A stretch of 64,000 nucleotides of DNA from Spirochaetota bacterium (lineage in GTDB: Bacteria; Spirochaetota; Brachyspiria; Brachyspirales; JACRPF01), in the NCBI GenBank assembly GCA_016214035.1, contig JACRPF010000007.1:186001-250000 (forward strand). Reading direction: 5' to 3'. Below, piece after piece: positions 1-64,000 of this stretch. The notes beneath the pieces are model-generated. The model saw only the letters and a program-made list of their open reading frames with translations. It was not told where the DNA came from and searched no databases. Both the position numbers and the translations under genes were made by a program. The stretch's first letter is position 1. Each line of letters starts with the position of its first letter.

Positions 1-710
1 GGCGCCATGCCCGTCTCGCGCAGGAAACGATGCCGGAACCCTGACGGCGTCAGATTCGTCCGTGCCGAAAGCGCATCCACGTCGAACCGCTCGCACGCGT
101 GTTTTTCAATATAGCTGCTGCTTAAGCGAATCTCCCGTGACAGCGGCCGCTGCTGCGGCGATGCCTCAGCGTCGAACAGCGCGATGAGCATGTCGGTGAT
201 GCACATCCGATAGCGCAGCACCGCATAAGGGTCGCCACGATCGATGCGCCGTATACGGTTGAAGCATTCAAGCACACGCGGCCCCGCATAGAAACGCCGG
301 CGCTTCATCGTACGTATCCCGCGGCCGAGTATTCGTGCGCTCTCAGGCTCTAACCCGGTAAGCGAACCGTCTTTTTCAAACCCGAGCATCAGCATGCATG
401 CAACCGTGCGGGCATGTGTGCAGTACCCGTTCCCATGCCGTTCACCCGGCATGGCGATGAGCGCGTCATTCGCTGAAAGGAATTCAACGCCTCGTTCTGT
501 GTGAAATACCATACGGCCCCGTGCTATGAAATGCATCTCGCAGGAATCATGCGCGTGGGAGATATGCGGCGGTTCGGGATGCTTAAGCTCGATTACCGTG
601 CAGTACGGATAGACATGCGCGTATTTATGACGGCCGACACAGTAACTCGATTCGGTATTCCCCGACCTGTTTACTACGTGAAATGCCGTATACGGAGAAC
701 TATTCTTCAT
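1..710 (-). CDS. AraC-family transcriptional regulator (C-terminus cut by window edge)
   Basis: The reverse strand is open from an ATG at 710 to the window edge, about 236 codons. Residues roughly 45-95 form a cupin-like sensor, with HISHAHDSCEMHF followed by a MPGERHG turn, as in sugar-sensing AraC regulators. The last visible residues (DVDALSARTNLTPSGFRHRF) are the first helix-turn-helix of an AraC DNA-binding domain; the second lies outside the window. No strong ribosome-binding site precedes the ATG, so the exact start is uncertain. The family is usually a sugar-responsive activator, and the nearby glycan genes fit that, but the target is unknown. Confidence 0.85.
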   Translation of the reverse strand, partial: MKNSSPYTAFHVVNRSGNTESSYCVGRHKYAHVYPYCTVIELKHPEPPHISHAHDSCEMHFIARGRMVFHTERGVEFLSANDALIAMPGERHGNGYCTHARTVACMLMLGFEKDGSLTGLEPESARILGRGIRTMKRRRFYAGPRVLECFNRIRRIDRGDPYAVLRYRMCITDMLIALFDAEASPQQRPLSREIRLSSSYIEKHACERFDVDALSARTNLTPSGFRHRFLRETGMA

Positions 711-773
711 TCAGATATTGTTTGTATATAATACGATTCAACAGCATGACCGGATGATGCATTGCATGCCCGA

Positions 774-2186
774 TCATTCGATCGGCGGCGCACCGGTTGA
801 ACCGGTGTAGGTGCCGACAACATGGATACGCCCCAGACTGCCGTTGCCGCCCTTGCTTCCGGGACCGGTGCTGTCACCAAGCTTGCCGCCGGCATAACCG
901 GCACCGCCCGCGCTGCGATTCCCGCCGCCGGCCCCGCCGCCGCAGCCGGTCGTGTAATCGGATTGTATTATCGGATCGCCGTAATTCGATCCAATACCGC
1001 CGGCACATGACATCTTGCTTGTCCCGAGCCTCGCATTCATACTTTCAATATATATCGTACCGCCGGCACCGCCGCCGCCGCATCCCGTCGCGATGTAGCC
1101 GCTATTGTCATAACTCACCCCTTTCGCACCATCAAGACCGCCGCATTGTATCAGACCCGTCGCCGTATCGAATGCGACGGCATAGATGCGCACCGCACCG
1201 CCGCCGTCACCGCCGCGCGCACCGTCGCTGCCGTCATAGAAGTTGCCGCCGCCGCCGCCGCCCGAACCGAAGATCGCATCCCATGCCGCATTTGTGCAGG
1301 GGATGCCCGTACTTCCGCAGCTAGCACCCGCAGTACCACCTGCAGTATTCATGTGGTCCCCGGTTGGTTGTGGTGTGCCTGAGCCGCCATTCCCCGGGCC
1401 TGTCGCAAAAAAGCCTCCGGAAAATCTCATGCTGCCGCCGTTAAACCCTTTGCCGTTAAGATCGAGCAGGCCGGCATTTGAAAACATGGCGCGGGCCGCG
1501 ATCCATACGATGCCGTATGCTTCATTCGTGGCGCCGCCGTCGGTCTTGTGCTTCTTTGCAGTCAGTGTCGCTCCGGACTCGACGATGAACGTCTTCGCCT
1601 GGATGAACACACCGGTCTTCGGCTGATAGGTGCCGGCGCCGTGATTGAGGCCCTTGTTGGTGCCGCGATACGTTATCACGCCGATGACGCTGTCAAGATT
1701 GTATATGTCGTCAACACTGACGGTGTTGCCGCTTACGACGGTAATATTGCTGTCCGATCCATCTCCGTACTGCGCAGGAAGCGCCGAAACAGTGACACTC
1801 ACATTCTTTGTGGCAATGTTAGTCCTGCTGTCACGCATCTGGATACGGACCGTATATGCTGCCGGAGTAGAGAAACTATGCGTATGCACCAGCCCATTGG
1901 TCCAGGCGACATCCCACATGCCGTCGTTCTGCCAGTCTATCTGCACCTGCAATTGGGAATTGTCGGTGAAATCGTCCGAGGAACCGCGCAGGTCGAACTG
2001 AAACATATGCTCTTCGTATGACGCATTCGTATCGAGCGAGAGTACGAGCGTCGGCGGTTTATCGCCGCCCGAATAATTGCCTGCTCCGGGATCGAACGGG
2101 TTATTCCGCGCACTGGGCTGCGGAAAACAACCGGTGATGATCACGGCTGCGAGAGACGTTAGTGCGAACAAAACGACTGCTTTCAT
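774..2186 (-). CDS. Secreted lipoprotein with PKD-like domain and glycine-rich region
   Basis: A 470-residue protein whose ATG at 2186 follows AGGGAG by about 8 bases. Residues 1-20 are a lipoprotein signal ending ITGC (Cys20), so it is probably anchored to a membrane. Residues about 45-140 resemble a PKD/Ig-like fold (LSLDTNASYEEHMFQFD, and a paired YTVRIQMRDS strand). From about residue 240 it is extremely rich in glycine, with GGGGGGNF, CGGGGAGGT and GCGGGAGGG blocks and regularly spaced cysteines. Glycine-rich tails of this kind occur in secreted proteins of environmental bacteria, with no agreed function. It lies 12 bases downstream of the CsgG-like gene and probably shares its transcript. 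Confidence 0.75.
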   Translation of the reverse strand: MKAVVLFALTSLAAVIITGCFPQPSARNNPFDPGAGNYSGGDKPPTLVLSLDTNASYEEHMFQFDLRGSSDDFTDNSQLQVQIDWQNDGMWDVAWTNGLVHTHSFSTPAAYTVRIQMRDSRTNIATKNVSVTVSALPAQYGDGSDSNITVVSGNTVSVDDIYNLDSVIGVITYRGTNKGLNHGAGTYQPKTGVFIQAKTFIVESGATLTAKKHKTDGGATNEAYGIVWIAARAMFSNAGLLDLNGKGFNGGSMRFSGGFFATGPGNGGSGTPQPTGDHMNTAGGTAGASCGSTGIPCTNAAWDAIFGSGGGGGGNFYDGSDGARGGDGGGAVRIYAVAFDTATGLIQCGGLDGAKGVSYDNSGYIATGCGGGGAGGTIYIESMNARLGTSKMSCAGGIGSNYGDPIIQSDYTTGCGGGAGGGNRSAGGAGYAGGKLGDSTGPGSKGGNGSLGRIHVVGTYTGSTGAPPIE

Positions 2187-2198
2187 ATACAATGCTCC

Positions 2199-3254
2199 CT
2201 AAAACCTGTAACTGACCGTGATACCCGTAGTATCTGGACCGATAGTCGGCACGATTGCCAGCGGCACGTCCCGGACCACTTCCGCGGGTGAGAAGAACGC
2301 CCAGATGAAAAGACCGGCGCTTACCGCATACAGAGAATAGCCCACGATATACCGGACCTGACTTGCGGTGACCATACCAGAATACTGTACCCATGCATTC
2401 GATGCAGTCTCATTCGTAATCGTCTTGTAAGTGTCGTTATAATACCCGTTCGCATCGTTCGCCGATATACCGCCCCATGCGTTGAACGATACCGCTGCAG
2501 CAAGGCTCACGCCCGCCGCCGAATAGAGCACCGGCACCCAGGGATTGCTCATCGTCATGCCTTCACGTCCTTTGAACGAAAAAACTATTTTATCAACAAG
2601 GTCGCTCACGGCGCTTTCCGCATTCACCATCGATACGAACTCCGCTTTCTGCGAGATGTAAACGGCGCTTGTTTCGACATTCAGAAGTGACACCGTGAGT
2701 ACGAACATATTCTGTATGCGGCTCAGTTTCCCCACTACCATATACTGCATCGAAAGCAATTTCCCTATCTGTACGGCGCATGAGGCTTCGGTACAGCCGG
2801 TCTGCTGGAACTCCTGTTCCTTGAGTATCTTGTCCATATTGTTCCGGTCGAGAACGACAAAATACTTTGCGTTCACCAGATGAATTCTGACAAGATCGGT
2901 AAGTCCGGCAATATCTGCCGCGGGCATCCCTTTACCTTCGAATTCGATGATGCCGACATGAGGGTTTTTCTGCACCGATGAACGTACGTTCGCGGTGACC
3001 GGCTTTTTCGCTGACACCATATTAGTACTTCCGCCAGCGGACGATGCGCGCACATTCGATGACGACGTCGGTTTCAGACTGCCGCTGCCTGCCACGGGTT
3101 TATTAGTCTGTCCGCTGAGAAGAATTGCGAACAGTATAAAGACAATAGCAAAGGTACCACGGCGACCGCAGTCTCCCCTTTTTTTATTCTTTCCACGATT
3201 ATCCTGAGTATTATTGAAATCACCGATTCCAAATATTGACATCATTTCTTTCAT
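2199..3254 (-). CDS. CsgG-like domain protein with C-terminal two-helix membrane module
   Basis: 351 residues. An N-terminal hydrophobic segment lies at about residues 33-48, after an unusually polar leader, followed by a Ser/Gly-rich linker. Residues about 95-230 resemble the CsgG/curli-type nucleotide-free Rossmann domain: VGIIEFEGKG, YFVVLDRNNMDKILKEQ, YMVVGKLSRI and FVLTVSLLNVET are its typical strands. Two hydrophobic segments near residues 245-262 and 305-322 bracket a Tyr/Asn-rich stretch, and the protein ends VSYRF, an outer-membrane-like terminal strand. The same module closes other proteins here (43063-44484 and 51046-51807). The start could be a little downstream, at the Met codons at residues 4 or 5. 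Function is unknown; an envelope-associated role is likely. Confidence 0.65.
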   Translation of the reverse strand: MKEMMSIFGIGDFNNTQDNRGKNKKRGDCGRRGTFAIVFILFAILLSGQTNKPVAGSGSLKPTSSSNVRASSAGGSTNMVSAKKPVTANVRSSVQKNPHVGIIEFEGKGMPAADIAGLTDLVRIHLVNAKYFVVLDRNNMDKILKEQEFQQTGCTEASCAVQIGKLLSMQYMVVGKLSRIQNMFVLTVSLLNVETSAVYISQKAEFVSMVNAESAVSDLVDKIVFSFKGREGMTMSNPWVPVLYSAAGVSLAAAVSFNAWGGISANDANGYYNDTYKTITNETASNAWVQYSGMVTASQVRYIVGYSLYAVSAGLFIWAFFSPAEVVRDVPLAIVPTIGPDTTGITVSYRF

Positions 3255-3377
3255 ACTGCAGCCACTGCCTCTTTACCAGTATTTTTGTGAATCAGTATAT
3301 TCCACAATATACATCCGTCAAGCAACACAACTTCTGTGGCAATTACGTCATCACTGATGCTTTGATATTCATGACTT

Positions 3378-3416
3378 GACGATGTCAATATACTCCACCT
3401 AAATGTCAACATCGTC
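3378..3416. promoter_or_regulatory. Inverted repeat upstream of the fucosidase operon, candidate operator
   Basis: The perfect arms GACGATGT (3378-3385) and ACATCGTC (3409-3416) flank 23 bases. They also contain two ATGTCAA words about 20 bases apart. A TTGAC-like hexamer overlaps the left arm and a TATACT word lies downstream near 3443. The repeat sits 57 bases before the fucosidase ATG in the 218-base divergent gap. The GntR-type regulator encoded in the operon is the natural candidate to bind it, but this is inference. Confidence 0.4.
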
Positions 3417-3472
3417 TATTTCCAAAACCGCCCCTTGTATTACTATACTAGTACACTATACTGGAGTTGACC

Positions 3473-4948
3473 ATGCAATCATTCATCACAGCAAACCCGA
3501 TCGAAAAAGGGCCGTTCGAGGCTACCTGGGAATCACTGGGCAAATTCGAGTGTCCGGACTGGTTCCGCGACGCTAAATTCGGCATCTGGAGCCATTGGGG
3601 CCCGCAGAGCGTACCGATGGCCGGCGACTGGTATGCGCGCCACATGTATGTTCAGGATCATCCGCAGTACAACCATCATCTGCGCACCTACGGGCATCCG
3701 TCCAAGCACGGCTGGAAGGATGTCGTTCAGTCATGGAAAGCGGAACGGTTCGATCCGGACGGACTGATGAAGCAGTATATCGAAGCCGGAGCGAAGTACT
3801 TCGTCGCACAGGCGGCGCATCACGACAACTTTGACAACTTCAATTCGAAGCATCATCGCTGGAACTCGGTGAACATGGGACCGAAAAAAGACATCGTCAA
3901 ACTATGGCGCGATGCCGCAAAGAAATACAATCTGCCGTTCGGGCTCACCGAACATCTCGGAGCCACCTATACCTGGTGGATTACGAACAAGCTGCTTGAC
4001 CAGCACGGCGCATTTGAGAACACACAATATGACGGTTTTGATACGTCATGTGAAGACCTGTATCTGCCGCACACGAAAAACGAAATAGAAGAAGGCAGGC
4101 AGCTCCAGAAAGAAGGCAAGCGCCTCCCCTGGTATACCGATAATCCGTACTGGCACGAAAAGTGGTATCTGCGTGTGAAAGATATGATCGATCAATACGA
4201 ACCCGAGCTTCTCTACTCAGACGGCGAGCTTCCGTTCGGAGATGTGGGTCTTGCGGCCGTGGCGCATCTCTACAACATGAGCGCGAAAAAGAACGGCAAG
4301 AATATCGCTGTGTATAACCAGAAGAACAAAGACCCGAAGTTCGCCAACACCGGTGTGTTCGACATCGAACGCGGGCAGATGGAGGAAGCGGCCCCCACCC
4401 CGTGGCAGACGGACACCTGCGTTGCCGGCTGGTTCTACGATATCCGCGCCGCATACAAGACACCGAAACAGATCGTCGAAACACTGGTCGATATCGTCAG
4501 CAAGAACGGGAATCTGCTTCTGAACTTCACCCAGCGCCCCGACGGCACGCTCGATGAAGAATGTAACTACATACTGAAATCGATAGCAAAATGGAATGCC
4601 GTGAACACCGAAGGCATTCACGGTTCCCGCCCGTGGAAGATCGCCGCCGAAGGTCCGGCAAAGTTCGTCCAGAAAGCGCGATTTGAAGAAAAAGCGGTTG
4701 AGTGGACCACGGCGGATTTCCGTTTCACGGCAAAAGGCAGCACCGTCTACGCATTTCAGATGAAATATCCCGACAATCGGGAAACATATATACGCAGCCT
4801 CGGGAAAAACGCAGGTACGGTGAAGAAAGTATCGCTCCTCGGTTTCGGCGGTGCAGTACGTTTCCGCCAGAACGAAGACTGTCTCTTCGTCGAACTGCCG
4901 GCGGAGAAAGCTTGCGACTACGCACCATGCATCAAGGTTGAGTTCTAA
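3473..4948 (+). CDS. Alpha-L-fucosidase, GH29
   Basis: A 491-residue retaining alpha-L-fucosidase that releases L-fucose from fucosylated glycans. The ATG at 3473 follows GGAG with 6-base spacing. Family features include FGIWSHWGPQSVP near the start, the HHDNFDNFNSKHHRW substrate-binding segment and LLYSDGELPFG, whose Asp250 fits the GH29 nucleophile position. No signal peptide is visible, so it probably acts in the cytoplasm on imported oligosaccharides. It is the first gene of a compact fucose operon; the next gene starts 15 bases downstream. The general acid is poorly conserved in GH29 and cannot be assigned here. Confidence 0.92.
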   Translation: MQSFITANPIEKGPFEATWESLGKFECPDWFRDAKFGIWSHWGPQSVPMAGDWYARHMYVQDHPQYNHHLRTYGHPSKHGWKDVVQSWKAERFDPDGLMKQYIEAGAKYFVAQAAHHDNFDNFNSKHHRWNSVNMGPKKDIVKLWRDAAKKYNLPFGLTEHLGATYTWWITNKLLDQHGAFENTQYDGFDTSCEDLYLPHTKNEIEEGRQLQKEGKRLPWYTDNPYWHEKWYLRVKDMIDQYEPELLYSDGELPFGDVGLAAVAHLYNMSAKKNGKNIAVYNQKNKDPKFANTGVFDIERGQMEEAAPTPWQTDTCVAGWFYDIRAAYKTPKQIVETLVDIVSKNGNLLLNFTQRPDGTLDEECNYILKSIAKWNAVNTEGIHGSRPWKIAAEGPAKFVQKARFEEKAVEWTTADFRFTAKGSTVYAFQMKYPDNRETYIRSLGKNAGTVKKVSLLGFGGAVRFRQNEDCLFVELPAEKACDYAPCIKVEF

Positions 4949-4963
4949 AACGAGGCAATATCG

Positions 4964-6013
4964 ATGAAACTTGCACAACGTTCACCCCTCGGGAAGTCCG
5001 GCATCATGGTACCGCCGGTTATATTCGGCACCAGTTATCTCGGCAATCTCTACAAAGAGCTTACCGCGGAACAGAAAGCCGGCATCGTGAAAAGCTGGTT
5101 TGACAATGTCGAGGCGCCTGTCGCGGCCGATTCAGCCGGTAAATACGGAGCAGGACTTGCGCTTGAGGTCATGGGCAGTATGCTTGCAAAGATGGGCATC
5201 GCACAGGACGATATCGTCATCAGCAATAAACTCGGCTGGTATCGTGTGCCGCTCAAAGGCGCAGAACCGACATTCGAACCCGGAGCGTGGGCAAATCTCA
5301 AGTACGATGCGGTACAGAAGATCAGCTATGACGGCATCGTTGCATGTTTTGAACAGGGCTGTTCACTGCTCGGCACCTATCGACCCGCGCTCATATCCGT
5401 TCATGACCCCGACGAATATCTCTCCGCCGGTACGGACGACAAGGACCGCGTAAAACGTTATGCCGATATCCTCGGCGCATACAAAGCCCTTCACGAAATA
5501 AAACGCAGCGGAAAAGCGAAAGCTGTCGGTGTGGGTTCAAAAGACTGGAAGATAATCCGACGGCTTTCCGACGATGTCGCTCTTGACTGGGTGATGCTTG
5601 CCTGCAGTTTCACCATCATGCAGCATGATAAAGAACTTGTATCGTTCCTCGAATCGCTGGTGAAGCGTGGTGTGGGCATCATCAACTCGGCGGTGTTCCA
5701 TGCGGGCTTTCTCACCGGCGGAGAATACTTCGACTACCGGAAGCCAAACCCGAATAATGCCGACGACAGGAAACTATTCGTCTGGCGTGAGAAGTTCATG
5801 TCGATATGTAAAGCGCATGCGGTTGAACCGTCACACGCATGCATGCAGTTCGGCATGTCGCTCCCCGGCATCGCGGCGCTGGCGCTCAACACGAGTAATC
5901 CCGCAAAGACACCGGATAACGTGCGTGCGGTAGGCACGAAGCTTCCAAATGAATTCTGGCGTGCGATGAAAGACGGCGGCCTCATCGACAAGGCATATCC
6001 GTACGCAGGATGA
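4964..6013 (+). CDS. Aldo/keto reductase, probable L-fucose (or related aldose) 1-dehydrogenase
   Basis: 349 residues, length and motifs of the aldo/keto reductase family that includes D-threo-aldose/L-fucose dehydrogenases. The TIM-barrel catalytic pattern is visible: an Asp in AADSAGKYG with Tyr five residues on, Lys in SNKLGW and His in ISVHDPDEY. Placed directly after the fucosidase, it most likely oxidises free L-fucose to L-fuconolactone with NAD(P). Its stop overlaps the ATG of the next gene (ATGA at 6010-6013), so translation is probably coupled. Activity on D-arabinose or L-galactose is equally possible from sequence. Confidence 0.8.
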   Translation: MKLAQRSPLGKSGIMVPPVIFGTSYLGNLYKELTAEQKAGIVKSWFDNVEAPVAADSAGKYGAGLALEVMGSMLAKMGIAQDDIVISNKLGWYRVPLKGAEPTFEPGAWANLKYDAVQKISYDGIVACFEQGCSLLGTYRPALISVHDPDEYLSAGTDDKDRVKRYADILGAYKALHEIKRSGKAKAVGVGSKDWKIIRRLSDDVALDWVMLACSFTIMQHDKELVSFLESLVKRGVGIINSAVFHAGFLTGGEYFDYRKPNPNNADDRKLFVWREKFMSICKAHAVEPSHACMQFGMSLPGIAALALNTSNPAKTPDNVRAVGTKLPNEFWRAMKDGGLIDKAYPYAG

Positions 6014-7071
6014 AAAAGCGGTTAACCATAGAGCGCGGCGGACACGGGCATCCGTTCCAGCAGATAAAAGCGCATATCAAAGGACTGATAGCCACCGGTG
6101 CGCTCAAGCCCAATGACGCGGTGCCGTCGGTACGCGATGTACTCCGCGACGCGAAAACGTCCATCGCCACCGTGCAGCGGGCATTCGCCGAACTGAAAAG
6201 CGAGGGAGTCATCTATTCGCGGCGCGGCGCGGGATATTTCGTTGCAGTGCCGAGAACCGGCATCGCCGAAACCGTACATGTGTTCCTCCCCTCGGAATAT
6301 CTTGCGCTCTACACCATGTTCCTCTCCGGACTTTATCGTATCGCATCCGAACACAAGTTCTCGGTACTGCTGCACAGTCTCGGCACTGACAAACTCACCT
6401 GGGACAAAGAGACGATTCGCCATCTGCACAGCGCGGTCATCGAGCGAGCGCCGGTAGTCTTCGTGGGTGAGGCGTTCGGCGACGTTCGCGACGCATGTAC
6501 ACGGGCCGCGGCTCTGGTTCCGTTCGCCGGTGTTGAATGGATGCCGGAAAACGGTATCGCCGTGGTGAATAATTATGAGCAATCCACGGCTGACACCGTT
6601 GCCTATCTCGTGAAAAAGCGCAATGTACGGCGCATGCTCGCATTCACCGGAAGAATGCGGCAATACAACGCGATACACAAGACGAACGGCATACGGCATG
6701 CCGCGGAGACCGCCGGTATCGATGTCACCTATCGCGACACGGACTTCGACGCTGAGAGCGCCTACAATGCCGCGAAAGAGCTGTTCGTCAAAAATACCTT
6801 CGACGCAGTATTCTGCGGGAACGATTATGAGGCAATCGGTGTCATCGGGGCGCTCACCGAGGTCGGCCGTGCGGCCGGACGCGACTGCGCCGTAGTCGGA
6901 TACGGTAATTTTCTCGACCGCGCGACGTCGTATTTTCCGCTCACCACCGTCGATCAGCATTGGGAGCTCATGGGCGTCAGCTCGATGAAGGCAGTCATTG
7001 CTGCACGGTCAGGCGATACACGTTTGACGCTTTCTGAAGTGAAAGCCGATCTTATTATTGGGAAAACGTAA
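6010..7071 (+). CDS. GntR-type HTH regulator with LacI-like sugar-binding domain
   Basis: 353 residues. Residues about 12-75 are a GntR winged helix (PFQQIKAHIKGLIATGAL, VPSVRDVLRDAKTSIATVQRAFAELKSEGVI, SRRGAGYFV). The rest is a periplasmic-binding-protein fold as in LacI/GalR (VHVFLP, NVRRMLAFTG, FDAVFCGNDYEAIGVIGAL, FPLTTVDQ). This hybrid, seen in AraR-type regulators, normally represses a sugar operon and is released by the sugar. It is encoded inside the fucose operon with a 4-base overlap with the preceding gene, so it probably autoregulates. Fucose or a pathway intermediate is the likely effector. Confidence 0.88.
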   Translation: MKKRLTIERGGHGHPFQQIKAHIKGLIATGALKPNDAVPSVRDVLRDAKTSIATVQRAFAELKSEGVIYSRRGAGYFVAVPRTGIAETVHVFLPSEYLALYTMFLSGLYRIASEHKFSVLLHSLGTDKLTWDKETIRHLHSAVIERAPVVFVGEAFGDVRDACTRAAALVPFAGVEWMPENGIAVVNNYEQSTADTVAYLVKKRNVRRMLAFTGRMRQYNAIHKTNGIRHAAETAGIDVTYRDTDFDAESAYNAAKELFVKNTFDAVFCGNDYEAIGVIGALTEVGRAAGRDCAVVGYGNFLDRATSYFPLTTVDQHWELMGVSSMKAVIAARSGDTRLTLSEVKADLIIGKT

Positions 7072-7082
7072 CAGGAGTTTTT

Positions 7083-8099
7083 ATGAAAGCTGTACACATC
7101 GAAAAACCGGGAACGATTGCGCTTGTCAATATGCCGGTGCCGAAGCCGAAGACCGGTGAAGCGCTCTTGAAAATAAAATACTGCGGCATCTGCGGATCGG
7201 ACGCAGCCACATTCACCGGAAATCAGCCGTTCACCACCTATCCGCGCATTCCCGGCCATGAGTTTTCCGCCGAGATAGTCGAGATAGGCGCAAACGACCG
7301 CGACCTGAAACAGGGAATGCTCGTCACCGCGGTGCCGTATTTCAACTGCGGCGTCTGCTACGCATGCCGGCGCGGCAGGACCAACTGCTGCGAACAGAAT
7401 GAGACCATGGGCGTGCAGCGCGACGGATCGTTCGCGGAATACATCGTCATGCCCGTCAATAAGATTGTCGACGGCAAAGGACTGCCCGCCGACATACTCG
7501 CGCTCATCGAACCGTTTTCGATAAGCCGTCATGCGGTCACCCGCGGCCGCATTCAGAAAGGCGATAATGTGCTTGTCATCGGCGCGGGCCCCATCGGCAT
7601 GTTCGCCATGCTCGCGGCGAAAGAAAAAGGCGCGCGCGTCTACATCGCCGATCTCGTGGAAGGGCGTCTGGAACTGGCGAAACGTCTGGGCGCCGACGGG
7701 ACTATCAACACCGGAAAAGAGGACATGTCCGCCAGTGTTAAGGAAATAACGGCGGGCGGCGGTATGGATGTGTGCATCGAAGCGGCGGGGCTCCCGCAGA
7801 CATTCCTTGCCTGCATAGAACAGGCGTGCTTCGGCGGACAGATAATACTCATCGGCAACGGGAAGAAGGAGACGACGTTCAATCACTCACTGCTCCTGAA
7901 AAAAGAGCTTGACGTATTCGGTTCACGCAACAGCAGAAACGACTTCGAACCGCTCATCGAACTTGTTGCACGCGGCGCTGTGGATATCAAACCGCTTATC
8001 ACCGATGTATTCCCGTTCACGTCGGTCATCGAAGCATTCAGGAAAGTTACGGCAAACGACGGAACAAGCGCCAAAGTGCTCGTATCGTTCGAGGGATGA
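7083..8099 (+). CDS. Zinc-dependent medium-chain dehydrogenase
   Basis: 338 residues, typical length of zinc alcohol/polyol dehydrogenases. The catalytic-zinc motif CGICGSD and GHEFSAEIVEIG lie in the first 70 residues. The structural-zinc cysteines follow in CGVCYACRRGRTNCC, and the NAD-binding VLVIGAGPIGMFAM lies near residue 165. A GAG-type ribosome site (AGGAG, 7073-7077) precedes the ATG. In an oxidative fucose route it could oxidise a later hydroxy-acid such as 2-keto-3-deoxy-fuconate, or it could be an alternative sugar dehydrogenase; the sequence does not decide. Its stop overlaps the next gene. Confidence 0.85.
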   Translation: MKAVHIEKPGTIALVNMPVPKPKTGEALLKIKYCGICGSDAATFTGNQPFTTYPRIPGHEFSAEIVEIGANDRDLKQGMLVTAVPYFNCGVCYACRRGRTNCCEQNETMGVQRDGSFAEYIVMPVNKIVDGKGLPADILALIEPFSISRHAVTRGRIQKGDNVLVIGAGPIGMFAMLAAKEKGARVYIADLVEGRLELAKRLGADGTINTGKEDMSASVKEITAGGGMDVCIEAAGLPQTFLACIEQACFGGQIILIGNGKKETTFNHSLLLKKELDVFGSRNSRNDFEPLIELVARGAVDIKPLITDVFPFTSVIEAFRKVTANDGTSAKVLVSFEG

Positions 8100-8101
8100 T
8101 T

Positions 8102-9151
8102 ATGTTATATCCTGTCATCGACGCACACGCACATCTGTGGGACAAGCTGGACGGGCGCATCGGCACCACAAAGATACGCCATATCGGTAACGGACGTTCG
8201 ACATTCATTGACGGTATCCGACAGATGATGCCGCCGTATCTTCACGACGGGCGGAACACCGCCGAGGCATTCATCGCCAATATGGATTACACGGGAGTCG
8301 CCGGTTCGGTGATAACGCAGGAATATATCGACGGAAATCAGGACGATTATCTGCTCTCGGTGAAGCGGAAATTCCCGAACCGTTTCATGATTTGCGCGCT
8401 TGCCGACCTGCGTGAAAAAGGCTTTTCAAAAAAGCTTATCGGGAAACTCCATGCATTTGACGGGGTGAAGGTGCCGGCGCAATGGCACGGCGCGGAACGC
8501 ATTGCAAAACCATCAGACGGCGGCACTGCTGAACCGCATCTGGAGCTCGCACAAGGATGTGCGTCGAAAAACCGGACATCTGCGCCACGCCGAGCGCAAG
8601 CGATGCCGGATGCATCGCGGAAGCGACACCAAAGTATCCTCACCTCACCCGAATCCATGGCGCTGTATAAAACCATGGAAATGCTCGGCAAATTCCTATC
8701 CATCGATCTTGCCGCAGGCAACGCACAGACGGGCGAACTTGCCGAAATAGCGGCGGAATGCCCGATGCTGAAAATCTCCATCGGTCATTTCGGGATGGTG
8801 ACGAGACCGGGCTGGAAACATCAGATCCTGCTTGCGCGTCACAAAAACGTGATGATAGAATCCGGCGGAATCACCTGGCTTTTTCACAAAGAATTCTACC
8901 CCTACAAAGGCGCCGTGCGTGCGGTGAAAACTGCCGCAGACCTCGTGGGCATAGAGAAACTCATGTGGGGTTCCGATTATCCGCGCACCATGACGGCGAT
9001 AACATATTGCATGTCGCTCGATTTTTTCACAGGCACACCGCTGTTATCCGCCGCCGAAAAACGGGCGTTCCTCGGCGGCAATGCAAAACGATTCTACGGA
9101 TTCTCCCGTCTGCCCAAGCTGTCTTATATCAAGAACATGGCGGAGGACTAA
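8102..9151 (+). CDS. Amidohydrolase-2 family protein, probable L-fuconolactonase
   Basis: A metal-dependent TIM-barrel hydrolase of about 349 residues. YPVIDAHAHLWD supplies the metal-binding HxH at the N-terminus; IGHFGMVTR, IESGGITWLF and KLMWGSDYPRT are the later His and Asp strands. Relatives open sugar lactones or act on small cyclic acids, so L-fuconolactone hydrolysis fits the neighbours. The ATG at 8102 has GAGGG at good spacing; another ATG at 8096 overlaps the previous stop but lies too close to it. Residues about 125-180 are Arg/Ser/Pro-rich and unlike the family, suggesting an insertion or a double frameshift. The final TAA overlaps the next ATG. Confidence 0.75.
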   Translation: MLYPVIDAHAHLWDKLDGRIGTTKIRHIGNGRSTFIDGIRQMMPPYLHDGRNTAEAFIANMDYTGVAGSVITQEYIDGNQDDYLLSVKRKFPNRFMICALADLREKGFSKKLIGKLHAFDGVKVPAQWHGAERIAKPSDGGTAEPHLELAQGCASKNRTSAPRRAQAMPDASRKRHQSILTSPESMALYKTMEMLGKFLSIDLAAGNAQTGELAEIAAECPMLKISIGHFGMVTRPGWKHQILLARHKNVMIESGGITWLFHKEFYPYKGAVRAVKTAADLVGIEKLMWGSDYPRTMTAITYCMSLDFFTGTPLLSAAEKRAFLGGNAKRFYGFSRLPKLSYIKNMAED

Positions 9152-9597
9152 TGCTGAAAGCGAAGGTATTCCATCCCGATATACTTTCCGTGCTTGCCCG
9201 CGCCGGACATCTGGCTACCGTGCTCATCAGCGACGGCAATTATCCGCACAGCACCAAGCCCGATCCGCGCGCTCCGGTGGTATGGGCCAACTTCATGAAA
9301 GGCGTCATCGGCGGTGCGGACGCGCTCACCATGGTCGCTTCACTCGTCCCCGTGGAATCCGTCACCGTTATGGAACCTGAACGCACCGGCTCTTATGCGA
9401 TGCACGACGATCCGCCGATATGGGCTGAGTACCGGAATATTCTCAAGCAGCATGCAGGATTCACCGGAGAATTCACCGGACTTCAGAAACCGGAATTCAA
9501 CATGCGCGTCAATGACGCCAATCTCTGCCTTGTCATTGCAACGGCTGAACAGGCGATATTCGCTAATATACTGGTGACGATCGGCGTGGTACGCTGA
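9151..9597 (+). CDS. fucU: L-fucose mutarotase, RbsD/FucU family
   Basis: 148 residues, normal for FucU. It interconverts alpha and beta anomers of L-fucose, feeding the anomer used by the dehydrogenase. The N-terminal ARAGHLATVLISDGNYP matches the family's GH...D.NYP active-site pattern (His near 23, Asp near 30), and a C-terminal ANLCLVIATAEQAIFANILV strand carries the subunit contact. The ATG at 9151 is fixed by GGAGGA at 9142-9147 and overlaps the previous stop (TAATG). The same frame stays open upstream within the amidohydrolase gene, but that is not coding. It ends the fucose operon, 9 bases from a convergent gene. Confidence 0.9.
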   Translation: MLKAKVFHPDILSVLARAGHLATVLISDGNYPHSTKPDPRAPVVWANFMKGVIGGADALTMVASLVPVESVTVMEPERTGSYAMHDDPPIWAEYRNILKQHAGFTGEFTGLQKPEFNMRVNDANLCLVIATAEQAIFANILVTIGVVR

Positions 9598-9606
9598 CCG
9601 GTACGG

Positions 9607-10167
9607 TTACTCTGCCGACTCGATCTTTATATTCGCGAGCAATATCGTCGTATCGGCGGGAACATTACCGAGAAAGAATCCCGGTGTCCGCGACATTTTT
9701 CCTTCAGTGCCTTTCACACATTCCAGATTGAATGCGATGAGTTTCCACTCACTGCCGATCTCGAATTCTGATTCACCCGGTTTCGCGTACTGCGAATATG
9801 GTGCTTCAGAAAGGATGAATACCGCTTTCGCCTTCACGGCCTGCGTCGATTTTGCCCAGAACGATATACGGTACTTGCCGCCCTGCGAAATCGCCTTTTT
9901 CGTGAAACACCACAGCTGAATATCGCTGTCATTTTTCCGCGACGACGGCGCCATGACCACCGCCTTGAACACGCCGGTACCTTCCGGAAATACCGCTTCT
10001 CCGTCAACCGAGAACGCTGCTTTCGCACCGGACTTCGGAGACACATAATTGTTCACCGTCTCATGCGGCGATGTGCGGCCGGCGAATGTCCATTCGGCAA
10101 GCGTTTCCGCCATAGCCAGTGATGCAAGTACAAGTGATAGCGAGAGAATCATTGCGATGCGTTTCAT
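9607..10167 (-). CDS. Small secreted carbohydrate-binding-like protein
   Basis: 186 residues. The ATG at 10167 follows GGAGGATGCT, a strong ribosome site. Residues 1-19 are a Sec signal peptide ending AMA. The rest is a single beta-sandwich like the CBM4/9 jelly rolls: ETLAEWTFAGRTS at the start, IQLWCFTKKAISQGGKYRISFWAKS in the middle, and the closing ILLANIKIES strand. It carries no catalytic domain. It is the last gene after the LVIVD propeller gene, 36 bases away, so the two exported proteins may be made together. Binding to glycans is inferred from the fold. Confidence 0.65.
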   Translation of the reverse strand: MKRIAMILSLSLVLASLAMAETLAEWTFAGRTSPHETVNNYVSPKSGAKAAFSVDGEAVFPEGTGVFKAVVMAPSSRKNDSDIQLWCFTKKAISQGGKYRISFWAKSTQAVKAKAVFILSEAPYSQYAKPGESEFEIGSEWKLIAFNLECVKGTEGKMSRTPGFFLGNVPADTTILLANIKIESAE

Positions 10168-10203
10168 AGCATCCTCCTTCGATATAATTATAGATGCGGA
10201 CAT

Positions 10204-12690
10204 CTATTTTTCCCTGACCACGACGAGGTGCGGCACGCCGTAATTCGCACCGCTCTTTCCCGCATGCGGCGGAATGATAATGCTTCCTGCGGCGAAATCT
10301 TTGGCATACACCACATCGGTGAACGCATACAATTTCTGAAAATTCCATTTCGACCGGAGTGTCGTCTTTTCCCAGCCCTCGGGAATATATCCGCCCGCGT
10401 CCATTACGAAAAGATACGCCGTCACCGGTTTGTTCACATTGAACGTATAGCCGCTGCCCGGCTTCGTCTGCTCACCGCGCTCAATTGCCACATACCGTAA
10501 ACCGATAAGTGATTCCGGCAGTTCGTCAAAGTCGAACCTTCCCGCACAGCGTTGTGTCGTCTTCGATAATAAACCGGTTGCAGCATGCTGCGCCAGAGGT
10601 ATATCGTTCACCGCGAGCGCATCGGCGGTCTGCACGGAAAACCACGCGCTTTTTTTCGCGATGCGAAGACCGCCATGTCCGTCGGGTATCATCACCGTGT
10701 CACCGGAAAATACCGCACGCTCGGGATTGCCGGAATTATACTGTTTCTCGATGACTTTCGGCTTTGCCGCGTCGCTGATATCAATCGCCTTGATGACCTT
10801 CCAAGCCCCGGCCGAAGTAATAAGAACATTCCGGTTTACCGACGCCATGCCGTTGATCGGTTCACCGCCGGTGAGCTTATTGAGCGGCAGGGATTTCAAT
10901 GCGCGTTTATCGTCCGGCTTTATCAGCGTATACCCGCCGGAATTGACCACCAGCAGTTCATCGCCGCACACCGACATCCCGCTGATGATATTCCCCACCG
11001 TCGTCTGAATATCGGTGAGGCGTTTGGGTACATCGCCGGCAATGTCATACCACACCGGACCGCCCATGTGCCAGTATACCGAAGCGTATCGTCCGTCGAT
11101 GAGCGACGGCGTTATGCACTTGCCGTAAAATATTCCGGGACCACGGTCGCTTACGACGCAGACGGGTTTTGCCGGATCTTTCACGTCAATTATCTCAAAC
11201 AGATATTGGCCGTTCTCGATGAGCACGCGATTGTTTCCAGCCGCAACTGCCTGTTGAACGGAGCCTTTTTCCGGCCGATAGCGTCCGGCCAGAACCGGCT
11301 TCATATCATTTCCTAACTTCCATAGTGAAAGCCCGCCCACCGCTTCGGCTGCGTACAACATGCCGTTCGCGTATGCGACATCGAGCACAAAACCTTCAGT
11401 TGGTATCACATGCCTTACGGCAATCGGGTCGATATCAATAATATGGATACCGCCGTTCCCCGCGGCGACAGCGGCCGTTGCCGTATCGATCATCACCGCT
11501 GCATGCACCTGGCCATCGGGACGATAGACGTTCCATCCGTTCTCGGAAAAAATCGTTTCCTGCTTCAATGACGGCGCCTGTACCGGCATCCCGCGTTCCC
11601 GCGGTATTCGTTTCGCGCCCGGCGCGTCGACGACATACAATCCGGAAAAATATCCGGCAACGTACAATACGCCGTCACCTATCGCAACTGCAGCGGCGGG
11701 CTCGATTGATTTTTTATCTTCGAGATGCGGCAATACCGCCTGCCCGATCACCGATGGCTTCGACTTATCGGCGATATCGATGAAAAATACGCCGTTATAA
11801 ACGTCGTTGACGGCCGCAAAATCACCGGATACGTCGACGCTCCACATATCGGGGTAGCCGTTATAGAACGGCGGAAAATCAATGCGCGACAGCCGCTTCG
11901 GCTTCACCGGATCACCGAGATCAAATATCTCGAAGCCGTGCCCTTTCCCATGCCCGCTGTCATTCGGCGCGGGAGCCAGATAGTGTTCCTTTTTGAATTC
12001 CGGCGCGTGATGACCGGTGGCGGCATACGCAAACCCGCCGGCGGCACGCACACCGTCGCCGTAACCGGACAGCAGTGTCATATTCGTCACGAACGGCCGG
12101 TACGGATCGTGTATATCGACGATCACCAGTTCGCGGTCGGCCCATGCGCCGGCATAGAGATACCCGTTACGGATATCGACGGACTGCACTTCTTTCGTCG
12201 GAATCGATGTTGACAGATACCGCGGATGCGACGGGTCGGAAATATCGATAAGCTCAACACCGTGAAAGCGTGACGCCACCGCTGCAAGGGGCGGAGAAAC
12301 GGCAAGACCGGTTGCTTTTTCAAGCGTGTCATAATGGTAGATGAGGCGCATGTGCGCCGGGTCCGAGATATCAACGATGAAAAACCCGTCCTCGCGCGAT
12401 ACGATATACGCCGTTGTCCCCGCGATCTCAATCTGACGGGTATTGCCGAGGCCGGAAAGCGATCCGATCTCACGCGGGCGAGCCGCATCGGTGATATCGA
12501 ATACACGGAGATTACCGGAGCCGATGGTATACAACCGATCACCGCTTACCGTAACATCGATACACGGTTCATGTGTCAGCGGGCCGTGTATCGTCAGCTT
12601 GTGATATGCGGAAGACTTAACATCCATGGCACTGACCTCCAGTACGATAAAAACCGCCAGAAACACGAACGGCACAATCCGGCCATGCAT
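10204..12690 (-). CDS. Large exported LVIVD-repeat beta-propeller protein
   Basis: About 828 residues from the ATG at 12690, chosen because it opens a hydrophobic export signal (FVFLAVFIVLEVSA) followed by polar sequence; the ribosome site is weak and an upstream ATG at 12720 is possible. Repeats of the LVIVD type run through residues 40-650: LRVFDITDAARPREIG, FFIVDISDPAHMRLIY, VELIDISDPSHPRYL, LVIVDIHDPYRPFVT and more, each a four-stranded propeller blade, with enough for two propellers. The last 120 residues form a separate beta domain. Such proteins are surface or periplasmic binding scaffolds; no catalytic residues are evident. Confidence 0.75.
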   Translation of the reverse strand: MHGRIVPFVFLAVFIVLEVSAMDVKSSAYHKLTIHGPLTHEPCIDVTVSGDRLYTIGSGNLRVFDITDAARPREIGSLSGLGNTRQIEIAGTTAYIVSREDGFFIVDISDPAHMRLIYHYDTLEKATGLAVSPPLAAVASRFHGVELIDISDPSHPRYLSTSIPTKEVQSVDIRNGYLYAGAWADRELVIVDIHDPYRPFVTNMTLLSGYGDGVRAAGGFAYAATGHHAPEFKKEHYLAPAPNDSGHGKGHGFEIFDLGDPVKPKRLSRIDFPPFYNGYPDMWSVDVSGDFAAVNDVYNGVFFIDIADKSKPSVIGQAVLPHLEDKKSIEPAAAVAIGDGVLYVAGYFSGLYVVDAPGAKRIPRERGMPVQAPSLKQETIFSENGWNVYRPDGQVHAAVMIDTATAAVAAGNGGIHIIDIDPIAVRHVIPTEGFVLDVAYANGMLYAAEAVGGLSLWKLGNDMKPVLAGRYRPEKGSVQQAVAAGNNRVLIENGQYLFEIIDVKDPAKPVCVVSDRGPGIFYGKCITPSLIDGRYASVYWHMGGPVWYDIAGDVPKRLTDIQTTVGNIISGMSVCGDELLVVNSGGYTLIKPDDKRALKSLPLNKLTGGEPINGMASVNRNVLITSAGAWKVIKAIDISDAAKPKVIEKQYNSGNPERAVFSGDTVMIPDGHGGLRIAKKSAWFSVQTADALAVNDIPLAQHAATGLLSKTTQRCAGRFDFDELPESLIGLRYVAIERGEQTKPGSGYTFNVNKPVTAYLFVMDAGGYIPEGWEKTTLRSKWNFQKLYAFTDVVYAKDFAAGSIIIPPHAGKSGANYGVPHLVVVREK

Positions 12691-12858
12691 TATCTTTATA
12701 GTATTATCGTCCGGTAACATTGCCGATAATATATCATGTTGTGGAAATAAATGCTTTGCATATATTAATATATAACCGGATAGTATTAATGCCATCCCGT
12801 CAGCAATACGTATCCGCGCTCGTTGGCAATAGATATACCGGCCCGTTTGGCCCGCGCA

Positions 12859-13770
12859 TCAGAAATTACTCATCGCACTGACGATGAAATGCTCGACGTC
12901 GTTTCTGATGAAATCATATTTTTCCGAATACCCGTCGGCGATCACACACAGCACCGCACCGCGGTATACCGCACCGGTCTTTCTGGATACGGGGTGTGCC
13001 GATGCCACCAGCGTCTTAGTTTTGCTTTTCCGGCTGTGAAATGACATCCAGCTGACGATGACACTGCGGTCATTGATCTCATACGCATTAGTCCGGGCGA
13101 ACATCCCCGCGCATATCTCAGCACGGTTTTTCAGAACTCCGCGGCCGGCCAGATTGTTATATTCGAGCATATCAGCATACACGACGCCGGACCAGGCCTC
13201 CAGCAAATCGGACACATTCGGATTACTGAACACCAGATACACCACCGAGACCTCACTGCCGTACACGCTTACAAACTGTTCCTCGGGCAGGTTATATTCG
13301 GCACCGCCGAGGCGTGCCGTCCGCTGCGACGTACCGTCACGTATCCAATACTCAGGAACCTGTACCGTTCCGAATTGAAAGTCATGGGAAACATATTCAA
13401 ATATCGTTTTCGAATTGGTACCGGCAGCCGCTGCGTTCATATAACACGCAAGGCTCTGGTTATTCCTGCGCATCTGCGCAAAAACACGCCCGTACGATAA
13501 CTCACGCTCACCGGCATCACTGAGCGTGGCGGCGACGGCGCGTGCGCGTTCGAATTCATTGATTTTCAGATACGATTTTATGCGCATCTGCTGCAGAAAC
13601 GGTTCGTCCGCCTCGGCGTTCTGGCAGAGCATAAGCGCGTTGGTGTACTGCCCGCGGTCAAATGCCGCCTGAATATCCAGTTTCGTCGGCGGCCCTGATT
13701 TTTTCGGCGCGGTACTGCATGCGGCAAGCATTAACAGCATTGCGGCACACCATGCATATCGGTTCGGCAT
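12859..13770 (-). CDS. Lipoprotein with helical-repeat N-terminal region
   Basis: 303 residues from ATG 13770 (a GTG lies directly before it; GGAGCGA supplies the ribosome site). The signal ends in MLMLAAC with Cys18 as the lipid site. Residues about 30-125 look like TPR-type helices (AAFDRGQYTNALMLCQNAEA, RIKSYLKINEFERARAVAATL). The C-terminal half is a mixed domain with VVYLVFSNPNVSDLLEAW and a final helix, and I do not recognise it. The gene begins 11 bases after the HtrA-like protease stop and probably shares its transcript, so it may be a partner or substrate-binding factor of that protease. Confidence 0.6.
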   Translation of the reverse strand: MPNRYAWCAAMLLMLAACSTAPKKSGPPTKLDIQAAFDRGQYTNALMLCQNAEADEPFLQQMRIKSYLKINEFERARAVAATLSDAGERELSYGRVFAQMRRNNQSLACYMNAAAAGTNSKTIFEYVSHDFQFGTVQVPEYWIRDGTSQRTARLGGAEYNLPEEQFVSVYGSEVSVVYLVFSNPNVSDLLEAWSGVVYADMLEYNNLAGRGVLKNRAEICAGMFARTNAYEINDRSVIVSWMSFHSRKSKTKTLVASAHPVSRKTGAVYRGAVLCVIADGYSEKYDFIRNDVEHFIVSAMSNF

Positions 13771-13781
13771 CACTCGCTCCG

Positions 13782-15143
13782 TTAAAATGAGATACTTCGC
13801 ATCGGGACCTCAAAGGTAACCCGTTTATGAAACCGGGGCGTATCATCAGGCCGTCCGATGACGGCATCGAGATACAGCAGGCTGTCGTCAAAAATAATAC
13901 TGGAATTGAGCAGATAGGACAACTGCTCCGTGTCCACCGGAGACTCATACACCGCATACACGCCGCCCGGTCTGATGCGATAGAGAACATCGCCTTCCTG
14001 AAAACGGTACGCATATTTCGTCATCTCAGGGGCAAGGATCTGACGCACCACAAAACGGTTGGTTCCCGCAATCTCACGTTCAGATACATCAACCCCAAGA
14101 TGAATGCGGAAAAAATTCCACGGGTCGAACCGCTCACGGATGCTTCGTTCAGCGGCCACAACGGATGCCTGCACGGGTTCTCCGCGCCGGTTACGGTACC
14201 CTATGGTAACGGTATCACCTGCGGACTTATTCCTCATCACCGAAAACAGATCGTAAAACGTACGTACCGGAACAGCATCGGCTGCATCAACGACACAGCC
14301 GAATTCTATGCCGTTTTTCTGAGCGGGTGAACCTTTGGCAACACCGGAAACGAACACACCCTGCGCGGGAAGTCCCGGATACAGCATCCGAAGCTCCTGA
14401 TTCATTTCGGTCACATACATGCCGCAGGACGCATGCCGGTTGGGAGTACGTTTCACAATCTGGTCGATAGTCTGTTTTACGAGATCAGACGGTATCGCGA
14501 GTGCAATGCCTGCACTATACCGGTATTTCGCCGTTATGATACCAAGCACATTCCCGCGCTCGTCAAGCAGCGGCCCGCCCGAGTTCCCCCCGTTGGCGGC
14601 GGCGTCGAACTGAATGAAGTTCACCGCGCCGTTCCCTACGCCCACACGGTTTACCGCGCTCACGATGCCGGCGGTAAACGAACCGGCGAGCCCCAGCGGA
14701 CTCCCGGCAAGGATAACCCGATGCCCCGGGCGTATGTTCTCCGATGATTCAAATGAAAGAAAACTTTCGACCGGCATCCCGGATTTCACCTTGAGTGTCG
14801 CTATGTCGCAGAACTCATCGAATCCGGTCACTACCGCTTCATATTCCTTCTTGTCATAGGTGGTGACGGTGATCACATCCGCACCGCGGACCACATGATA
14901 CGCTGTCACGATGCCGCCTTTTGCGGACATGATGACGCCGCTGCCGCTCGAAGACTCGCGCTGTTTTTGTGCGTAATATGCGTTCACCTCTTTGTTGCTG
15001 TTCGTCACAAGCGCGTAGATGCCGACTACTGCATGGTTAACTGTCGTTGAGGTGTCATCGTTTTTAAAAACGCTCTCAAGTGCGTACGCCCCCTGGATAC
15101 ACACCGCACCGATACACGTGATTATTACGATCTGTTTCATCAT
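13782..15143 (-). CDS. HtrA/DegP-type periplasmic serine protease
   Basis: 453 residues. A Sec signal (MMKQIVIITCIGAVCIQGAYA) precedes a trypsin-fold domain with a complete triad: His83 in TAYHVVRG, Asp113 in CDIATLKV and Ser188 in GGNSGGPL. SGSGVIMS and GSPLGLAGSFTAGIVSA are standard HtrA strands. One PDZ domain follows at about residues 245-330 (GVFVSGVAKGSPAQKNGIEFG). The last 110 residues are a second domain I cannot name. Met codons at 15140, 15143 and 15149 are all possible starts, as no clear ribosome site distinguishes them. It likely degrades or refolds envelope proteins; flanking lipoprotein genes suggest a dedicated role. Confidence 0.82.
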   Translation of the reverse strand: MMKQIVIITCIGAVCIQGAYALESVFKNDDTSTTVNHAVVGIYALVTNSNKEVNAYYAQKQRESSSGSGVIMSAKGGIVTAYHVVRGADVITVTTYDKKEYEAVVTGFDEFCDIATLKVKSGMPVESFLSFESSENIRPGHRVILAGSPLGLAGSFTAGIVSAVNRVGVGNGAVNFIQFDAAANGGNSGGPLLDERGNVLGIITAKYRYSAGIALAIPSDLVKQTIDQIVKRTPNRHASCGMYVTEMNQELRMLYPGLPAQGVFVSGVAKGSPAQKNGIEFGCVVDAADAVPVRTFYDLFSVMRNKSAGDTVTIGYRNRRGEPVQASVVAAERSIRERFDPWNFFRIHLGVDVSEREIAGTNRFVVRQILAPEMTKYAYRFQEGDVLYRIRPGGVYAVYESPVDTEQLSYLLNSSIIFDDSLLYLDAVIGRPDDTPRFHKRVTFEVPMRSISF

Positions 15144-15162
15144 CGGCATTATGCCAGTACTT

Positions 15163-16293
15163 CTACTGCAGTGTGACATTGAATATCCTGCTTGATGACG
15201 GTAGATTGTCTGCAATATAAAAGCCGCCTGAACCGTTGGTGATTATTCCGCTGATAGATGTAAATCCGCCGACATCGGCTTTCCCTGACAGTGTTCTGTA
15301 AGTCCAGTTATACTGCAGTATGCAATATGTATTGCTGTAATAGGTGGCATTTTCCGCCGGGCAATAAATATAATTTCCGGTTTTGCATACCCCTTTTAAT
15401 GTTCCATGGTTTGAATGCAATACCGCCAGCAGCTCCCATGAAGGCGAGAACTGCATGATGTTGTTGGTGACCACCGCCCAGAAATATCCGCCTTCATAAT
15501 CTAACGCCGTGATCACATACGGCACTGTCCGGTTTGAAAGGTATGCGCCTGTTGTACTGTTAAAATAACGTATCACGGAACTTGAGCCCCACGAATCCGC
15601 ATATGCAAGAACAATGTCACTTCCGCATGACGCGGTAGCAAGACGATCATAATATGTCCCGGTGAACAGATTGCTGCTGATCGTAGCCGCGCTTGTCAAT
15701 CCGCCACCGCATCGTATCAGACACGGTTCCGCTGCTGTCGGGCGTATTGTCAGCCAGAATATGCCGCCGGAAGCGGCTATATCATACACGGGATAATTGC
15801 TCGCATAAACATTGTTAAATAAAATAACGGTAGCGCTTTGGATGCGGGCGAGATATGCATTATAGCTATTGGTTTTCCCGTTCGTGAAAAGATCGACATA
15901 AAAGAAGTTGGTAATACCGGATGAATAAGGAGTGATCCCGCTCGGTGCATACCCCGCTTTTGATACCGAGACACACTGGACGTACTTGTCGGAGAAAAGC
16001 ATATAATCCCGGATCGTGCCGAAAGAATATCTGCCATTCGCGTCACTTGTAGTCGAATAGCGTACACTTGAACTAAGCCACGAAGTGGTGCCAAGTATCA
16101 GGTCAGCACCGGCAATGGTATCCCCCGAATATGCGTCAAAAACCGTACCGGCGAAATATGCGACATTGCTTTTTCCATATCGTTCAGAGGCGGACAGTCC
16201 GAACGGATTTGCCAGCGAGGGATAACATGAGATCATGGTCCCGCAGACAGCAGCGGCAACAGCAAAAAGAAAATAGTGTACAGTACGCTTCAT
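15163..16293 (-). CDS. Lipoprotein with carboxypeptidase-regulatory-like domain and probable propeller
   Basis: 376 residues from ATG 16293, preceded by GAGGATG. The lipoprotein signal ends TMISC (Cys23). Residues about 45-120 match the carboxypeptidase regulatory-like/CarboxypepD_reg fold: GTVFDAYSGDTIAGADLILG, then TSDANGRYSFG and VSKAGYAPS. The remaining 250 residues are Tyr/Ser/Asn-rich beta strands with recurring G-F/Y-x-W/Y motifs (GGIFWLTIRP, GGYFWAVVTN, TGNYIYCPAE, GGFYIADNL) that look like propeller blades. It is probably a surface-exposed structural or binding lipoprotein. It lies 10 bases after the outer-membrane-like protein at 16304-17371. Confidence 0.6.
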   Translation of the reverse strand: MKRTVHYFLFAVAAAVCGTMISCYPSLANPFGLSASERYGKSNVAYFAGTVFDAYSGDTIAGADLILGTTSWLSSSVRYSTTSDANGRYSFGTIRDYMLFSDKYVQCVSVSKAGYAPSGITPYSSGITNFFYVDLFTNGKTNSYNAYLARIQSATVILFNNVYASNYPVYDIAASGGIFWLTIRPTAAEPCLIRCGGGLTSAATISSNLFTGTYYDRLATASCGSDIVLAYADSWGSSSVIRYFNSTTGAYLSNRTVPYVITALDYEGGYFWAVVTNNIMQFSPSWELLAVLHSNHGTLKGVCKTGNYIYCPAENATYYSNTYCILQYNWTYRTLSGKADVGGFTSISGIITNGSGGFYIADNLPSSSRIFNVTLQ

Positions 16294-16303
16294 AATAGCA
16301 TCC

Positions 16304-17371
16304 TCAGAATGAGATACCAAGTGATATACGGAGAAGTAGCGGGGCGTCATAGGCCAGTACACTGTATGCATTATTATAGAATAAATAATCGCATTTAATT
16401 TTCATATAGAGCGATAATCCCGATTGTATCAAATATCTGCCGACAAACGCGCCTCCGGTAGCAAATAAATAGGTGGTGCTGTTCATATCATTGGTAGCAT
16501 TGTTCTCCTCATATGAAGCCATCTCGGTCAACCAGCCGGCGGAAATATCAACTCCCGCAGTGATGATGAAATTTTCTATACGGAACGAGAACGATGTTGC
16601 TGGAGCCCAGCAGACTAACGCATAGTATGTAAACGAGCTTGTTGCCAACATAACACCGGCTTTTCCAAAAGCCATCCCATATTCGACTGATAAATAACTT
16701 GTTTGTGCCGCCTTAGATGGGGGACCGAACAAGTACCAATATTCGGCACCGGCCAGCGGCGAGTAATTACTGATGAAGTTTTTCAGTGAAAAAAAACCCG
16801 TTAATAGTCCCGAATAATTCCCTGACAGTGCCTGCGCATTCGTGTCATCCGATTTCGGAGGGGCATACGGTGGGCGCACATCATTTTCCGCGACTCCGGC
16901 AATCATGGCCACCATCGGCCGAATTTTCTCGATAAGGAGCGATATTGTCACCGCCGATTCCGAATACTCTCTGACCATCTCTCCGTCGATGGCTTTCAGA
17001 AGCTGAACGGTGACACGATATGTACCGTCCTGTTTTGTCACCGATCCGATAATGGCATACGCGGCGCCGCATGAAACAGCAACTTTTGCCGCATCCGCTG
17101 CTGTTATCTTTTTCCGCGTTTCTTCCGGGAACCCGGCCAAAGCATTGTCGCGGTCACTTTCGCTGACACGTCTATATCTGTCTGATTTCAGAAAGGCGCG
17201 ATACAGGTCGCCGCGGAATACACGATACACCTCATCCGCATTATCCGCAGCACATCGCAGATCGAACAGCACAACGTTTTCTTTCTGCACGGCTTCCGGC
17301 TTTACCGTTGACAGACCTGCTGCATATATGCAGCACATACTCAGCAGTATTATGAGAATTGATTTTTTCAT
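16304..17371 (-). CDS. Exported protein with CsgG-like N-terminal and beta-barrel-like C-terminal part
   Basis: About 355 residues from ATG 17371 (Met codons at 17377 and 17386 are alternatives; none has a good ribosome site). A signal peptide covers residues 1-20. Residues about 28-150 have CsgG-like strands: NVVLFDLRC, YRAFLKSDRYRRVSE and AAYAIIGSVTKQDGTYRVTVQLL. From about 190 the sequence alternates hydrophobic and polar residues and ends LLLRISLGISF with a terminal Phe, as in outer-membrane barrels. The combination recalls the product of 2199-3254. A porin or secretion-channel role is possible but unproven. Confidence 0.55.
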   Translation of the reverse strand: MKKSILIILLSMCCIYAAGLSTVKPEAVQKENVVLFDLRCAADNADEVYRVFRGDLYRAFLKSDRYRRVSESDRDNALAGFPEETRKKITAADAAKVAVSCGAAYAIIGSVTKQDGTYRVTVQLLKAIDGEMVREYSESAVTISLLIEKIRPMVAMIAGVAENDVRPPYAPPKSDDTNAQALSGNYSGLLTGFFSLKNFISNYSPLAGAEYWYLFGPPSKAAQTSYLSVEYGMAFGKAGVMLATSSFTYYALVCWAPATSFSFRIENFIITAGVDISAGWLTEMASYEENNATNDMNSTTYLFATGGAFVGRYLIQSGLSLYMKIKCDYLFYNNAYSVLAYDAPLLLRISLGISF

Positions 17372-17561
17372 CCGCATTATCCGCATAAAAAAGGCGATAT
17401 ATACAAAACGGTTGCCCGACCTATACGGGCAGTACCGTAATGATTGTATTATAGTGCAAGCGAATATTTTGTCAAACATATGATGCAGGAATGCATCAGC
17501 TAATACATGCAACAATTACACAATTCATTGTATTCTGAAAATCATACGGTGATTTATACCA

Positions 17562-19958
17562 TCAATACGGCCATTTCCAATCACGGATCTCAGGCATATC
17601 CTCACCATGCTCGTTAATATACCTCTTGTGCTCGATGAGCTTGTCGTGCATCTTCTGTTTCACCAGCGCCGCGTTCGGCAAATCCGGCACGCGGTCGATG
17701 ACATCGTCGACAAGATTGAAACGGTCAAGCTCGTTCATCACCACCATATCGAACGGCGTCGTCGTGGTTCCTTCTTCCTTATAGCCGCGCACATGAAAAT
17801 TCCCGTGATTCGTCCGGCGATAGACCAACCGGTGAATAAGCCATGGATAACCGTGGAACGCGAAGATGACGGGTTTATCCTTTGTGAAAAGGCTGTCGAA
17901 ATCATCGTCCGTCAGCCCGTGCGGATGTTCGTTTGCCGGTTCAAGCGACATAAGATCGACGACATTGACCACGCGCACCTTGAGTGACGGTATCTCACGA
18001 CGCAGAAGATCTACTGCGGCAAGCGTTTCAAGCGTTGGCACATCGCCCGCACATGCCATGACTACATCAGGTTCTCCGCGGTCGTTACTTGCCCAGTTCC
18101 AGATGCCGGCGCCTTTCGTGCAGTGCGTGATAGCCGCATCCATATCGAGATACTGCAGCGCCGGCTGTTTGCCCGCAACGATGACATTCACGTAGTTTCG
18201 GCTTCTGAGGCAGTGATCGGTCACCGAGAGGAGCGTGTTCGCATCCGGCGGCAGATACACGCGAATCACTTCCGCTTTTTTGTTGACCACATGATCGATG
18301 AAGCCGGGGTCCTGATGCGAAAAACCGTTGTGGTCCTGCCGCCACACATGCGAGGTGAGCAGATAATTGAGCGAGGCTATGGGCCGTCGCCACGGTATAT
18401 GCCGCGTCGTTTTGAGCCACTTTGCATGCTGATTGAACATCGAGTCGATGATATGGATGAACGCTTCATAGCATGAAAAGAATCCGTGACGTCCGGTGAG
18501 AAGATACCCCTCGAGCCATCCCTGACAGGTATGCTCGCTCAATATTTCCATCACACGTCCGTCGGGTGCGAGTTTGTCATCTTCGGGCAATGTCTTCGCA
18601 AGCCAGGTGCGGGCGGTCACATCGAGCACATTACCGAGCCGGTTTGACGCCGTTTCGTCGGGACCGAACACGCGGAAATTCTTCGCCTGCATATTTGCTT
18701 TCATCACATCGCGGAGGAATGTTCCCATTACGCGAGTGGATTCAGCTTCAACAGTACCGGGCTTATCTATCTTCACCGCATATTTTTTAAAATCGGGCAT
18801 AGCAAGATCGCGGAGCACAAGTCCGCCGTTCGCTCGCGGATTGGCGCCCATGCGGCTATCCTTCTTCGGCGCAAGTGCCGCAAGCTCGGGGATGAGCGAG
18901 CCCTTCGCGTCGAAGAGCTCCTCCGGCTTATAGCTTTTCATCCAGTCTTCGAGTATCTTTATGTGTGCCGGGTTGTCCGCCATCTCGGACAGCGGCACCT
19001 GATGCGAACGCCAATAGTCTTCGGTTTTCTTGCCGTCAACGGACTTCGGGCCCGTCCAGCCCTTGGGTGTGATGAAAATGATCATCGGCCATTTCGGACG
19101 CACCGGCGCCTTTTTACCCGCGCGCGCTTTCTTTTGAATGGAACGTATCTCGCCGATGACCTTCTCAAGCGTTGCCGCCATGAGTGTGTGCATCTTCGCC
19201 GGATCACTGCCCTCAACGTAGTACGGTGTATAACCGTATCCTGTAAAAAGAGCGGTCAGTTCATCACGGCCGATGCGTGCAAGTACCGCCGGATTGGCGA
19301 TCTTATATCCGTTCAGATGCAGTATCGGCAGCACGGCGCCGTCGGTTTTCGGGTTGAGAAATTTATTAGAATGCCAGCTCGCGGCAAGCGGTCCGGTTTC
19401 GGCCTCGCCGTCACCGACGATGCAGGCGGTGATGAGATCGGGGTTATCGAATACCGTTCCGAACGCATGCGATACAGCATAGCCGAGTTCACCGCCTTCA
19501 TGGATGGAACCCGGAGTTTCCGGAGCGACGTGGCTCGGTATGCCGCCCGGGAATGAGAACTGTTTGAAAAGTTTCTGTATACCGGCCTCGTCCCGGGTTA
19601 TCTGCGGATACACATCGCTGTAGGTGCCTTCAAGATACGTATTCGCTACCAGCGCCGGTCCGCCGTGTCCGGGACCGATGATGTAAAGCATATCGAGGTC
19701 ATGTTTCTTTATCATGCGGTTCAGATGCGCATAGATGAAATTCAATCCCGGCGTCGTTCCCCAGTGACCGAGAAGGCGTGGTTTAATGTGTTTCTGAACG
19801 AGCGGTTCTCTGAGGAGCGGATTATCAAGCAGATAGATCTGACCGACGGACAGATAATTAGCCGCGCGCCAGTATGCATCGGTCAATCGCAATTCACCGG
19901 ATAATGCATCGTTCGTATTTTTTATCGCTTTTTTTGCAGCCCGTCTCTTTTTTGCCAT
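17562..19958 (-). CDS. xfp: Phosphoketolase (xylulose-5-phosphate/fructose-6-phosphate)
   Basis: 798 residues, normal for the family. It is a thiamine-diphosphate enzyme that cleaves xylulose-5-P or fructose-6-P with phosphate to acetyl-P plus glyceraldehyde-3-P or erythrose-4-P. Family motifs are intact: [79 protein letters not shown] and the C-terminal [26 protein letters not shown] precedes the ATG. It stands alone between unrelated genes, so it probably has its own promoter. It gives an ATP-yielding route from sugar phosphates to acetate. Dual versus single substrate preference cannot be told from sequence. Confidence 0.95.
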
Positions 19959-20064
19959 ATGAACACTCCACCGGTACTACTATGACGATTATTATACCCC
20001 ATGCGCCTGAGAATGGCAATCCGAGTGACGCGGGCCGCATACGTAAAAATTCCATCATCCCCGC

Positions 20065-20093
20065 TTGACATTCAATCCTTCTTATGATATAGT
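20065..20093 (+). promoter_or_regulatory. Sigma-70-type promoter of the tRNA-tRNA-rpsU unit
   Basis: A perfect -35 hexamer TTGACA (20065-20070) is separated by exactly 17 bases from TATAGT (20088-20093), which lies 17 bases before the first tRNA base. No other good promoter lies between here and the terminator after rpsU, so both tRNAs and rpsU are probably one transcript. Confidence 0.8.
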
Positions 20094-20109
20094 TCCGTAC
20101 CTCAAACAC

Positions 20110-20182
<73 letters not shown>

Positions 20183-20187
20183 CATGG

Positions 20188-20224
20188 CTCCCGCGCACGA
20201 TCCGGCAACGGATTTGTGCGGGAG
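20188..20224 (+). other. Stable stem-loop between the two tRNA genes
   Basis: CTCCC...GCAC pairs with GTGC...GGGAG, then GATCCG/CGGATT, around a GCAA tetraloop. It lies 5 bases after the first tRNA and 12 before the second. There is no T run, so it is not a classic terminator. It may guide processing of the tRNA precursor. Confidence 0.6.
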
Positions 20225-20236
20225 TCCGCTCGCGAC

Positions 20237-20309
20237 GGCGGGGTAGCTCAGTCGGTAGAGCATCGCTCTCATAAGGCGAGTGTCAAGGGTTCGAGTCCCT
20301 TCTCCGCTA
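20237..20309 (+). tRNA. Elongator tRNA-Met (CAT)
   Basis: A 73-base cloverleaf: acceptor GGCGGGG/CTCCGCT (G-T and G-C pairs throughout), D arm GCTC/GAGC, anticodon stem TCGCT/GGCGA around CTCATAA, T arm AAGGG/CCCTT. The paired 1-72 position and lack of the three G-C pairs separate it from the initiator. A lysidine-modified isoleucine tRNA also reads CAT and cannot be excluded by eye. Confidence 0.88.
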
Positions 20310-20338
20310 AGTAATAAACCAAAAGTAGGTGATGATTT

Positions 20339-20548
20339 TTGGCAAAGGTCGTAGTCAACGAAGGCGAATCAATCGAGTCGGCAGTGAAGCGTTTCCGCAG
20401 ACAATGCGAGAACGAAGGTATTCTGCAGGACCTGAAAGAAAAGCAGTTCTACAAAAAGCCGTCTCTTGAGCGCAAGCTTAAGCACGAGAAGGCCCTCAAG
20501 CGCTTGAAGCGCAAGATGAAGAAAGAACGCCGCCTCGGCATCGCCTGA
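20339..20548 (+). CDS. rpsU: 30S ribosomal protein S21
   Basis: 69 residues, a normal length for S21, a small, basic protein of the 30S platform that helps mRNA binding. It begins AKVVVNEGESIESAVKRFRRQ and ends in a Lys/Arg-rich helix (KALKRLKRKMKKERR). The start is TTG at 20339, preceded by AGGTGA with 6-base spacing; no ATG lies in range. It follows the two Met tRNAs on the same transcript and is closed by a terminator. Confidence 0.95.
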   Translation: MAKVVVNEGESIESAVKRFRRQCENEGILQDLKEKQFYKKPSLERKLKHEKALKRLKRKMKKERRLGIA

Positions 20549-20562
20549 TACATGGCGCACTG

Positions 20563-20599
20563 AAACCCGGTTCCGTGAAAGCGGGATCGGGTTTTTCTT
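20563..20599 (+). terminator. Rho-independent terminator after rpsU
   Basis: AAACCCG (20563-20569) pairs with CGGGTTT (20588-20594), the stem extends inward through GTTCCG/CGGGAT, and a T-rich run follows to 20599. It sits 15 bases after the rpsU stop. Confidence 0.88.
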
Positions 20600-20649
20600 T
20601 TGGTACGTCCGGGTGAACATCCGGGCACATGATGATCATTGAAAAAATG

Positions 20650-20954
20650 AAGCAGGATGAATAAACGCGGAAACGCAAGTTTCTGAGGAAAGTCCGTACC
20701 TCTAAAGGGAAGGGCGCAGGCTAACGGCCTGACGGTGTGAACCGATGGAAAGTGCAGCAGAAAATATACCGCCGGAAACGGTAAGGGTGAAATGGTGCGG
20801 TAAGAGCGCACCGCGCACGGAGTGATCCGCTGCGGCAGTGCAAACCCCGCCCGAGGCAAGGTCAAACAGAGCTTTGGTACCCTTTCTTACACGCTCAGGT
20901 AGACCGCAAAGATAAATGTTTATTCGCGACAGAATGCGGCTTATAGTCCTGCTT
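20650..20954 (+). ncRNA. rnpB: RNase P RNA, bacterial class A
   Basis: About 305 bases. The universal core GAGGAAAGTCC is at 20685-20695 and the 3' signature ACAGAATGCGGCTTATAG ends at 20946. P1 is visible as AAGCAGGA (20650-20657) with TCCTGCTT (20947-20954). A second long-range helix is GAATAAAC (20659-20666) with GTTTATTC (20918-20925). A run of Ts (20956-20962) directly after P1 makes P1 double as the terminator. The RNA is the catalytic subunit that trims 5' ends of tRNA precursors. The promoter is not obvious, so it may be read from the rpsU side. Confidence 0.95.
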
Positions 20955-20972
20955 CTTTTTTTATACGCGGTC

Positions 20973-21137
20973 TTATTGTCCCGTATACTTCTTCACGAAC
21001 GAAACAAATTTATTCACATCAACGGCGCCCATCTCAACGAGTATTTCGCCGAGCGTGCCGCCGCGTTTTTTCTGGATCAGCTTTGCGCGTTCCAGACAAT
21101 CCCTCGTAATGATACCTTCGGTGATAAGTTCCTGCAT
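20973..21137 (-). CDS. 54-residue MshEN-like small protein downstream of csrA
   Basis: A short reverse-strand frame from ATG 21137, with a strong AAGGAGAG ribosome site, to TAA at 20973. The product begins MQELITEGIITRDCLERAK and continues LIQKKRGGTLGEILVEMGAV to end KYTGQ. The pattern ITxxxLexAxxxQkkxgxxLGEILVExGxV is that of one half of the N-terminal domain of GspE/PilB-type ATPases (MshEN, a c-di-GMP-binding module in some members). Here it stands alone, with no ATPase. It starts 33 bases after the csrA stop and is probably cotranscribed with fliW-csrA. Its 3' end meets rnpB convergently. The role is unknown. Confidence 0.75.
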   Translation of the reverse strand: MQELITEGIITRDCLERAKLIQKKRGGTLGEILVEMGAVDVNKFVSFVKKYTGQ

Positions 21138-21170
21138 ACGACTCTCCTTGCTTTAACGTTACACTTTTTG

Positions 21171-21467
21171 TTATTTATCCGGTTCGTTCTTCGGCACCGT
21201 GCCGCCCTCGCCTGCCGCACCCGCTTTCTGTATCTCGCCCGCCTTCAAAAATCCGCCGAGATTCTTTATCGCTTCGGTATCCATGCGCGCGGCGGCCTCT
21301 TTATTGGCACGTTCTATCTCTTCATATATTTCCTTGCGGAACACCTTCACATCTTTCGGCGCGTGAATCCCCACCTTGATGTTTTCACCTTTGATATCGA
21401 TGATGACAATCTCGATATTATCGCCGATAACGATGCTTTGATTAATTTTGCGTGACAATACCAGCAT
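21171..21467 (-). CDS. csrA: Carbon storage regulator CsrA with C-terminal extension
   Basis: 98 residues, against about 60-75 in most CsrA proteins. It is a dimeric RNA-binding repressor that blocks ribosome sites containing GGA. Key RNA-contact positions are kept: Leu4, Arg6 and Arg44 in MLVLSRK and VFRKEIYEEI. The final 40 residues (after about 58) are Ala/Gly/Lys-rich and probably flexible; they end GTVPKNEPDK. It lies 9 bases after fliW, the usual Gram-positive and spirochaete arrangement, in which FliW sequesters CsrA until flagellin builds up. Confidence 0.94.
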   Translation of the reverse strand: MLVLSRKINQSIVIGDNIEIVIIDIKGENIKVGIHAPKDVKVFRKEIYEEIERANKEAAARMDTEAIKNLGGFLKAGEIQKAGAAGEGGTVPKNEPDK

Positions 21468-21476
21468 TCGCTGTCC

Positions 21477-21914
21477 TCACGCCGATGCTTTCGCGACTAC
21501 CGGATGCCGCGTTGAATAGTTGTCATTGAGCGCGATACACTGCTTCGCCGTCATAGTCACCTTATTGATGACAATAGGCCCCTGCAGATTGGCGGTCATA
21601 TCGGCCATGCGTTCGGGAACGGTGACGATGAGAAAAACGAGGACGTCATCAAGCGTACGGATGCCGAGTTCCGCGAGGTCGTTCGAGTGTATGTCCAGCT
21701 GATACCAGGAAAACAGCAGCCCCGGCGGTATGACGATGAACGACAGGTTTTCATCATCCACCGACTGCAGCACGTGAAAGATGCCGTCCTTGTCCATATC
21801 AAGCAGATAAAACTCGTGGTATTCCTCAAACCCGAACGGTCCCTGCGAGAAGCGGATATGCCTGCTCTCGTCAATCTCTACCGTGCCGAGTATTCGTGAA
21901 CGGATGATGGCCAT
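21477..21914 (-). CDS. fliW: Flagellar assembly factor FliW
   Basis: 145 residues, typical FliW length. FliW binds CsrA and flagellin alternately, coupling flagellin synthesis to export. Family strands are clear: RILGTVEIDESRHIRFSQGPFGFEEYHEFYLLD, then FIVIPP, and the closing TANLQGPIVINKVTMTAKQ with QG-PI-IN. The ATG at 21914 follows a GGAGCG ribosome site, and the gene leads the fliW-csrA-small-protein unit. It implies the organism makes flagella although no flagellin gene is in this window. Confidence 0.94.
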   Translation of the reverse strand: MAIIRSRILGTVEIDESRHIRFSQGPFGFEEYHEFYLLDMDKDGIFHVLQSVDDENLSFIVIPPGLLFSWYQLDIHSNDLAELGIRTLDDVLVFLIVTVPERMADMTANLQGPIVINKVTMTAKQCIALNDNYSTRHPVVAKASA

Positions 21915-22098
21915 GCGTACGGCGCTCCTTCAGGGAAAATTGAACCTGGTTATCGTTAGCAATATCGGCATTCGCATAAACTCCCTTAGCTTTTTTATCT
22001 TCCGGCGTCCCGCCCTGCCGCAATCGCTATTTGACTTATTCGGTATGATATATAAATTATCGTTGCATCGTTCCACATCATACCCAAAGGACCGCGCT

Positions 22099-23745
22099 AT
22101 GAATATGTTCTGTTTTCAATGCCAGGAAACCGAGGAAGGCAAAGGATGCACAATCCTCGGCGCCTGCGGGAAATCCGACGAAGTCGCAAATCTCATAGAC
22201 CTTGTTATTTATAATCTGAAAGGGATTGCTTCAGTATACGAAACACTCCGGGCGAACAATGTCGATGCGTTCAGCCGCGAACTGAGCGTGTACGTCACCC
22301 ACGCACTCTATGCAACGGTGACCAATGTGAACTTTGTCCCCGAACGTCATCTGGCGCTGGTACATGAAGGACTTCGTTTCAAGCGAACGCTCCTCGACAA
22401 AGCCAAAGCGGCATCAATCACCATTGCCGGGGAAGCGGCGCTCTGGGACGCGAAAACCGACGACGATTGTCTGCGTAAATCATATCTTGTGGGCGTACTT
22501 ACCACCAAGGATGAGGACATCCGCTCACTGCGTGAGACGATAATTTACGGACTTAAGGGCATCGCCGCATATGTGAACCACGCGAATGTGCTTGGTTTTT
22601 ACGATACGGCAATATTCGACCATATGATGCAGGCGCTTGCGGCAACGGTAAACGAGCATTCAATTGATGAACTCATGGCACTGGTACTCGCCACCGGCAA
22701 AACCATGGTGGACGCGATGACCATTCTCAACAAGGCCCACGGCTCGGCATTCGGCACTCCGCTCCCGAACGATATCCCCATCGGTGTGCGCGGCAATCCG
22801 GGCATTCTCATCTCGGGGCATGACCTCAAGGATATCGCAGCGCTCCTCGAACAGACCGCCGAGAGCGGCGTGGATGTATACACGCATTCGGAAATGATAT
22901 CGGCACACTACTATCCGGCGCTCCGGAAATATCCGCATCTCGCGGGTAATTACGGCGGTGCGTGGTGGAATCAGGACATCGAATTCAAATCGTTCAACGG
23001 CCCCGTCATCGTCACCTCGAACTGCATCACACCGGTACAGGATTCATACCTCAAACGGATATTCACCACCGGCCCGGCGGGATATCCCGGCGTAGAGCGG
23101 GTTCCGAATAAAACGGGCACGGATACTCCGGATTTCAGCGCCGTCATCGCCCTTGCAAAGACATGTCCGCCGCCCTCCCCCATCAACACGGGAACAGTTC
23201 CGGGCGGATATGCACATGCGGCGCTGCCGCAATACGCGGAAAAGATCGTTGGCCTTATTAAAGAAGGAAAGATTCGCCGGTTCATCGTCATCGCCGGATG
23301 CGACGGACGCGATGCCCGCCGCGATTATTATACCGAAGTGGCGAAAGCGCTGCCGCACGACACGATGATACTCACTGCCGGCTGCGCAAAATACCGTTTC
23401 TTCAAACTCGACCTCGGAAACATCGAAGGCATACCGCGCATCATCGAAGCGGGACAGTGCAACGATTCATTCTCGCTTTTGTCGATAGCGCTGGAACTGC
23501 AGAAGGTGTTCGGAAAATCGCACATCAACGAACTTCCCGTATCGTTCGACATACCCTGGTATGACCAAAAGGCTGTCGGCGTACTGCTGGCGCTGCTCTA
23601 TCTGGGTGTGAAAAACGTCCGGCTCGGCCCGTCGTTCCCTGCATTCCTGTCGCCGAACATACAGCAGAAAATCATCGACGCGTATCATCTGCAGCGTATC
23701 GGCACTCCCGCGGGAGATGTCGCCGCGATGATGGAAGGACGCTGA
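22099..23745 (+). CDS. hcp: Hydroxylamine reductase / hybrid cluster protein
   Basis: 548 residues from ATG 22099, where the protein opens MNMFCFQCQETEEGKGC, the N-terminal iron-sulphur cysteine motif of Hcp; the open frame runs further upstream but without family sequence. Hybrid-cluster ligands are present in ISGHDLKD, YTHSEM, TSNCITP and GCAKYRF. Hcp reduces NO or hydroxylamine and is part of nitrosative-stress defence. No hcr-type reductase is adjacent, so electrons come from elsewhere. A TTGACT hexamer near 22027 may belong to its promoter. It ends 3 bases from the convergent chemoreceptor gene. Confidence 0.95.
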   Translation: MNMFCFQCQETEEGKGCTILGACGKSDEVANLIDLVIYNLKGIASVYETLRANNVDAFSRELSVYVTHALYATVTNVNFVPERHLALVHEGLRFKRTLLDKAKAASITIAGEAALWDAKTDDDCLRKSYLVGVLTTKDEDIRSLRETIIYGLKGIAAYVNHANVLGFYDTAIFDHMMQALAATVNEHSIDELMALVLATGKTMVDAMTILNKAHGSAFGTPLPNDIPIGVRGNPGILISGHDLKDIAALLEQTAESGVDVYTHSEMISAHYYPALRKYPHLAGNYGGAWWNQDIEFKSFNGPVIVTSNCITPVQDSYLKRIFTTGPAGYPGVERVPNKTGTDTPDFSAVIALAKTCPPPSPINTGTVPGGYAHAALPQYAEKIVGLIKEGKIRRFIVIAGCDGRDARRDYYTEVAKALPHDTMILTAGCAKYRFFKLDLGNIEGIPRIIEAGQCNDSFSLLSIALELQKVFGKSHINELPVSFDIPWYDQKAVGVLLALLYLGVKNVRLGPSFPAFLSPNIQQKIIDAYHLQRIGTPAGDVAAMMEGR

Positions 23746-23748
23746 CGC

Positions 23749-25617
23749 TCAGGGCAGAAGTTCGGGCTTTTTTGGCGCTTCCTCAAGACGGTAACGCGCG
23801 AGCTCGTGCTCAAGCGCGGCCATGGTCTCGGCGTTCGCCGATGTCATATGTAGAATATCCGCTATCGCCGCGGATATCTGTTCGGTCCCCGTACCCATTT
23901 CAAGGATGCTGTTCTTGACCTCAAGCGATATCTGTTTCAGATCACGCACCGACACCGCGGTATCGGTGGTATACCGGTTGAATTCCTCAAAATCGGTCTG
24001 CATACCCGTTAGTGCCCCGGTGATGGACTCATACGAACCCTTGATAGCATTGGTCACTTCGGAGATCGACGCAACGGCGGATAGCATTTCCTTTGCTCCG
24101 GCGCTCTGCTCTGCCGCGGCGTTCTTCACCTGTGCGATTATACCGCGTATTTTCTGAGCCTCGTCCGTCACCACGCCGAAATTCGACTGCGTCTCCTCAA
24201 GATCCTGCGCGGTCACTTTCACGCTCTTCTCGATATCCTTCAGCGACTGCTTCGCGTCATCCGCCTGCCGGTTGGCGAGTTCGGAGAGTTTGCGTATCTC
24301 CTCGGCGACCACCGCGAATCCCCTGCCGTGTTCTCCGGCATGCGCGGCCTCGATGGCGGCGTTCATCGCGAGCAGATTCGTCTGCGATGCGATATTCACG
24401 ATAGCCGAAACGAAATCATTGATGATGCTCACCGAACGCAGCACCTCATCCATGTTCTCCGCGGTACGCTCCACAAGCGTTTTACTCGTATCGGCCACCC
24501 GGGTGAGCCCCTCTGCATTCTCGTTCGCGTTACCGGCAACCGTAACCACGCTTGCCATTGTCGCCGACATCTCCTCCACCGACGAGGCCATCTGGTTCAC
24601 GCTTGATGCGTTCGACTGTATGCGTCCGGTCAGCTCAGTCGTCTGCGCGGTAAGTTTCTTGATACTCCGCGATATCGTGTACGAACGCTCCTTAAGCTCT
24701 ATGTTCTCAAGCTCCGACTTCTCCACCGACGAAAACTGCTTCATCGTATTCGACTCAATCGATTTGATGTTCGCCGTCATCTGGTTTATCGCCGCGGCGC
24801 TCTCGTTCATGGATGAGGCCAGACGCTCGGCCTGTTCGTTCGAATGCCGGATGCCCTTCTGCACATGTATGAGGAGCTTTTGTATCCTGTCGGTGAACTG
24901 GTTGAACGACCTTGTTAAAAGACCGAATTCATTTTTGCTCTTTACCTCCAGCCGCCGGGTGAGATCGGCCTCGCCGGCTGCGATGGTGCCGAGTACCTTA
25001 TTCATCTCATAAAGCGGCTGCATATTTCTTACCACAAGAAAGCCGAGTGAGAGGACTCCGAAAAGGGAGAATACCACCGTCAACAGCATCTGCCAGAACA
25101 GATAATTGCCAACAGGCTTCTCACGCTGTGCGTACGGGACGGCGTAGACAACCGTCCACTTCCACGGGTCATAGGTCTTATAAACGCCGACCATACGCTT
25201 CCCGGCATGCGCATACTCCGTCACGCCCTGCTTTTCAGCGATCATGCGTCCGGCAAACGATTCCTTCCTGACACTATCGCTCCCGGCATCATAATACGGA
25301 TGTGCCGCAAGCATCCCGTCGGCATCGAGCACAAAGGCATGTTCAACATCGCTGTTCGTCACGCCCGGGAACATTCCTTTTATCCTGCCGCGTACCGCCC
25401 GCTGCGCTTCTGTTTGATTCGAGTACCCCCCTTCATGATACCGATCATCCTCCGACTGAATGAGCCTGAGCAGATATTCAACGTCTTTTGCATACGACGC
25501 ATTCGAGACGCGGTCGAGTTCCCTGTCGAATTGCCGATAACCGATATAGGTGTTCAGCATCATCCAGAATACGATAATGACGACGCCGAAAATCATAAAA
25601 TGCTGACGAATACTCAT
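23749..25617 (-). CDS. Methyl-accepting chemotaxis protein with periplasmic Cache-type sensor
   Basis: 622 residues. A first membrane helix at about residues 8-25 and a second at about 180-205 ([24 protein letters not shown]) enclose a Cache-like sensor with [22 protein letters not shown] segment follows ([27 protein letters not shown]). The long signalling coiled coil carries the conserved hairpin tip around [21 protein letters not shown] and [12 protein letters not shown]. There is no C-terminal CheR-binding pentapeptide. It signals through CheA/CheW, not encoded here. AGGGA precedes the ATG. It lies 59 bases after the stand-alone Cache gene and probably shares its transcript. Confidence 0.93.
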
Positions 25618-25676
25618 AGTGCAATCCCTCGGATGTCAGAATGTATCGGCATCAGTTCGCTGCTTCTGCCGCCGTA

Positions 25677-26291
25677 TCACTGTACGTAGTTTTTCAGAAG
25701 CGCCCGCTTATGCATATCGATACCGATGGTGATGGCGCCGATGACCCGCTTCGCTTTCGCGTCAAAAATGGGCAGTGACACCTGCATTGATGCGGTTCCC
25801 GTACTTTCATCATATCGCACCTTATCGATGAATATGCTGCCGCCGGTACCGTATGACTTGATGAATTTATCTTCATCACCCTGCCAGTAGTCCGATGTCT
25901 TCTTTGCCGCGGCAACGATACAGCCCTGGAAGTCCATGATGAACGCCTCGGCGATAAGCCCCGAGGTGTCTTTCATCTTTTTTCTGAGCAGATCCGATAC
26001 CGGGTTCTCGATGAAACGGCGCTGCAATGGCGTAAGGTCCCGTGACGACATCCATTCCTTATCGACCGCTTTCACTTCATCGATCGTGCGCCTGGCGAAT
26101 TCGGCATTCACCTGTTGCACCGCGGTAACGATCAGATCGCTGTTAATCCAGGTGAGCAGATAGGTGCTGATGAATGCCGCCGCTTCTTTCGAAGTCCTGA
26201 CCGCGGACATATCATATACCTTTTTCACATCGTCGCTCATCAGCTGAAATGCAACGGCCGCAACAGAGATCGCGATGAAAACCATGCGCAT
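25677..26291 (-). CDS. Stand-alone exported Cache/PDC sensor-domain protein
   Basis: 204 residues with an N-terminal hydrophobic segment (MRMVFIAISVAAVAFQLMS) that is either a signal peptide or an anchor. The rest matches a single Cache/PDC domain: long N-terminal helix, LIAEAFIMDFQGCIVAAAKKTSDYWQG, then ASMQVSLPIFDAKAKRVIGAITIGIDM. No HAMP, kinase or signalling domain follows. AAGGAG precedes the ATG at 26291. Placed directly before a chemoreceptor, it may bind ligand and act on the receptor's own sensor. Conversely it could be a detached relic of one. Confidence 0.78.
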   Translation of the reverse strand: MRMVFIAISVAAVAFQLMSDDVKKVYDMSAVRTSKEAAAFISTYLLTWINSDLIVTAVQQVNAEFARRTIDEVKAVDKEWMSSRDLTPLQRRFIENPVSDLLRKKMKDTSGLIAEAFIMDFQGCIVAAAKKTSDYWQGDEDKFIKSYGTGGSIFIDKVRYDESTGTASMQVSLPIFDAKAKRVIGAITIGIDMHKRALLKNYVQ

Positions 26292-26327
26292 CGTGAAAAC
26301 TCCTTGCGTGCAGAGGCTTGTTTTGCT

Positions 26328-26355
26328 ATGGTATAAAAGATACTTTTTTTGTCAA
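26328..26355 (-). promoter_or_regulatory. Sigma-70-like promoter of the Cache protein-chemoreceptor unit
   Basis: On the reverse strand TTGACA (26355-26350), 16 bases, then TACCAT (26333-26328). It lies 37 bases before the ATG at 26291 in a 172-base gap. The -35 is perfect and the -10 matches four of six positions. Confidence 0.6.
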
Positions 26356-26463
26356 CATGGAAATCAATCCGTGGAAATCCGGGCTCATTTCATCATACCG
26401 GACAGCAGAAGCACCGCAACCGATGATGACTCAGCGAATTTTTTCGATACATTTCAGTGCGGG

Positions 26464-29400
26464 TTATCGTGCCGGCGATAATAATCCGAATCCGTAGAGA
26501 TTGGCGTCCCGCTTTCTGCCGAGACCGCCGAACCATTCCATGAAACGGACCCGGCCTTTGCCGTCGTCTTCGTTGACGAGAAAATTGAATCGCACGGGTG
26601 TTGCATCCGATCGAATCGAAAACCCTATCCTGTCAAAAGGGATATATACTTCATATACCGTTCTTGCACCTGCACGCTGTACCGCCCGCGGAATATCCCA
26701 TCGGCCTTCCGCCGTTCCGCCCGCGGAGGATCGTCCCCAGGCGATCGGGCCCGACGAGGTAAGCGCAAGCGCGAACGAACTTGTCGTCCCGTCGTCGCTC
26801 ATGATGCCAATTTCCACGCTGTCGCCGTTCACGATGTCAGCCCCGCCCCCCTGCTGCACATGTACGTCATCGGCGACATCGCATGCAAAATAGAATCCCT
26901 TGCCGTCATGCGCGGCGTATGTCTTCACCGAAAGGTCTTTCGCGTTCTTCCATTGCGGAATCGTTGGATCGAACGTAAGCTCAACCACCGACTGCATGGA
27001 ATCCACGACGATAGGTTTGAGTCCGGCTGCGGCGGATAGTGAACCGTTTACGACGAAACCGCCGGGCACAAATGACATCGGATACGATACGCAAAGCGCA
27101 AGCGGCTTCACCGCGTTACGGACTTTGACCTGTGCGGCGTTGACGGAAAAGAAAAAATTCTTCTGCCCGAATGTCTCGGCGCTGTCGATAGTCACCGAAA
27201 ACGGCAGCACGCGCGCGGCAGCATCTTTTGCCAAGGTGCAAATCCCTCCGGCAATCTTTGATCCTCCGTCGTTATTGAGCGCAACATCCACGGATACGGC
27301 ATCATTCCAGATATTCGTCACGGTCGCGGAGAACACCGCCGTTCCTCCCGGGACCGCGTATACGGCTGACGGAGCTGAAAGAAAATTGACATCGCTTTTT
27401 GCGCCGGCGACCAGCGTTTTCCCACCGACGGCAAGGTAGATCGGATATCCCGAAACGGTTATCGATACTTTCCCGTCATCAGGCATCAGCGTTTCACTTT
27501 TCCCGAACATGTCAGTCCGGGTGACCGCAGCAGAAGCGTTGAGCGTGAACACGACGTTCGCGCCGGCAGTTTTCGGCCAGAGCACGTATACCGTCCCGCC
27601 CGACGCGCGTGTGAACCGATAGCAGTCGAGGCGTGCATCAAGATCGGCCGCACCATCGGGAGAAGTATTCGCAAGCTCACGGATAAGTTCGTTGTACGCC
27701 ACAAACGCCGGCTTCACGCGATTATCCGTGTTTACAAGACCGAACGAATCGTCGGCGCCGGGGTCCATATCCCAATAATCCTTAAGCGTGAACCACGAAT
27801 AGAACTCCGTCATCGGGCGCGACTTCGCATAGGTGATCTTCTTCACGAGCGTCACCGCCTGCGAGCGATAGCCGCCGTAATCATAAAGCGATCGGTCGCC
27901 GGCTTCCGTATTGCAGATGGGAACAGTAACGCCGGCTTCCTTGAGATACGCCTCGACCATCTCCTGCCGCGCCATATAATTTTCATGCGGTCCGTGCGCG
28001 TGGAATGCGGCCACATCGTAATATCCCTTACCGAGCACATAAACGTCCCGGGTGAAGTTTTTCTTTTCCTTCGGATGCTTCACGGTAACGCCGCCGGTGG
28101 TCACGCGTATGTTCGGCGCGGTCTTCTTGAACTCGGTATAGAACGTCTTCAGCATGGCAAGATAGTCGTCGATGGTGCCCTGGAAGAAATCGAGATCGGG
28201 CTCGTTCCAGAACTCGATGTACTTCACACCGGGAAACTGCGACAGATATGACCCGAGATTTCTCACGTGCGCGGCAAATGCGGCATAATCCGTGGGAGGC
28301 TTACGATAAGCGCCGCCGGTGAATTCGGGAACCACACCGTAGCTTACGAAAGAATCGATATCGTATTTGGCAAGTTCCTGAAGCTTCGGCGTGAATCCGT
28401 CCGCCATGTTCGTATTCCCCGCCTCGAATTCGAAACGACCGCCGGTTATGCCGAACCGCTCAATGTCTATGCCGAGCGCGGCCATCCACGTTTTATGGAG
28501 CGCATTCTCCTCATCGCCTTTCCACATCTCCTGGTCTTCGCAGCCGAAAAACATCGCCGATCTGTTGATGCGTTTGCCGTTGGGCGTGAACACGCCGAAC
28601 ATATCCTCAAGCCCGTACGCCGCCGCGCCGGAGACCGACAGCACGACGCGATAATGCCCCACAGCCATCGCGGGGAACGTGAAATGCACTACCGATTCCG
28701 CATTCGCGCCGACATCAACCGCCTGCACAGCCTTGGTCACCGGTTTGCCGAAGAAATCCGCGATGGATAGTGCTATCGACACGTTCGTCGGCTTGTTCAT
28801 GCCATTGCGGACACGATAATCGAGAAGCACCGGTTCGTCCGGCATATAGCCGATACCGCGATAGACCGGTGAAACGGATATCATCTGCTTTCCGTCGGTG
28901 GTCTCGCCCGACAGTGCGATGTCATCAAGATATATTTCACCATCGCCCTTTGATCTGGAGATGAAATTGACCGCGGATACATATACCGGATAATCCAGCG
29001 ATGACGCGCCTTTCGCATGCGTTTCATCGAACGGTATCGAGTACTCCTTCCATTGATCCTTTTCAAGCGTCACCGCTTCCGTCGTGACCTTTTTTCCTTT
29101 TATGTCGGACAGTTCGATAGATATCCTGCCGTCGTGACCCTTCGGGTTCGCGAAGAACGAAAGCTCGCTGAGCGACTGCATCTTCTGCTCCATGATCTTT
29201 GCCCGTATGAATCGATGACGGTATGGCCCCGCAGGCTCGGTGAACGAATAGCGTATCACGCCGGCGTAGTCGCCGCCGCACGTCTCCTTTTTCGTCGATG
29301 AAAGATAGATGTGTCCCGCAAACCATTTCCCTTTCACGCCCTCACCGCCCTGATGCCGCCAGGTGCCCACATCCTCGAAATCGCAGACCACGCGTTTGAC

Positions 29401-30078
29401 GGAGACGCCTTTGACATAGGCGCGGTATCGTGCGTTGATCTCAGCCGCCGTGAGCACGCGGGAATAGACGCGAACTTCGTCAACGGAGCCGCGGAGTCCG
29501 TCCTTCGCCCACGACCCCGCCTTCCCCAGCAGCACCGGGCCGTCGACAGCGGGCACAGCAAGACCTGCAGCCTTCACGAAAGGCACGCCGTTCAGATACA
29601 GCATGAGGTTTTTTCCGTCATACGTACCGGCCACATGATACCAGACGTCGGGCAGTATTTGTTCTTTTTCCGTCTGGACAAGAGCGTTTTTTTTGTCATC
29701 GCCGTTCACGATGAACCGGAAACCGGCTCCGGCGGAACGGAACACGATACTGTATCCCGTACCGCCTGCTGTATTCCATCGGGTGACGATACCCGACCAC
29801 TCCTGCTGCGTCGTATCAAGCTTTACCCATGTCTCAAGCGTCACTGCGTTACCCGGCGTGGACGCCACAGATGCTTCGGCGGAGGAACTGCCGTCAAAAG
29901 CGAGCGCCTTGCCGCTCACCCCGTCGACAAATGACACGCCGCCGTTTCGTCTGCCGTCGAACGATCCGTCATCGAAATTCCACGATGCGACCGTGTCATC
30001 CGCGGCGGTAATCACTGACAGCACGGCGGCAAAGAACATGCCGGTAATCGTGACCCGTCGACGATACATAGAACACAT
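26464..30078 (-). CDS. Multidomain secreted glycoside hydrolase: LamG, clan-A hydrolase, CBM9-like
   Basis: 1204 residues from ATG 30078 (GGAG at good spacing). Residues 1-26 are a signal peptide. About 28-210 form a LamG/concanavalin domain (VASWNFDDGSFDGRRNGG, LETWVKLDT, VDEVRVYSRVLTAAEI). About 215-395 are a beta-sandwich and 400-510 Ig-like. A TIM barrel follows, with KYIEFWNEPDLDFF giving acid/base candidate Glu626 and CNTEAGDRS giving nucleophile candidate Glu725, as in GH39/GH5-type clan A enzymes. The last 180 residues resemble a CBM9-type domain (FYFACDVADDVHVQQ, NGDSVEIGI). The substrate is unknown. A XylR-like regulator lies directly upstream. Confidence 0.82.
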   Translation of the reverse strand: MCSMYRRRVTITGMFFAAVLSVITAADDTVASWNFDDGSFDGRRNGGVSFVDGVSGKALAFDGSSSAEASVASTPGNAVTLETWVKLDTTQQEWSGIVTRWNTAGGTGYSIVFRSAGAGFRFIVNGDDKKNALVQTEKEQILPDVWYHVAGTYDGKNLMLYLNGVPFVKAAGLAVPAVDGPVLLGKAGSWAKDGLRGSVDEVRVYSRVLTAAEINARYRAYVKGVSVKRVVCDFEDVGTWRHQGGEGVKGKWFAGHIYLSSTKKETCGGDYAGVIRYSFTEPAGPYRHRFIRAKIMEQKMQSLSELSFFANPKGHDGRISIELSDIKGKKVTTEAVTLEKDQWKEYSIPFDETHAKGASSLDYPVYVSAVNFISRSKGDGEIYLDDIALSGETTDGKQMISVSPVYRGIGYMPDEPVLLDYRVRNGMNKPTNVSIALSIADFFGKPVTKAVQAVDVGANAESVVHFTFPAMAVGHYRVVLSVSGAAAYGLEDMFGVFTPNGKRINRSAMFFGCEDQEMWKGDEENALHKTWMAALGIDIERFGITGGRFEFEAGNTNMADGFTPKLQELAKYDIDSFVSYGVVPEFTGGAYRKPPTDYAAFAAHVRNLGSYLSQFPGVKYIEFWNEPDLDFFQGTIDDYLAMLKTFYTEFKKTAPNIRVTTGGVTVKHPKEKKNFTRDVYVLGKGYYDVAAFHAHGPHENYMARQEMVEAYLKEAGVTVPICNTEAGDRSLYDYGGYRSQAVTLVKKITYAKSRPMTEFYSWFTLKDYWDMDPGADDSFGLVNTDNRVKPAFVAYNELIRELANTSPDGAADLDARLDCYRFTRASGGTVYVLWPKTAGANVVFTLNASAAVTRTDMFGKSETLMPDDGKVSITVSGYPIYLAVGGKTLVAGAKSDVNFLSAPSAVYAVPGGTAVFSATVTNIWNDAVSVDVALNNDGGSKIAGGICTLAKDAAARVLPFSVTIDSAETFGQKNFFFSVNAAQVKVRNAVKPLALCVSYPMSFVPGGFVVNGSLSAAAGLKPIVVDSMQSVVELTFDPTIPQWKNAKDLSVKTYAAHDGKGFYFACDVADDVHVQQGGGADIVNGDSVEIGIMSDDGTTSSFALALTSSGPIAWGRSSAGGTAEGRWDIPRAVQRAGARTVYEVYIPFDRIGFSIRSDATPVRFNFLVNEDDGKGRVRFMEWFGGLGRKRDANLYGFGLLSPAR

Positions 30079-30171
30079 ACTAAAGCTCCTGCGATCAAAA
30101 TATCATCGACAGTATACGACAAATACGGCATAAACGACGGGCATGAGTTAATGTCTCACTGCGGGCAGGGC

Positions 30172-31434
30172 TTAAGATTTTTTGCCGCTTCGCATACGAT
30201 ACATCGTCGGCGAACATCCGTATTTGATGCGGAACAGTTTATTGAACGAACCGTGATCACGATAACCGACATCGAAAAGTATATCGAGTACCGGCCGTCG
30301 TGTGTTCTCCAGAAAAAACGCCGCTTTCTGGAGCCGCTGATCGCTGACATATCGCTTGAACGTAATCCCGAACACGTTTTTGAACTTCGCCGAAAAGTAC
30401 GCCGGATGAAAGCCCGTAATCCGCGCGAGCACCGGGAGAAGATCGGCCTCCGCATATTTATCATCGAGCAGATCGAGTACGCGGTTTCTGAAAAGAGCAT
30501 CCCCGGCCGCCGCCGGTGTAAGCGGGCCGTGCACTGCGGACAGTCGCGTCATCAGCCGCGGCACAATACGTATCACCTGCCCGCGCTTCGGCCGCAGCCC
30601 CGTGATCATCTCGATGAGCATCTGCGCGGCAATCTCTCCCGCCTGAGAAAAGTCCTGACGTATCGTGGTGAGAAATGAAACACCGTAGGGCTCGAACTCA
30701 AGTCCGAAGTCGTCGATACCGGTGACAGCGACATCGTCGGGAACCGTAATCCCGCGTTCCTTGAGAAAATGGATGAGTGCCCCGGCAACAGAGTCATTGA
30801 CGCAGAGAAATACTTCCGGCTGCCCCTGCTCCATCACTCGGGCAAACACGCTGGCGAGCAGTTTGCGTCGTGCCGGCGACGGGAGCGCATTCCAGCCATG
30901 CCGCAGCAGATTGGCCTGAGCGGCAGAAAATGCCTCGGCACAGCGGCCATGGTCATAATACCGCGATTCGATGACAGCGGACGTCTTCATCGCGGCATAT
31001 GAACGGAAAGCAGCGTCCCGTTCCCTCGACCAGTACGCGTTGAACGGATCGATATACACGATGCGTCTGAATCCCGAACCGACAAGGTGATCGATGAGCA
31101 TCCGTACCGCTGCGGCATTATCAAGCTGTATCGTGTTCATCCCGGGTGTTACGATATCACCCATGATGCTCACGCACGGAACGGAAAGCGCATCCCGCGC
31201 CCAGGGATATTTTTTATCAAGCGGTGAAAGGATGATGCCGTCATAACGACGGTTCAGATCGGCTGCGGACGGCGGTTTCATACCAACGGCTACGAAATAA
31301 CTGTCGCACATGCAGGATAGCAGCTTCGCACGCGCGTTCACCCCGTGCATCGCGGCGTATACGGTATTTATCTCCCGGTGGCTCACGCTCGCATGACCGT
31401 TCGAGCGGCTGAAATCGATATAGGCAATGCGCAT
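30172..31434 (-). CDS. XylR-type regulator: LacI-like sensor fused to AraC DNA-binding domain
   Basis: 420 residues, close to E. coli XylR. Residues about 1-290 are a sugar-binding LacI/GalR-like domain (DGIILSPLD, VPCVSIMGDI, NDSVAGALIHFLKERGITVPDDVAVTGIDD, LTTIRQDFSQAGEIAAQMLIEMI). Residues about 310-415 are two AraC helix-turn-helix motifs (DLLPVLARITGFHPAYFSAKFKNVFG, VLDILFDVGYRDHGSFNKLFRIKYG). Proteins with this layout activate pentose or glycan genes on sugar binding. It lies 93 bases before the LamG hydrolase on the same strand, its likely target. AGGACG precedes the ATG. Confidence 0.9.
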   Translation of the reverse strand: MRIAYIDFSRSNGHASVSHREINTVYAAMHGVNARAKLLSCMCDSYFVAVGMKPPSAADLNRRYDGIILSPLDKKYPWARDALSVPCVSIMGDIVTPGMNTIQLDNAAAVRMLIDHLVGSGFRRIVYIDPFNAYWSRERDAAFRSYAAMKTSAVIESRYYDHGRCAEAFSAAQANLLRHGWNALPSPARRKLLASVFARVMEQGQPEVFLCVNDSVAGALIHFLKERGITVPDDVAVTGIDDFGLEFEPYGVSFLTTIRQDFSQAGEIAAQMLIEMITGLRPKRGQVIRIVPRLMTRLSAVHGPLTPAAAGDALFRNRVLDLLDDKYAEADLLPVLARITGFHPAYFSAKFKNVFGITFKRYVSDQRLQKAAFFLENTRRPVLDILFDVGYRDHGSFNKLFRIKYGCSPTMYRMRSGKKS

Positions 31435-31465
31435 CAGCGGACGTCCTGTGTTCTTGTATCGATCA

Positions 31466-31882
31466 TCAGCACGACAGTCCGGTACCGAGTTTTGTTTTGA
31501 TACGCATATTCCGTAACGGCGCCGGATACGTTATCGATTTAAAATACCTTACCATTTCATCCCGAAGCTCCTCGCTCGCTCTACCGCCGCAGACATTTTC
31601 ACGCACAATCTCATACCCGGAGATCCTCCCCCGGCAATCGATGGTGAATATGACGTCGATATAAATATATGAACATCCGGCGCAGGACATTTCCAGGCCG
31701 TGCTTGCGGAGTATATCCCGGTATTCGCCGCGAAACCATGTTTCATGAATCATCAGCCACGCTTTTCCGGCATCGCCTTTCAACTGATAATCATTGATTA
31801 TCGCGGGAGGAACGCAGGCGATAACGTTGAGAAATATAAAGAAAAAGACCAGCATAAACATTTGTTTGAAATTCAATGCCAT
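31466..31882 (-). CDS. Small lipoprotein with TonB-C-like fold
   Basis: 138 residues. The lipoprotein signal ends NVIAC (Cys23). Residues about 70-138 carry the TonB C-terminal pattern: YIDVIFTIDCRGRISGYEIV, a short helix (ASEELRDEMVRYFKS), then TYPAP and IKTKLGT. Free-standing lipoproteins of this type occur in spirochaetes and other diderms, and none is characterised. Four cysteines near residues 66-98 and 138 could form disulphides. It is 31 bases upstream of the XylR-type gene, so it may head that transcript. AGGAG precedes the ATG. Confidence 0.55.
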   Translation of the reverse strand: MALNFKQMFMLVFFFIFLNVIACVPPAIINDYQLKGDAGKAWLMIHETWFRGEYRDILRKHGLEMSCAGCSYIYIDVIFTIDCRGRISGYEIVRENVCGGRASEELRDEMVRYFKSITYPAPLRNMRIKTKLGTGLSC

Positions 31883-32120
31883 TGATAAACCGCTCCTACG
31901 GCATGCTGATCAACAGCATTACGCCGATATATCCATCGTAAACCAAGTAAACCGTAAAGTCAATGAAAACAGCGACGACGATACGGCATCGCTGTACGGG
32001 CGGTAAATACGCCAACTGCCGCGGAAAATACGCAAAGAATGCGCGGCTCGACAATCCTATTATATACGGTACCATGGTCATCACATACGAAATGATCATG
32101 TAATCACAGGAGCCGGAAAA

Positions 32121-34235
32121 ATGAACAAACGATTCCCCGTCGGTGCCACCTATGCCCCGCTCGCCAAGGCAACGGAGGTTGACATTTCCGAATGGGACAG
32201 TGATATAAAAACACTCGCAAAGATCGGGCTCAACACCTTCAGGCTTTTTATCGCCTGGGACAGAATTGAAAAAAAGCACGGCATACGCGATTTTTCCCGG
32301 GTGGATCGCGCCTTTGAACTTGCCGCAACATACGGCGTGAACGTCATCGCCAATGCCGGCGGAACGTTTGCCAACCTGCAGGCGATATATCCCCCGCGGT
32401 GGCTGCTCACCGAATGCGGATGCCAGCCGCTTGTCGAAACACCTGATGCTAACGACAGGACAAACACGCCGCCCCGCATCAAGCTCTGTTACGACGACCC
32501 CGTATATCAGCGTGAAGCCCTTGCATTCATCACCGAGGCGGTAGCGCGGTATAAAGATCATCCGTCGCTGCTCGCATGGTCGGGATGGAATGAACCGCGG
32601 GTGCCTGTGTGTTTCTGCCCGCATACGCTCGCGCTGTTCCGCATCTGGCTGACAAAAAAATACGGCAGTCTCGATGCGCTCATTACCGCATGGAGCACCG
32701 AGTTCCCGCTGCACTATGATTCCTGGGATGAGATATATCCGCAGATAAAGACAGGTTTCGAACACGGCGGTTATGCCGCATGGCTCGATTGGAAACACTT
32801 CTGTTATCAGAACCGTTCGGATAAATTCCGCATCATCGCCGAAACCATAAAACGCGCGGACGCATCGCATCCGGTACTGTCGCATCTCTGCGGACCGCAT
32901 GACGCCGACATATTCGACAGCGAGGACATCGGAGGAACATCTATCTATACCTATTTCAGGAGAGGCGGCGAGCGTATCGAGCTTACGGACAACGAACTTG
33001 GCAGAACGCTGAACTGGAACGCGGCGCTCATGACAACGGGGTACCGTAAGAACAGGATGGAGCCGGAAAGTTTCTGGGTCATGGAGACCGAGGCCGGCCC
33101 GGTGAGCTGGGTGCATAACCTCATGCCGCGCACCTATTCCGGCCGAAAGATGAACGCACGCGACATGATTTTTGTAGGGCACGGAGCGCGGTGTCTGCTC
33201 CGCTGGCTGTACCGCAGCAGAATATCCGACGCACAGGCCGGCGAATTCAATCTCGTTGGCTGGGACGGCTCGGTGACACAGCGTGCCGATGAGTTCGGAA
33301 AATTATCGAAATTCCTCAACGCGAACGCGGAACTGTTTCTAACGAATCTGCCGGCGAAAACTGACGTTGGGATTCTCGCTCCTGATGACTCCGTCAAAAT
33401 GCTTTTCGACGCCGAGGAAGCCGGCCACAAATACTCCGGACTTGCCGAATCCTGGTACACGGCGCTCGCACATACCGGAATCCCCGCACGAACGCTCAAC
33501 GACCGGCAGGTGTTTGAAGGCGCGCTTGCCGGACTCAAAGCGCTGATAATACCGATGCGTCCGTATGTCGGCAGTGAAATGGCAAAACAGCTTGCCGATT
33601 TCACTGCTGCCGGAGGGCTGCTCATTGTCGAAGCGCCGTTCGCAACCAAGAACATGGCCGCCATTCACTGGCAGAAAACTCCCGGGGCGGGTCTGGCCGA
33701 CGTTTTCGGCGCGCAGGTCTACGATCTTGAAAAGCTGCTGGAGGATAATTGCGGCGATATCCCCGGGTTCGACTTCAAAGCTGTCATGCGGACGGGCGGC
33801 TGTTCAGTTGATGCAACGTACTCTGACGGCGCCCCGGCTATCATCTCCAGCAGCTACGGCAAAGGACGCGCGGTGATGTTCAATTCAATAGTCTCCGCGC
33901 GCTATTCATGGAGCGGCGGTTGTGCACTGCGCAATCGCCTCATCGCGTATCTTGCAGCTGCTGATGTGCACCCGCGACACAAACTCACATGTGCTGACAG
34001 CGCAAAGAACGAAGCGACCAGCGTTTTATACCGCACGCTCCCGGACGGCCGAACGATGCTCACCGTCGTCAATTTCAGCGCGGATAAAAATGATATAACG
34101 CTCACGATGGCACAGAGAAATAAGCCGGCGTTCACACTGCTCGGCACATCGGATGCGGCTGCGTCGATAAACATCAGCGGCAACGCCATCGGGTTTAAGG
34201 CTGAACCGTTCGCGTGGGCGGTATTTATAGGATAG
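32121..34235 (+). CDS. Beta-galactosidase, GH42-like
   Basis: 704 residues, normal for GH42. The TIM barrel has LLAWSGWNEPR, with Glu158 as acid/base, and FWVMETEAGPVSW, with Glu322 as nucleophile. A trimerisation-type Rossmann domain follows at about 400-600 (VGILAPDDSVKMLF, LKALIIPMRPYVGSEMAKQLADFTAAGGLLIVEAPF) and a small beta domain closes the protein. There is no signal peptide, so it is cytoplasmic and hydrolyses beta-galactosides or related oligosaccharides. It forms a pair with the next hydrolase 19 bases downstream. GGAG precedes the ATG. Related GH42 members also cleave alpha-L-arabinosides. Confidence 0.88.
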   Translation: MNKRFPVGATYAPLAKATEVDISEWDSDIKTLAKIGLNTFRLFIAWDRIEKKHGIRDFSRVDRAFELAATYGVNVIANAGGTFANLQAIYPPRWLLTECGCQPLVETPDANDRTNTPPRIKLCYDDPVYQREALAFITEAVARYKDHPSLLAWSGWNEPRVPVCFCPHTLALFRIWLTKKYGSLDALITAWSTEFPLHYDSWDEIYPQIKTGFEHGGYAAWLDWKHFCYQNRSDKFRIIAETIKRADASHPVLSHLCGPHDADIFDSEDIGGTSIYTYFRRGGERIELTDNELGRTLNWNAALMTTGYRKNRMEPESFWVMETEAGPVSWVHNLMPRTYSGRKMNARDMIFVGHGARCLLRWLYRSRISDAQAGEFNLVGWDGSVTQRADEFGKLSKFLNANAELFLTNLPAKTDVGILAPDDSVKMLFDAEEAGHKYSGLAESWYTALAHTGIPARTLNDRQVFEGALAGLKALIIPMRPYVGSEMAKQLADFTAAGGLLIVEAPFATKNMAAIHWQKTPGAGLADVFGAQVYDLEKLLEDNCGDIPGFDFKAVMRTGGCSVDATYSDGAPAIISSSYGKGRAVMFNSIVSARYSWSGGCALRNRLIAYLAAADVHPRHKLTCADSAKNEATSVLYRTLPDGRTMLTVVNFSADKNDITLTMAQRNKPAFTLLGTSDAAASINISGNAIGFKAEPFAWAVFIG

Positions 34236-34254
34236 ACTCAGGAGCGGGCTTAAA

Positions 34255-36273
34255 ATGAGATTACACTGCACACATGAATCGGCCAGAGGCAGGAATTATG
34301 TTCCGCCGCCTGTCGGTAACGGCGACATCTCCGCCATGATCGACATGCAGGGAATACAGCGGCAGACCAGACATTGCGGCATGATCCCCGGCATACGACG
34401 CGCGGGACGCCGTTATGATACACCGCTGCGGGAATTGATACCCTTTGGTTTCATCGAACAGTCAACCGGGGAACCAGTATTATGGACGCAGGAACTCGAT
34501 ACGGCCCGGGCACTTATCACTACAGATTGCACATACCGCAACGGCAATGAGATCAGGAGCGAGGTATTCGCCCATCTTGATATGCCGGTCATTGCATTGC
34601 GTAAAACATTCAAAGGGCCATATACGTTCAGCTATATACTTGCATCACCCGAGTCTACGCAACTGCTGCCAAAACGCATGCAGATAACATCCGCCATCAC
34701 CGGCCACGGGATTGATATCAGTTATACTATTGCCGGACTGGAGCCGTATAACGGAATCATTTCACTGCATTGCGACCGTCCCGCGAAAATTGATGTTGAA
34801 GGCAACATATTCCGGATGACGGTTGCGGATGGACCGGCAAGCTTTTTCATCGTCTTCTCGGACACACGTGACGATGAAGATGTACGTGGCTTCAACCGGA
34901 AAACCGTTGATGCGGTGCAGAAAAACGGTTTCGACGGACTGATCAAATCACATGGCACATCATGGGCCGAATTCTGGACAGCGGGACATGTCGCATTGCC
35001 GGACCGCCTGCAGCAGGAGGTATACGAGACATCATTGTATCACCTCCGTATTTCCGCAACCAAATGGTCGATTCCGGTCGGCATATTCGACACGCACTGG
35101 CATGGACGCTACTTCGGATTCGACGAACATTTCTGCCACATGGGACTGTTAACGAGCGGCCATATCGATATCGCCAGACGCGTCACCGAATTCAGACACC
35201 GTATCCTGAACAAGGCGATACAGCGCTCCTTCTCATATTTCGGCGAAAGCAATGCGGACACCGGTGCGCGTTACTTCTGGGAGACCGACGAGAACGGCGA
35301 CGAATGCACACCTCCCGGATTCTGGCTTGAGCATATCTTCAATATGGCGAATATCGCGCTGAGCGCATGGAATCAATACCTGTACAGCGGGGATATCATC
35401 TACCTCGCAGAGAAGGGCTACGAAGTGATGCTGCGCTGCGCCGACTTCTATCTCAGCCAGTGCGTCTATTCGCTCGGTGACGGCCGTCTGATCGTCGGCA
35501 AATGCACCGACCTTGAACGTCTCGGCGCGGGAAGGGAAAACGCATTCATGACAAGCTGCGGCGTCATCGCCACATTCGAGGCGGCGGCCAAAGCGGCACG
35601 TATCCTCGACAGGGATCAAACGAAGGCGGATCGTTGGGACAGAACAGCGGCGGGTCTGCGCGAGAGTCTCCCCGGCGATGCGGGACGATATATACCCTAC
35701 CCCGGATGCGATAAAAAAAGTATCGCTGTTCTTGCCGGCACATTTCCCTATCAATGCCTGCAGGCGGATGACGTACGGCAGACAAGCGCTATCGATGACT
35801 TTCTTGCAAATGAAAAAGAATTCGGCAATATGTATCCCGTGGGCAATTCGGTCTGCGTCTGGTATGCAGCCTGGAAGGGACTGGTGTTCGCCCGTCTGGG
35901 TAAACTGGATGCAGCCCGGACCTGCATTGCTCAGGCCGCGAACGAAGCGAACTGTTTTTCTGAAATATTTGAAATACGCAATCCTGTCCATCACCCGTGG
36001 TTCACAACCGCGGAAGGCTCCTATGTACAGCTCGTCAATGAAACGCTGCTGCAGTCAGCCATCGGCACGATACAGATCCTGCCGCAAACAGGCGATTGCG
36101 CATTCAAGCTCCCGGCCGTCGGCGGTGTGTCGGTCGAAGCTGCGTTCAAGAACGGCGTTCTACAGTCGTTAACACTTCACGCGCGTGTTGATTACTCAGG
36201 ATCGCTGACGCTGCCGGACAACACGGCAATCACGCTCAGCCTTTCTGCGGGATCATCACAAACGATAATATGA
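34255..36273 (+). CDS. (Alpha/alpha)6-barrel glycoside hydrolase, GH65/GH95-like
   Basis: 672 residues without a signal peptide. It opens with an N-terminal beta domain containing PPPVGNGDISAMI, the GNG turn shared by GH65 and GH95 proteins. The helical barrel starts near residue 245 (SWAEFWTAGHVALPD) and holds FDTHWHGRYFGFDEHF and ARYFWETDENGDE, where Glu343 or the following acids could be the general acid. SAWNQYLYSGDIIYL and SVCVWYAAWKGLVFARLGKLD are further barrel helices. Family and substrate cannot be fixed; fucosidase, phosphorylase and hydrolase relatives all share this fold. It is coupled to the GH42 gene, so both probably act on one imported oligosaccharide. Confidence 0.72.
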   Translation: MRLHCTHESARGRNYVPPPVGNGDISAMIDMQGIQRQTRHCGMIPGIRRAGRRYDTPLRELIPFGFIEQSTGEPVLWTQELDTARALITTDCTYRNGNEIRSEVFAHLDMPVIALRKTFKGPYTFSYILASPESTQLLPKRMQITSAITGHGIDISYTIAGLEPYNGIISLHCDRPAKIDVEGNIFRMTVADGPASFFIVFSDTRDDEDVRGFNRKTVDAVQKNGFDGLIKSHGTSWAEFWTAGHVALPDRLQQEVYETSLYHLRISATKWSIPVGIFDTHWHGRYFGFDEHFCHMGLLTSGHIDIARRVTEFRHRILNKAIQRSFSYFGESNADTGARYFWETDENGDECTPPGFWLEHIFNMANIALSAWNQYLYSGDIIYLAEKGYEVMLRCADFYLSQCVYSLGDGRLIVGKCTDLERLGAGRENAFMTSCGVIATFEAAAKAARILDRDQTKADRWDRTAAGLRESLPGDAGRYIPYPGCDKKSIAVLAGTFPYQCLQADDVRQTSAIDDFLANEKEFGNMYPVGNSVCVWYAAWKGLVFARLGKLDAARTCIAQAANEANCFSEIFEIRNPVHHPWFTTAEGSYVQLVNETLLQSAIGTIQILPQTGDCAFKLPAVGGVSVEAAFKNGVLQSLTLHARVDYSGSLTLPDNTAITLSLSAGSSQTII

Positions 36274-36392
36274 TCCGTATTCACCGCGATTCAACTATCG
36301 TACAGGAACTATTTTCGCCACCACAGCCTCATGCTCAACAGCCTCGAGGATATCGCCCATGGGCTGGCTGTATTTTGAATAGGAATTACGGC

Positions 36393-37382
36393 TTAGACGC
36401 CGGGGTGATGACAGGAGACGAAAATACCGGAATCATATTCCTGAAGTTTGGGCGCCTCATTTTTACAACGAGCATCGCATTCCGCGCATCGCGGATGAAA
36501 GCTGCAGCCCGACGGCAGATTCGCCACATCGGCGGCCTCTCCGCGCGGCGGTACGGCGATATGCATATCGGGGTCGGGGTTCGGTACGGACCCGATGAGC
36601 GTTTTCGTGTAGGGATGCCGCGGACGATTGAAAATCTCCTCCACGGGTCCGAGTTCGACGATCTTACCCGCATACATCACCGCGACACGATCGCAGATAT
36701 ATCGTACCACCGAAAGATCGTGAGCTACAAAAATATAGGTAAGCCCCATCTCTTCCTGAAGGTCCGCGAGCAGATTGATGACCTGCGCCTGCACGGACAC
36801 ATCGAGCGCGGACACCGCCTCATCGGCGATGACGAATGATGGATGCATGATGAGCGCGCGCGCAATGCCGATACGCTGGCGTTGCCCGCCGCTGAAGGCA
36901 TGCGGATACCGCGTCATATGCTCAGGTTTGAGCCCCACTTTCACAAGCATAGCAGCCACGCGTTCCGAACGCTCCGCCGGCGTTCCCATACGGTGTATCA
37001 CCATCGGCTCTGCTACGAGCGTACCCACGGTCATGCGCGGGTTCAATGACGAGAACGGGTCCTGAAATATCATCTGCATCTCAACGCGCAGCGGCTTAAG
37101 CTCCGCGTCGGTCAATGCCGCGAGATCGGTGACGCCGTTTTTCCCGTTGAATATCACTTCACCTGCCGTGGGCGTCAATGCGCGCAGTATCGACCGTGCT
37201 GTCGTCGTTTTACCGCAGCCGCTTTCCCCCACAAGCCCGAGCGTCTCGCCGCGTTTGACGTCGAAGCTCACGTCGTCAACGGCGCGAACCGAGGCTATTT
37301 CCTTGCGGATGAATCCTTTGCTGAAGACCGGATAATATTTTTTCAGATTGCGTACCGATATGAGCGGTGTTTCAGCGTTCAT
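36393..37382 (-). CDS. oppF: Oligopeptide-type ABC transporter ATP-binding protein (OppF-like)
   Basis: About 329 residues from ATG 37382. Walker [13 protein letters not shown], signature FSGGQRQRIGIAR, Walker B FVIADEAVSALD and the H-loop FVAHDLSV are complete. The C-terminal GCSFHPRC with clustered cysteines is the oligopeptide/dipeptide C-terminal domain that can bind an iron-sulphur cluster. It powers peptide, nickel or oligosaccharide uptake with OppD. The start lies inside the end of oppD (11-base overlap), so translation is coupled. It is the last gene of the four-gene operon. Confidence 0.92.
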   Translation of the reverse strand: MNAETPLISVRNLKKYYPVFSKGFIRKEIASVRAVDDVSFDVKRGETLGLVGESGCGKTTTARSILRALTPTAGEVIFNGKNGVTDLAALTDAELKPLRVEMQMIFQDPFSSLNPRMTVGTLVAEPMVIHRMGTPAERSERVAAMLVKVGLKPEHMTRYPHAFSGGQRQRIGIARALIMHPSFVIADEAVSALDVSVQAQVINLLADLQEEMGLTYIFVAHDLSVVRYICDRVAVMYAGKIVELGPVEEIFNRPRHPYTKTLIGSVPNPDPDMHIAVPPRGEAADVANLPSGCSFHPRCAECDARCKNEAPKLQEYDSGIFVSCHHPGV

Positions 37383-38388
37383 TATAAATCTCCCCGGCGC
37401 GGACACATGCAGCCGTATGTCCGTCGGCAACCGCATCAAGCGCCGGCGCACCGCCGATATCGCAGACCCCGGCTTTCATGTACGGGCATCGCGGATGAAA
37501 CGGACAGCCCGGCGGTATTTCGGTGAGCGAGGGAACGGTGCCGGCTATCGACGGAAGGCGTTCGCCCTGTTTCGCGAGACTGGGCAGTGACTTGAGGAGC
37601 CCCATCGTATACGGATGACGCGCATCCTTGAGCACCGAACGCACGGACGAATATTCCACGATGCGTCCGAGATACATCACCGCAACGTCGTCAGCCTCCT
37701 GCGCCACAACGCCGAGGTCATGTGTGATAAGGAGTACCGATACACCCACGTCCTTCTGTATCTCTTTAATGAGCGACAGTATCTGCGCCTGAATCGTGAC
37801 ATCGAGCGCCGTTGTGGGTTCGTCGGCGATGATGAGTTCCGGTGTACAGGCAAGCGCCATGGCGATGACCACGCGCTGCCGCATACCGCCGCTCATCTCA
37901 TGCGGATAAAGCTTTATCCGTTTCTCGGGACCGGGAATACCCACTTTTGAGAGCATCTCAACGGCACGGCGCATCGCATCTTCTTTGGTGGCATTCTGAT
38001 GGAGCATCACCGCTTCGGCGATCTGGTCGCCAACGGTATGCACCGGACTCAGCGCCGTCATCGGCTCCTGAAATATCATGCTGATAAGCCCGCCGCGTAT
38101 TTTGAACAGCACTTCAGACTTTTCATCGAGCGACGCTATGTCGACCGGTTCGCCTTTTGACGGACGGAACAATATACTGCCGCCTGCGATGCGTCCGGGC
38201 TTCTGCGTAAGCCGCAGTATCGAATACGATGTGACGCTTTTCCCGCACCCGCTCTCACCCACGATGGCGAGCGTCTTACCCCGCCGTATCGTGAAGCTGG
38301 CGCCGTCAACCGCGCGCGCATCACCCGCATCGGAATGAAAATAGACCTTAAGGTCCTTCACGTCGAGCACGATATCGTCGCCGTTCAT
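37372..38388 (-). CDS. oppD: Oligopeptide-type ABC transporter ATP-binding protein (OppD-like)
   Basis: About 338 residues from ATG 38388, which is one base after the oppC stop. Walker [12 protein letters not shown], signature [15 protein letters not shown], Walker [15 protein letters not shown], switch His in LLITHDLG and the C-terminal [16 protein letters not shown] motif are all present. It forms the ATPase heterodimer with the OppF-like product. In-frame Met codons exist further upstream, inside oppC, but the GGAGCG ribosome site supports this one. Confidence 0.92.
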
Positions 38389-38389
38389 G

Positions 38390-39526
38390 CTAACGCTCCG
38401 CATACGGGTCGGCCGCGTCACGGAGGCCGTCACCGAGATAATTGTAGCACAATACCGTGATGATGATGAACACCGACGGCAGAAGCAGCCACGGATAGTT
38501 CACCACCGCCTGAATGTTCATGCAGTCCTGGAGCATTACGCCCCAGCTCACGATGGGCGGGCGCAAACCGAGTCCGAGAAAGCTCAGCGACGTTTCGCCG
38601 AGTATCATGCCCGGAAAACTGAGCGTCAGCGATACGATAATATGGCTCGTGAAGCCGGGCAGCAGATGCTTGAAGATGATGCGCGGATGACTTGCGCCCA
38701 TGAGACGCGCCGCCGTCGCATAGTCCTCTTCACGGAGCGACAGTATCTTTCCGCGCACCACGCGAGCAAGACCCGTCCAGCCGAAAATGCTCAGCACGAT
38801 GGTTATCATGAAATAGATACGCAGCGGTGACCAGTCCGGCGGGAACGCCGCACCGAGCGCCAGCCAGAGCGGCAGTTTCGGGAACGAGTTGAGCACTTCG
38901 ATGAACCGCTGTATCACATTGTCCACCGCGCCGCCGAGATAGCCCGAAATACCGCCGATGACAAGCCCGAGCACGAAACTCAGAAAAATACCGACAAGTC
39001 CGACGGAAAGCGATATGCGCGCTCCGTGCAGAATGCGCGAGAGCACATCGCGGCCGAGTTTGTCAGCACCGAGCAGATAGCACACCGGCTGTACATTCGT
39101 AGTATAATTGAGCTTATCAAAGCGTTTTTTATCGATACTGAAAAAATGCCGGTCGGCGGGGATAAGTCCCCAGAGCTTGTACGCCTCGCCTTTCACGAAA
39201 AAACCGAGCGGGATGACGACTGATGAATCCTCAACATAGCCCTGACGGAACGTGACCTCATCGACACGTTTGACGACGGCACGTGTGTAAAAACCTGTAG
39301 CGATATCCCAGCGCACCATCTGCGGCGGTGCATAACTGCGTTCCACATCGTTCCATTCCGACGAATACGGAGCAAAGAATTCCGAGAACAGAGCAATACC
39401 GTAGAGGATGATGAGCATCCAAAGAGTGAGCACGGCAATGCGGTGCTTCGAAAAACGCCGCACGGTGAGCTGCCACTGCGAGGCATACGCCGCGTCTCGC
39501 ACGGGTGCGGTAGCTGTCGTACTCAT
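38390..39526 (-). CDS. oppC: Oligopeptide-type ABC transporter permease (OppC/YejE-like)
   Basis: 378 residues. A first helix at about 30-52 is followed by an unusually long, about 110-residue external loop (from AVVKRVDEVTF to YKLWGLIPADRHFFSID), as in YejE-type permeases. YLLGADKLGRDVLSRILHGARIS then begins the five-helix transport core, with the EAA loop EEDYATAARLMGASHPRIIFKHLLPG that touches the ATPases. The ATG overlaps the end of the fused binding-protein/permease gene (ATGA). The substrate is likely a peptide-like or oligosaccharide ligand and cannot be fixed. Confidence 0.9.
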   Translation of the reverse strand: MSTTATAPVRDAAYASQWQLTVRRFSKHRIAVLTLWMLIILYGIALFSEFFAPYSSEWNDVERSYAPPQMVRWDIATGFYTRAVVKRVDEVTFRQGYVEDSSVVIPLGFFVKGEAYKLWGLIPADRHFFSIDKKRFDKLNYTTNVQPVCYLLGADKLGRDVLSRILHGARISLSVGLVGIFLSFVLGLVIGGISGYLGGAVDNVIQRFIEVLNSFPKLPLWLALGAAFPPDWSPLRIYFMITIVLSIFGWTGLARVVRGKILSLREEDYATAARLMGASHPRIIFKHLLPGFTSHIIVSLTLSFPGMILGETSLSFLGLGLRPPIVSWGVMLQDCMNIQAVVNYPWLLLPSVFIIITVLCYNYLGDGLRDAADPYAER

Positions 39527-42500
39527 CGGCTGCCTCCATACCGGATGCGCGGGTCGAGTGCGAGGAGAAGCACATCGCTCACGAGCGTTCCGATGACACC
39601 GAGAAGACTCAGCACCATGAGCATGGAGCCTGCGAGATACATATCCTCATTCATAAGCGATTCAAGCATGAGCGGACCAACCGTCGGGAGTGAGAGGACG
39701 ATTGCCACGATGGCACTGCCGGAAACGAGTGCAGGAAAGATGTGACCGATATTCGATATGAACGGATTGAGCGCAAGACGCACCGGATATTTCAGGAGCA
39801 GCTGCAGCGGCCGTACGCCCTTTGCACGGGCGGTGGTCACATACGGTTTTTTGAGTTCATCGAGCAGATTGCCGCGCATGACGCGAATCATTCCGGCGGT
39901 ACCTTCAACGCCGAGCACGACGATGGGAACCCAGATGTGTTTGAGAAGGTCGATTACCTTTCCCCAGCTCCACTCGGGACGTACCGCAAACTCGGTGGAG
40001 AAAAGACCGGACACCTTGACACCGAACCATGCATCGCTTGCATAGATGACAAGGAGTGCGAGCAGGAACGACGGCACACACATGCCGATGAAGCCTATGA
40101 ATGAAAGCACATAATCCGCAACTGAATACTGTTTCACCGCGGAGAAAATACCGATGGGTATGGCGAGTGCCCAGGTCAGCAGTATCGTACCGAGCGAGAT
40201 AAGTATCGTCAGCAGTATCCTGTCGCCCACAAGATCGTTCACCGGTTTCTGGTTCTGCATCGAGCGGCCCATATTGCCCTGCAGCAGTCCCGCATCAGCC
40301 GGCTTGAATGTGACGAACCACGGCAGCCCGAGCCATTTGATATACTGCACAGGCACGGGGTCATCAAGATTGAACATCTTCCGGAGCTGCGTTACCTGGT
40401 CCTGATCGACCTTCTCGCCGCTCATCTCAAGCTGAGCGATGCGCGACGATATGAAATCCCCCGGCGGAAGCTGAATGATCCAGAACACCACCACCGATAT
40501 GATGAGCAGCGTCGGTATCATGATGAGCAGCCGTTTACCGATGTAGGGATGACGCACCGATATGAGTATGATGCACAGGAGTATTGTTATCAGTATCGCC
40601 GCCTGTATGAATCCACCGAGCAGCGATTTCTTTTTCGCAGCCGGTTTCGCAACTGTCGATGCTGCCATTACTGCCGACGAGACCGCATCCGGCGGCTGTG
40701 TGGGTTCTATGATCTCCCGTTTCATCTGCGCGATGGCGCCCGGTGAATTGTCCGGTTTATCGAAATAATAGGTCTCCACCCCGGTGTTCACCGGCGTGAG
40801 GAATTCCCAGGTGCAGACGACAGTACGCGGCACATTGCGAAGACCCTTCTTAACCACGGCAAGAAGCGGCGGCGGCGTTGATATGTTTATCGTCCAGACA
40901 TTTTCCGCGGCAAGCATTATCGCCTCACGGAACACGGCGCGTTGTTTTACGATATCGGACTCTTCTTTAGTGCGCTCGAAAATCTCAAGTGCACGCCGGA
41001 GCGGATGATCAGCGGCAGGCTCTATCGCACCGGGTGACTGTTTCGCCTTCGGGTCGCCGTAAAGGCCGCCGAGTTTATACCAGCGGGAAAATCCTATAGC
41101 GTAGAATGCCTGATCGCTGTGCGGCACGCAGAACCGCGGCGCCATCACCGGGATATATTCGTTATTGCTCCACCACACATCGAAGTCGTGTTCGAGCGTC
41201 ATCTGTTCGATGTTGTGTATCGTCCGGCTTCTCGTGCGGAAGATGACGCGTATGCCGATCTTCGCCCATTCATTGACGACAAGCTGCGAAAAGTTCTCAA
41301 CAAGCGGGACCTCAAGGAAGAACGTCATGCGCATACCGTCGGAGAATGTACGATAACCCTCGGCATCGCGTTTCGCAAGACCGAGTTCATCGAGCATCCT
41401 GTTCGCGCGATCGGGCTGAAACTCGGTGTAGCTTTTAAACGCCGCCGGTTCGTAGAAGAACGACTCGGGCCGCGGTGCGCACTGCGCCGGCTCACCGTAG
41501 CCGTTATACAGCGTCTTGATTATCTTCACCCGGTCGATGGCAAGCGAGAGCGCCTGCCGGAACCGTTTGTCGGCAAGCAGATCGTGTTTGTATTTCGTTT
41601 CGGGACGCGCGGGATCGATGCGGCGGTTGATGTTCGGGTAGATGAGATAGACGGATGAATCGGCGTTGTACCAGTGGTAGAGCTCGTATCCGCCGCTTGC
41701 CCGTGACGACATGAGATGCGTGTAATCCTCAAACGAGATATGCCTGTCCTGCATCGTCGCCTCACCGTTGGCGGACGCGATGGATATCATCTTCGTATCC
41801 TTCACTTCATAGAGCATCCGGTCGATATACGGAAGCTGATTCCCCTTTGTGTCGACGGCGAAAAAATAAGGATTACGCACATATATCTGCGGAGGATTTG
41901 ATTTATACGTACGGTATATCCACGGTGTGAGCACGGGAAAATCCGGGTTCAGGGTGTCCTTCATGGCAAAATACGCGGTAGTCTTACTGCCGACTCTTTT
42001 TGCCGCAATGACCTTTTTGATAAGTTCCTGGTCACCGAGTGAAGGATGGAACTGCTGCATGTAATGGCGTGGGGAACCGGAGAGCGGTATACCTGCGGGA
42101 CCGCCGAGCAGTGAAAGGAATATTCCGTTCGGCCGCGGGAAGATGAACTGCACCGTGTATGCATCTATCTTCTTCACCGTACCGGCATCGCGTCCAGCCT
42201 TCATAATGTCGGGAATGTTTTTCGCAGGGTTCACGCCGGCATCGTTGATCTCTTTCTCCCACCAGTACAGTATGTCGTCTGCGGTATATGGTGTACCGTC
42301 TGACCAGCGCATGCCTTTACGCAGCGTGAAGGTGAATACACGGTTATCCGGCGATATCGTCCAAGACTTTGCGATATGCGGCACGATGGGATAACCGATA
42401 GGCGACCAGCGCACCAGTGTGGGACACGAGAAGCGCGTATCATGCACTCCTTTGATGTCGGAAAGGCTGTTGCCGAGACGCACAAATGTTCCGCCGTACT

Positions 42501-42870
42501 GCCCGACACCTTCAACGCCTTCAAGCACGAGCGGTTCACTGCCTACGCGCTCGGCGACCGGGGGCAGTTTTCCTTCTTTAACTAAATCATTGAGTATCGG
42601 CGCTTCGTTCTTCGGATACCATGTCCCGCTCCTTCCCTCTCCATAATTGACTGCACGATAGACGACAGGAGGATGCTTCGTATCGAGTTTGATATCGCGG
42701 AGTGATTTCGCTTCGGCAATCTCCCGGGGCGTATGCACACCCAGCGCCGTGCGTTTTGACGGGCGTGTAACCGCACCAAGTGTCCAGAGTATGGCGATGA
42801 TGAGCGCGGCCGCTGCGGCCGGCATGACGGCTGCCTTGAGTATCTTATGAAGACGTTCGATGAGCCGCAT
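39523..42870 (-). CDS. Fused family-5 solute-binding protein and OppB-type permease
   Basis: 1115 residues, where the two parts are normally separate proteins of about 550 and 320. A membrane helix lies at residues about 15-33. Residues about 75-700 are a family-5 peptide/oligosaccharide binding protein (YGGTFVRLG, WTISPDNRVFTFTLRKGMRWSDGTPYTADD, FRQALSLAIDRVKII). A Pro/Ala/Lys linker, then an extra helix at about 752-772, lead to an OppB permease from Tyr776: YIGKRLLIMIPTLL, LPPGDFISS, GNMGRSMQNQKPV and the EAA loop VTTARAKGVRPLQLL. The extra helix lets the binding domain sit outside and the permease start inside. AAGGAT precedes the ATG, and oppC, oppD and oppF follow with overlaps. Confidence 0.9.
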   Translation of the reverse strand: MRLIERLHKILKAAVMPAAAAALIIAILWTLGAVTRPSKRTALGVHTPREIAEAKSLRDIKLDTKHPPVVYRAVNYGEGRSGTWYPKNEAPILNDLVKEGKLPPVAERVGSEPLVLEGVEGVGQYGGTFVRLGNSLSDIKGVHDTRFSCPTLVRWSPIGYPIVPHIAKSWTISPDNRVFTFTLRKGMRWSDGTPYTADDILYWWEKEINDAGVNPAKNIPDIMKAGRDAGTVKKIDAYTVQFIFPRPNGIFLSLLGGPAGIPLSGSPRHYMQQFHPSLGDQELIKKVIAAKRVGSKTTAYFAMKDTLNPDFPVLTPWIYRTYKSNPPQIYVRNPYFFAVDTKGNQLPYIDRMLYEVKDTKMISIASANGEATMQDRHISFEDYTHLMSSRASGGYELYHWYNADSSVYLIYPNINRRIDPARPETKYKHDLLADKRFRQALSLAIDRVKIIKTLYNGYGEPAQCAPRPESFFYEPAAFKSYTEFQPDRANRMLDELGLAKRDAEGYRTFSDGMRMTFFLEVPLVENFSQLVVNEWAKIGIRVIFRTRSRTIHNIEQMTLEHDFDVWWSNNEYIPVMAPRFCVPHSDQAFYAIGFSRWYKLGGLYGDPKAKQSPGAIEPAADHPLRRALEIFERTKEESDIVKQRAVFREAIMLAAENVWTINISTPPPLLAVVKKGLRNVPRTVVCTWEFLTPVNTGVETYYFDKPDNSPGAIAQMKREIIEPTQPPDAVSSAVMAASTVAKPAAKKKSLLGGFIQAAILITILLCIILISVRHPYIGKRLLIMIPTLLIISVVVFWIIQLPPGDFISSRIAQLEMSGEKVDQDQVTQLRKMFNLDDPVPVQYIKWLGLPWFVTFKPADAGLLQGNMGRSMQNQKPVNDLVGDRILLTILISLGTILLTWALAIPIGIFSAVKQYSVADYVLSFIGFIGMCVPSFLLALLVIYASDAWFGVKVSGLFSTEFAVRPEWSWGKVIDLLKHIWVPIVVLGVEGTAGMIRVMRGNLLDELKKPYVTTARAKGVRPLQLLLKYPVRLALNPFISNIGHIFPALVSGSAIVAIVLSLPTVGPLMLESLMNEDMYLAGSMLMVLSLLGVIGTLVSDVLLLALDPRIRYGGSR

Positions 42871-43062
42871 GATAATCCTTCTGCCGTTGACGTTCCGGCA
42901 TGAGCAGGAATTCGTTTGAAGCGTTCTATGCTGACTATATCGTTATTAATGAAAAAAACAATCCTGCACCATTTACCTCTCGATTCAAGTTCACTCCCGG
43001 CGTTCTGTTTTGTTATAGGAGCAGCATGGAATAGCAAAATCTATCGTTTTCTCTTTACACGG

Positions 43063-44484
43063 ATGTTAAAAAGCATACTTTTTGTCCTTATAATCTCCCT
43101 TCCCCTGCTTGCGAAGGACCGCATTACACTGGACAACGGTGATATAATCGAGTGTTCCATCGTCAGCCAGACGAATGACATGCTCACCTACGCGCAGAAC
43201 GGCGTTCAGAAGCAGCTCGATAAATCAAAGTTGAAAAAGCTTGAGCTCGACATCGACATCGACAAGTATTATCTCGCCGCGATGCAGGAAAGCGACCCGA
43301 AGCTCAAACTGCTGTATCTGCGGAAATCAAAGACGCACTTCCCGGAAAACACAAAGTCACGCGCCCAGCTATCGCAGCTCCTGGTGCTCAAAGGTGAGCG
43401 GAAAGAGGCCGCGGAACTCTGCAGTAATCAGAATGTCCCCGAGTTTGCCGTGTCGCGGGCGCTCATCGCCCTTACCGAGGGACGCGCCAACGACGCAATC
43501 GACACACTCTCCGGCATCGATGAGACAAAGCTCGAGGATTCCGACCGCGCCGCGCTTGTGGTCACCCGTTCGTTTGCAGCCGCTTTCACCGGAGACACCG
43601 CCGGTGCGGTGAGCAATCTTGCCCAGGCCAAAATACAGGCGCCCGAACAATCGGCAGCGCTCATCAGAAGCCTCACGGGAGGCAAAAGTCCGGCAGAATA
43701 CCGTAAGACGCTGGAATCTGCCGTATCGAATACGAATGCCGCCGCCAATGTTCTTGCGGTAGCCGGACTCATGCAGCCGCCCGCGGTACCGAATGCCCCG
43801 TCATTCAAAACAAACGTTCTCATTGCGGCACGTACCGCGGTTCGCAGGAGCGGTGTGCTATCGGTAACCCTTGCGGATGCATCAGTACGCGCCGCGGTGT
43901 ATATCGACGGCAGGGAATCGGGAAGCACGCCGTTTTCCATGACGCTGACAAACGGGACATATCGCGTCAAGGTGTATCGGGAAGGCTATCTGCCGAAAGA
44001 GATTCCCGTAACCGTGATAGGCACCGCCAATGACATATCGGTCGCGCTCATACGCGGCATCGGCACCGAGGAAGCAACTATGAAACGCGACGCTGCGCTC
44101 AGCGGCGCCGTCCGTAACGGGCTCATCGCCGGCGGATGTCTGGGCGTTACCGCGGCAGGGATCGTTCTCGGCAGCATCCTCAACAATCAGGGAGACCAGC
44201 AATACGACAGCTACAAGAGCGATCCGATAACCGAATCCTCCACCGCAAAGGGTGATCTGTATTCGTCAACGTACAACACCGCCGACGCGATGTTCATGGT
44301 GGCGGAAACCGGCATCGTGCTTGGTGCGGTATTTCTCATCTGGGGCGGATTCGACTTTTTCAATTATTATTCATATGCGGAGCTTACCAGAAAAACTGAG
44401 AAAAAATCGGCATTCATGCTGCTGCCGGTCATCAATCCGGTACGGCAGAACTGCGGCGTGTACTTCACGGCATCTTTCCAATGA
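43063..44484 (+). CDS. Exported PEGA-domain protein with C-terminal membrane module
   Basis: About 473 residues from ATG 43063, chosen because it begins a signal peptide (MLKSILFVLIISLPLLA); the ribosome site is weak and the frame is open upstream. Residues about 60-260 are helical and TPR-like (YYLAAMQESDPKLKLLYLRKSKTHFPENTKS, AELCSNQNVPEFA). A PEGA domain lies near 265-330 (AAVYIDGRESGSTPFSMTLTNGTYRVKVYREGYLPKE). Two hydrophobic helices follow, around a Tyr/Ser-rich segment, and the protein ends VYFTASFQ. PEGA domains are envelope-associated and possibly bind surface layers. The function is unknown. Confidence 0.68.
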   Translation: MLKSILFVLIISLPLLAKDRITLDNGDIIECSIVSQTNDMLTYAQNGVQKQLDKSKLKKLELDIDIDKYYLAAMQESDPKLKLLYLRKSKTHFPENTKSRAQLSQLLVLKGERKEAAELCSNQNVPEFAVSRALIALTEGRANDAIDTLSGIDETKLEDSDRAALVVTRSFAAAFTGDTAGAVSNLAQAKIQAPEQSAALIRSLTGGKSPAEYRKTLESAVSNTNAAANVLAVAGLMQPPAVPNAPSFKTNVLIAARTAVRRSGVLSVTLADASVRAAVYIDGRESGSTPFSMTLTNGTYRVKVYREGYLPKEIPVTVIGTANDISVALIRGIGTEEATMKRDAALSGAVRNGLIAGGCLGVTAAGIVLGSILNNQGDQQYDSYKSDPITESSTAKGDLYSSTYNTADAMFMVAETGIVLGAVFLIWGGFDFFNYYSYAELTRKTEKKSAFMLLPVINPVRQNCGVYFTASFQ

Positions 44485-44502
44485 ATACGGAGGAATTTAC
44501 GT

Positions 44503-46986
44503 ATGCGTAAGATAATCATCGCTTCAATGCTCACCGTATTAGCCGCAGCATCGTTCGGATCATTCTTTCTGCAGAAAAACAAAAACGAAATAAACAGGCG
44601 CGACAACCCCTCCGACAGGAAATCCATACTCCCCGACGACCAGAAGATTGTCACCGTGGGCGCGGACGGCGTTGCCGTTTTCAGCGCCGTCATCAACGCA
44701 CGGCAGACGAATCTTTCGGTCACTATCACGGGCGTCACCGCCGGCATCGTGAAACAGATGCTCATCGTCAACGGGATCCTCAGTAACGGATGGCAGCCCT
44801 TCGCCCAGACGTTCAGTGTCTCAAACACCGGATGGGGACCGGGAACGCTGAGAATTACGCTTGAGTTTGTCAGCGGAAAAACCGGCACGACAAACATACC
44901 GTTTGATGCAGAGCCCACACCCGTGGTGTCCATCACATCACCGGCAGCGGGCGTGGTCATGACCAATCTCACCGTGCTCGGCAGCGCAAGCATTGCCGCC
45001 GGCTTCACGATCACCAGTATTGAGCTCAGCCTGAACAACGGCGTGAGTTTTTCCGATGTCGGCAATATCACCTGGAGTACGAATGTATCGCTCATCGATA
45101 CGCAGTCATATACGCTCATCGCGCGTGCGCTCGGCAGCAGCGGCAGATACGGATATTCAGCACCGGTGGCGATCACCGCGAACAGCGCGGCACTCCCGCT
45201 GCCGTCGATTGCGTTCACACTTCCGACAAACACGGGCTCGATCACGACGAACATCACCAATCTTACGATAGCGGGGACGGCGAGCGTCTCCGGCGGATAT
45301 TCCATCACCAATATATCGCTCAGCATCGACAACGGCGCATCGTATCAGAGCATCGGTTCGGTGAGCGCAAGCTGGAGCACCAATGTGATTCTTGCGGAAG
45401 GGCTCAACACGCTCTATGCGCGTGCATACGCAGACGACAATAAGGACACGATATCAACGCCGATCACCATCGCCGTTTCGCTGCCGATACCCGATATTGT
45501 CATTGCGACACCGTCGAACGGGATAAACACCAATGTAACGAATATTCAGGTATACGGCACAGCATCCATTGCAACACCATACACGATAACAAAAGTCGAA
45601 TTGAGTACGAATGCCGGCTTCAGCACCCTTGTCACCGCAACGGGAACGTCATCATGGATGTCCAATATAATTATCGCCGAAGGCGTAAACACGATATACG
45701 TCAGAAGCTACGGCAGCGACGGAAAGATCAGCGCGGTATCGAACATCACCGTCACCTGCACATTACCGATACCGGCGCTTGCATCAATAATACCGATGAA
45801 CGGCACCATCACAAATGCCTCGAACATTATGGTGAGCGGCATGTCCGGTATAGCGCCACCGTATACGATCACCAAAGTAGAACTCAGCACCAATGCATCA
45901 TTCATCCCCGTCATCACCGCAAACGGGACATCCACATGGATGTCGAATATCGTCCTGGCGGATGGAGTTAATACAATATATATTCGAAGTTATGGCAGCG
46001 ATGGAAAAATAAGTCCGCCAACCAATATCACGATTATGAAATACACCACAAATCTAATATATTTGACCGGCCAGGACCGCAATGGCCATGCCTCTCTCTG
46101 GATAATAAACAGCAACATTATCAGTTCTAATGTGCTGTCACCCACGCCCGGGGGTGTCGCATATGGCATGCATCCGTTTAACAGTACCATGTTCATCACA
46201 GGCGAGAACGGTCCTCACGCGGGGGCACACGACTCCCTGTATTGGACCATGCCATTAAGCGGCGGCGCAGCTGCACCGCATATCCTTGCCAACGGCGCGT
46301 ACACCAGGGCATTCGATGTATACGTCGATGCGGGGCCGACGGTCTGGGTTGTCGGCAGCTGTGACGGCACCGATACCGCATGCTACTGGACCAACGGGGT
46401 AAAAGTGTATATGCATCCGGGATTTTCCTGGGAAGCGCCAGGGACTTTTACGGTTATTACAAACACCTTCTATTCAACGCTGCATTCCGGTGCAAACAGT
46501 TATTTTTACATGAATGGCATGCAGTCAATGCTGGCTGACTCCGGTTATTCATCAGGGATACTGATCACGAACGGAGTGATCTATCTCACCGCACAGGCCT
46601 CTGCAGGCTATTCAAACTATCTCTATATATCATCCAATGGAGGCACAACGTTTTCCGCCATCACATTGACGAACGGCAGTATCCCTGCCGCCAAAAACGG
46701 CAACATGAGTTACTATGCGGGCATGCTGTACATCGGCGGTTGTCTGCCGGGAAATACCGCGCCCTGTTACTGGATGATCAATACGACAAACGGCATGGTA
46801 AATCAGGTATTATTACCGCACGTATACAGCAGCAACTGCATTGCATACGACATCTCATGTAAAAACGGCTCCGTGTATGCGGCCGGCAATGATGGAGCAA
46901 CCGTGTGCTACTGGGAGAATGCTATTCAGCATGTCATTGAAACTTCCACCGCGGGAAGCATCCAGGGAATACGTGTACTACCGTAA
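44503..46986 (+). CDS. Exported protein with four Ig-like repeats and a propeller-like C-terminus
   Basis: 827 residues, signal peptide at 1-20. Residues about 135-510 hold four tandem Ig-like (bacterial Ig, fibronectin-like) repeats of about 95 residues: PVVSITSPAAGVVMTNLTVLGSASIA, PSIAFTLPTNTGSITTNITNLTIAGTASVS, then two closely similar copies sharing YTITKVELSTNA and NTIY(V/I)RSYGSDGKIS. The last 300 residues have repeating strands with GxxY/WxxN motifs, like a kelch or Asp-box propeller (CYWTNGVKVYM, YLYISSNGGTTFSAI). It is probably a cell-surface protein. It lies 18 bases after the PEGA gene, so both may be cotranscribed. Confidence 0.7.
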   Translation: MRKIIIASMLTVLAAASFGSFFLQKNKNEINRRDNPSDRKSILPDDQKIVTVGADGVAVFSAVINARQTNLSVTITGVTAGIVKQMLIVNGILSNGWQPFAQTFSVSNTGWGPGTLRITLEFVSGKTGTTNIPFDAEPTPVVSITSPAAGVVMTNLTVLGSASIAAGFTITSIELSLNNGVSFSDVGNITWSTNVSLIDTQSYTLIARALGSSGRYGYSAPVAITANSAALPLPSIAFTLPTNTGSITTNITNLTIAGTASVSGGYSITNISLSIDNGASYQSIGSVSASWSTNVILAEGLNTLYARAYADDNKDTISTPITIAVSLPIPDIVIATPSNGINTNVTNIQVYGTASIATPYTITKVELSTNAGFSTLVTATGTSSWMSNIIIAEGVNTIYVRSYGSDGKISAVSNITVTCTLPIPALASIIPMNGTITNASNIMVSGMSGIAPPYTITKVELSTNASFIPVITANGTSTWMSNIVLADGVNTIYIRSYGSDGKISPPTNITIMKYTTNLIYLTGQDRNGHASLWIINSNIISSNVLSPTPGGVAYGMHPFNSTMFITGENGPHAGAHDSLYWTMPLSGGAAAPHILANGAYTRAFDVYVDAGPTVWVVGSCDGTDTACYWTNGVKVYMHPGFSWEAPGTFTVITNTFYSTLHSGANSYFYMNGMQSMLADSGYSSGILITNGVIYLTAQASAGYSNYLYISSNGGTTFSAITLTNGSIPAAKNGNMSYYAGMLYIGGCLPGNTAPCYWMINTTNGMVNQVLLPHVYSSNCIAYDISCKNGSVYAAGNDGATVCYWENAIQHVIETSTAGSIQGIRVLP

Positions 46987-47081
46987 CCCGGTGTTTCTTC
47001 ATACCGATACCTTGTATTTCATATGATGTCAGTATATCCTTGCACATCGGTGAGAAAAATACTGTGTCACGGAGTACTGCA

Positions 47082-48092
47082 ATGAAGAAGATAGGTCTTA
47101 TGGGCTGCGGAGCGGTTGCCGATTACGGACATATCCCCGCTATTCTGAATATTAAAAACCTGAAGCTGCAGGCGTTATTCGACCCGAACGAAGCGAACCT
47201 GCATCGTCTGCAGAAAAAATACAGCATACCCATGGCATTCACTGACGCCGATGAGTTCTTCAGTTCCGGCATAGACGCGGTGAGCATAACCTCGCCCGCA
47301 CCGTGTCACAAACAGAATGTATTCGATGCTGCGCGGCATAAACTACCGGTCATATGCGAAAAGCCGCTTGCCATGGACAGAAAAGAATCCGCGGCGATGG
47401 TGGCCGTCATGAAAAAAGCCCGTATGCCGCTGTACACCGGATTCTGCTACCGCTTCAGCCCATGCTCGCTCAAGATACGCGAACTGGTTGCGCGCAAGGC
47501 CATCGGCAGAGTAAAGTCGCTGCGACTCATCTATAATTGGGACTGTCATGGAAAATACGAGAACGACGGTCGCGGCAGAAAAATAGTCCAGAAACGGCGC
47601 GCTGACCGGATGCTCGAAGGCGGGCCCATGGTGGACTGCGGTACGCATCAGATAGATCTCGCCGCGTTCTGGCTTGGTTCCGACATCGTATCCTACCACG
47701 GGCACGGCGCCTGGGTTGACTCCTATGAAGCGCCGGATCACATGTGGCTTCACCTCGACCATAAAAACGGCGCTCACACCACGGTGGAGATAAGTTATTC
47801 CTATCACTTCACCTCGAAGGAACGGATAAACGAATTCGTGTATGAACTGATAGGCACTGAAGGCGTTATCCGCTATGACCGCAACGCCAGAACATTCACG
47901 ATGCGTAACGCCAAAGGGACATACGACCTCGGCTTTCATCACGAAAAGAATTTCGAGGGTATGTACCGCGAATGGGCGAAATCGCTGCATACCGGAAAAC
48001 CGGGGCTCCTCACCACCGCTGAAGCGGGCATGCGCGTCACCGATATAGCCCGCAACGCCACCAACGAGGCGATAAAAAACCGGATTGCGTAA
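47082..48092 (+). CDS. Gfo/Idh/MocA-family oxidoreductase
   Basis: 336 residues from ATG 47082 with a GGAG site. Rossmann fold GLMGCGAVADYGHIPAI, family EKP motif in VICEKPLAMD, and MVDCGTHQIDLAAFWLG with the likely catalytic His. The family oxidises or reduces sugars and inositols with NAD(P); the substrate cannot be told. No sugar transporter or isomerase is adjacent, so its pathway is unclear. The diguanylate cyclase gene follows on the same strand after 26 bases. Confidence 0.88.
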   Translation: MKKIGLMGCGAVADYGHIPAILNIKNLKLQALFDPNEANLHRLQKKYSIPMAFTDADEFFSSGIDAVSITSPAPCHKQNVFDAARHKLPVICEKPLAMDRKESAAMVAVMKKARMPLYTGFCYRFSPCSLKIRELVARKAIGRVKSLRLIYNWDCHGKYENDGRGRKIVQKRRADRMLEGGPMVDCGTHQIDLAAFWLGSDIVSYHGHGAWVDSYEAPDHMWLHLDHKNGAHTTVEISYSYHFTSKERINEFVYELIGTEGVIRYDRNARTFTMRNAKGTYDLGFHHEKNFEGMYREWAKSLHTGKPGLLTTAEAGMRVTDIARNATNEAIKNRIA

Positions 48093-48118
48093 ATCATGCT
48101 CAATGATACAATAACAGC

Positions 48119-49501
48119 ATGTCTGGATTAAGCATACCAGTTCTGGTGATGGCCGGTATCACGGCGTATGTCAGCATCTACCATCTGATATTCCATTTCA
48201 TCAAGGGCAGGCAGAAAGAAAATTCCTATCTCTATTTCGCCATGCTCGCATTCGGCGTGACGCTCTACGACATATTCTCCATCGTCCTTTACAATTCCGG
48301 CGATGTGATCACCAGCATCTTTGCACAGCGCGGACAGTATTTCAGCATCGGCGTCATATCACTCATGACCGCCCTCTGGATCTTCGACATACTCAAGCAC
48401 CGCTCGCGTCTTTCCGACATACTCATCGTCTCGTACATCGTTCTTGCCGCACTTCCGCTGGCACCGCTGCCCTGGATGTTCTCGCCGGCGATGTATATCG
48501 ATCATCATATACTGGGCTATTCCTTTATCGAGGCAACTCCGCAGGCGCTCATCTTCGTCTTTTACGCGGTGTACATCATCGGCATCGGCACCGGCGTTGT
48601 ACTCATGACACGCGCGCTGTTTGTCGATAAAAAGCTGACGCTTCTCCCCACCATACTTTCCATTGTAGTATTCTTCATCACCTGCGCATTCGACATCGGC
48701 ACCGGGCTCGGCAGGACAAATCTCCCCTACGTGCTTGAATATGGTTTTCTCGCGCTCATCTTCGGCATGACACACACCCACTTTGTGCGTTACCGCGAAC
48801 TTGAAAAGACACAGGACGCGATACAGAACAAGCTTGAGCGGCAGGTGCAGGAACGGACGTCGGAGATTCGCCTGTTCGTGGAAAAGCTCAAAGACCAGAA
48901 CAAACTCCTGCAGGAGATGGTGGAACGCGACGGCATGACGGGGCTCTACAATCACGCGGCATTTCAATCCCGGCTGAAAGCGATGCTCAACGCCTCGCGG
49001 CGTCATCGTTTCCCCATCGCCGTTCTTGTCATGGACATCGATGATTTCAAAAACTACAACGACACCTACGGGCACGCGTTCGGAGACACCGTCATCAAGG
49101 CAGTCGCCGAAGTGCTCAAGATAGCATCGCGCGACTACGATATCAAAGCGCATCTGAAGAACGCCGACACGGTCATCCCGCTCGACCTCGCCCCTCCCGC
49201 GGTACGTAATTACGATATCGTTGCACGCTACGGCGGCGACGAATTCGCGGTAATACTCCTCTTCTGCGGCGACAAGGAAACGCACATCGTCTGCGACCGA
49301 CTGATACGCCATGTTGAGGAGATACGGTTCGACCAGCACCCCGAGCTTCGTGTTCATCTGAGCCTCGGCGCGGTAACGCTTGACGAAGCAACGCCCTGCG
49401 GTGACAACAATCTGCTTTTCAAGCAGGCCGATGAAGCATTATATGAAGTGAAACGCAAAAGCTCGCACGATTACCTCATCGTCCCGTTCACGCCGCACTA
49501 G
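48119..49501 (+). CDS. Membrane-bound diguanylate cyclase
   Basis: 460 residues. The N-terminal 230 residues contain about seven hydrophobic segments (ISVLVMAGITAYVSIYHLIFHF-like first helix, then TLLPTILSIVVFFITCAFDIG), like a 7TM sensor. A coiled coil (EKTQDAIQNKLERQVQERTSEI) links to the GGDEF domain: DGMTGLYNHAAF, VMDIDDFKNYNDTYGH, and RYGGDEF with the active site at 372-376. The inhibitory RxxD site is Arg363-Asp366, five residues before, so product inhibition is likely kept. About 20 extra residues (DIKAHLKNADTVIPLDLAPP) lie before that site. It makes the second messenger cyclic di-GMP. Confidence 0.92.
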   Translation: MSGLSIPVLVMAGITAYVSIYHLIFHFIKGRQKENSYLYFAMLAFGVTLYDIFSIVLYNSGDVITSIFAQRGQYFSIGVISLMTALWIFDILKHRSRLSDILIVSYIVLAALPLAPLPWMFSPAMYIDHHILGYSFIEATPQALIFVFYAVYIIGIGTGVVLMTRALFVDKKLTLLPTILSIVVFFITCAFDIGTGLGRTNLPYVLEYGFLALIFGMTHTHFVRYRELEKTQDAIQNKLERQVQERTSEIRLFVEKLKDQNKLLQEMVERDGMTGLYNHAAFQSRLKAMLNASRRHRFPIAVLVMDIDDFKNYNDTYGHAFGDTVIKAVAEVLKIASRDYDIKAHLKNADTVIPLDLAPPAVRNYDIVARYGGDEFAVILLFCGDKETHIVCDRLIRHVEEIRFDQHPELRVHLSLGAVTLDEATPCGDNNLLFKQADEALYEVKRKSSHDYLIVPFTPH

Positions 49502-49522
49502 ACACTCAGCAAAGCCGACCCG

Positions 49523-50215
49523 TCAACGCACCGGGACATGCGCCTGAACCACCGGCTCTATCGCTTTCGCCCACTCACGGTAACCCGATTCCGACGGATG
49601 CGTAAGATCCGGCATGCGATCAACGATTATTTCGTTTGCGTCGTCAACAAAATGCCCGCCGATATCCAAATATTCATAACCCGTTTTCCCGCTATAGTGC
49701 CTTTGCAGCAGCGAATTGATTTCTGCAATCGAGATACGGAATGGATTATCCCGTGCTGCCCGCGGTAAAAGACCGAGCACCAGTATATGCGTCTGTGCGG
49801 AACGTTCCTTTATCAGTCCGGTAATAGCCGATATTCCTTCACAGATCTCAGCCGGCGTATTCGCTGTCGCATTCGCCGTTGTGCTTTGATTATTCGTACC
49901 GATGAGCAGCACCGCAAGTTTCGGCGATTGATTCTCAAGCTCGCCGTTCATCAACCGCCACAGCACATTCTGCGTGCGGTCCCAGCCGTAACCGAGATTG
50001 ATAGCATTACGCTTGCCGTAATATTCCTTCCACACCGCGGCACCATGGCTCTTGAACGCCGGATGTCCTTCAAAGAGATGCGTTATCGAATCCCCGATGA
50101 ACATGAGATCATACCGGTTAGCGCGCACAAGTCTTTTCTTTTCCTCATGCCGTTCATACCAGTCGTAGAAATCGTTCTCAATCTTGGGCGTTGGAACTGT
50201 TGCTGTGTTTTTCAT
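49523..50215 (-). CDS. SGNH/GDSL-family hydrolase (PAF-acetylhydrolase-like)
   Basis: 230 residues, ATG 50215, with AGGTGA overlapping the stop codon of the upstream gene. Block I is LMFIGDSITHLFEGH with the nucleophile Ser, block III LLIGTNNQS, and block V DLTHPSESGYREW with the catalytic Asp-His. It is a small esterase or acetylxylan/PAF-type deacylase. There is no clear signal peptide, so it is probably cytoplasmic and may remove acetyl groups from imported glycans. It converges with the diguanylate cyclase gene. Confidence 0.88.
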   Translation of the reverse strand: MKNTATVPTPKIENDFYDWYERHEEKKRLVRANRYDLMFIGDSITHLFEGHPAFKSHGAAVWKEYYGKRNAINLGYGWDRTQNVLWRLMNGELENQSPKLAVLLIGTNNQSTTANATANTPAEICEGISAITGLIKERSAQTHILVLGLLPRAARDNPFRISIAEINSLLQRHYSGKTGYEYLDIGGHFVDDANEIIVDRMPDLTHPSESGYREWAKAIEPVVQAHVPVR

Positions 50216-50220
50216 CGTAA

Positions 50221-51006
50221 TCACCTGTACATAATATGCATAATGTCCAGAACTTGAAAAAAAATAACCACCAATGAGAACACTACGATAAGTATTATTG
50301 CACCGCCGATTTTGCGAACATCGGTCTTTTTTACCTTCTTCTCCGGTACAGGTTTTTCATCCAGCCCGGCATCTTCTGATATCAGGTTAGCCGGTGACTG
50401 ATTCAATGCGCCCATCCGTTTCTCAATCCCCGGATAATCGTTCATCCGTATCATTTTCTTCAATTGCCCGTTCGTTATCGGTATCGATTTTTTCCGGTAT
50501 ATATACCTTGTTTTGTAATTCCCGTTCTTATCCCAGTCATTGATAAGTCCCAGCGGCTTTTCCTGAAAATACCGCAGCGCATTCTGAAAATACAGCAGGA
50601 TGAATTCCTTCGACAGCACATCGACGCCCTTGGCATGATAATTGGTAACAGCATCTTTCAAAACACTCGGTTTTATATCGGCGATGACGGCGTCCAGCGC
50701 TTTTTTGAACCGTTCTTTATCCGCATCCGACCTGTATAACGTACGCAGCCGCGATGTCTCGACCAACCCCAATGAGCTTTCCTCATTCACTCCGAAGTAA
50801 TTATCCAGCTTCCCGTTGCCGCAGAGCACAACGACAAATCCGCGTTCCTTCACTTCCGATATGCGTATATCGATGATATGAAAATCATTACCGAATGAAA
50901 CGGCAATGATATATTCGCCGTTCGCATACTCCTGCCGCAGACGCTCGCGTTTTTTCGAGTAATTGTACTCGGAGTTGACGTGTATCGGGAGATATTTTTG
51001 TTTCAT
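50221..51006 (-). CDS. Uncharacterised protein with C-terminal membrane anchor
   Basis: 261 residues I do not recognise. The first 190 are a soluble alpha/beta region rich in charged residues (YIIAVSFGNDFHIIDIRISEV, RERLRQEYANGEY). About 200-230 form a Lys/Glu/Pro linker, and a hydrophobic helix (IILIVVFSLVVIFFQVLDIM) ends the chain, so it is probably tail-anchored with the bulk in the cytoplasm. Its stop lies 5 bases before the SGNH hydrolase start, and that gene's ribosome site overlaps it, suggesting coupling. The P13-like gene lies upstream, with a 39-base gap. Confidence 0.6.
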   Translation of the reverse strand: MKQKYLPIHVNSEYNYSKKRERLRQEYANGEYIIAVSFGNDFHIIDIRISEVKERGFVVVLCGNGKLDNYFGVNEESSLGLVETSRLRTLYRSDADKERFKKALDAVIADIKPSVLKDAVTNYHAKGVDVLSKEFILLYFQNALRYFQEKPLGLINDWDKNGNYKTRYIYRKKSIPITNGQLKKMIRMNDYPGIEKRMGALNQSPANLISEDAGLDEKPVPEKKVKKTDVRKIGGAIILIVVFSLVVIFFQVLDIMHIMYR

Positions 51007-51045
51007 ATACTACCGACTATTGACTTTGTTTACATTTCCCCGCAT

Positions 51046-51807
51046 TCAATATTTGAAACTTATATTTAGTGAATATACATCCTCAAGATTATGATTCACA
51101 TATTTCTTCTTAACACCAATATCATAAGCGATTAACACACCGAGCGACTCCCCCAGTTTCTTATTATAATCTTCAGCAAAGACTACAGGCCGTATCATCT
51201 GAAATATTTTCGACCCGACCAGCAACACTGCTCCTGTAATTACAAGCGGCATGGTAAATGATGTTAAAAGACTGTATTGATTATATTCCGCCGATGTATA
51301 CATCGCATTTGATACAGCACGTATAAAATGGTCATCGCTGAAATGTATGCCGTTAGAATCATATGATTTATAAATATTAGTCTGATCACCATATGAAGTA
51401 TATTGAATTCTTGCAATATTATAATAATACGTCCCCAATATCCAGACAAATACTCCGGATGCGATTCCAACAATACCGGTAACATCACATGTCAAACCAA
51501 GAATACCACCGAAGTTATCCTGTTGAACAAATGAACCGACACCAAAACCGACAAATGAATTCAGAACAAATGGGATGACGATATCCTTTCTATTACGAAT
51601 TGCAGCTTGCAGCTTTTGCGATTCTGTCAGCTCAAGGGACAGCTTTGATATTTGATCGCTGTGGCTAAATAAATCGCCTTTTATTAATTTATCAGCATTT
51701 AAAAAGGCACTATTGTTAGAAAAAATAATTTCACCTTTCTCTTGGGCTATTATTACACTTGTCAACGCACAAAAGACTGATAAAACTAGTATGATTTGCG
51801 ATTTCAT
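51046..51807 (-). CDS. P13-family-like spirochaetal membrane protein
   Basis: 253 residues with a signal peptide (1-21, ending IIA). Residues about 55-115 read LSLELTESQKLQAAIRNRKD, then IVIPFVLNSFVGFGVGSFVQQDNFGGILGL, closely following the P13 porin family pattern of Borrelia and other spirochaetes (short helix, PF-LN--GFG-GSF-Q-D--GG). Two more hydrophobic helices, a Tyr/Ser-rich segment and a C-terminal NISFKY follow. P13 of Borrelia is an outer-membrane channel; this match is by eye and the role is inferred. It is more AT-rich than its neighbours. A perfect TATAAT lies about 60 bases upstream. Confidence 0.62.
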   Translation of the reverse strand: MKSQIILVLSVFCALTSVIIAQEKGEIIFSNNSAFLNADKLIKGDLFSHSDQISKLSLELTESQKLQAAIRNRKDIVIPFVLNSFVGFGVGSFVQQDNFGGILGLTCDVTGIVGIASGVFVWILGTYYYNIARIQYTSYGDQTNIYKSYDSNGIHFSDDHFIRAVSNAMYTSAEYNQYSLLTSFTMPLVITGAVLLVGSKIFQMIRPVVFAEDYNKKLGESLGVLIAYDIGVKKKYVNHNLEDVYSLNISFKY

Positions 51808-51866
51808 TTCTTCACCTTGCCTTATTATATTGGACCTTTCAATTGTATTCTTATTTTATGAACCTA

Positions 51867-51872
51867 ATTATA
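51867..51872 (-). promoter_or_regulatory. TATAAT -10 element upstream of the P13-like gene
   Basis: A perfect reverse-strand TATAAT (51872-51867) with a TG-like extension, 60 bases before the ATG at 51807. The -35 region is AT-rich without a clear TTGACA. It lies directly downstream of the lacI-side hairpin, so transcription is likely separated here. Confidence 0.45.
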
Positions 51873-51892
51873 CTACAAACCAATAAATATAA

Positions 51893-51932
51893 AAGGCGTT
51901 ACCGGCTGGACTTAATCCCGCCGTAACGCCTT
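51893..51932 (-). terminator. Strong hairpin terminator after the LacI-type gene
   Basis: The perfect arms AAGGCGTTAC (51893-51902) and GTAACGCCTT (51923-51932) extend inward through CGGC/GCCG with one bulged C. On the reverse strand the stem is followed by TTATATTTATT, a weak T-rich tail. It is 80 bases past the regulator stop. Confidence 0.65.
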
Positions 51933-52011
51933 ACCGTCTAATTTCGATTCTTGGGCTTTTATCTTCTTACCCTCCTTTTAAGCTGCTACAGTCGTAGAAA
52001 CGGCTGCTAAA

Positions 52012-53001
52012 TCACTTTGTCGATCCGAGCCGTTTTACCGATGTGCGCTCGATGATCGTTACCGGCATTTCGATTTTTACAAGCGATTCGTGATTATCCT
52101 GTAAAACAACTTCAACGGCCTTTTCCGCCATATCCTTCAACGGCGTCGCTATGGTTGTCAGCGAGGGACGCATAAATTCCGATATACCCGGGTTCTCGAA
52201 TCCTAAAAGCGAAATATCGTCGGGCACACGTTTTCCGGCTAATTCCTGGATAAGCCAGTTCACCTCAAGCACGTTCATATCTTCGCCCGTCACCCACACC
52301 GCGGTGCATCCGTCATCGATAAGCTGCTTTACGGAAAGATGAAGCGGCATGGTATCCGGAAACGTTCTGCACCGGCGCGCCGCATCAATGCCCCGTTTCT
52401 CCATCGCCTTCTTCAGCCCGTTCACACGTCCGGTTCCCGTATAATCGGTTTCATGGATGACGGCGATCTTTGTATGCCCTTTTTCAAGCAGATACTCACC
52501 CGCCATACGGCCCGTGGCGACGGCGTCCGGATAGATGACATGAAATGAATCGGCATAATTATCGCTGAACCAGACGATAGGTATTTTTTTTATCTTCTGC
52601 AGACGGCCTATCGTCGCGGACTCCCATGCTATCCCGACAATACCGTCAAACCAGCTGTCGGTGATATCATCGATGCGATCCTCGGTGATTATGGTTATGC
52701 CGGCGTTGACGCGCGACAAGGCATAGCATATATACTGCGTAAGCGTATTGACATAGCCGCCCATGACGGTCTTCCACGGCGGTTCGGTGATGAGCGCTAT
52801 CTGTTTCCGGCGCACGCCGATGCGCGGCCGGAACCCCAACGCCCGTGCCGCAGCGATGACACGCATGCGCGTTTCGGCTGGTATCAGTTTACTGTTATTG
52901 AAAACCCTGCTCACCGTTCCCGCCGATACGTCGGCGCGGGATGCCACCTGCGAGAGCATATTCCCTGACGCGGTGTTCCCGCGTTTCTTTGCGCGGGCCA
53001 T
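52012..53001 (-). CDS. LacI-family transcriptional regulator
   Basis: About 329 residues from ATG 53001, one base after the stop of the GH50-like gene, so the two are coupled. Residues about 15-60 are the LacI helix-turn-helix (LSQVASRADVSAGTVSRVFNNSKLIPAETRMRVIAAARALGFRP). The sensor half includes DGIVGIAWES, GHTKIAVIHETDYTGTGRVNGLKKAMEKRG and VPDDISLLGFENPGISEFMRPSLTTI. It probably represses the upstream hydrolase gene by binding the palindrome near 55112-55130, released by a sugar. Confidence 0.92.
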   Translation of the reverse strand: MARAKKRGNTASGNMLSQVASRADVSAGTVSRVFNNSKLIPAETRMRVIAAARALGFRPRIGVRRKQIALITEPPWKTVMGGYVNTLTQYICYALSRVNAGITIITEDRIDDITDSWFDGIVGIAWESATIGRLQKIKKIPIVWFSDNYADSFHVIYPDAVATGRMAGEYLLEKGHTKIAVIHETDYTGTGRVNGLKKAMEKRGIDAARRCRTFPDTMPLHLSVKQLIDDGCTAVWVTGEDMNVLEVNWLIQELAGKRVPDDISLLGFENPGISEFMRPSLTTIATPLKDMAEKAVEVVLQDNHESLVKIEMPVTIIERTSVKRLGSTK

Positions 53002-53002
53002 A

Positions 53003-55054
53003 TTACCACCCGATCCGGTTTGACGTATTCGCGCGGGCGGCGTACATCCTGTCACCAATCTCACGTGCGGTCTTCGTCATCCCGGTATACGGCGTGTCAG
53101 CCACATCAACAAAACCGAGCTGATATCCTTCGCCGTCCCATCGTCCGGTGAGCGGCTGATCGCGGAACTGAAACCAGTGCACGCCTACGATATTCGGATG
53201 AGCGATCGCCCCCTGCGCATAGCGGAGATACGCGAGCGCCCGTTCGTCTTGAGTAATGCCGGCGGGACAGAGACTTGCGGAAAACATGCCTCTGTCATAT
53301 GTACCGAAATGGAATTCACCGATGAGCACCGGCATATCGGGAAAATCCGGGGCCGTAAGATTTGCGGCGCTGTGCGAATATAAGTTGACCGTGAGTACGT
53401 CGCAGTATTTTGCGCTCGCATCATACAGCACCTTGCGGACCGCGTCCGTGCCGATGAACCGTGTCCCGAGATACAATCGATGCGGCGCCACGCTCTTTAT
53501 CGCATCACGGCAGAGCCTGAAATACTGATCCACCGCGCCGGCATGGAAGGCCTTCCCGTCATCCTTGAACGCGTCGCTTTTCGGCATATCGGTTGCATTC
53601 AACAGCGCATCCCAATCGGCATATCCGGTTTTCCACGACGCATTGAGACTGTCGATGGAACCGTATTTCTGCCGGCAGTCACTGACAAACTGCTGTTTGG
53701 CAGCCTGACGTGCAGGCGCTTTCATGACATCTTCGATAAATACGAGCCGTCCGCGATTACCGAAATCAAGCTCATTGTCGATAAAATAGCCTATGCACAT
53801 CCTGTCCGTAAGCGATGTCTGTGTCTGCGGATGTTTTTCAGCCCGGTCGCTTACAAGCGTTTTCATGGCGGCGATATATGCGGGATCGAAAACATCGTAG
53901 AATTTCAATTTGCTTCCGGCTATCCTCGGGAGCTTCGCGTTGTAATCGCTGATCTGAAGCGTATAGGGAATACGGCCGGTCGACATCAGATTCGTGGAGC
54001 CCCAGTTGCCGATAGAGTTTACTCCCCACGCCTCGAGACGCCGTGAAAGTGTATCGAAGAATTCAGGCTCATATCCTTCCTTGCCGTATTTTTTCTGCAG
54101 ATTGAAGTGTGTGAACGGCAGTTCCCCTGATGCGGGAAGCGTGAAATTGAACCACGTTTCATGGCCTGTGGATTTTGTCGCATCGGTGTGCGCATAGAGA
54201 ACGTCGATACCGTGTGAAAAGAAAAGCCTTCCTGACGGGTCCACGAAATACCATTTTCCCTGATATTTTTCTGTCCGGAAAAAACCGGTAGCCTGTAATT
54301 GCGGTCCGTTTTTCCACCCGCCGTATTCATTCCATTCAGCACAACGTTTTACGGCGGCTAACTGCTTAAGCTCAGCGGCATGTCTCGCCTGCAGCTCGCT
54401 GTCTGAGCGTATCTTCTCAGGCCAATCAGCATGCATGAACTGACCATACTGATCGACAAACGGAAGATAGTTCTCTTTTGATACGCCCTTCTCATCGCCA
54501 ACCGGTTCTTCCGCGCGAAGATTCGACAATCTGCAATCCACGAGCCCCCTGGTCTTCGGCTCAAACGGCCATTGCATATAGATCTCTATCCACAGTATCG
54601 TATCGGTATCGAGTACGCGACGTCCCGGAACTCCCTGCGGTGCTCCATACAGTGTGCGATGCGGTATCGAAAGGCGCATCGCGCGTTTTTCTCCGGGGTT
54701 GAGCCCGATACCGGTATTAACAGTACGGAAATTCTTCTGTTCCTTACTGCCGCTTGCGATATGCATCGTCAGGCGTAGCTGTTTATCCGGCGATAGATTT
54801 TCAACATCGACTGAAAGCACCTTGAACTTTGAAAGATCCCATGAAGGCTGCCCCGCGGGCGGTTTGATTCGAACGCCTGAATCCCATCCCGGGTCATCGA
54901 TTTTGAGCATGATATCATTTGCCTGCAATGATATCTCTGCAGAACCTTTGCGTTCCAACTGCTCCTGTGTGACCGGTAATTGATCTGCCATAAGACGCAT
55001 AATGCTGAAAACGCATGAGACAACAAACAGAGCCGAATTGCGATACATAGTCAT
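53003..55054 (-). CDS. Secreted GH50-like (beta-agarase-type) glycoside hydrolase
   Basis: 683 residues, ATG 55054 with AAGGAG. Signal peptide residues 1-23. The first 200 residues are a beta-sandwich binding domain. The TIM barrel has GYFIDNELDFGN with acid/base candidate Glu428 and MPVLIGEFHFGTYDRGMF with nucleophile candidate Glu580. The tail AHPNIVGVHWFQFRDQPLTGRWDGEGYQLGFVDVADTPY closely follows beta-agarase GH50 proteins. Agar-type galactans are the family's usual substrate, but related proteins occur in non-marine bacteria, so the real substrate may be another beta-galactan. Confidence 0.78.
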   Translation of the reverse strand: MTMYRNSALFVVSCVFSIMRLMADQLPVTQEQLERKGSAEISLQANDIMLKIDDPGWDSGVRIKPPAGQPSWDLSKFKVLSVDVENLSPDKQLRLTMHIASGSKEQKNFRTVNTGIGLNPGEKRAMRLSIPHRTLYGAPQGVPGRRVLDTDTILWIEIYMQWPFEPKTRGLVDCRLSNLRAEEPVGDEKGVSKENYLPFVDQYGQFMHADWPEKIRSDSELQARHAAELKQLAAVKRCAEWNEYGGWKNGPQLQATGFFRTEKYQGKWYFVDPSGRLFFSHGIDVLYAHTDATKSTGHETWFNFTLPASGELPFTHFNLQKKYGKEGYEPEFFDTLSRRLEAWGVNSIGNWGSTNLMSTGRIPYTLQISDYNAKLPRIAGSKLKFYDVFDPAYIAAMKTLVSDRAEKHPQTQTSLTDRMCIGYFIDNELDFGNRGRLVFIEDVMKAPARQAAKQQFVSDCRQKYGSIDSLNASWKTGYADWDALLNATDMPKSDAFKDDGKAFHAGAVDQYFRLCRDAIKSVAPHRLYLGTRFIGTDAVRKVLYDASAKYCDVLTVNLYSHSAANLTAPDFPDMPVLIGEFHFGTYDRGMFSASLCPAGITQDERALAYLRYAQGAIAHPNIVGVHWFQFRDQPLTGRWDGEGYQLGFVDVADTPYTGMTKTAREIGDRMYAARANTSNRIGW

Positions 55055-55091
55055 ACTGGCGCTCCTTATAGGATTTCAGTATAAGCGATTG

Positions 55092-55130
55092 TTATGCAAC
55101 TGTCAACTGTTATATGCAACATTTGCATAT
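55092..55130. promoter_or_regulatory. Tandem TATGCAA sites with a perfect palindrome, candidate operator
   Basis: ATATGCAA-CAT-TTGCATAT (55112-55130) is a perfect 8-base palindrome. A second TTATGCAAC (55092-55100) lies exactly 20 bases (two helical turns) from the left arm. The pair sits 38-76 bases before the GH50-like ATG, where a repressor or activator would act. The LacI protein (palindromes) and the AraC protein (direct repeats) encoded alongside are both candidates. Confidence 0.6.
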
Positions 55131-55136
55131 ACAATT

Positions 55137-55186
55137 CATCCGCCGGCGCGGATGCCGTATCGCCTGCATTTCAAATGTGATACGGC
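55137..55186. terminator. Two adjacent hairpins after the AraC-type gene
   Basis: GCCGTATC (55154-55161) pairs with GATACGGC (55179-55186), with an inner GCATTT/AAATGT stem. CATCCGC (55137-55143) pairs with GCGGATG (55148-55154) around CGGC. There is no T run, so termination would be weak. They separate the AraC gene from the GH50-like operon and touch the palindromic operator. Confidence 0.5.
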
Positions 55187-55214
55187 GTCTCTTACGGCCG
55201 TGAAACGTGTGCCG

Positions 55215-56195
55215 TTATTTTTTACCGCGAAGTGACCGCGGCGTACACCGCATGATTGACTGGAAAATCCTGTTAAAATGTGAAATATCGCTGCACCCCA
55301 CGTCAGCGGCGATGCGCCGTATCGGCAGTGTCGTCTGCTGCAGCAGTACTCGGGCGCGGTTTACCCGCACCTCGTTCACATACTGCGGCAGGGTTTTCCC
55401 CATAATACGGTTGAACAATGTCGAGAAATAGGTTCTGCTCAATGAGAACTCGTCGGCAACGCCGGCAAGCGTTATCTTTTCACGGTAATGTTTATGTATA
55501 TAATCAAGCACATTGCTGATATATACCGCCTGTTCCCCGTCGCCGAACTCATCCTTGTGATGTGTACGCAGTATCGACAGCATGCACTTGAAGAGCGCAT
55601 GCATCGTCTCGCGGTTCCCGGCCGCGTCCTCGAAAAAGAGTTCGACGAGATGGAACGCATAGAACGCAGCTTTCATAAACACCCGTTCATCGGGGCGCAC
55701 GCGTACGAAACGTTCACCCTGCTCGAAACGCTGGAACGGTACCAGCAAAGCGAAATAGCTGATCAGATCATATTTTTTCAGAACCCCGTCGCTGTAGCCG
55801 ATCACCGACGGGAGAAAACATATCGTCACGACGGAAAAATCGTCCGTCTCCGGTTTGAAATGATGCTTGAACGCGTTATTGATGAACACGATGTCGCCGC
55901 GGGATATCGGCGTGCTGCCGGTGTCAGTCTCATGTCCTCCGCGTCCGCTCACGACCACGACAATCTCAAGAAAACGATGCGAATGCGGTATCTCTTCCTT
56001 CGTAACGCCGGGATTATACCAGACCTGATACATGCCTATGGATTCGGTGTTTTTTTTGAATACCAGCATACCATCGGCGGTGCGCTCCATGTATTCGCTG
56101 AAGAAACGCATGGTGGCGGCATTCCCGGGAATGGAAAAAAGACCGAAAAGCGGATCGAGCGTCATCCCTTTATTTGTTGTAGATACGGATCTCAT
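55215..56195 (-). CDS. AraC-family transcriptional regulator
   Basis: 326 residues from ATG 56195, preceded by GGAAG at 7 bases; this start overlaps the end of the nitroreductase gene by 26 bases, and ATG 56165 (first residues TLDPLFG) is an alternative without overlap. The cupin sensor has EEIPHSHRFLEIVVVVSGRGGHETDTG and SRGDIVFINNAFKHHF near residues 65-110. The DNA-binding part has ITLAGVADEFSLSRTYFSTLFNRIMGKT and IRRIAADVGCSDISHFNRIFQ. It may control the GH50-like gene just downstream, across the palindromic site. Confidence 0.9.
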   Translation of the reverse strand: MRSVSTTNKGMTLDPLFGLFSIPGNAATMRFFSEYMERTADGMLVFKKNTESIGMYQVWYNPGVTKEEIPHSHRFLEIVVVVSGRGGHETDTGSTPISRGDIVFINNAFKHHFKPETDDFSVVTICFLPSVIGYSDGVLKKYDLISYFALLVPFQRFEQGERFVRVRPDERVFMKAAFYAFHLVELFFEDAAGNRETMHALFKCMLSILRTHHKDEFGDGEQAVYISNVLDYIHKHYREKITLAGVADEFSLSRTYFSTLFNRIMGKTLPQYVNEVRVNRARVLLQQTTLPIRRIAADVGCSDISHFNRIFQSIMRCTPRSLRGKK

Positions 56196-56712
56196 CGAGT
56201 GTCTTCCGTTTTTTTTCGCGGGTACCTGCTGTCGCCGGCAGTCCGAGCGTTATCACCAGATCAACCGATGCGCTCCGGGGAAGCTGTAAAGTCTTTTTCA
56301 ATGCGGTATCATTGAACCAGCCGAGCATGCAGGTGCCGAGGCCGCGTTCGCGGGCGGCAAGACAGATATGCTCCGCCGCAATACCGATATCGATGAGGCT
56401 GTACTGCACGTTCTTCAACGCACCGCCCACACGGGCGATATATTTCGAACGCTCGGTTATCATGACGATGAGTACGGGTGCGGAAATTACAAACCGCCCG
56501 GTGACCGCGTGAACGCCTGAGAACGCGGCCTGTGCAACACGCGTTTTAAACTCAGGATCGTCAATGACGATAAAACGCCATGGCTGCGAATTGCACGCCG
56601 ACGGTGCGATGCGCGCCGCCTCCAGACAATGATCAATATCCTTCCGCGATACCGTATCGGGGCGATACTCGCGGACGCTTTCGCGCTTTTGCGCGAGTTC
56701 AAGAAACGTCAT
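56170..56712 (-). CDS. Nitroreductase-family flavoprotein
   Basis: 180 residues, short for the family but complete. It is an FMN-dependent oxidoreductase fold with the N-terminal FMN-phosphate motif KRESVREYRPD, the ARIAPSACNSQPWRFIVIDD substrate-side loop, AAEHICLAARERGLGTCMLGWFND, and LVITLGLPA near the end. Such proteins reduce nitro compounds, flavins or quinones, and the physiological substrate is usually unknown. The ATG overlaps the gpsA stop (ATGA at 56709-56712), so it is translationally coupled to gpsA. Confidence 0.88.
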   Translation of the reverse strand: MTFLELAQKRESVREYRPDTVSRKDIDHCLEAARIAPSACNSQPWRFIVIDDPEFKTRVAQAAFSGVHAVTGRFVISAPVLIVMITERSKYIARVGGALKNVQYSLIDIGIAAEHICLAARERGLGTCMLGWFNDTALKKTLQLPRSASVDLVITLGLPATAGTREKKRKTLDEIRIYNK

Positions 56713-57710
56713 TCTTCCTTCGCATCGCGGCTCATGAGCGCCATCACTTCGTCGCGCGCATTCGCCTTTTCAAACAGCACACGGTACACGCTTTCGGTGA
56801 TGGGCATGACCACCTTGTGCTTCTTCGCATATTCATGAATTGCCTTCGCCGCGTATACGCCCTCGGCAACCTGTTTCATGCTTTTCTTGATATCTTCGTA
56901 ATCCTTGCCCTGAGCGATAAGCTCACCCACATGATGATTGCGGCTGTGGACGCTTGCGCATGTGACGATGAGATCGCCCACGCCGGAAAGCCCGAAAAAT
57001 GTCTTGGGATTCGCGCCGTGCGAACGGCCGAACCGCACTATTTCAGCAAGACCGCGTGTTATGAGCGCGGCCCGGGGATTGTCGCCGAGCTTAAGCCCGT
57101 CGCACACGCCCGCGGCGATGGCGATGATGTTCTTGAGCGACCCGCCGAACTCAACACCCTTCTGATCGTTTGATGTATATACACGGAAATGCGGCGGCGT
57201 CATGAGAATGTCACGCACGCGGCGCGCGAGTTTCAAATCACTTCCCGCGATGACAACCGCGGTGGGAACGAGACGCCCCACTTCCTCGGCATGCGAAGGA
57301 CCGGACAATGTCAGCACTTTGATGCCGCGCGGAAGCACATCGCGCGCGACCTCGCTCATCGTCCGTGTGGTCCCCACTTCGAGGCCCTTTGTCGCGGAAA
57401 CGATGATGGTCCGTTTATCAATGAAGGGCGCAATACCTTCCGCCGCCGCACGATAGGCGAATGACGGCGTTACCATGATGATGATATCCTTGTCTTTCGC
57501 CGCTTCCTCATACGAACCCGTAAACTGAATTGCCTTGTCGTATTTTATTCCTGGCAGAAACGTCTTCGATTCGCGGTGTTTCGTCAGCGCTTCAAGCTCA
57601 GGCTGTTCATAGACCCAGACGGTCACCTCATTATTGATCGACGCGATGTTGGCGAGCGCAAGTCCCCAGCCGCCCGCGCCGATGATACCTACTTTATTAC
57701 GCTTTTCCAA
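56709..57710 (-). CDS. gpsA: Glycerol-3-phosphate dehydrogenase [NAD(P)+]
   Basis: 333 residues from a TTG at 57710, where GGAG lies 6 bases upstream; an earlier in-frame TTG at 57737 has no ribosome site. It reduces dihydroxyacetone phosphate to sn-glycerol-3-phosphate, the backbone for membrane lipids. The NAD-binding motif KVGIIGAGGWGLALANIA, the substrate loop TLSGPSHAEEV and the catalytic Lys in FGGSLKNIIAIAAG are intact. It lies 27 bases after der and overlaps the nitroreductase gene, forming a der-gpsA-nitroreductase unit. A der-gpsA pairing occurs in many bacteria. Confidence 0.94.
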   Translation of the reverse strand: MEKRNKVGIIGAGGWGLALANIASINNEVTVWVYEQPELEALTKHRESKTFLPGIKYDKAIQFTGSYEEAAKDKDIIIMVTPSFAYRAAAEGIAPFIDKRTIIVSATKGLEVGTTRTMSEVARDVLPRGIKVLTLSGPSHAEEVGRLVPTAVVIAGSDLKLARRVRDILMTPPHFRVYTSNDQKGVEFGGSLKNIIAIAAGVCDGLKLGDNPRAALITRGLAEIVRFGRSHGANPKTFFGLSGVGDLIVTCASVHSRNHHVGELIAQGKDYEDIKKSMKQVAEGVYAAKAIHEYAKKHKVVMPITESVYRVLFEKANARDEVMALMSRDAKEE

Positions 57711-57737
57711 AACACTCTCCTCGCCCGCCGATGACAA

Positions 57738-59063
57738 TCATTCACCGGCGGATTCTCGTTCACGTTTTTTATAGAACATCACCACCGGCGTCCCCTGAAA
57801 ATCGAACATCTGACGCAGTTCGCGTTCAAGGTAACGGCGGTATGATTCTTTAATCTTATCAGGATGATTGCAAAAAAGCAAAAACGTCGGCGGATTGACG
57901 CTCTTCTGCGTGGCGAAAAAAACCTTGAACGTGGTCTTCCCGGCGCTCACCGTGTAATTCTTGGTGGCGTTATGCAGAAGCTCAGTAAGCGCATGCGTCG
58001 GAATCTCGGTGTGCCGCACCTTAGCGATGCGGACCGCAAGCCCGAGTGTCTTTTCCGTATCCTTCTTTTTCAGTCCGCTCATATTGGTGATTATCGCATA
58101 CGACGCCACCGAAAGCTCGTGCCTGAGATTTGCCGAATAATTTTCCCACGTGACGCCTTTCGGGCGTGCATCCCATTTATTGACGGCAACAACTATCCCT
58201 TTATTGCGTTCAACAATGAGCGACGCAATTTTTTTGTCCTGATCGGTGAAGCCCTGCGTAATGTCTACGAGAAGTATGACGACGTCACTCGCCTCAATGG
58301 TCTTTATCGCGCGGTTAACACTGTAATATTCCACGTCGATGGAAACACGTTTTTTCTTGCGGATGCCGGCGGTGTCGATAAGACGCACCACGGTATCTTT
58401 ATAGGTGATGAGCGCGTCAATGGGGTCGCGCGTTGTGCCGGCTATTTCGCTCACCAGCGTGCGGTCTTCGCCGAGCAGTGTGTTGAGCATCGTCGATTTA
58501 CCCGCGTTGGGTTTCCCGACTATGGCGATACGCATCTCTTCCGAGCGCGGACGCAGATCGTCGTTTTTGCCGCTCGCCTTCACACGTGCGTTCACCATAT
58601 CCATAAGCTCATTGAGCGCGATATTATGCTCGGCGCTCACGGCGATTTTTTCGGTAAACCCGAGCCGGTCGAATTCAAACACGCTGTTCTGGCGCGAATC
58701 ATGATCGACCTTATTGATGACCAGTATGACCGGTTTCCCGAGCTTGCGAAGGCCGCGGGCATAGTGCTCATCGTCCGGATGCAGCACCGTGACATCGACG
58801 ACGAACAGAATAAGGTCGGCGTTCTTCGCCGCTTCCATCGCGCGCTTCTGAACCTGATCGTTGAGCACATCCGTGGAATGCGCCATGAGACCGCCGGTAT
58901 CGTAGACGAGCACCGGAATGCCTTCGAGCATCACGAGCTCTTCGTTCACATCGCGCGTAACACCGGGCGTGGGCTCGACGATGGATTTCCGCCGTCCGAT
59001 GAGCTTATTGAACATCGTAGATTTGCCCGTATTGGGCCTGCCGACTATTGCTATGCGAAACAT
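57738..59063 (-). CDS. der: Ribosome-associated GTPase Der (EngA)
   Basis: 441 residues from ATG 59063 with an AAGGAA site; in-frame sequence upstream is not part of the family. It has two tandem GTPase domains: the first with GRPNTGKST, PTPGVTRDV, VYDTGG and VINKVDHD, the second with GKPNAGKST, GTTRDPID, LIDTAGIR and VNKWDARP. A KH-like domain at the C-terminus includes TFKVFFATQKSVNPPTFLLFCNHP. It is needed for 50S ribosomal subunit assembly. It heads the unit with gpsA. Confidence 0.95.
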   Translation of the reverse strand: MFRIAIVGRPNTGKSTMFNKLIGRRKSIVEPTPGVTRDVNEELVMLEGIPVLVYDTGGLMAHSTDVLNDQVQKRAMEAAKNADLILFVVDVTVLHPDDEHYARGLRKLGKPVILVINKVDHDSRQNSVFEFDRLGFTEKIAVSAEHNIALNELMDMVNARVKASGKNDDLRPRSEEMRIAIVGKPNAGKSTMLNTLLGEDRTLVSEIAGTTRDPIDALITYKDTVVRLIDTAGIRKKKRVSIDVEYYSVNRAIKTIEASDVVILLVDITQGFTDQDKKIASLIVERNKGIVVAVNKWDARPKGVTWENYSANLRHELSVASYAIITNMSGLKKKDTEKTLGLAVRIAKVRHTEIPTHALTELLHNATKNYTVSAGKTTFKVFFATQKSVNPPTFLLFCNHPDKIKESYRRYLERELRQMFDFQGTPVVMFYKKRERESAGE

Positions 59064-59150
59064 GTATTCCTTCTTGATGCCGGACCGCTTGTGACCCGGC
59101 AAGTTGGACAGTATACCATAGATAGCGTCATCATGCAAGGAAAAAACCGC

Positions 59151-59960
59151 TCATTTATTCCGATATGCGCGGGGATTGACGCCGAACCGCTTCTTGAAAA
59201 GCTTTGAAAAATGATAAATATCGTCATACCCCACAGCCGACGCAACTTCGCCGATCTTCATATTTCTGTTCGCAAGCAGCGTCGACGCCTCAAGCATGCG
59301 AAGTTCGATGATATGCTCTACCGGAGCAAGCCCCACATGACGCTTATACACGGTGCCGAAATGCGCCGGCGTTAGATTAGCCATCGCCGAAAGATCGGCT
59401 ATCGCCATAGTCTGCGTGTAATGCGATTCAATATGCTCCCGTACACGCTGAACGTTTTCCGGGATGAAGCCGCTCTCCGCGGAACCGCGTAATTCCCTTG
59501 AAAGCTCGCGTACCATGTTATGAAACAGGTTCTCCGTAATTACCGTATCCTCGGTGCGATACGCAGTAATTTCCTGGTACAATGCCGCGATATACCGTTC
59601 AAATACTGCGGGGTGTAGAAGCGGCAGCATACTGTTCAGAGCCACCGCACTTTCACTGAGATAATGTCCTATTACACTGCCGTCGCAATGCATCCACGAA
59701 TGGAGCCAGCGCGCCGTTGGATTACCGTAATAATGCCGTTCACCCGGCGGCCAGATGATGAGAAATCCTTTCGTATCGTGCTTTATTTCTCCGCCCGCCT
59801 GTACGGTCACCGGATCATAAAAATACATGAAAAGATAATCATCTTTGCCTTTCGGCCTGTCGATGAGCGCCGGCGGCATCCGCTCGTTGAGTCCGAGCGC
59901 ACGTATATAACAGCGTTCGTTTCCCGACGGATAGTGCCTGAAATACTTAATTACACGCAT
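59151..59960 (-). CDS. AraC-family regulator divergent from the GH172 genes
   Basis: 269 residues. N-terminal cupin-like sensor with GFLIIWPPGERHYYGNPTARWLHSW, then two helix-turn-helix motifs: MAIADLSAMANLTPAHFGTVYKRHVG and MKIGEVASAVGYDDIYHFSKLFKKRFG. The length and layout match sugar-responsive AraC activators such as RhaS/MelR. Its gene is divergent from the first GH172-like gene across a 114-base AT-rich gap, the normal position for a regulator of the neighbouring operon. Confidence 0.9.
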   Translation of the reverse strand: MRVIKYFRHYPSGNERCYIRALGLNERMPPALIDRPKGKDDYLFMYFYDPVTVQAGGEIKHDTKGFLIIWPPGERHYYGNPTARWLHSWMHCDGSVIGHYLSESAVALNSMLPLLHPAVFERYIAALYQEITAYRTEDTVITENLFHNMVRELSRELRGSAESGFIPENVQRVREHIESHYTQTMAIADLSAMANLTPAHFGTVYKRHVGLAPVEHIIELRMLEASTLLANRNMKIGEVASAVGYDDIYHFSKLFKKRFGVNPRAYRNK

Positions 59961-60074
59961 TTTTATACACCGAATAATACTACAAATATTTATATATATT
60001 ATACATTTTTTATCGATATTTCAATGCGTATTATATCCACGAATCATAGAATATAACAAATTCAGGAGTTTGCA

Positions 60075-61298
60075 ATGATGAACACTATGCTTGATTCACT
60101 CGCCGCCATAACCAAGGCAAAATCGGGCCGATGCTCGTCATGGGCGGTTGACGGCAGAAATCACGACGCCTGGACCATACGCGCCGGCAAACGCGCGGTG
60201 CTTGCCGATATCGCCGGTCCCGGATGCATCAAACACATCTGGATGACGCAGCGCGAGCATTACCGCGAGTGCCTCATCAGCATAACCTTCGACGATGCAG
60301 CATCTCCGAGTGTTCTCTGCCCGCTCGGCGACTTCTTCGGACTCGGCAATTCCATCGTCAATTCATATCAGTCGCTCCTTTTCAGCGCTTCGACGAACTG
60401 GAACAATCAGTTCAACCAGGGATGCGCGCTCAACTGCTACGCGCCCATGCCGTTCGCAAAACGCGCGGTGGTGGAACTCATCAATGAAAGCGATGAAGAC
60501 CACGGCCAGTATTTCTATGTGGATTATGAGACCTACGACCGTCCGCCGCATGAGGACATCGGTTATTTCCATGCCGAGTTCCGGCGCGAGAACCCGTTCG
60601 GCGGCTGGGGACATGAGATCACGGTGAATACGCCGGAAGCGAATATCGCGAACAAGGAGCGTCTTGCGTGGGATAACAACTACGTCATCCTCGAAACCAA
60701 AGGACGCGGACATTACATCGGCTGCAATCTCAGCGTGACGAATTTCCAGGGCACCTGGTGGGGTGAAGGTGACGATATGATATGGGTGGACGGCTACAAA
60801 TGGCCGCCGGACCTTCACGGCACGGGCAGCGAAGATTATCTTAATCAGGCATGGGGCATGCAGGCAAACGCATTCCTCAGGAACGGCTCGTCGATATTCG
60901 AACATCACACGAAAAACCTGTTCCCGCTCACCAAACCGCTTCCTTGGAACAAACCGCTCGGCGGCTATCAGACGAGTTATGTGCATCACATCGAGAACCC
61001 GGTACGCTTCCAGAAAGAGATCAAAGTCACGATAGAGCATGGCCACGGCAATCATCTGGCGAACGAGATGTCGAGCGTGGCGTATTGGTACGCCGACAAA
61101 CCGTCGAAAGCAGCCACACCGCCGCCGCTCGCTAAGCGCATGCCGGTACTCCGCGACGACAAAGGCAACTGGCTTGTGGAAAAAGCAAGCCGCCTCACCT
61201 CTCGGACAGTGCCGCTCAATGCCGAGATGAAAAAGAATAAGGCGCAATGGGCTAAAAATCATCCGTCACCCGTAACGCCGCGTTCGCGTCGGAAATAA
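60075..61298 (+). CDS. GH172 (formerly DUF2961) protein 1, cytoplasmic
   Basis: 407 residues without a signal peptide, ATG 60075 with AGGAG. The family now called GH172 includes alpha-fructofuranosidase/difructose-anhydride-forming and arabinofuranosidase enzymes that work as hexamers. Key motifs are AGPGCIKHIWMT, SVLCPLGDFFGLGN, FAKRAVVELINESD, WGEGDDMIWVDG with Glu231, and GTGSEDYLNQAWG with Glu253; the 22-residue spacing fits the family's nucleophile and acid/base glutamates. It is the first of three tandem paralogues divergent from an AraC regulator. The real substrate is unknown. Confidence 0.86.
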   Translation: MMNTMLDSLAAITKAKSGRCSSWAVDGRNHDAWTIRAGKRAVLADIAGPGCIKHIWMTQREHYRECLISITFDDAASPSVLCPLGDFFGLGNSIVNSYQSLLFSASTNWNNQFNQGCALNCYAPMPFAKRAVVELINESDEDHGQYFYVDYETYDRPPHEDIGYFHAEFRRENPFGGWGHEITVNTPEANIANKERLAWDNNYVILETKGRGHYIGCNLSVTNFQGTWWGEGDDMIWVDGYKWPPDLHGTGSEDYLNQAWGMQANAFLRNGSSIFEHHTKNLFPLTKPLPWNKPLGGYQTSYVHHIENPVRFQKEIKVTIEHGHGNHLANEMSSVAYWYADKPSKAATPPPLAKRMPVLRDDKGNWLVEKASRLTSRTVPLNAEMKKNKAQWAKNHPSPVTPRSRRK

Positions 61299-61314
61299 GG
61301 GAACGGTGGCAGGT

Positions 61315-62829
61315 ATGAGATTACAGCTGTTACTGCTGGTATCGTTCGCGATGCTCGCCGCGCAGGATACGACGGCCAATCCGCTTGCCGGTATAGAACG
61401 CACGAAGAATTTCGAATCGATGCGCGCCTCGTCATCGGCCGCCGATTGGAAAAACGGCAACGGCGACGCGCGTGGTATCGCGCCGGGCGGGTCGCTCGTC
61501 ATCGCCGAGCTCGAGGGGCCGGGCATGATCACGCATATCTGGAACACCGTGATGCATGAGGACAAGTACTATCCGCGGCTTCTGACGATCAGGATATACT
61601 GGGACGGCGAGACGAATCCGAGCGTTGAATCACCCCTAGGTGACTTCTTCGGTATCGGGCATGGCGTGGACCAGGCGTTCACTTCGCTCCCGTTGCGCGT
61701 CTCAGCCGACGGCCGGGCGCGCAACTGCTACTGGCCCATGCCGTTCCGGAAGTCGGCGCGCATCGTGATCAGCAATGAAAGCGACAAACGGTGCAATGCG
61801 TTCTATTATTACGTCGACTGGCAGAAGCACACGTCGATCCCCGACGACGCGCTTTATTTCCATGCGATGTACCGGCAGGAATTCCCCTGTGTAATGGGGC
61901 GCAACTATCTCCTCGCCGACATCGAGGGCCGCGGTCACTATGTGGGCACCATACAGAGTGTATTCCACGTCTCGGACGGCTGGTACGGCGAGGGCGACGA
62001 CTTTTTCTTCATCGACGGGGCCTCTGAACCGCAGCTCCGCGGCACCGGCACCGAGGATTATTTCTGTGACGCATGGGGATTCCGCGAGCAGTCGGGTCCG
62101 TTCTACGGAACGCCGCTCTGGGAGGGGGGCCGCACGGGCAGCCGCGGCACCGCGTATCGGTTCCATATCCCCGACCCGGTGGTATTCACGAAGTCGCTGC
62201 GCGCGGAGATTGAGCACAAGGGGGCGCAGACATTTCCCGACGGTACAAAAACATATTTCATCGAGCGTGATGACCTTATGTCGTCAGTTGCATTATGGTA
62301 TCAAACCGAGCCGCACAAGCAGTGGACTGCACTTCCGCTGGGTCCCGACCGCCTGCCGTTCCGCGAGAACGTGGTCTATGCCGCGTGGAAAGCCGCGGAA
62401 ACCGCACAGCATTCCGAGGCGCAGGTACAGGCACAGCCGATAGCCGCAGCAACCGGTGGCAAACAGCTCTTCTTCCTTGCGCGTGACGAAAAAGCCTGGA
62501 TCGAGTTCCCCTTCACCGTCCTTAAGGAAGTATCCGGTGAATTCTTCATCCGGCTGACGCATTCGTACGATTACGGCCTCTGGCGGATCAAACTCGACGG
62601 ACAGGACCTCGGCATCGCAGACGGCTTCGACCCGAAGCTTCTGCCGCCGGTGTTGCATAAATTCGGGAACCGCACACTCACCGCGGGAAAACACACCGTG
62701 CGGTTCGAATGCACAGGCAGGTCACCGGCATCGAAAGGATATTATCTCGGCGTGGACTGCGTCGGATTTTACATCCCCGTTTACAGCCGTGCCGCCGATG
62801 TCGACCTCAGAACGCTGCAGAAAAAATAA
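61315..62829 (+). CDS. GH172 (DUF2961) protein 2, secreted, with extra C-terminal domain
   Basis: 504 residues from ATG 61315, which begins a signal peptide (MRLQLLLLVSFAMLAAQ); a GTG at 61306 is an alternative. Family core: GPGMITHIWNT, PSVESPLGDFFGIGHG, YGEGDDFFFIDG with Glu226 and GTGTEDYFCDAWG with Glu247. After about residue 345 it has 150 residues absent from the other two copies, including a beta-sandwich (ISGEFFIRLTHSYDYGLWRIKLDG, TAGKHTVRFEC) that may bind carbohydrate. It is the only exported copy, so extracellular or periplasmic cleavage may precede the cytoplasmic paralogues. Confidence 0.85.
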   Translation: MRLQLLLLVSFAMLAAQDTTANPLAGIERTKNFESMRASSSAADWKNGNGDARGIAPGGSLVIAELEGPGMITHIWNTVMHEDKYYPRLLTIRIYWDGETNPSVESPLGDFFGIGHGVDQAFTSLPLRVSADGRARNCYWPMPFRKSARIVISNESDKRCNAFYYYVDWQKHTSIPDDALYFHAMYRQEFPCVMGRNYLLADIEGRGHYVGTIQSVFHVSDGWYGEGDDFFFIDGASEPQLRGTGTEDYFCDAWGFREQSGPFYGTPLWEGGRTGSRGTAYRFHIPDPVVFTKSLRAEIEHKGAQTFPDGTKTYFIERDDLMSSVALWYQTEPHKQWTALPLGPDRLPFRENVVYAAWKAAETAQHSEAQVQAQPIAAATGGKQLFFLARDEKAWIEFPFTVLKEVSGEFFIRLTHSYDYGLWRIKLDGQDLGIADGFDPKLLPPVLHKFGNRTLTAGKHTVRFECTGRSPASKGYYLGVDCVGFYIPVYSRAADVDLRTLQKK

Positions 62830-62856
62830 ATTTTCACACTGAATAAGGAGCTCATT

Positions 62857-63987
62857 ATGTTCAACGGACTCGGCATGAATCTCGGTAATCTTTCACGGCT
62901 TTCATCGGCAAAAACACGTTCACTCAGCCCTGAAAACCCCACCGGTGAAAAAGGCAAAGGCGCGATGGCGGTTAATCCCGATCATCGTCCGTCACAGGGG
63001 CTCGGACAGGGGTGGAAAGTCCGACCGTGTGTCGGCATCAAAGCCGGTGAGACGCTCACGATAGCCGATATCGACGGACCCGGTGCGATACAGCAGATAT
63101 GGATGACGCCCACCGGCAACTGGCGCTACACCATCATCCGCATCTACTGGGACAACCAGACAGCGCCGTCGGTGGAGGCGTCCATCGGCGATTTCTTCTG
63201 CTGCGGCTGGGGCACCGATGACGGCGGCAATCACAAAGGAGCAAACTTCCGTCAGCTCTCATCGCTTGCGGTGTGCGTAAACCCCGGGAGTGCGTTCAAC
63301 TGTTATTGGGAAATGCCGTTCAGAAAACACTGCCGCATCACCATCGAGAATATTCAGCCGAAGGACGCCGTCGATCCGAACAAAGGCGGCATGACGATAT
63401 ACTATCAGATAAATTATACACTCACCGATGTCCCCGACGACGCCGCATATTTTCACGCACAGTGGCGCCGGTCAAATCCCCTCCCGTTCAAGTCGGTGCA
63501 CACGCTCCTCGACGGCGTGAAAGGCAAAGGACACTATGTCGGCACCTATATGGCATGGGGTGTGAACAACAATGGCTGGTGGGGCGAAGGCGAGATTAAA
63601 TTTTTCATGGACGGCGACAAGGAATTCCCCACGATATGCGGAACAGGAACCGAGGATTATTTCTGCGGTTCGTACAATTTCGACGTGGGCAAAGACAACG
63701 GCGGGTATCGCGAGTTCTCAACGCCGTATGCCGGCATGCATCAGGTACTGCGGCCGGACGGTCTCTACCGGTCACAGCAGCGCTTTTCATTGTATCGCTG
63801 GCACATCATGGATCCGATACGCTTCGATGAGAATCTCCGCGTGACGATACAGGCACTCGGCTGGCGCAAAGACGGGCGGTATCTCCCGCTGCAGGACGAC
63901 ATCGCATCCACGGCGTTCTGGTATCAGACACTGCCAACAGCGCCGTTCGCCGCACTGCCGGATCGTGATTTTCTCGAAGTAATCTAG
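62857..63987 (+). CDS. GH172 (DUF2961) protein 3, cytoplasmic
   Basis: 376 residues, ATG 62857 with AAGGAG, no signal peptide. The N-terminal 50 residues are polar and contain SRLSSAKTRSLSPENPTG. The core has DGPGAIQQIWMT, SVEASIGDFFCCGWG, WGEGEIKFFMDG with Glu244 and GTGTEDYFCGSYNF with Glu266. It starts 27 bases after the second copy, so the three genes form one operon. Its differences from copy 1 (an extra Gly/Asn-rich loop after GDFF, GTDDGGNHKGANFRQ) suggest another substrate. The frame closes at TAG just before the window end. Confidence 0.85.
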   Translation: MFNGLGMNLGNLSRLSSAKTRSLSPENPTGEKGKGAMAVNPDHRPSQGLGQGWKVRPCVGIKAGETLTIADIDGPGAIQQIWMTPTGNWRYTIIRIYWDNQTAPSVEASIGDFFCCGWGTDDGGNHKGANFRQLSSLAVCVNPGSAFNCYWEMPFRKHCRITIENIQPKDAVDPNKGGMTIYYQINYTLTDVPDDAAYFHAQWRRSNPLPFKSVHTLLDGVKGKGHYVGTYMAWGVNNNGWWGEGEIKFFMDGDKEFPTICGTGTEDYFCGSYNFDVGKDNGGYREFSTPYAGMHQVLRPDGLYRSQQRFSLYRWHIMDPIRFDENLRVTIQALGWRKDGRYLPLQDDIASTAFWYQTLPTAPFAALPDRDFLEVI

Positions 63988-64000
63988 CCGGTCCGGTGTT

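Follow-up and report, generated by a model that had tools for sequence, protein, structure and literature searches.

A 54-residue open reading frame, ORF54, follows fliW and csrA in this contig, and an earlier note took its product for a free-standing MshEN-type protein that might connect cyclic di-GMP to CsrA. The locus therefore raises the question of whether ORF54 is a genuine gene, which family it belongs to, and whether it is likely to sense cyclic di-GMP or to do something else beside CsrA. Throughout, the window is the whole stretch of DNA that was analysed (64,000 nt). The features of the locus are the following.

20649..20959, plus strand: rnpB, RNase P RNA class A, convergent with ORF54 (RF00010, E 1.3e-80)
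20973..21137, minus strand: ORF54, stand-alone MshEN_N-like protein of 54 aa, MQELITEGIITRDCLERAKLIQKKRGGTLGEILVEMGAVDVNKFVSFVKKYTGQ (open reading frame, relative, profiles)
21144..21149, minus strand: Shine-Dalgarno sequence AAGGAG of ORF54, 6 nt 5' of the ATG (read from the sequence)
21171..21467, minus strand: csrA, 98 aa, with a C-terminal extension past the 53-residue core (PF02599, E 9.4e-24)
21477..21914, minus strand: fliW (PF02623, E 1.1e-36)

The fliW-csrA-ORF54 locus and its conservation

fliW, csrA and ORF54 succeed one another in this order on one strand, with ORF54 starting 33 nt past csrA, and this spacing and common orientation suggest that the three genes are cotranscribed. 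The strong ribosome site claimed for ORF54 is present (AAGGAG, 6 nt before the ATG), and a longer start is impossible because an in-frame TAA lies 6 codons upstream. The frame ends by a stop codon after residue 54, with neither a fusion to a T2SSE ATPase nor any further in-frame domain. Control of ORF54 by CsrA through its own leader was considered and rejected: the Shine-Dalgarno sequence lies within CAAGGAG (ACAAGGA in the relative described below), and folding is no better than that of shuffled sequences (z 1.09 and 0.30).

Conservation was assessed in G001, which belongs to another genus and is the one further genome of this family among those analysed, so the operon link is one pairwise comparison between two genomes. 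The order fliW-csrA-ORF54 is kept at the G001 locus (L055), the ORF54 frame has the identical length, and its ribosome site is good in both genera. Furthermore, ORF54 is more conserved between the genera than its neighbours (identical residues: ORF54 46/54, FliW 103/145, CsrA 52/90). Of its 44 base differences, 7, 6 and 31 lie at first, second and third codon positions, with pN 0.106 vs pS 0.80. This third-position bias, together with the kept order and length and the 46/54 identity, indicates that ORF54 is a real protein-coding gene under purifying selection. Conservation of frame and synteny, proposed as a check by the earlier note, was thus borne out. Since the genes flanking the operon differ between the two genera, fliW, csrA and ORF54 appear, from this single comparison, to have stayed together.

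Close relatives of ORF54 were found in 2 of the 393 genomes of the phylum, both in its own family. This restriction to two genomes, like the truncation of its first motif (see below), is what one would expect if the frame were a decaying, functionless fragment of a GspE/PilB gene. That explanation is contradicted by the substitution pattern, as well as by the equal length and the good ribosome site in both genera, and we regard it as very improbable.

ORF54 and rnpB face each other with their 3' ends 13 nt apart, in keeping with the earlier statement that ORF54 ends within 20 bases of rnpB. rnpB stands outside the fliW-csrA-ORF54 unit, as it is not adjacent to the operon in G001. A search of the minus strand across the gap to rnpB (window 20960-20972) yielded no consensus terminator, so the operon transcript could read through antisense to RNase P RNA.

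Spirochaetes typically have the periplasmic flagellar protein FlaA (PF04620), which is encoded by two copies here and was absent from all 14 control genomes. Because of these two copies and four flagellin-type matches in the genome, we infer that the host is a flagellated spirochaete. CsrA control without small RNAs runs through FliW, and both marks of such a module are found here, fliW adjoining csrA and a flagellin leader with a GGA hairpin. Two flagellin leaders (L241 and L242) carry a GGA in a hairpin loop (UUUUCAUGGAUGAAAA; AAAGGCAAGGAAGCCUUU) 5' of AAGGAGG ribosome sites, with z of -3.8 for the first hairpin and -1.8 for the second. These hairpins are putative CsrA sites of the textbook type, which makes an ordinary CsrA-FliW-flagellin circuit plausible in this genome.

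Two further observations were made elsewhere in the window. At 48926-49462, one 464-aa frame gave two separate partial GGDEF matches (C11:234926-235162 and C11:235199-235462), so the domain may contain an insertion or have a degenerate middle. At 47227-47257, an Rfam IRE_II match (31.6 vs a threshold of 30 bits) is probably due to chance, the host being a bacterium.

Family, fold and stand-alone relatives

ORF54 matches the NCBIfam model NF053729 ('c-di-GMP_motif, MshE-related') with 40.5 bits (E 1.7e-10), above the curated cut-off of 38 bits. The match spans profile positions 6-50 of 53, and the first 5 positions, which carry the R-L-G head, are missing in ORF54. An independent profile was built from the MshEN_N stretches beside the PF05157 regions of the phylum's GspE/PilB proteins, selected by a rule other than similarity to ORF54. 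Of the window's 1189 frames, this profile picked out ORF54 and no other at a significant level (E 1.4e-9, the runner-up having 2.4). When PDB sequences were searched by profile, ORF54 matched PilF, MshE and PilB.

AlphaFold2 predicted four helices (residues 2-6, 12-25, 29-36 and 41-52) whether it was given an alignment (pLDDT 81) or the ORF54 sequence by itself (pLDDT 90). In Foldseek searches, the best matches of the model were MshE (5htl) and PilF GSPII-B, with a TM-score of 0.82 (0.64 for the alignment-free model). The Foldseek E-values were weak (0.03-0.1), as expected for a protein of only 54 residues. ORF54 is therefore a member of the MshE-related domain family, homologous to the MshEN_N four-helix bundle, the cyclic di-GMP sensor of pilus motors, and the claim of a free-standing MshEN-type protein after fliW-csrA stands. 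The description of ORF54 as easily missed does not, as NF053729, a current model, names it.

Pfam PF05157 ('MshEN') did not match ORF54. On the GspE of the same genome this model covers residues 60-138, beyond the 53-residue motif region; PF05157 thus models the MshEN_C half and not the cyclic di-GMP-binding MshEN_N, and its lack of a match is uninformative. The profile check proposed earlier accordingly succeeded with NF053729 and failed with PF05157, the latter being a misleading test. For the same reason, Pfam-based surveys with PF05157, a model named MshEN that represents the other half of the domain, would miss stand-alone MshEN_N proteins.

Other identities were considered and set aside. 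A Pfam hit to Nse4-Nse3_bdg is too weak to be more than noise (E 0.059). DUF2949, as a stand-alone relative, matched one sister protein weakly (E 0.0018) and a literature search on it was empty. FlgV, a small spirochaete flagellar protein, is unrelated, being a two-transmembrane protein whose gene lies in the flagellar superoperon (PMC11607428). A PHROGs search with ORF54 returned no match.

Stand-alone MshEN_N proteins are common in the phylum, where at least 40 of the matches listed come from frames no longer than 125 aa, and we found them described nowhere in the open-licence papers searched. The genome under study has three such genes besides ORF54, on contigs C16, C14 and C19. The first (L064:9042-9233) encodes a protein of about 64 aa, and the same small protein occurs in G001 (L068); in L064 and L062 this type of gene lies directly 3' of a gene identified as an MCP by Pfam. 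In the C16 protein, motif I retains its R, G and Q and motif II its G and Q, with P in place of R38; judged by these residues, the protein would be a better candidate cyclic di-GMP receptor than ORF54. The other two (L236:6715-6918 and L237:6431-6634) are paralogous 67-aa proteins in which Q32 is replaced by A. In addition, three CheA-like proteins of this genome (L238, L239 and L240, on C12 and C18) contain an internal, shortened MshEN_N; CheA fusions have been mentioned before (PMC5013675).

These relatives bear on one alternative, that ORF54 works in another system, for example as an MshEN_N partner of CheA or GspE, and merely shares the fliW-csrA transcript. The genome does offer such partners (GspE, three CheA and the three further stand-alone MshEN_N proteins), and no MshEN_N frame was found at 110 csrA loci of other genomes (best E 0.4), two of which, L168 and L175, stop just past csrA. 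Against it, the place of ORF54 in the operon is kept in two genera despite differing outer neighbours. We consider this alternative unlikely.

The ligand site and a possible role for ORF54

MshEN_N consists of two 24-residue motifs of the form RLGxx..G..L...L..Q separated by a 5-residue spacer (Wang et al., PMC5013675). Alignment to V. cholerae MshE (VcMshE) places both motifs in ORF54, on the minus strand.

21072..21137, minus strand: motif I remnant, residues 1-22
20985..21056, minus strand: motif II, residues 28-51, including LGEILVEMGAV

ORF54 therefore covers nearly all of MshEN_N, both motifs minus the first two residues of motif I, rather than the second half of the pattern as was originally described. 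In motif I, R9 and L10 are absent, G11 corresponds to M1, the start methionine, and L29 to K19, while L25 and Q32 (Q22 in ORF54) are kept. In motif II, R38, L54, L58 and Q61 are replaced by T28, F44, V48 and Y51, and L39 and G40 are kept as L29 and G30. ORF54 thus departs from both the motif I and the motif II consensus of an MshEN cyclic di-GMP receptor, and its G001 homologue is identical to it at every listed ligand-site position. Both LG glycines, L29 and Q61 are conserved in the rest of the stand-alone MshEN_N proteins examined.

In VcMshE, L10 forms a hydrophobic cluster over Gua2, G11 is essential, and the G11I mutation abolishes binding; the non-binding XpsE carries G11V, L29R, R38G and Q61V among its changes (PMC5013675). 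Since most contact residues are missing or replaced in both genera, canonical binding of cyclic di-GMP by ORF54 appears doubtful, as does the sensing role first proposed for it. The residue changes alone are no proof of a loss of binding, because PilF GSPII-B has K and L instead of the two arginines and still binds, at 6 nM (PMC11731258).

This tolerance of arginine loss is one reason to weigh the possibility that ORF54 truly binds cyclic di-GMP at an altered site, a dimer perhaps supplying the missing half, and feeds this signal into CsrA/FliW control of flagellin. ORF54 also passes a model named for the cyclic di-GMP motif, retains Q32 and the LG of motif II, and is encoded in a genome with 29 GGDEF and 5 PilZ matches; moreover, the MshEN_N of VcMshE binds on its own, without MshEN_C, with a KD of 0.35 uM (PMC5013675). 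However, the RLG of motif I is wholly gone, and with it the roles of L10 and G11; both genera have K for L29 and Y for Q61; and PilF GSPII-A, in which one motif is degenerate, does not bind (PMC11731258). On balance we find a receptor of this kind improbable.

Identity between the genera is distributed unevenly along ORF54 (28/30 over residues 25-54, 18/24 over residues 1-24), and this difference points to the second helix pair, residues 25-54, as the constrained surface. There is a precedent for an eroded bundle within a protein-interaction surface: in X. citri PilB, an MshEN_N-type bundle without the ligand residues lies inside the N-terminal region that contacts a PilZ protein (PMC8389850).

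As read from its sequence, then, ORF54 is a conserved MshE-type domain that stands alone, is encoded in a fliW-csrA operon and has a degenerate ligand site, and a protein-protein role beside CsrA/FliW seems likelier than cyclic di-GMP sensing. We propose that this free-standing four-helix bundle, the product of the third gene of the operon, may have ceased to sense a ligand and become a small module for protein-protein interaction that is made jointly with FliW and CsrA, and that it would probably tune the FliW-CsrA-flagellin switch or couple it to another motility component. We would put even chances on ORF54 being such an operon-encoded interaction module, probably adjusting the switch. The more specific version, in which ORF54 would be a third component of the switch that binds CsrA or FliW, so that flagellin translation answers to cyclic di-GMP or to a motility protein, is one we hold to be quite doubtful. 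If true, a dedicated third operon protein derived from a second-messenger domain would represent a new way into the CsrA-FliW circuit.

Comparison with known systems

The MshEN_N of V. cholerae MshE (5htl) shares with ORF54 the four-helix bundle and the arrangement of its motifs and spacer (TM-score 0.82, 30% identity). Unlike MshE, ORF54 is free-standing, lacks MshEN_C and the ATPase as well as the motif I RLG, and carries L29K, R38T and Q61Y. X. citri PilB ND0 (7lko) and XpsE (2d28) resemble ORF54 in having the same fold with the ligand residues lost, and it is the ND0-ND1 region of PilB that binds the PilZ protein. In contrast to ORF54, both are part of an ATPase, and their identity to it is only 13-19%.

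The stand-alone MshEN_N proteins of the phylum (those on C16, C14 and C19, and others in G037 and G039) are, like ORF54, single small domains (60-110 aa), whereas they retain the two glycines, leucine and glutamine named above and have other neighbours (an MCP gene, a glycerol-kinase-like gene and others). Finally, the FliW-CsrA modules of B. subtilis and C. jejuni share with this locus the adjoining fliW and csrA and the GGA-hairpin flagellin leaders, but the operon described here has an extra third gene, of the MshEN_N type.
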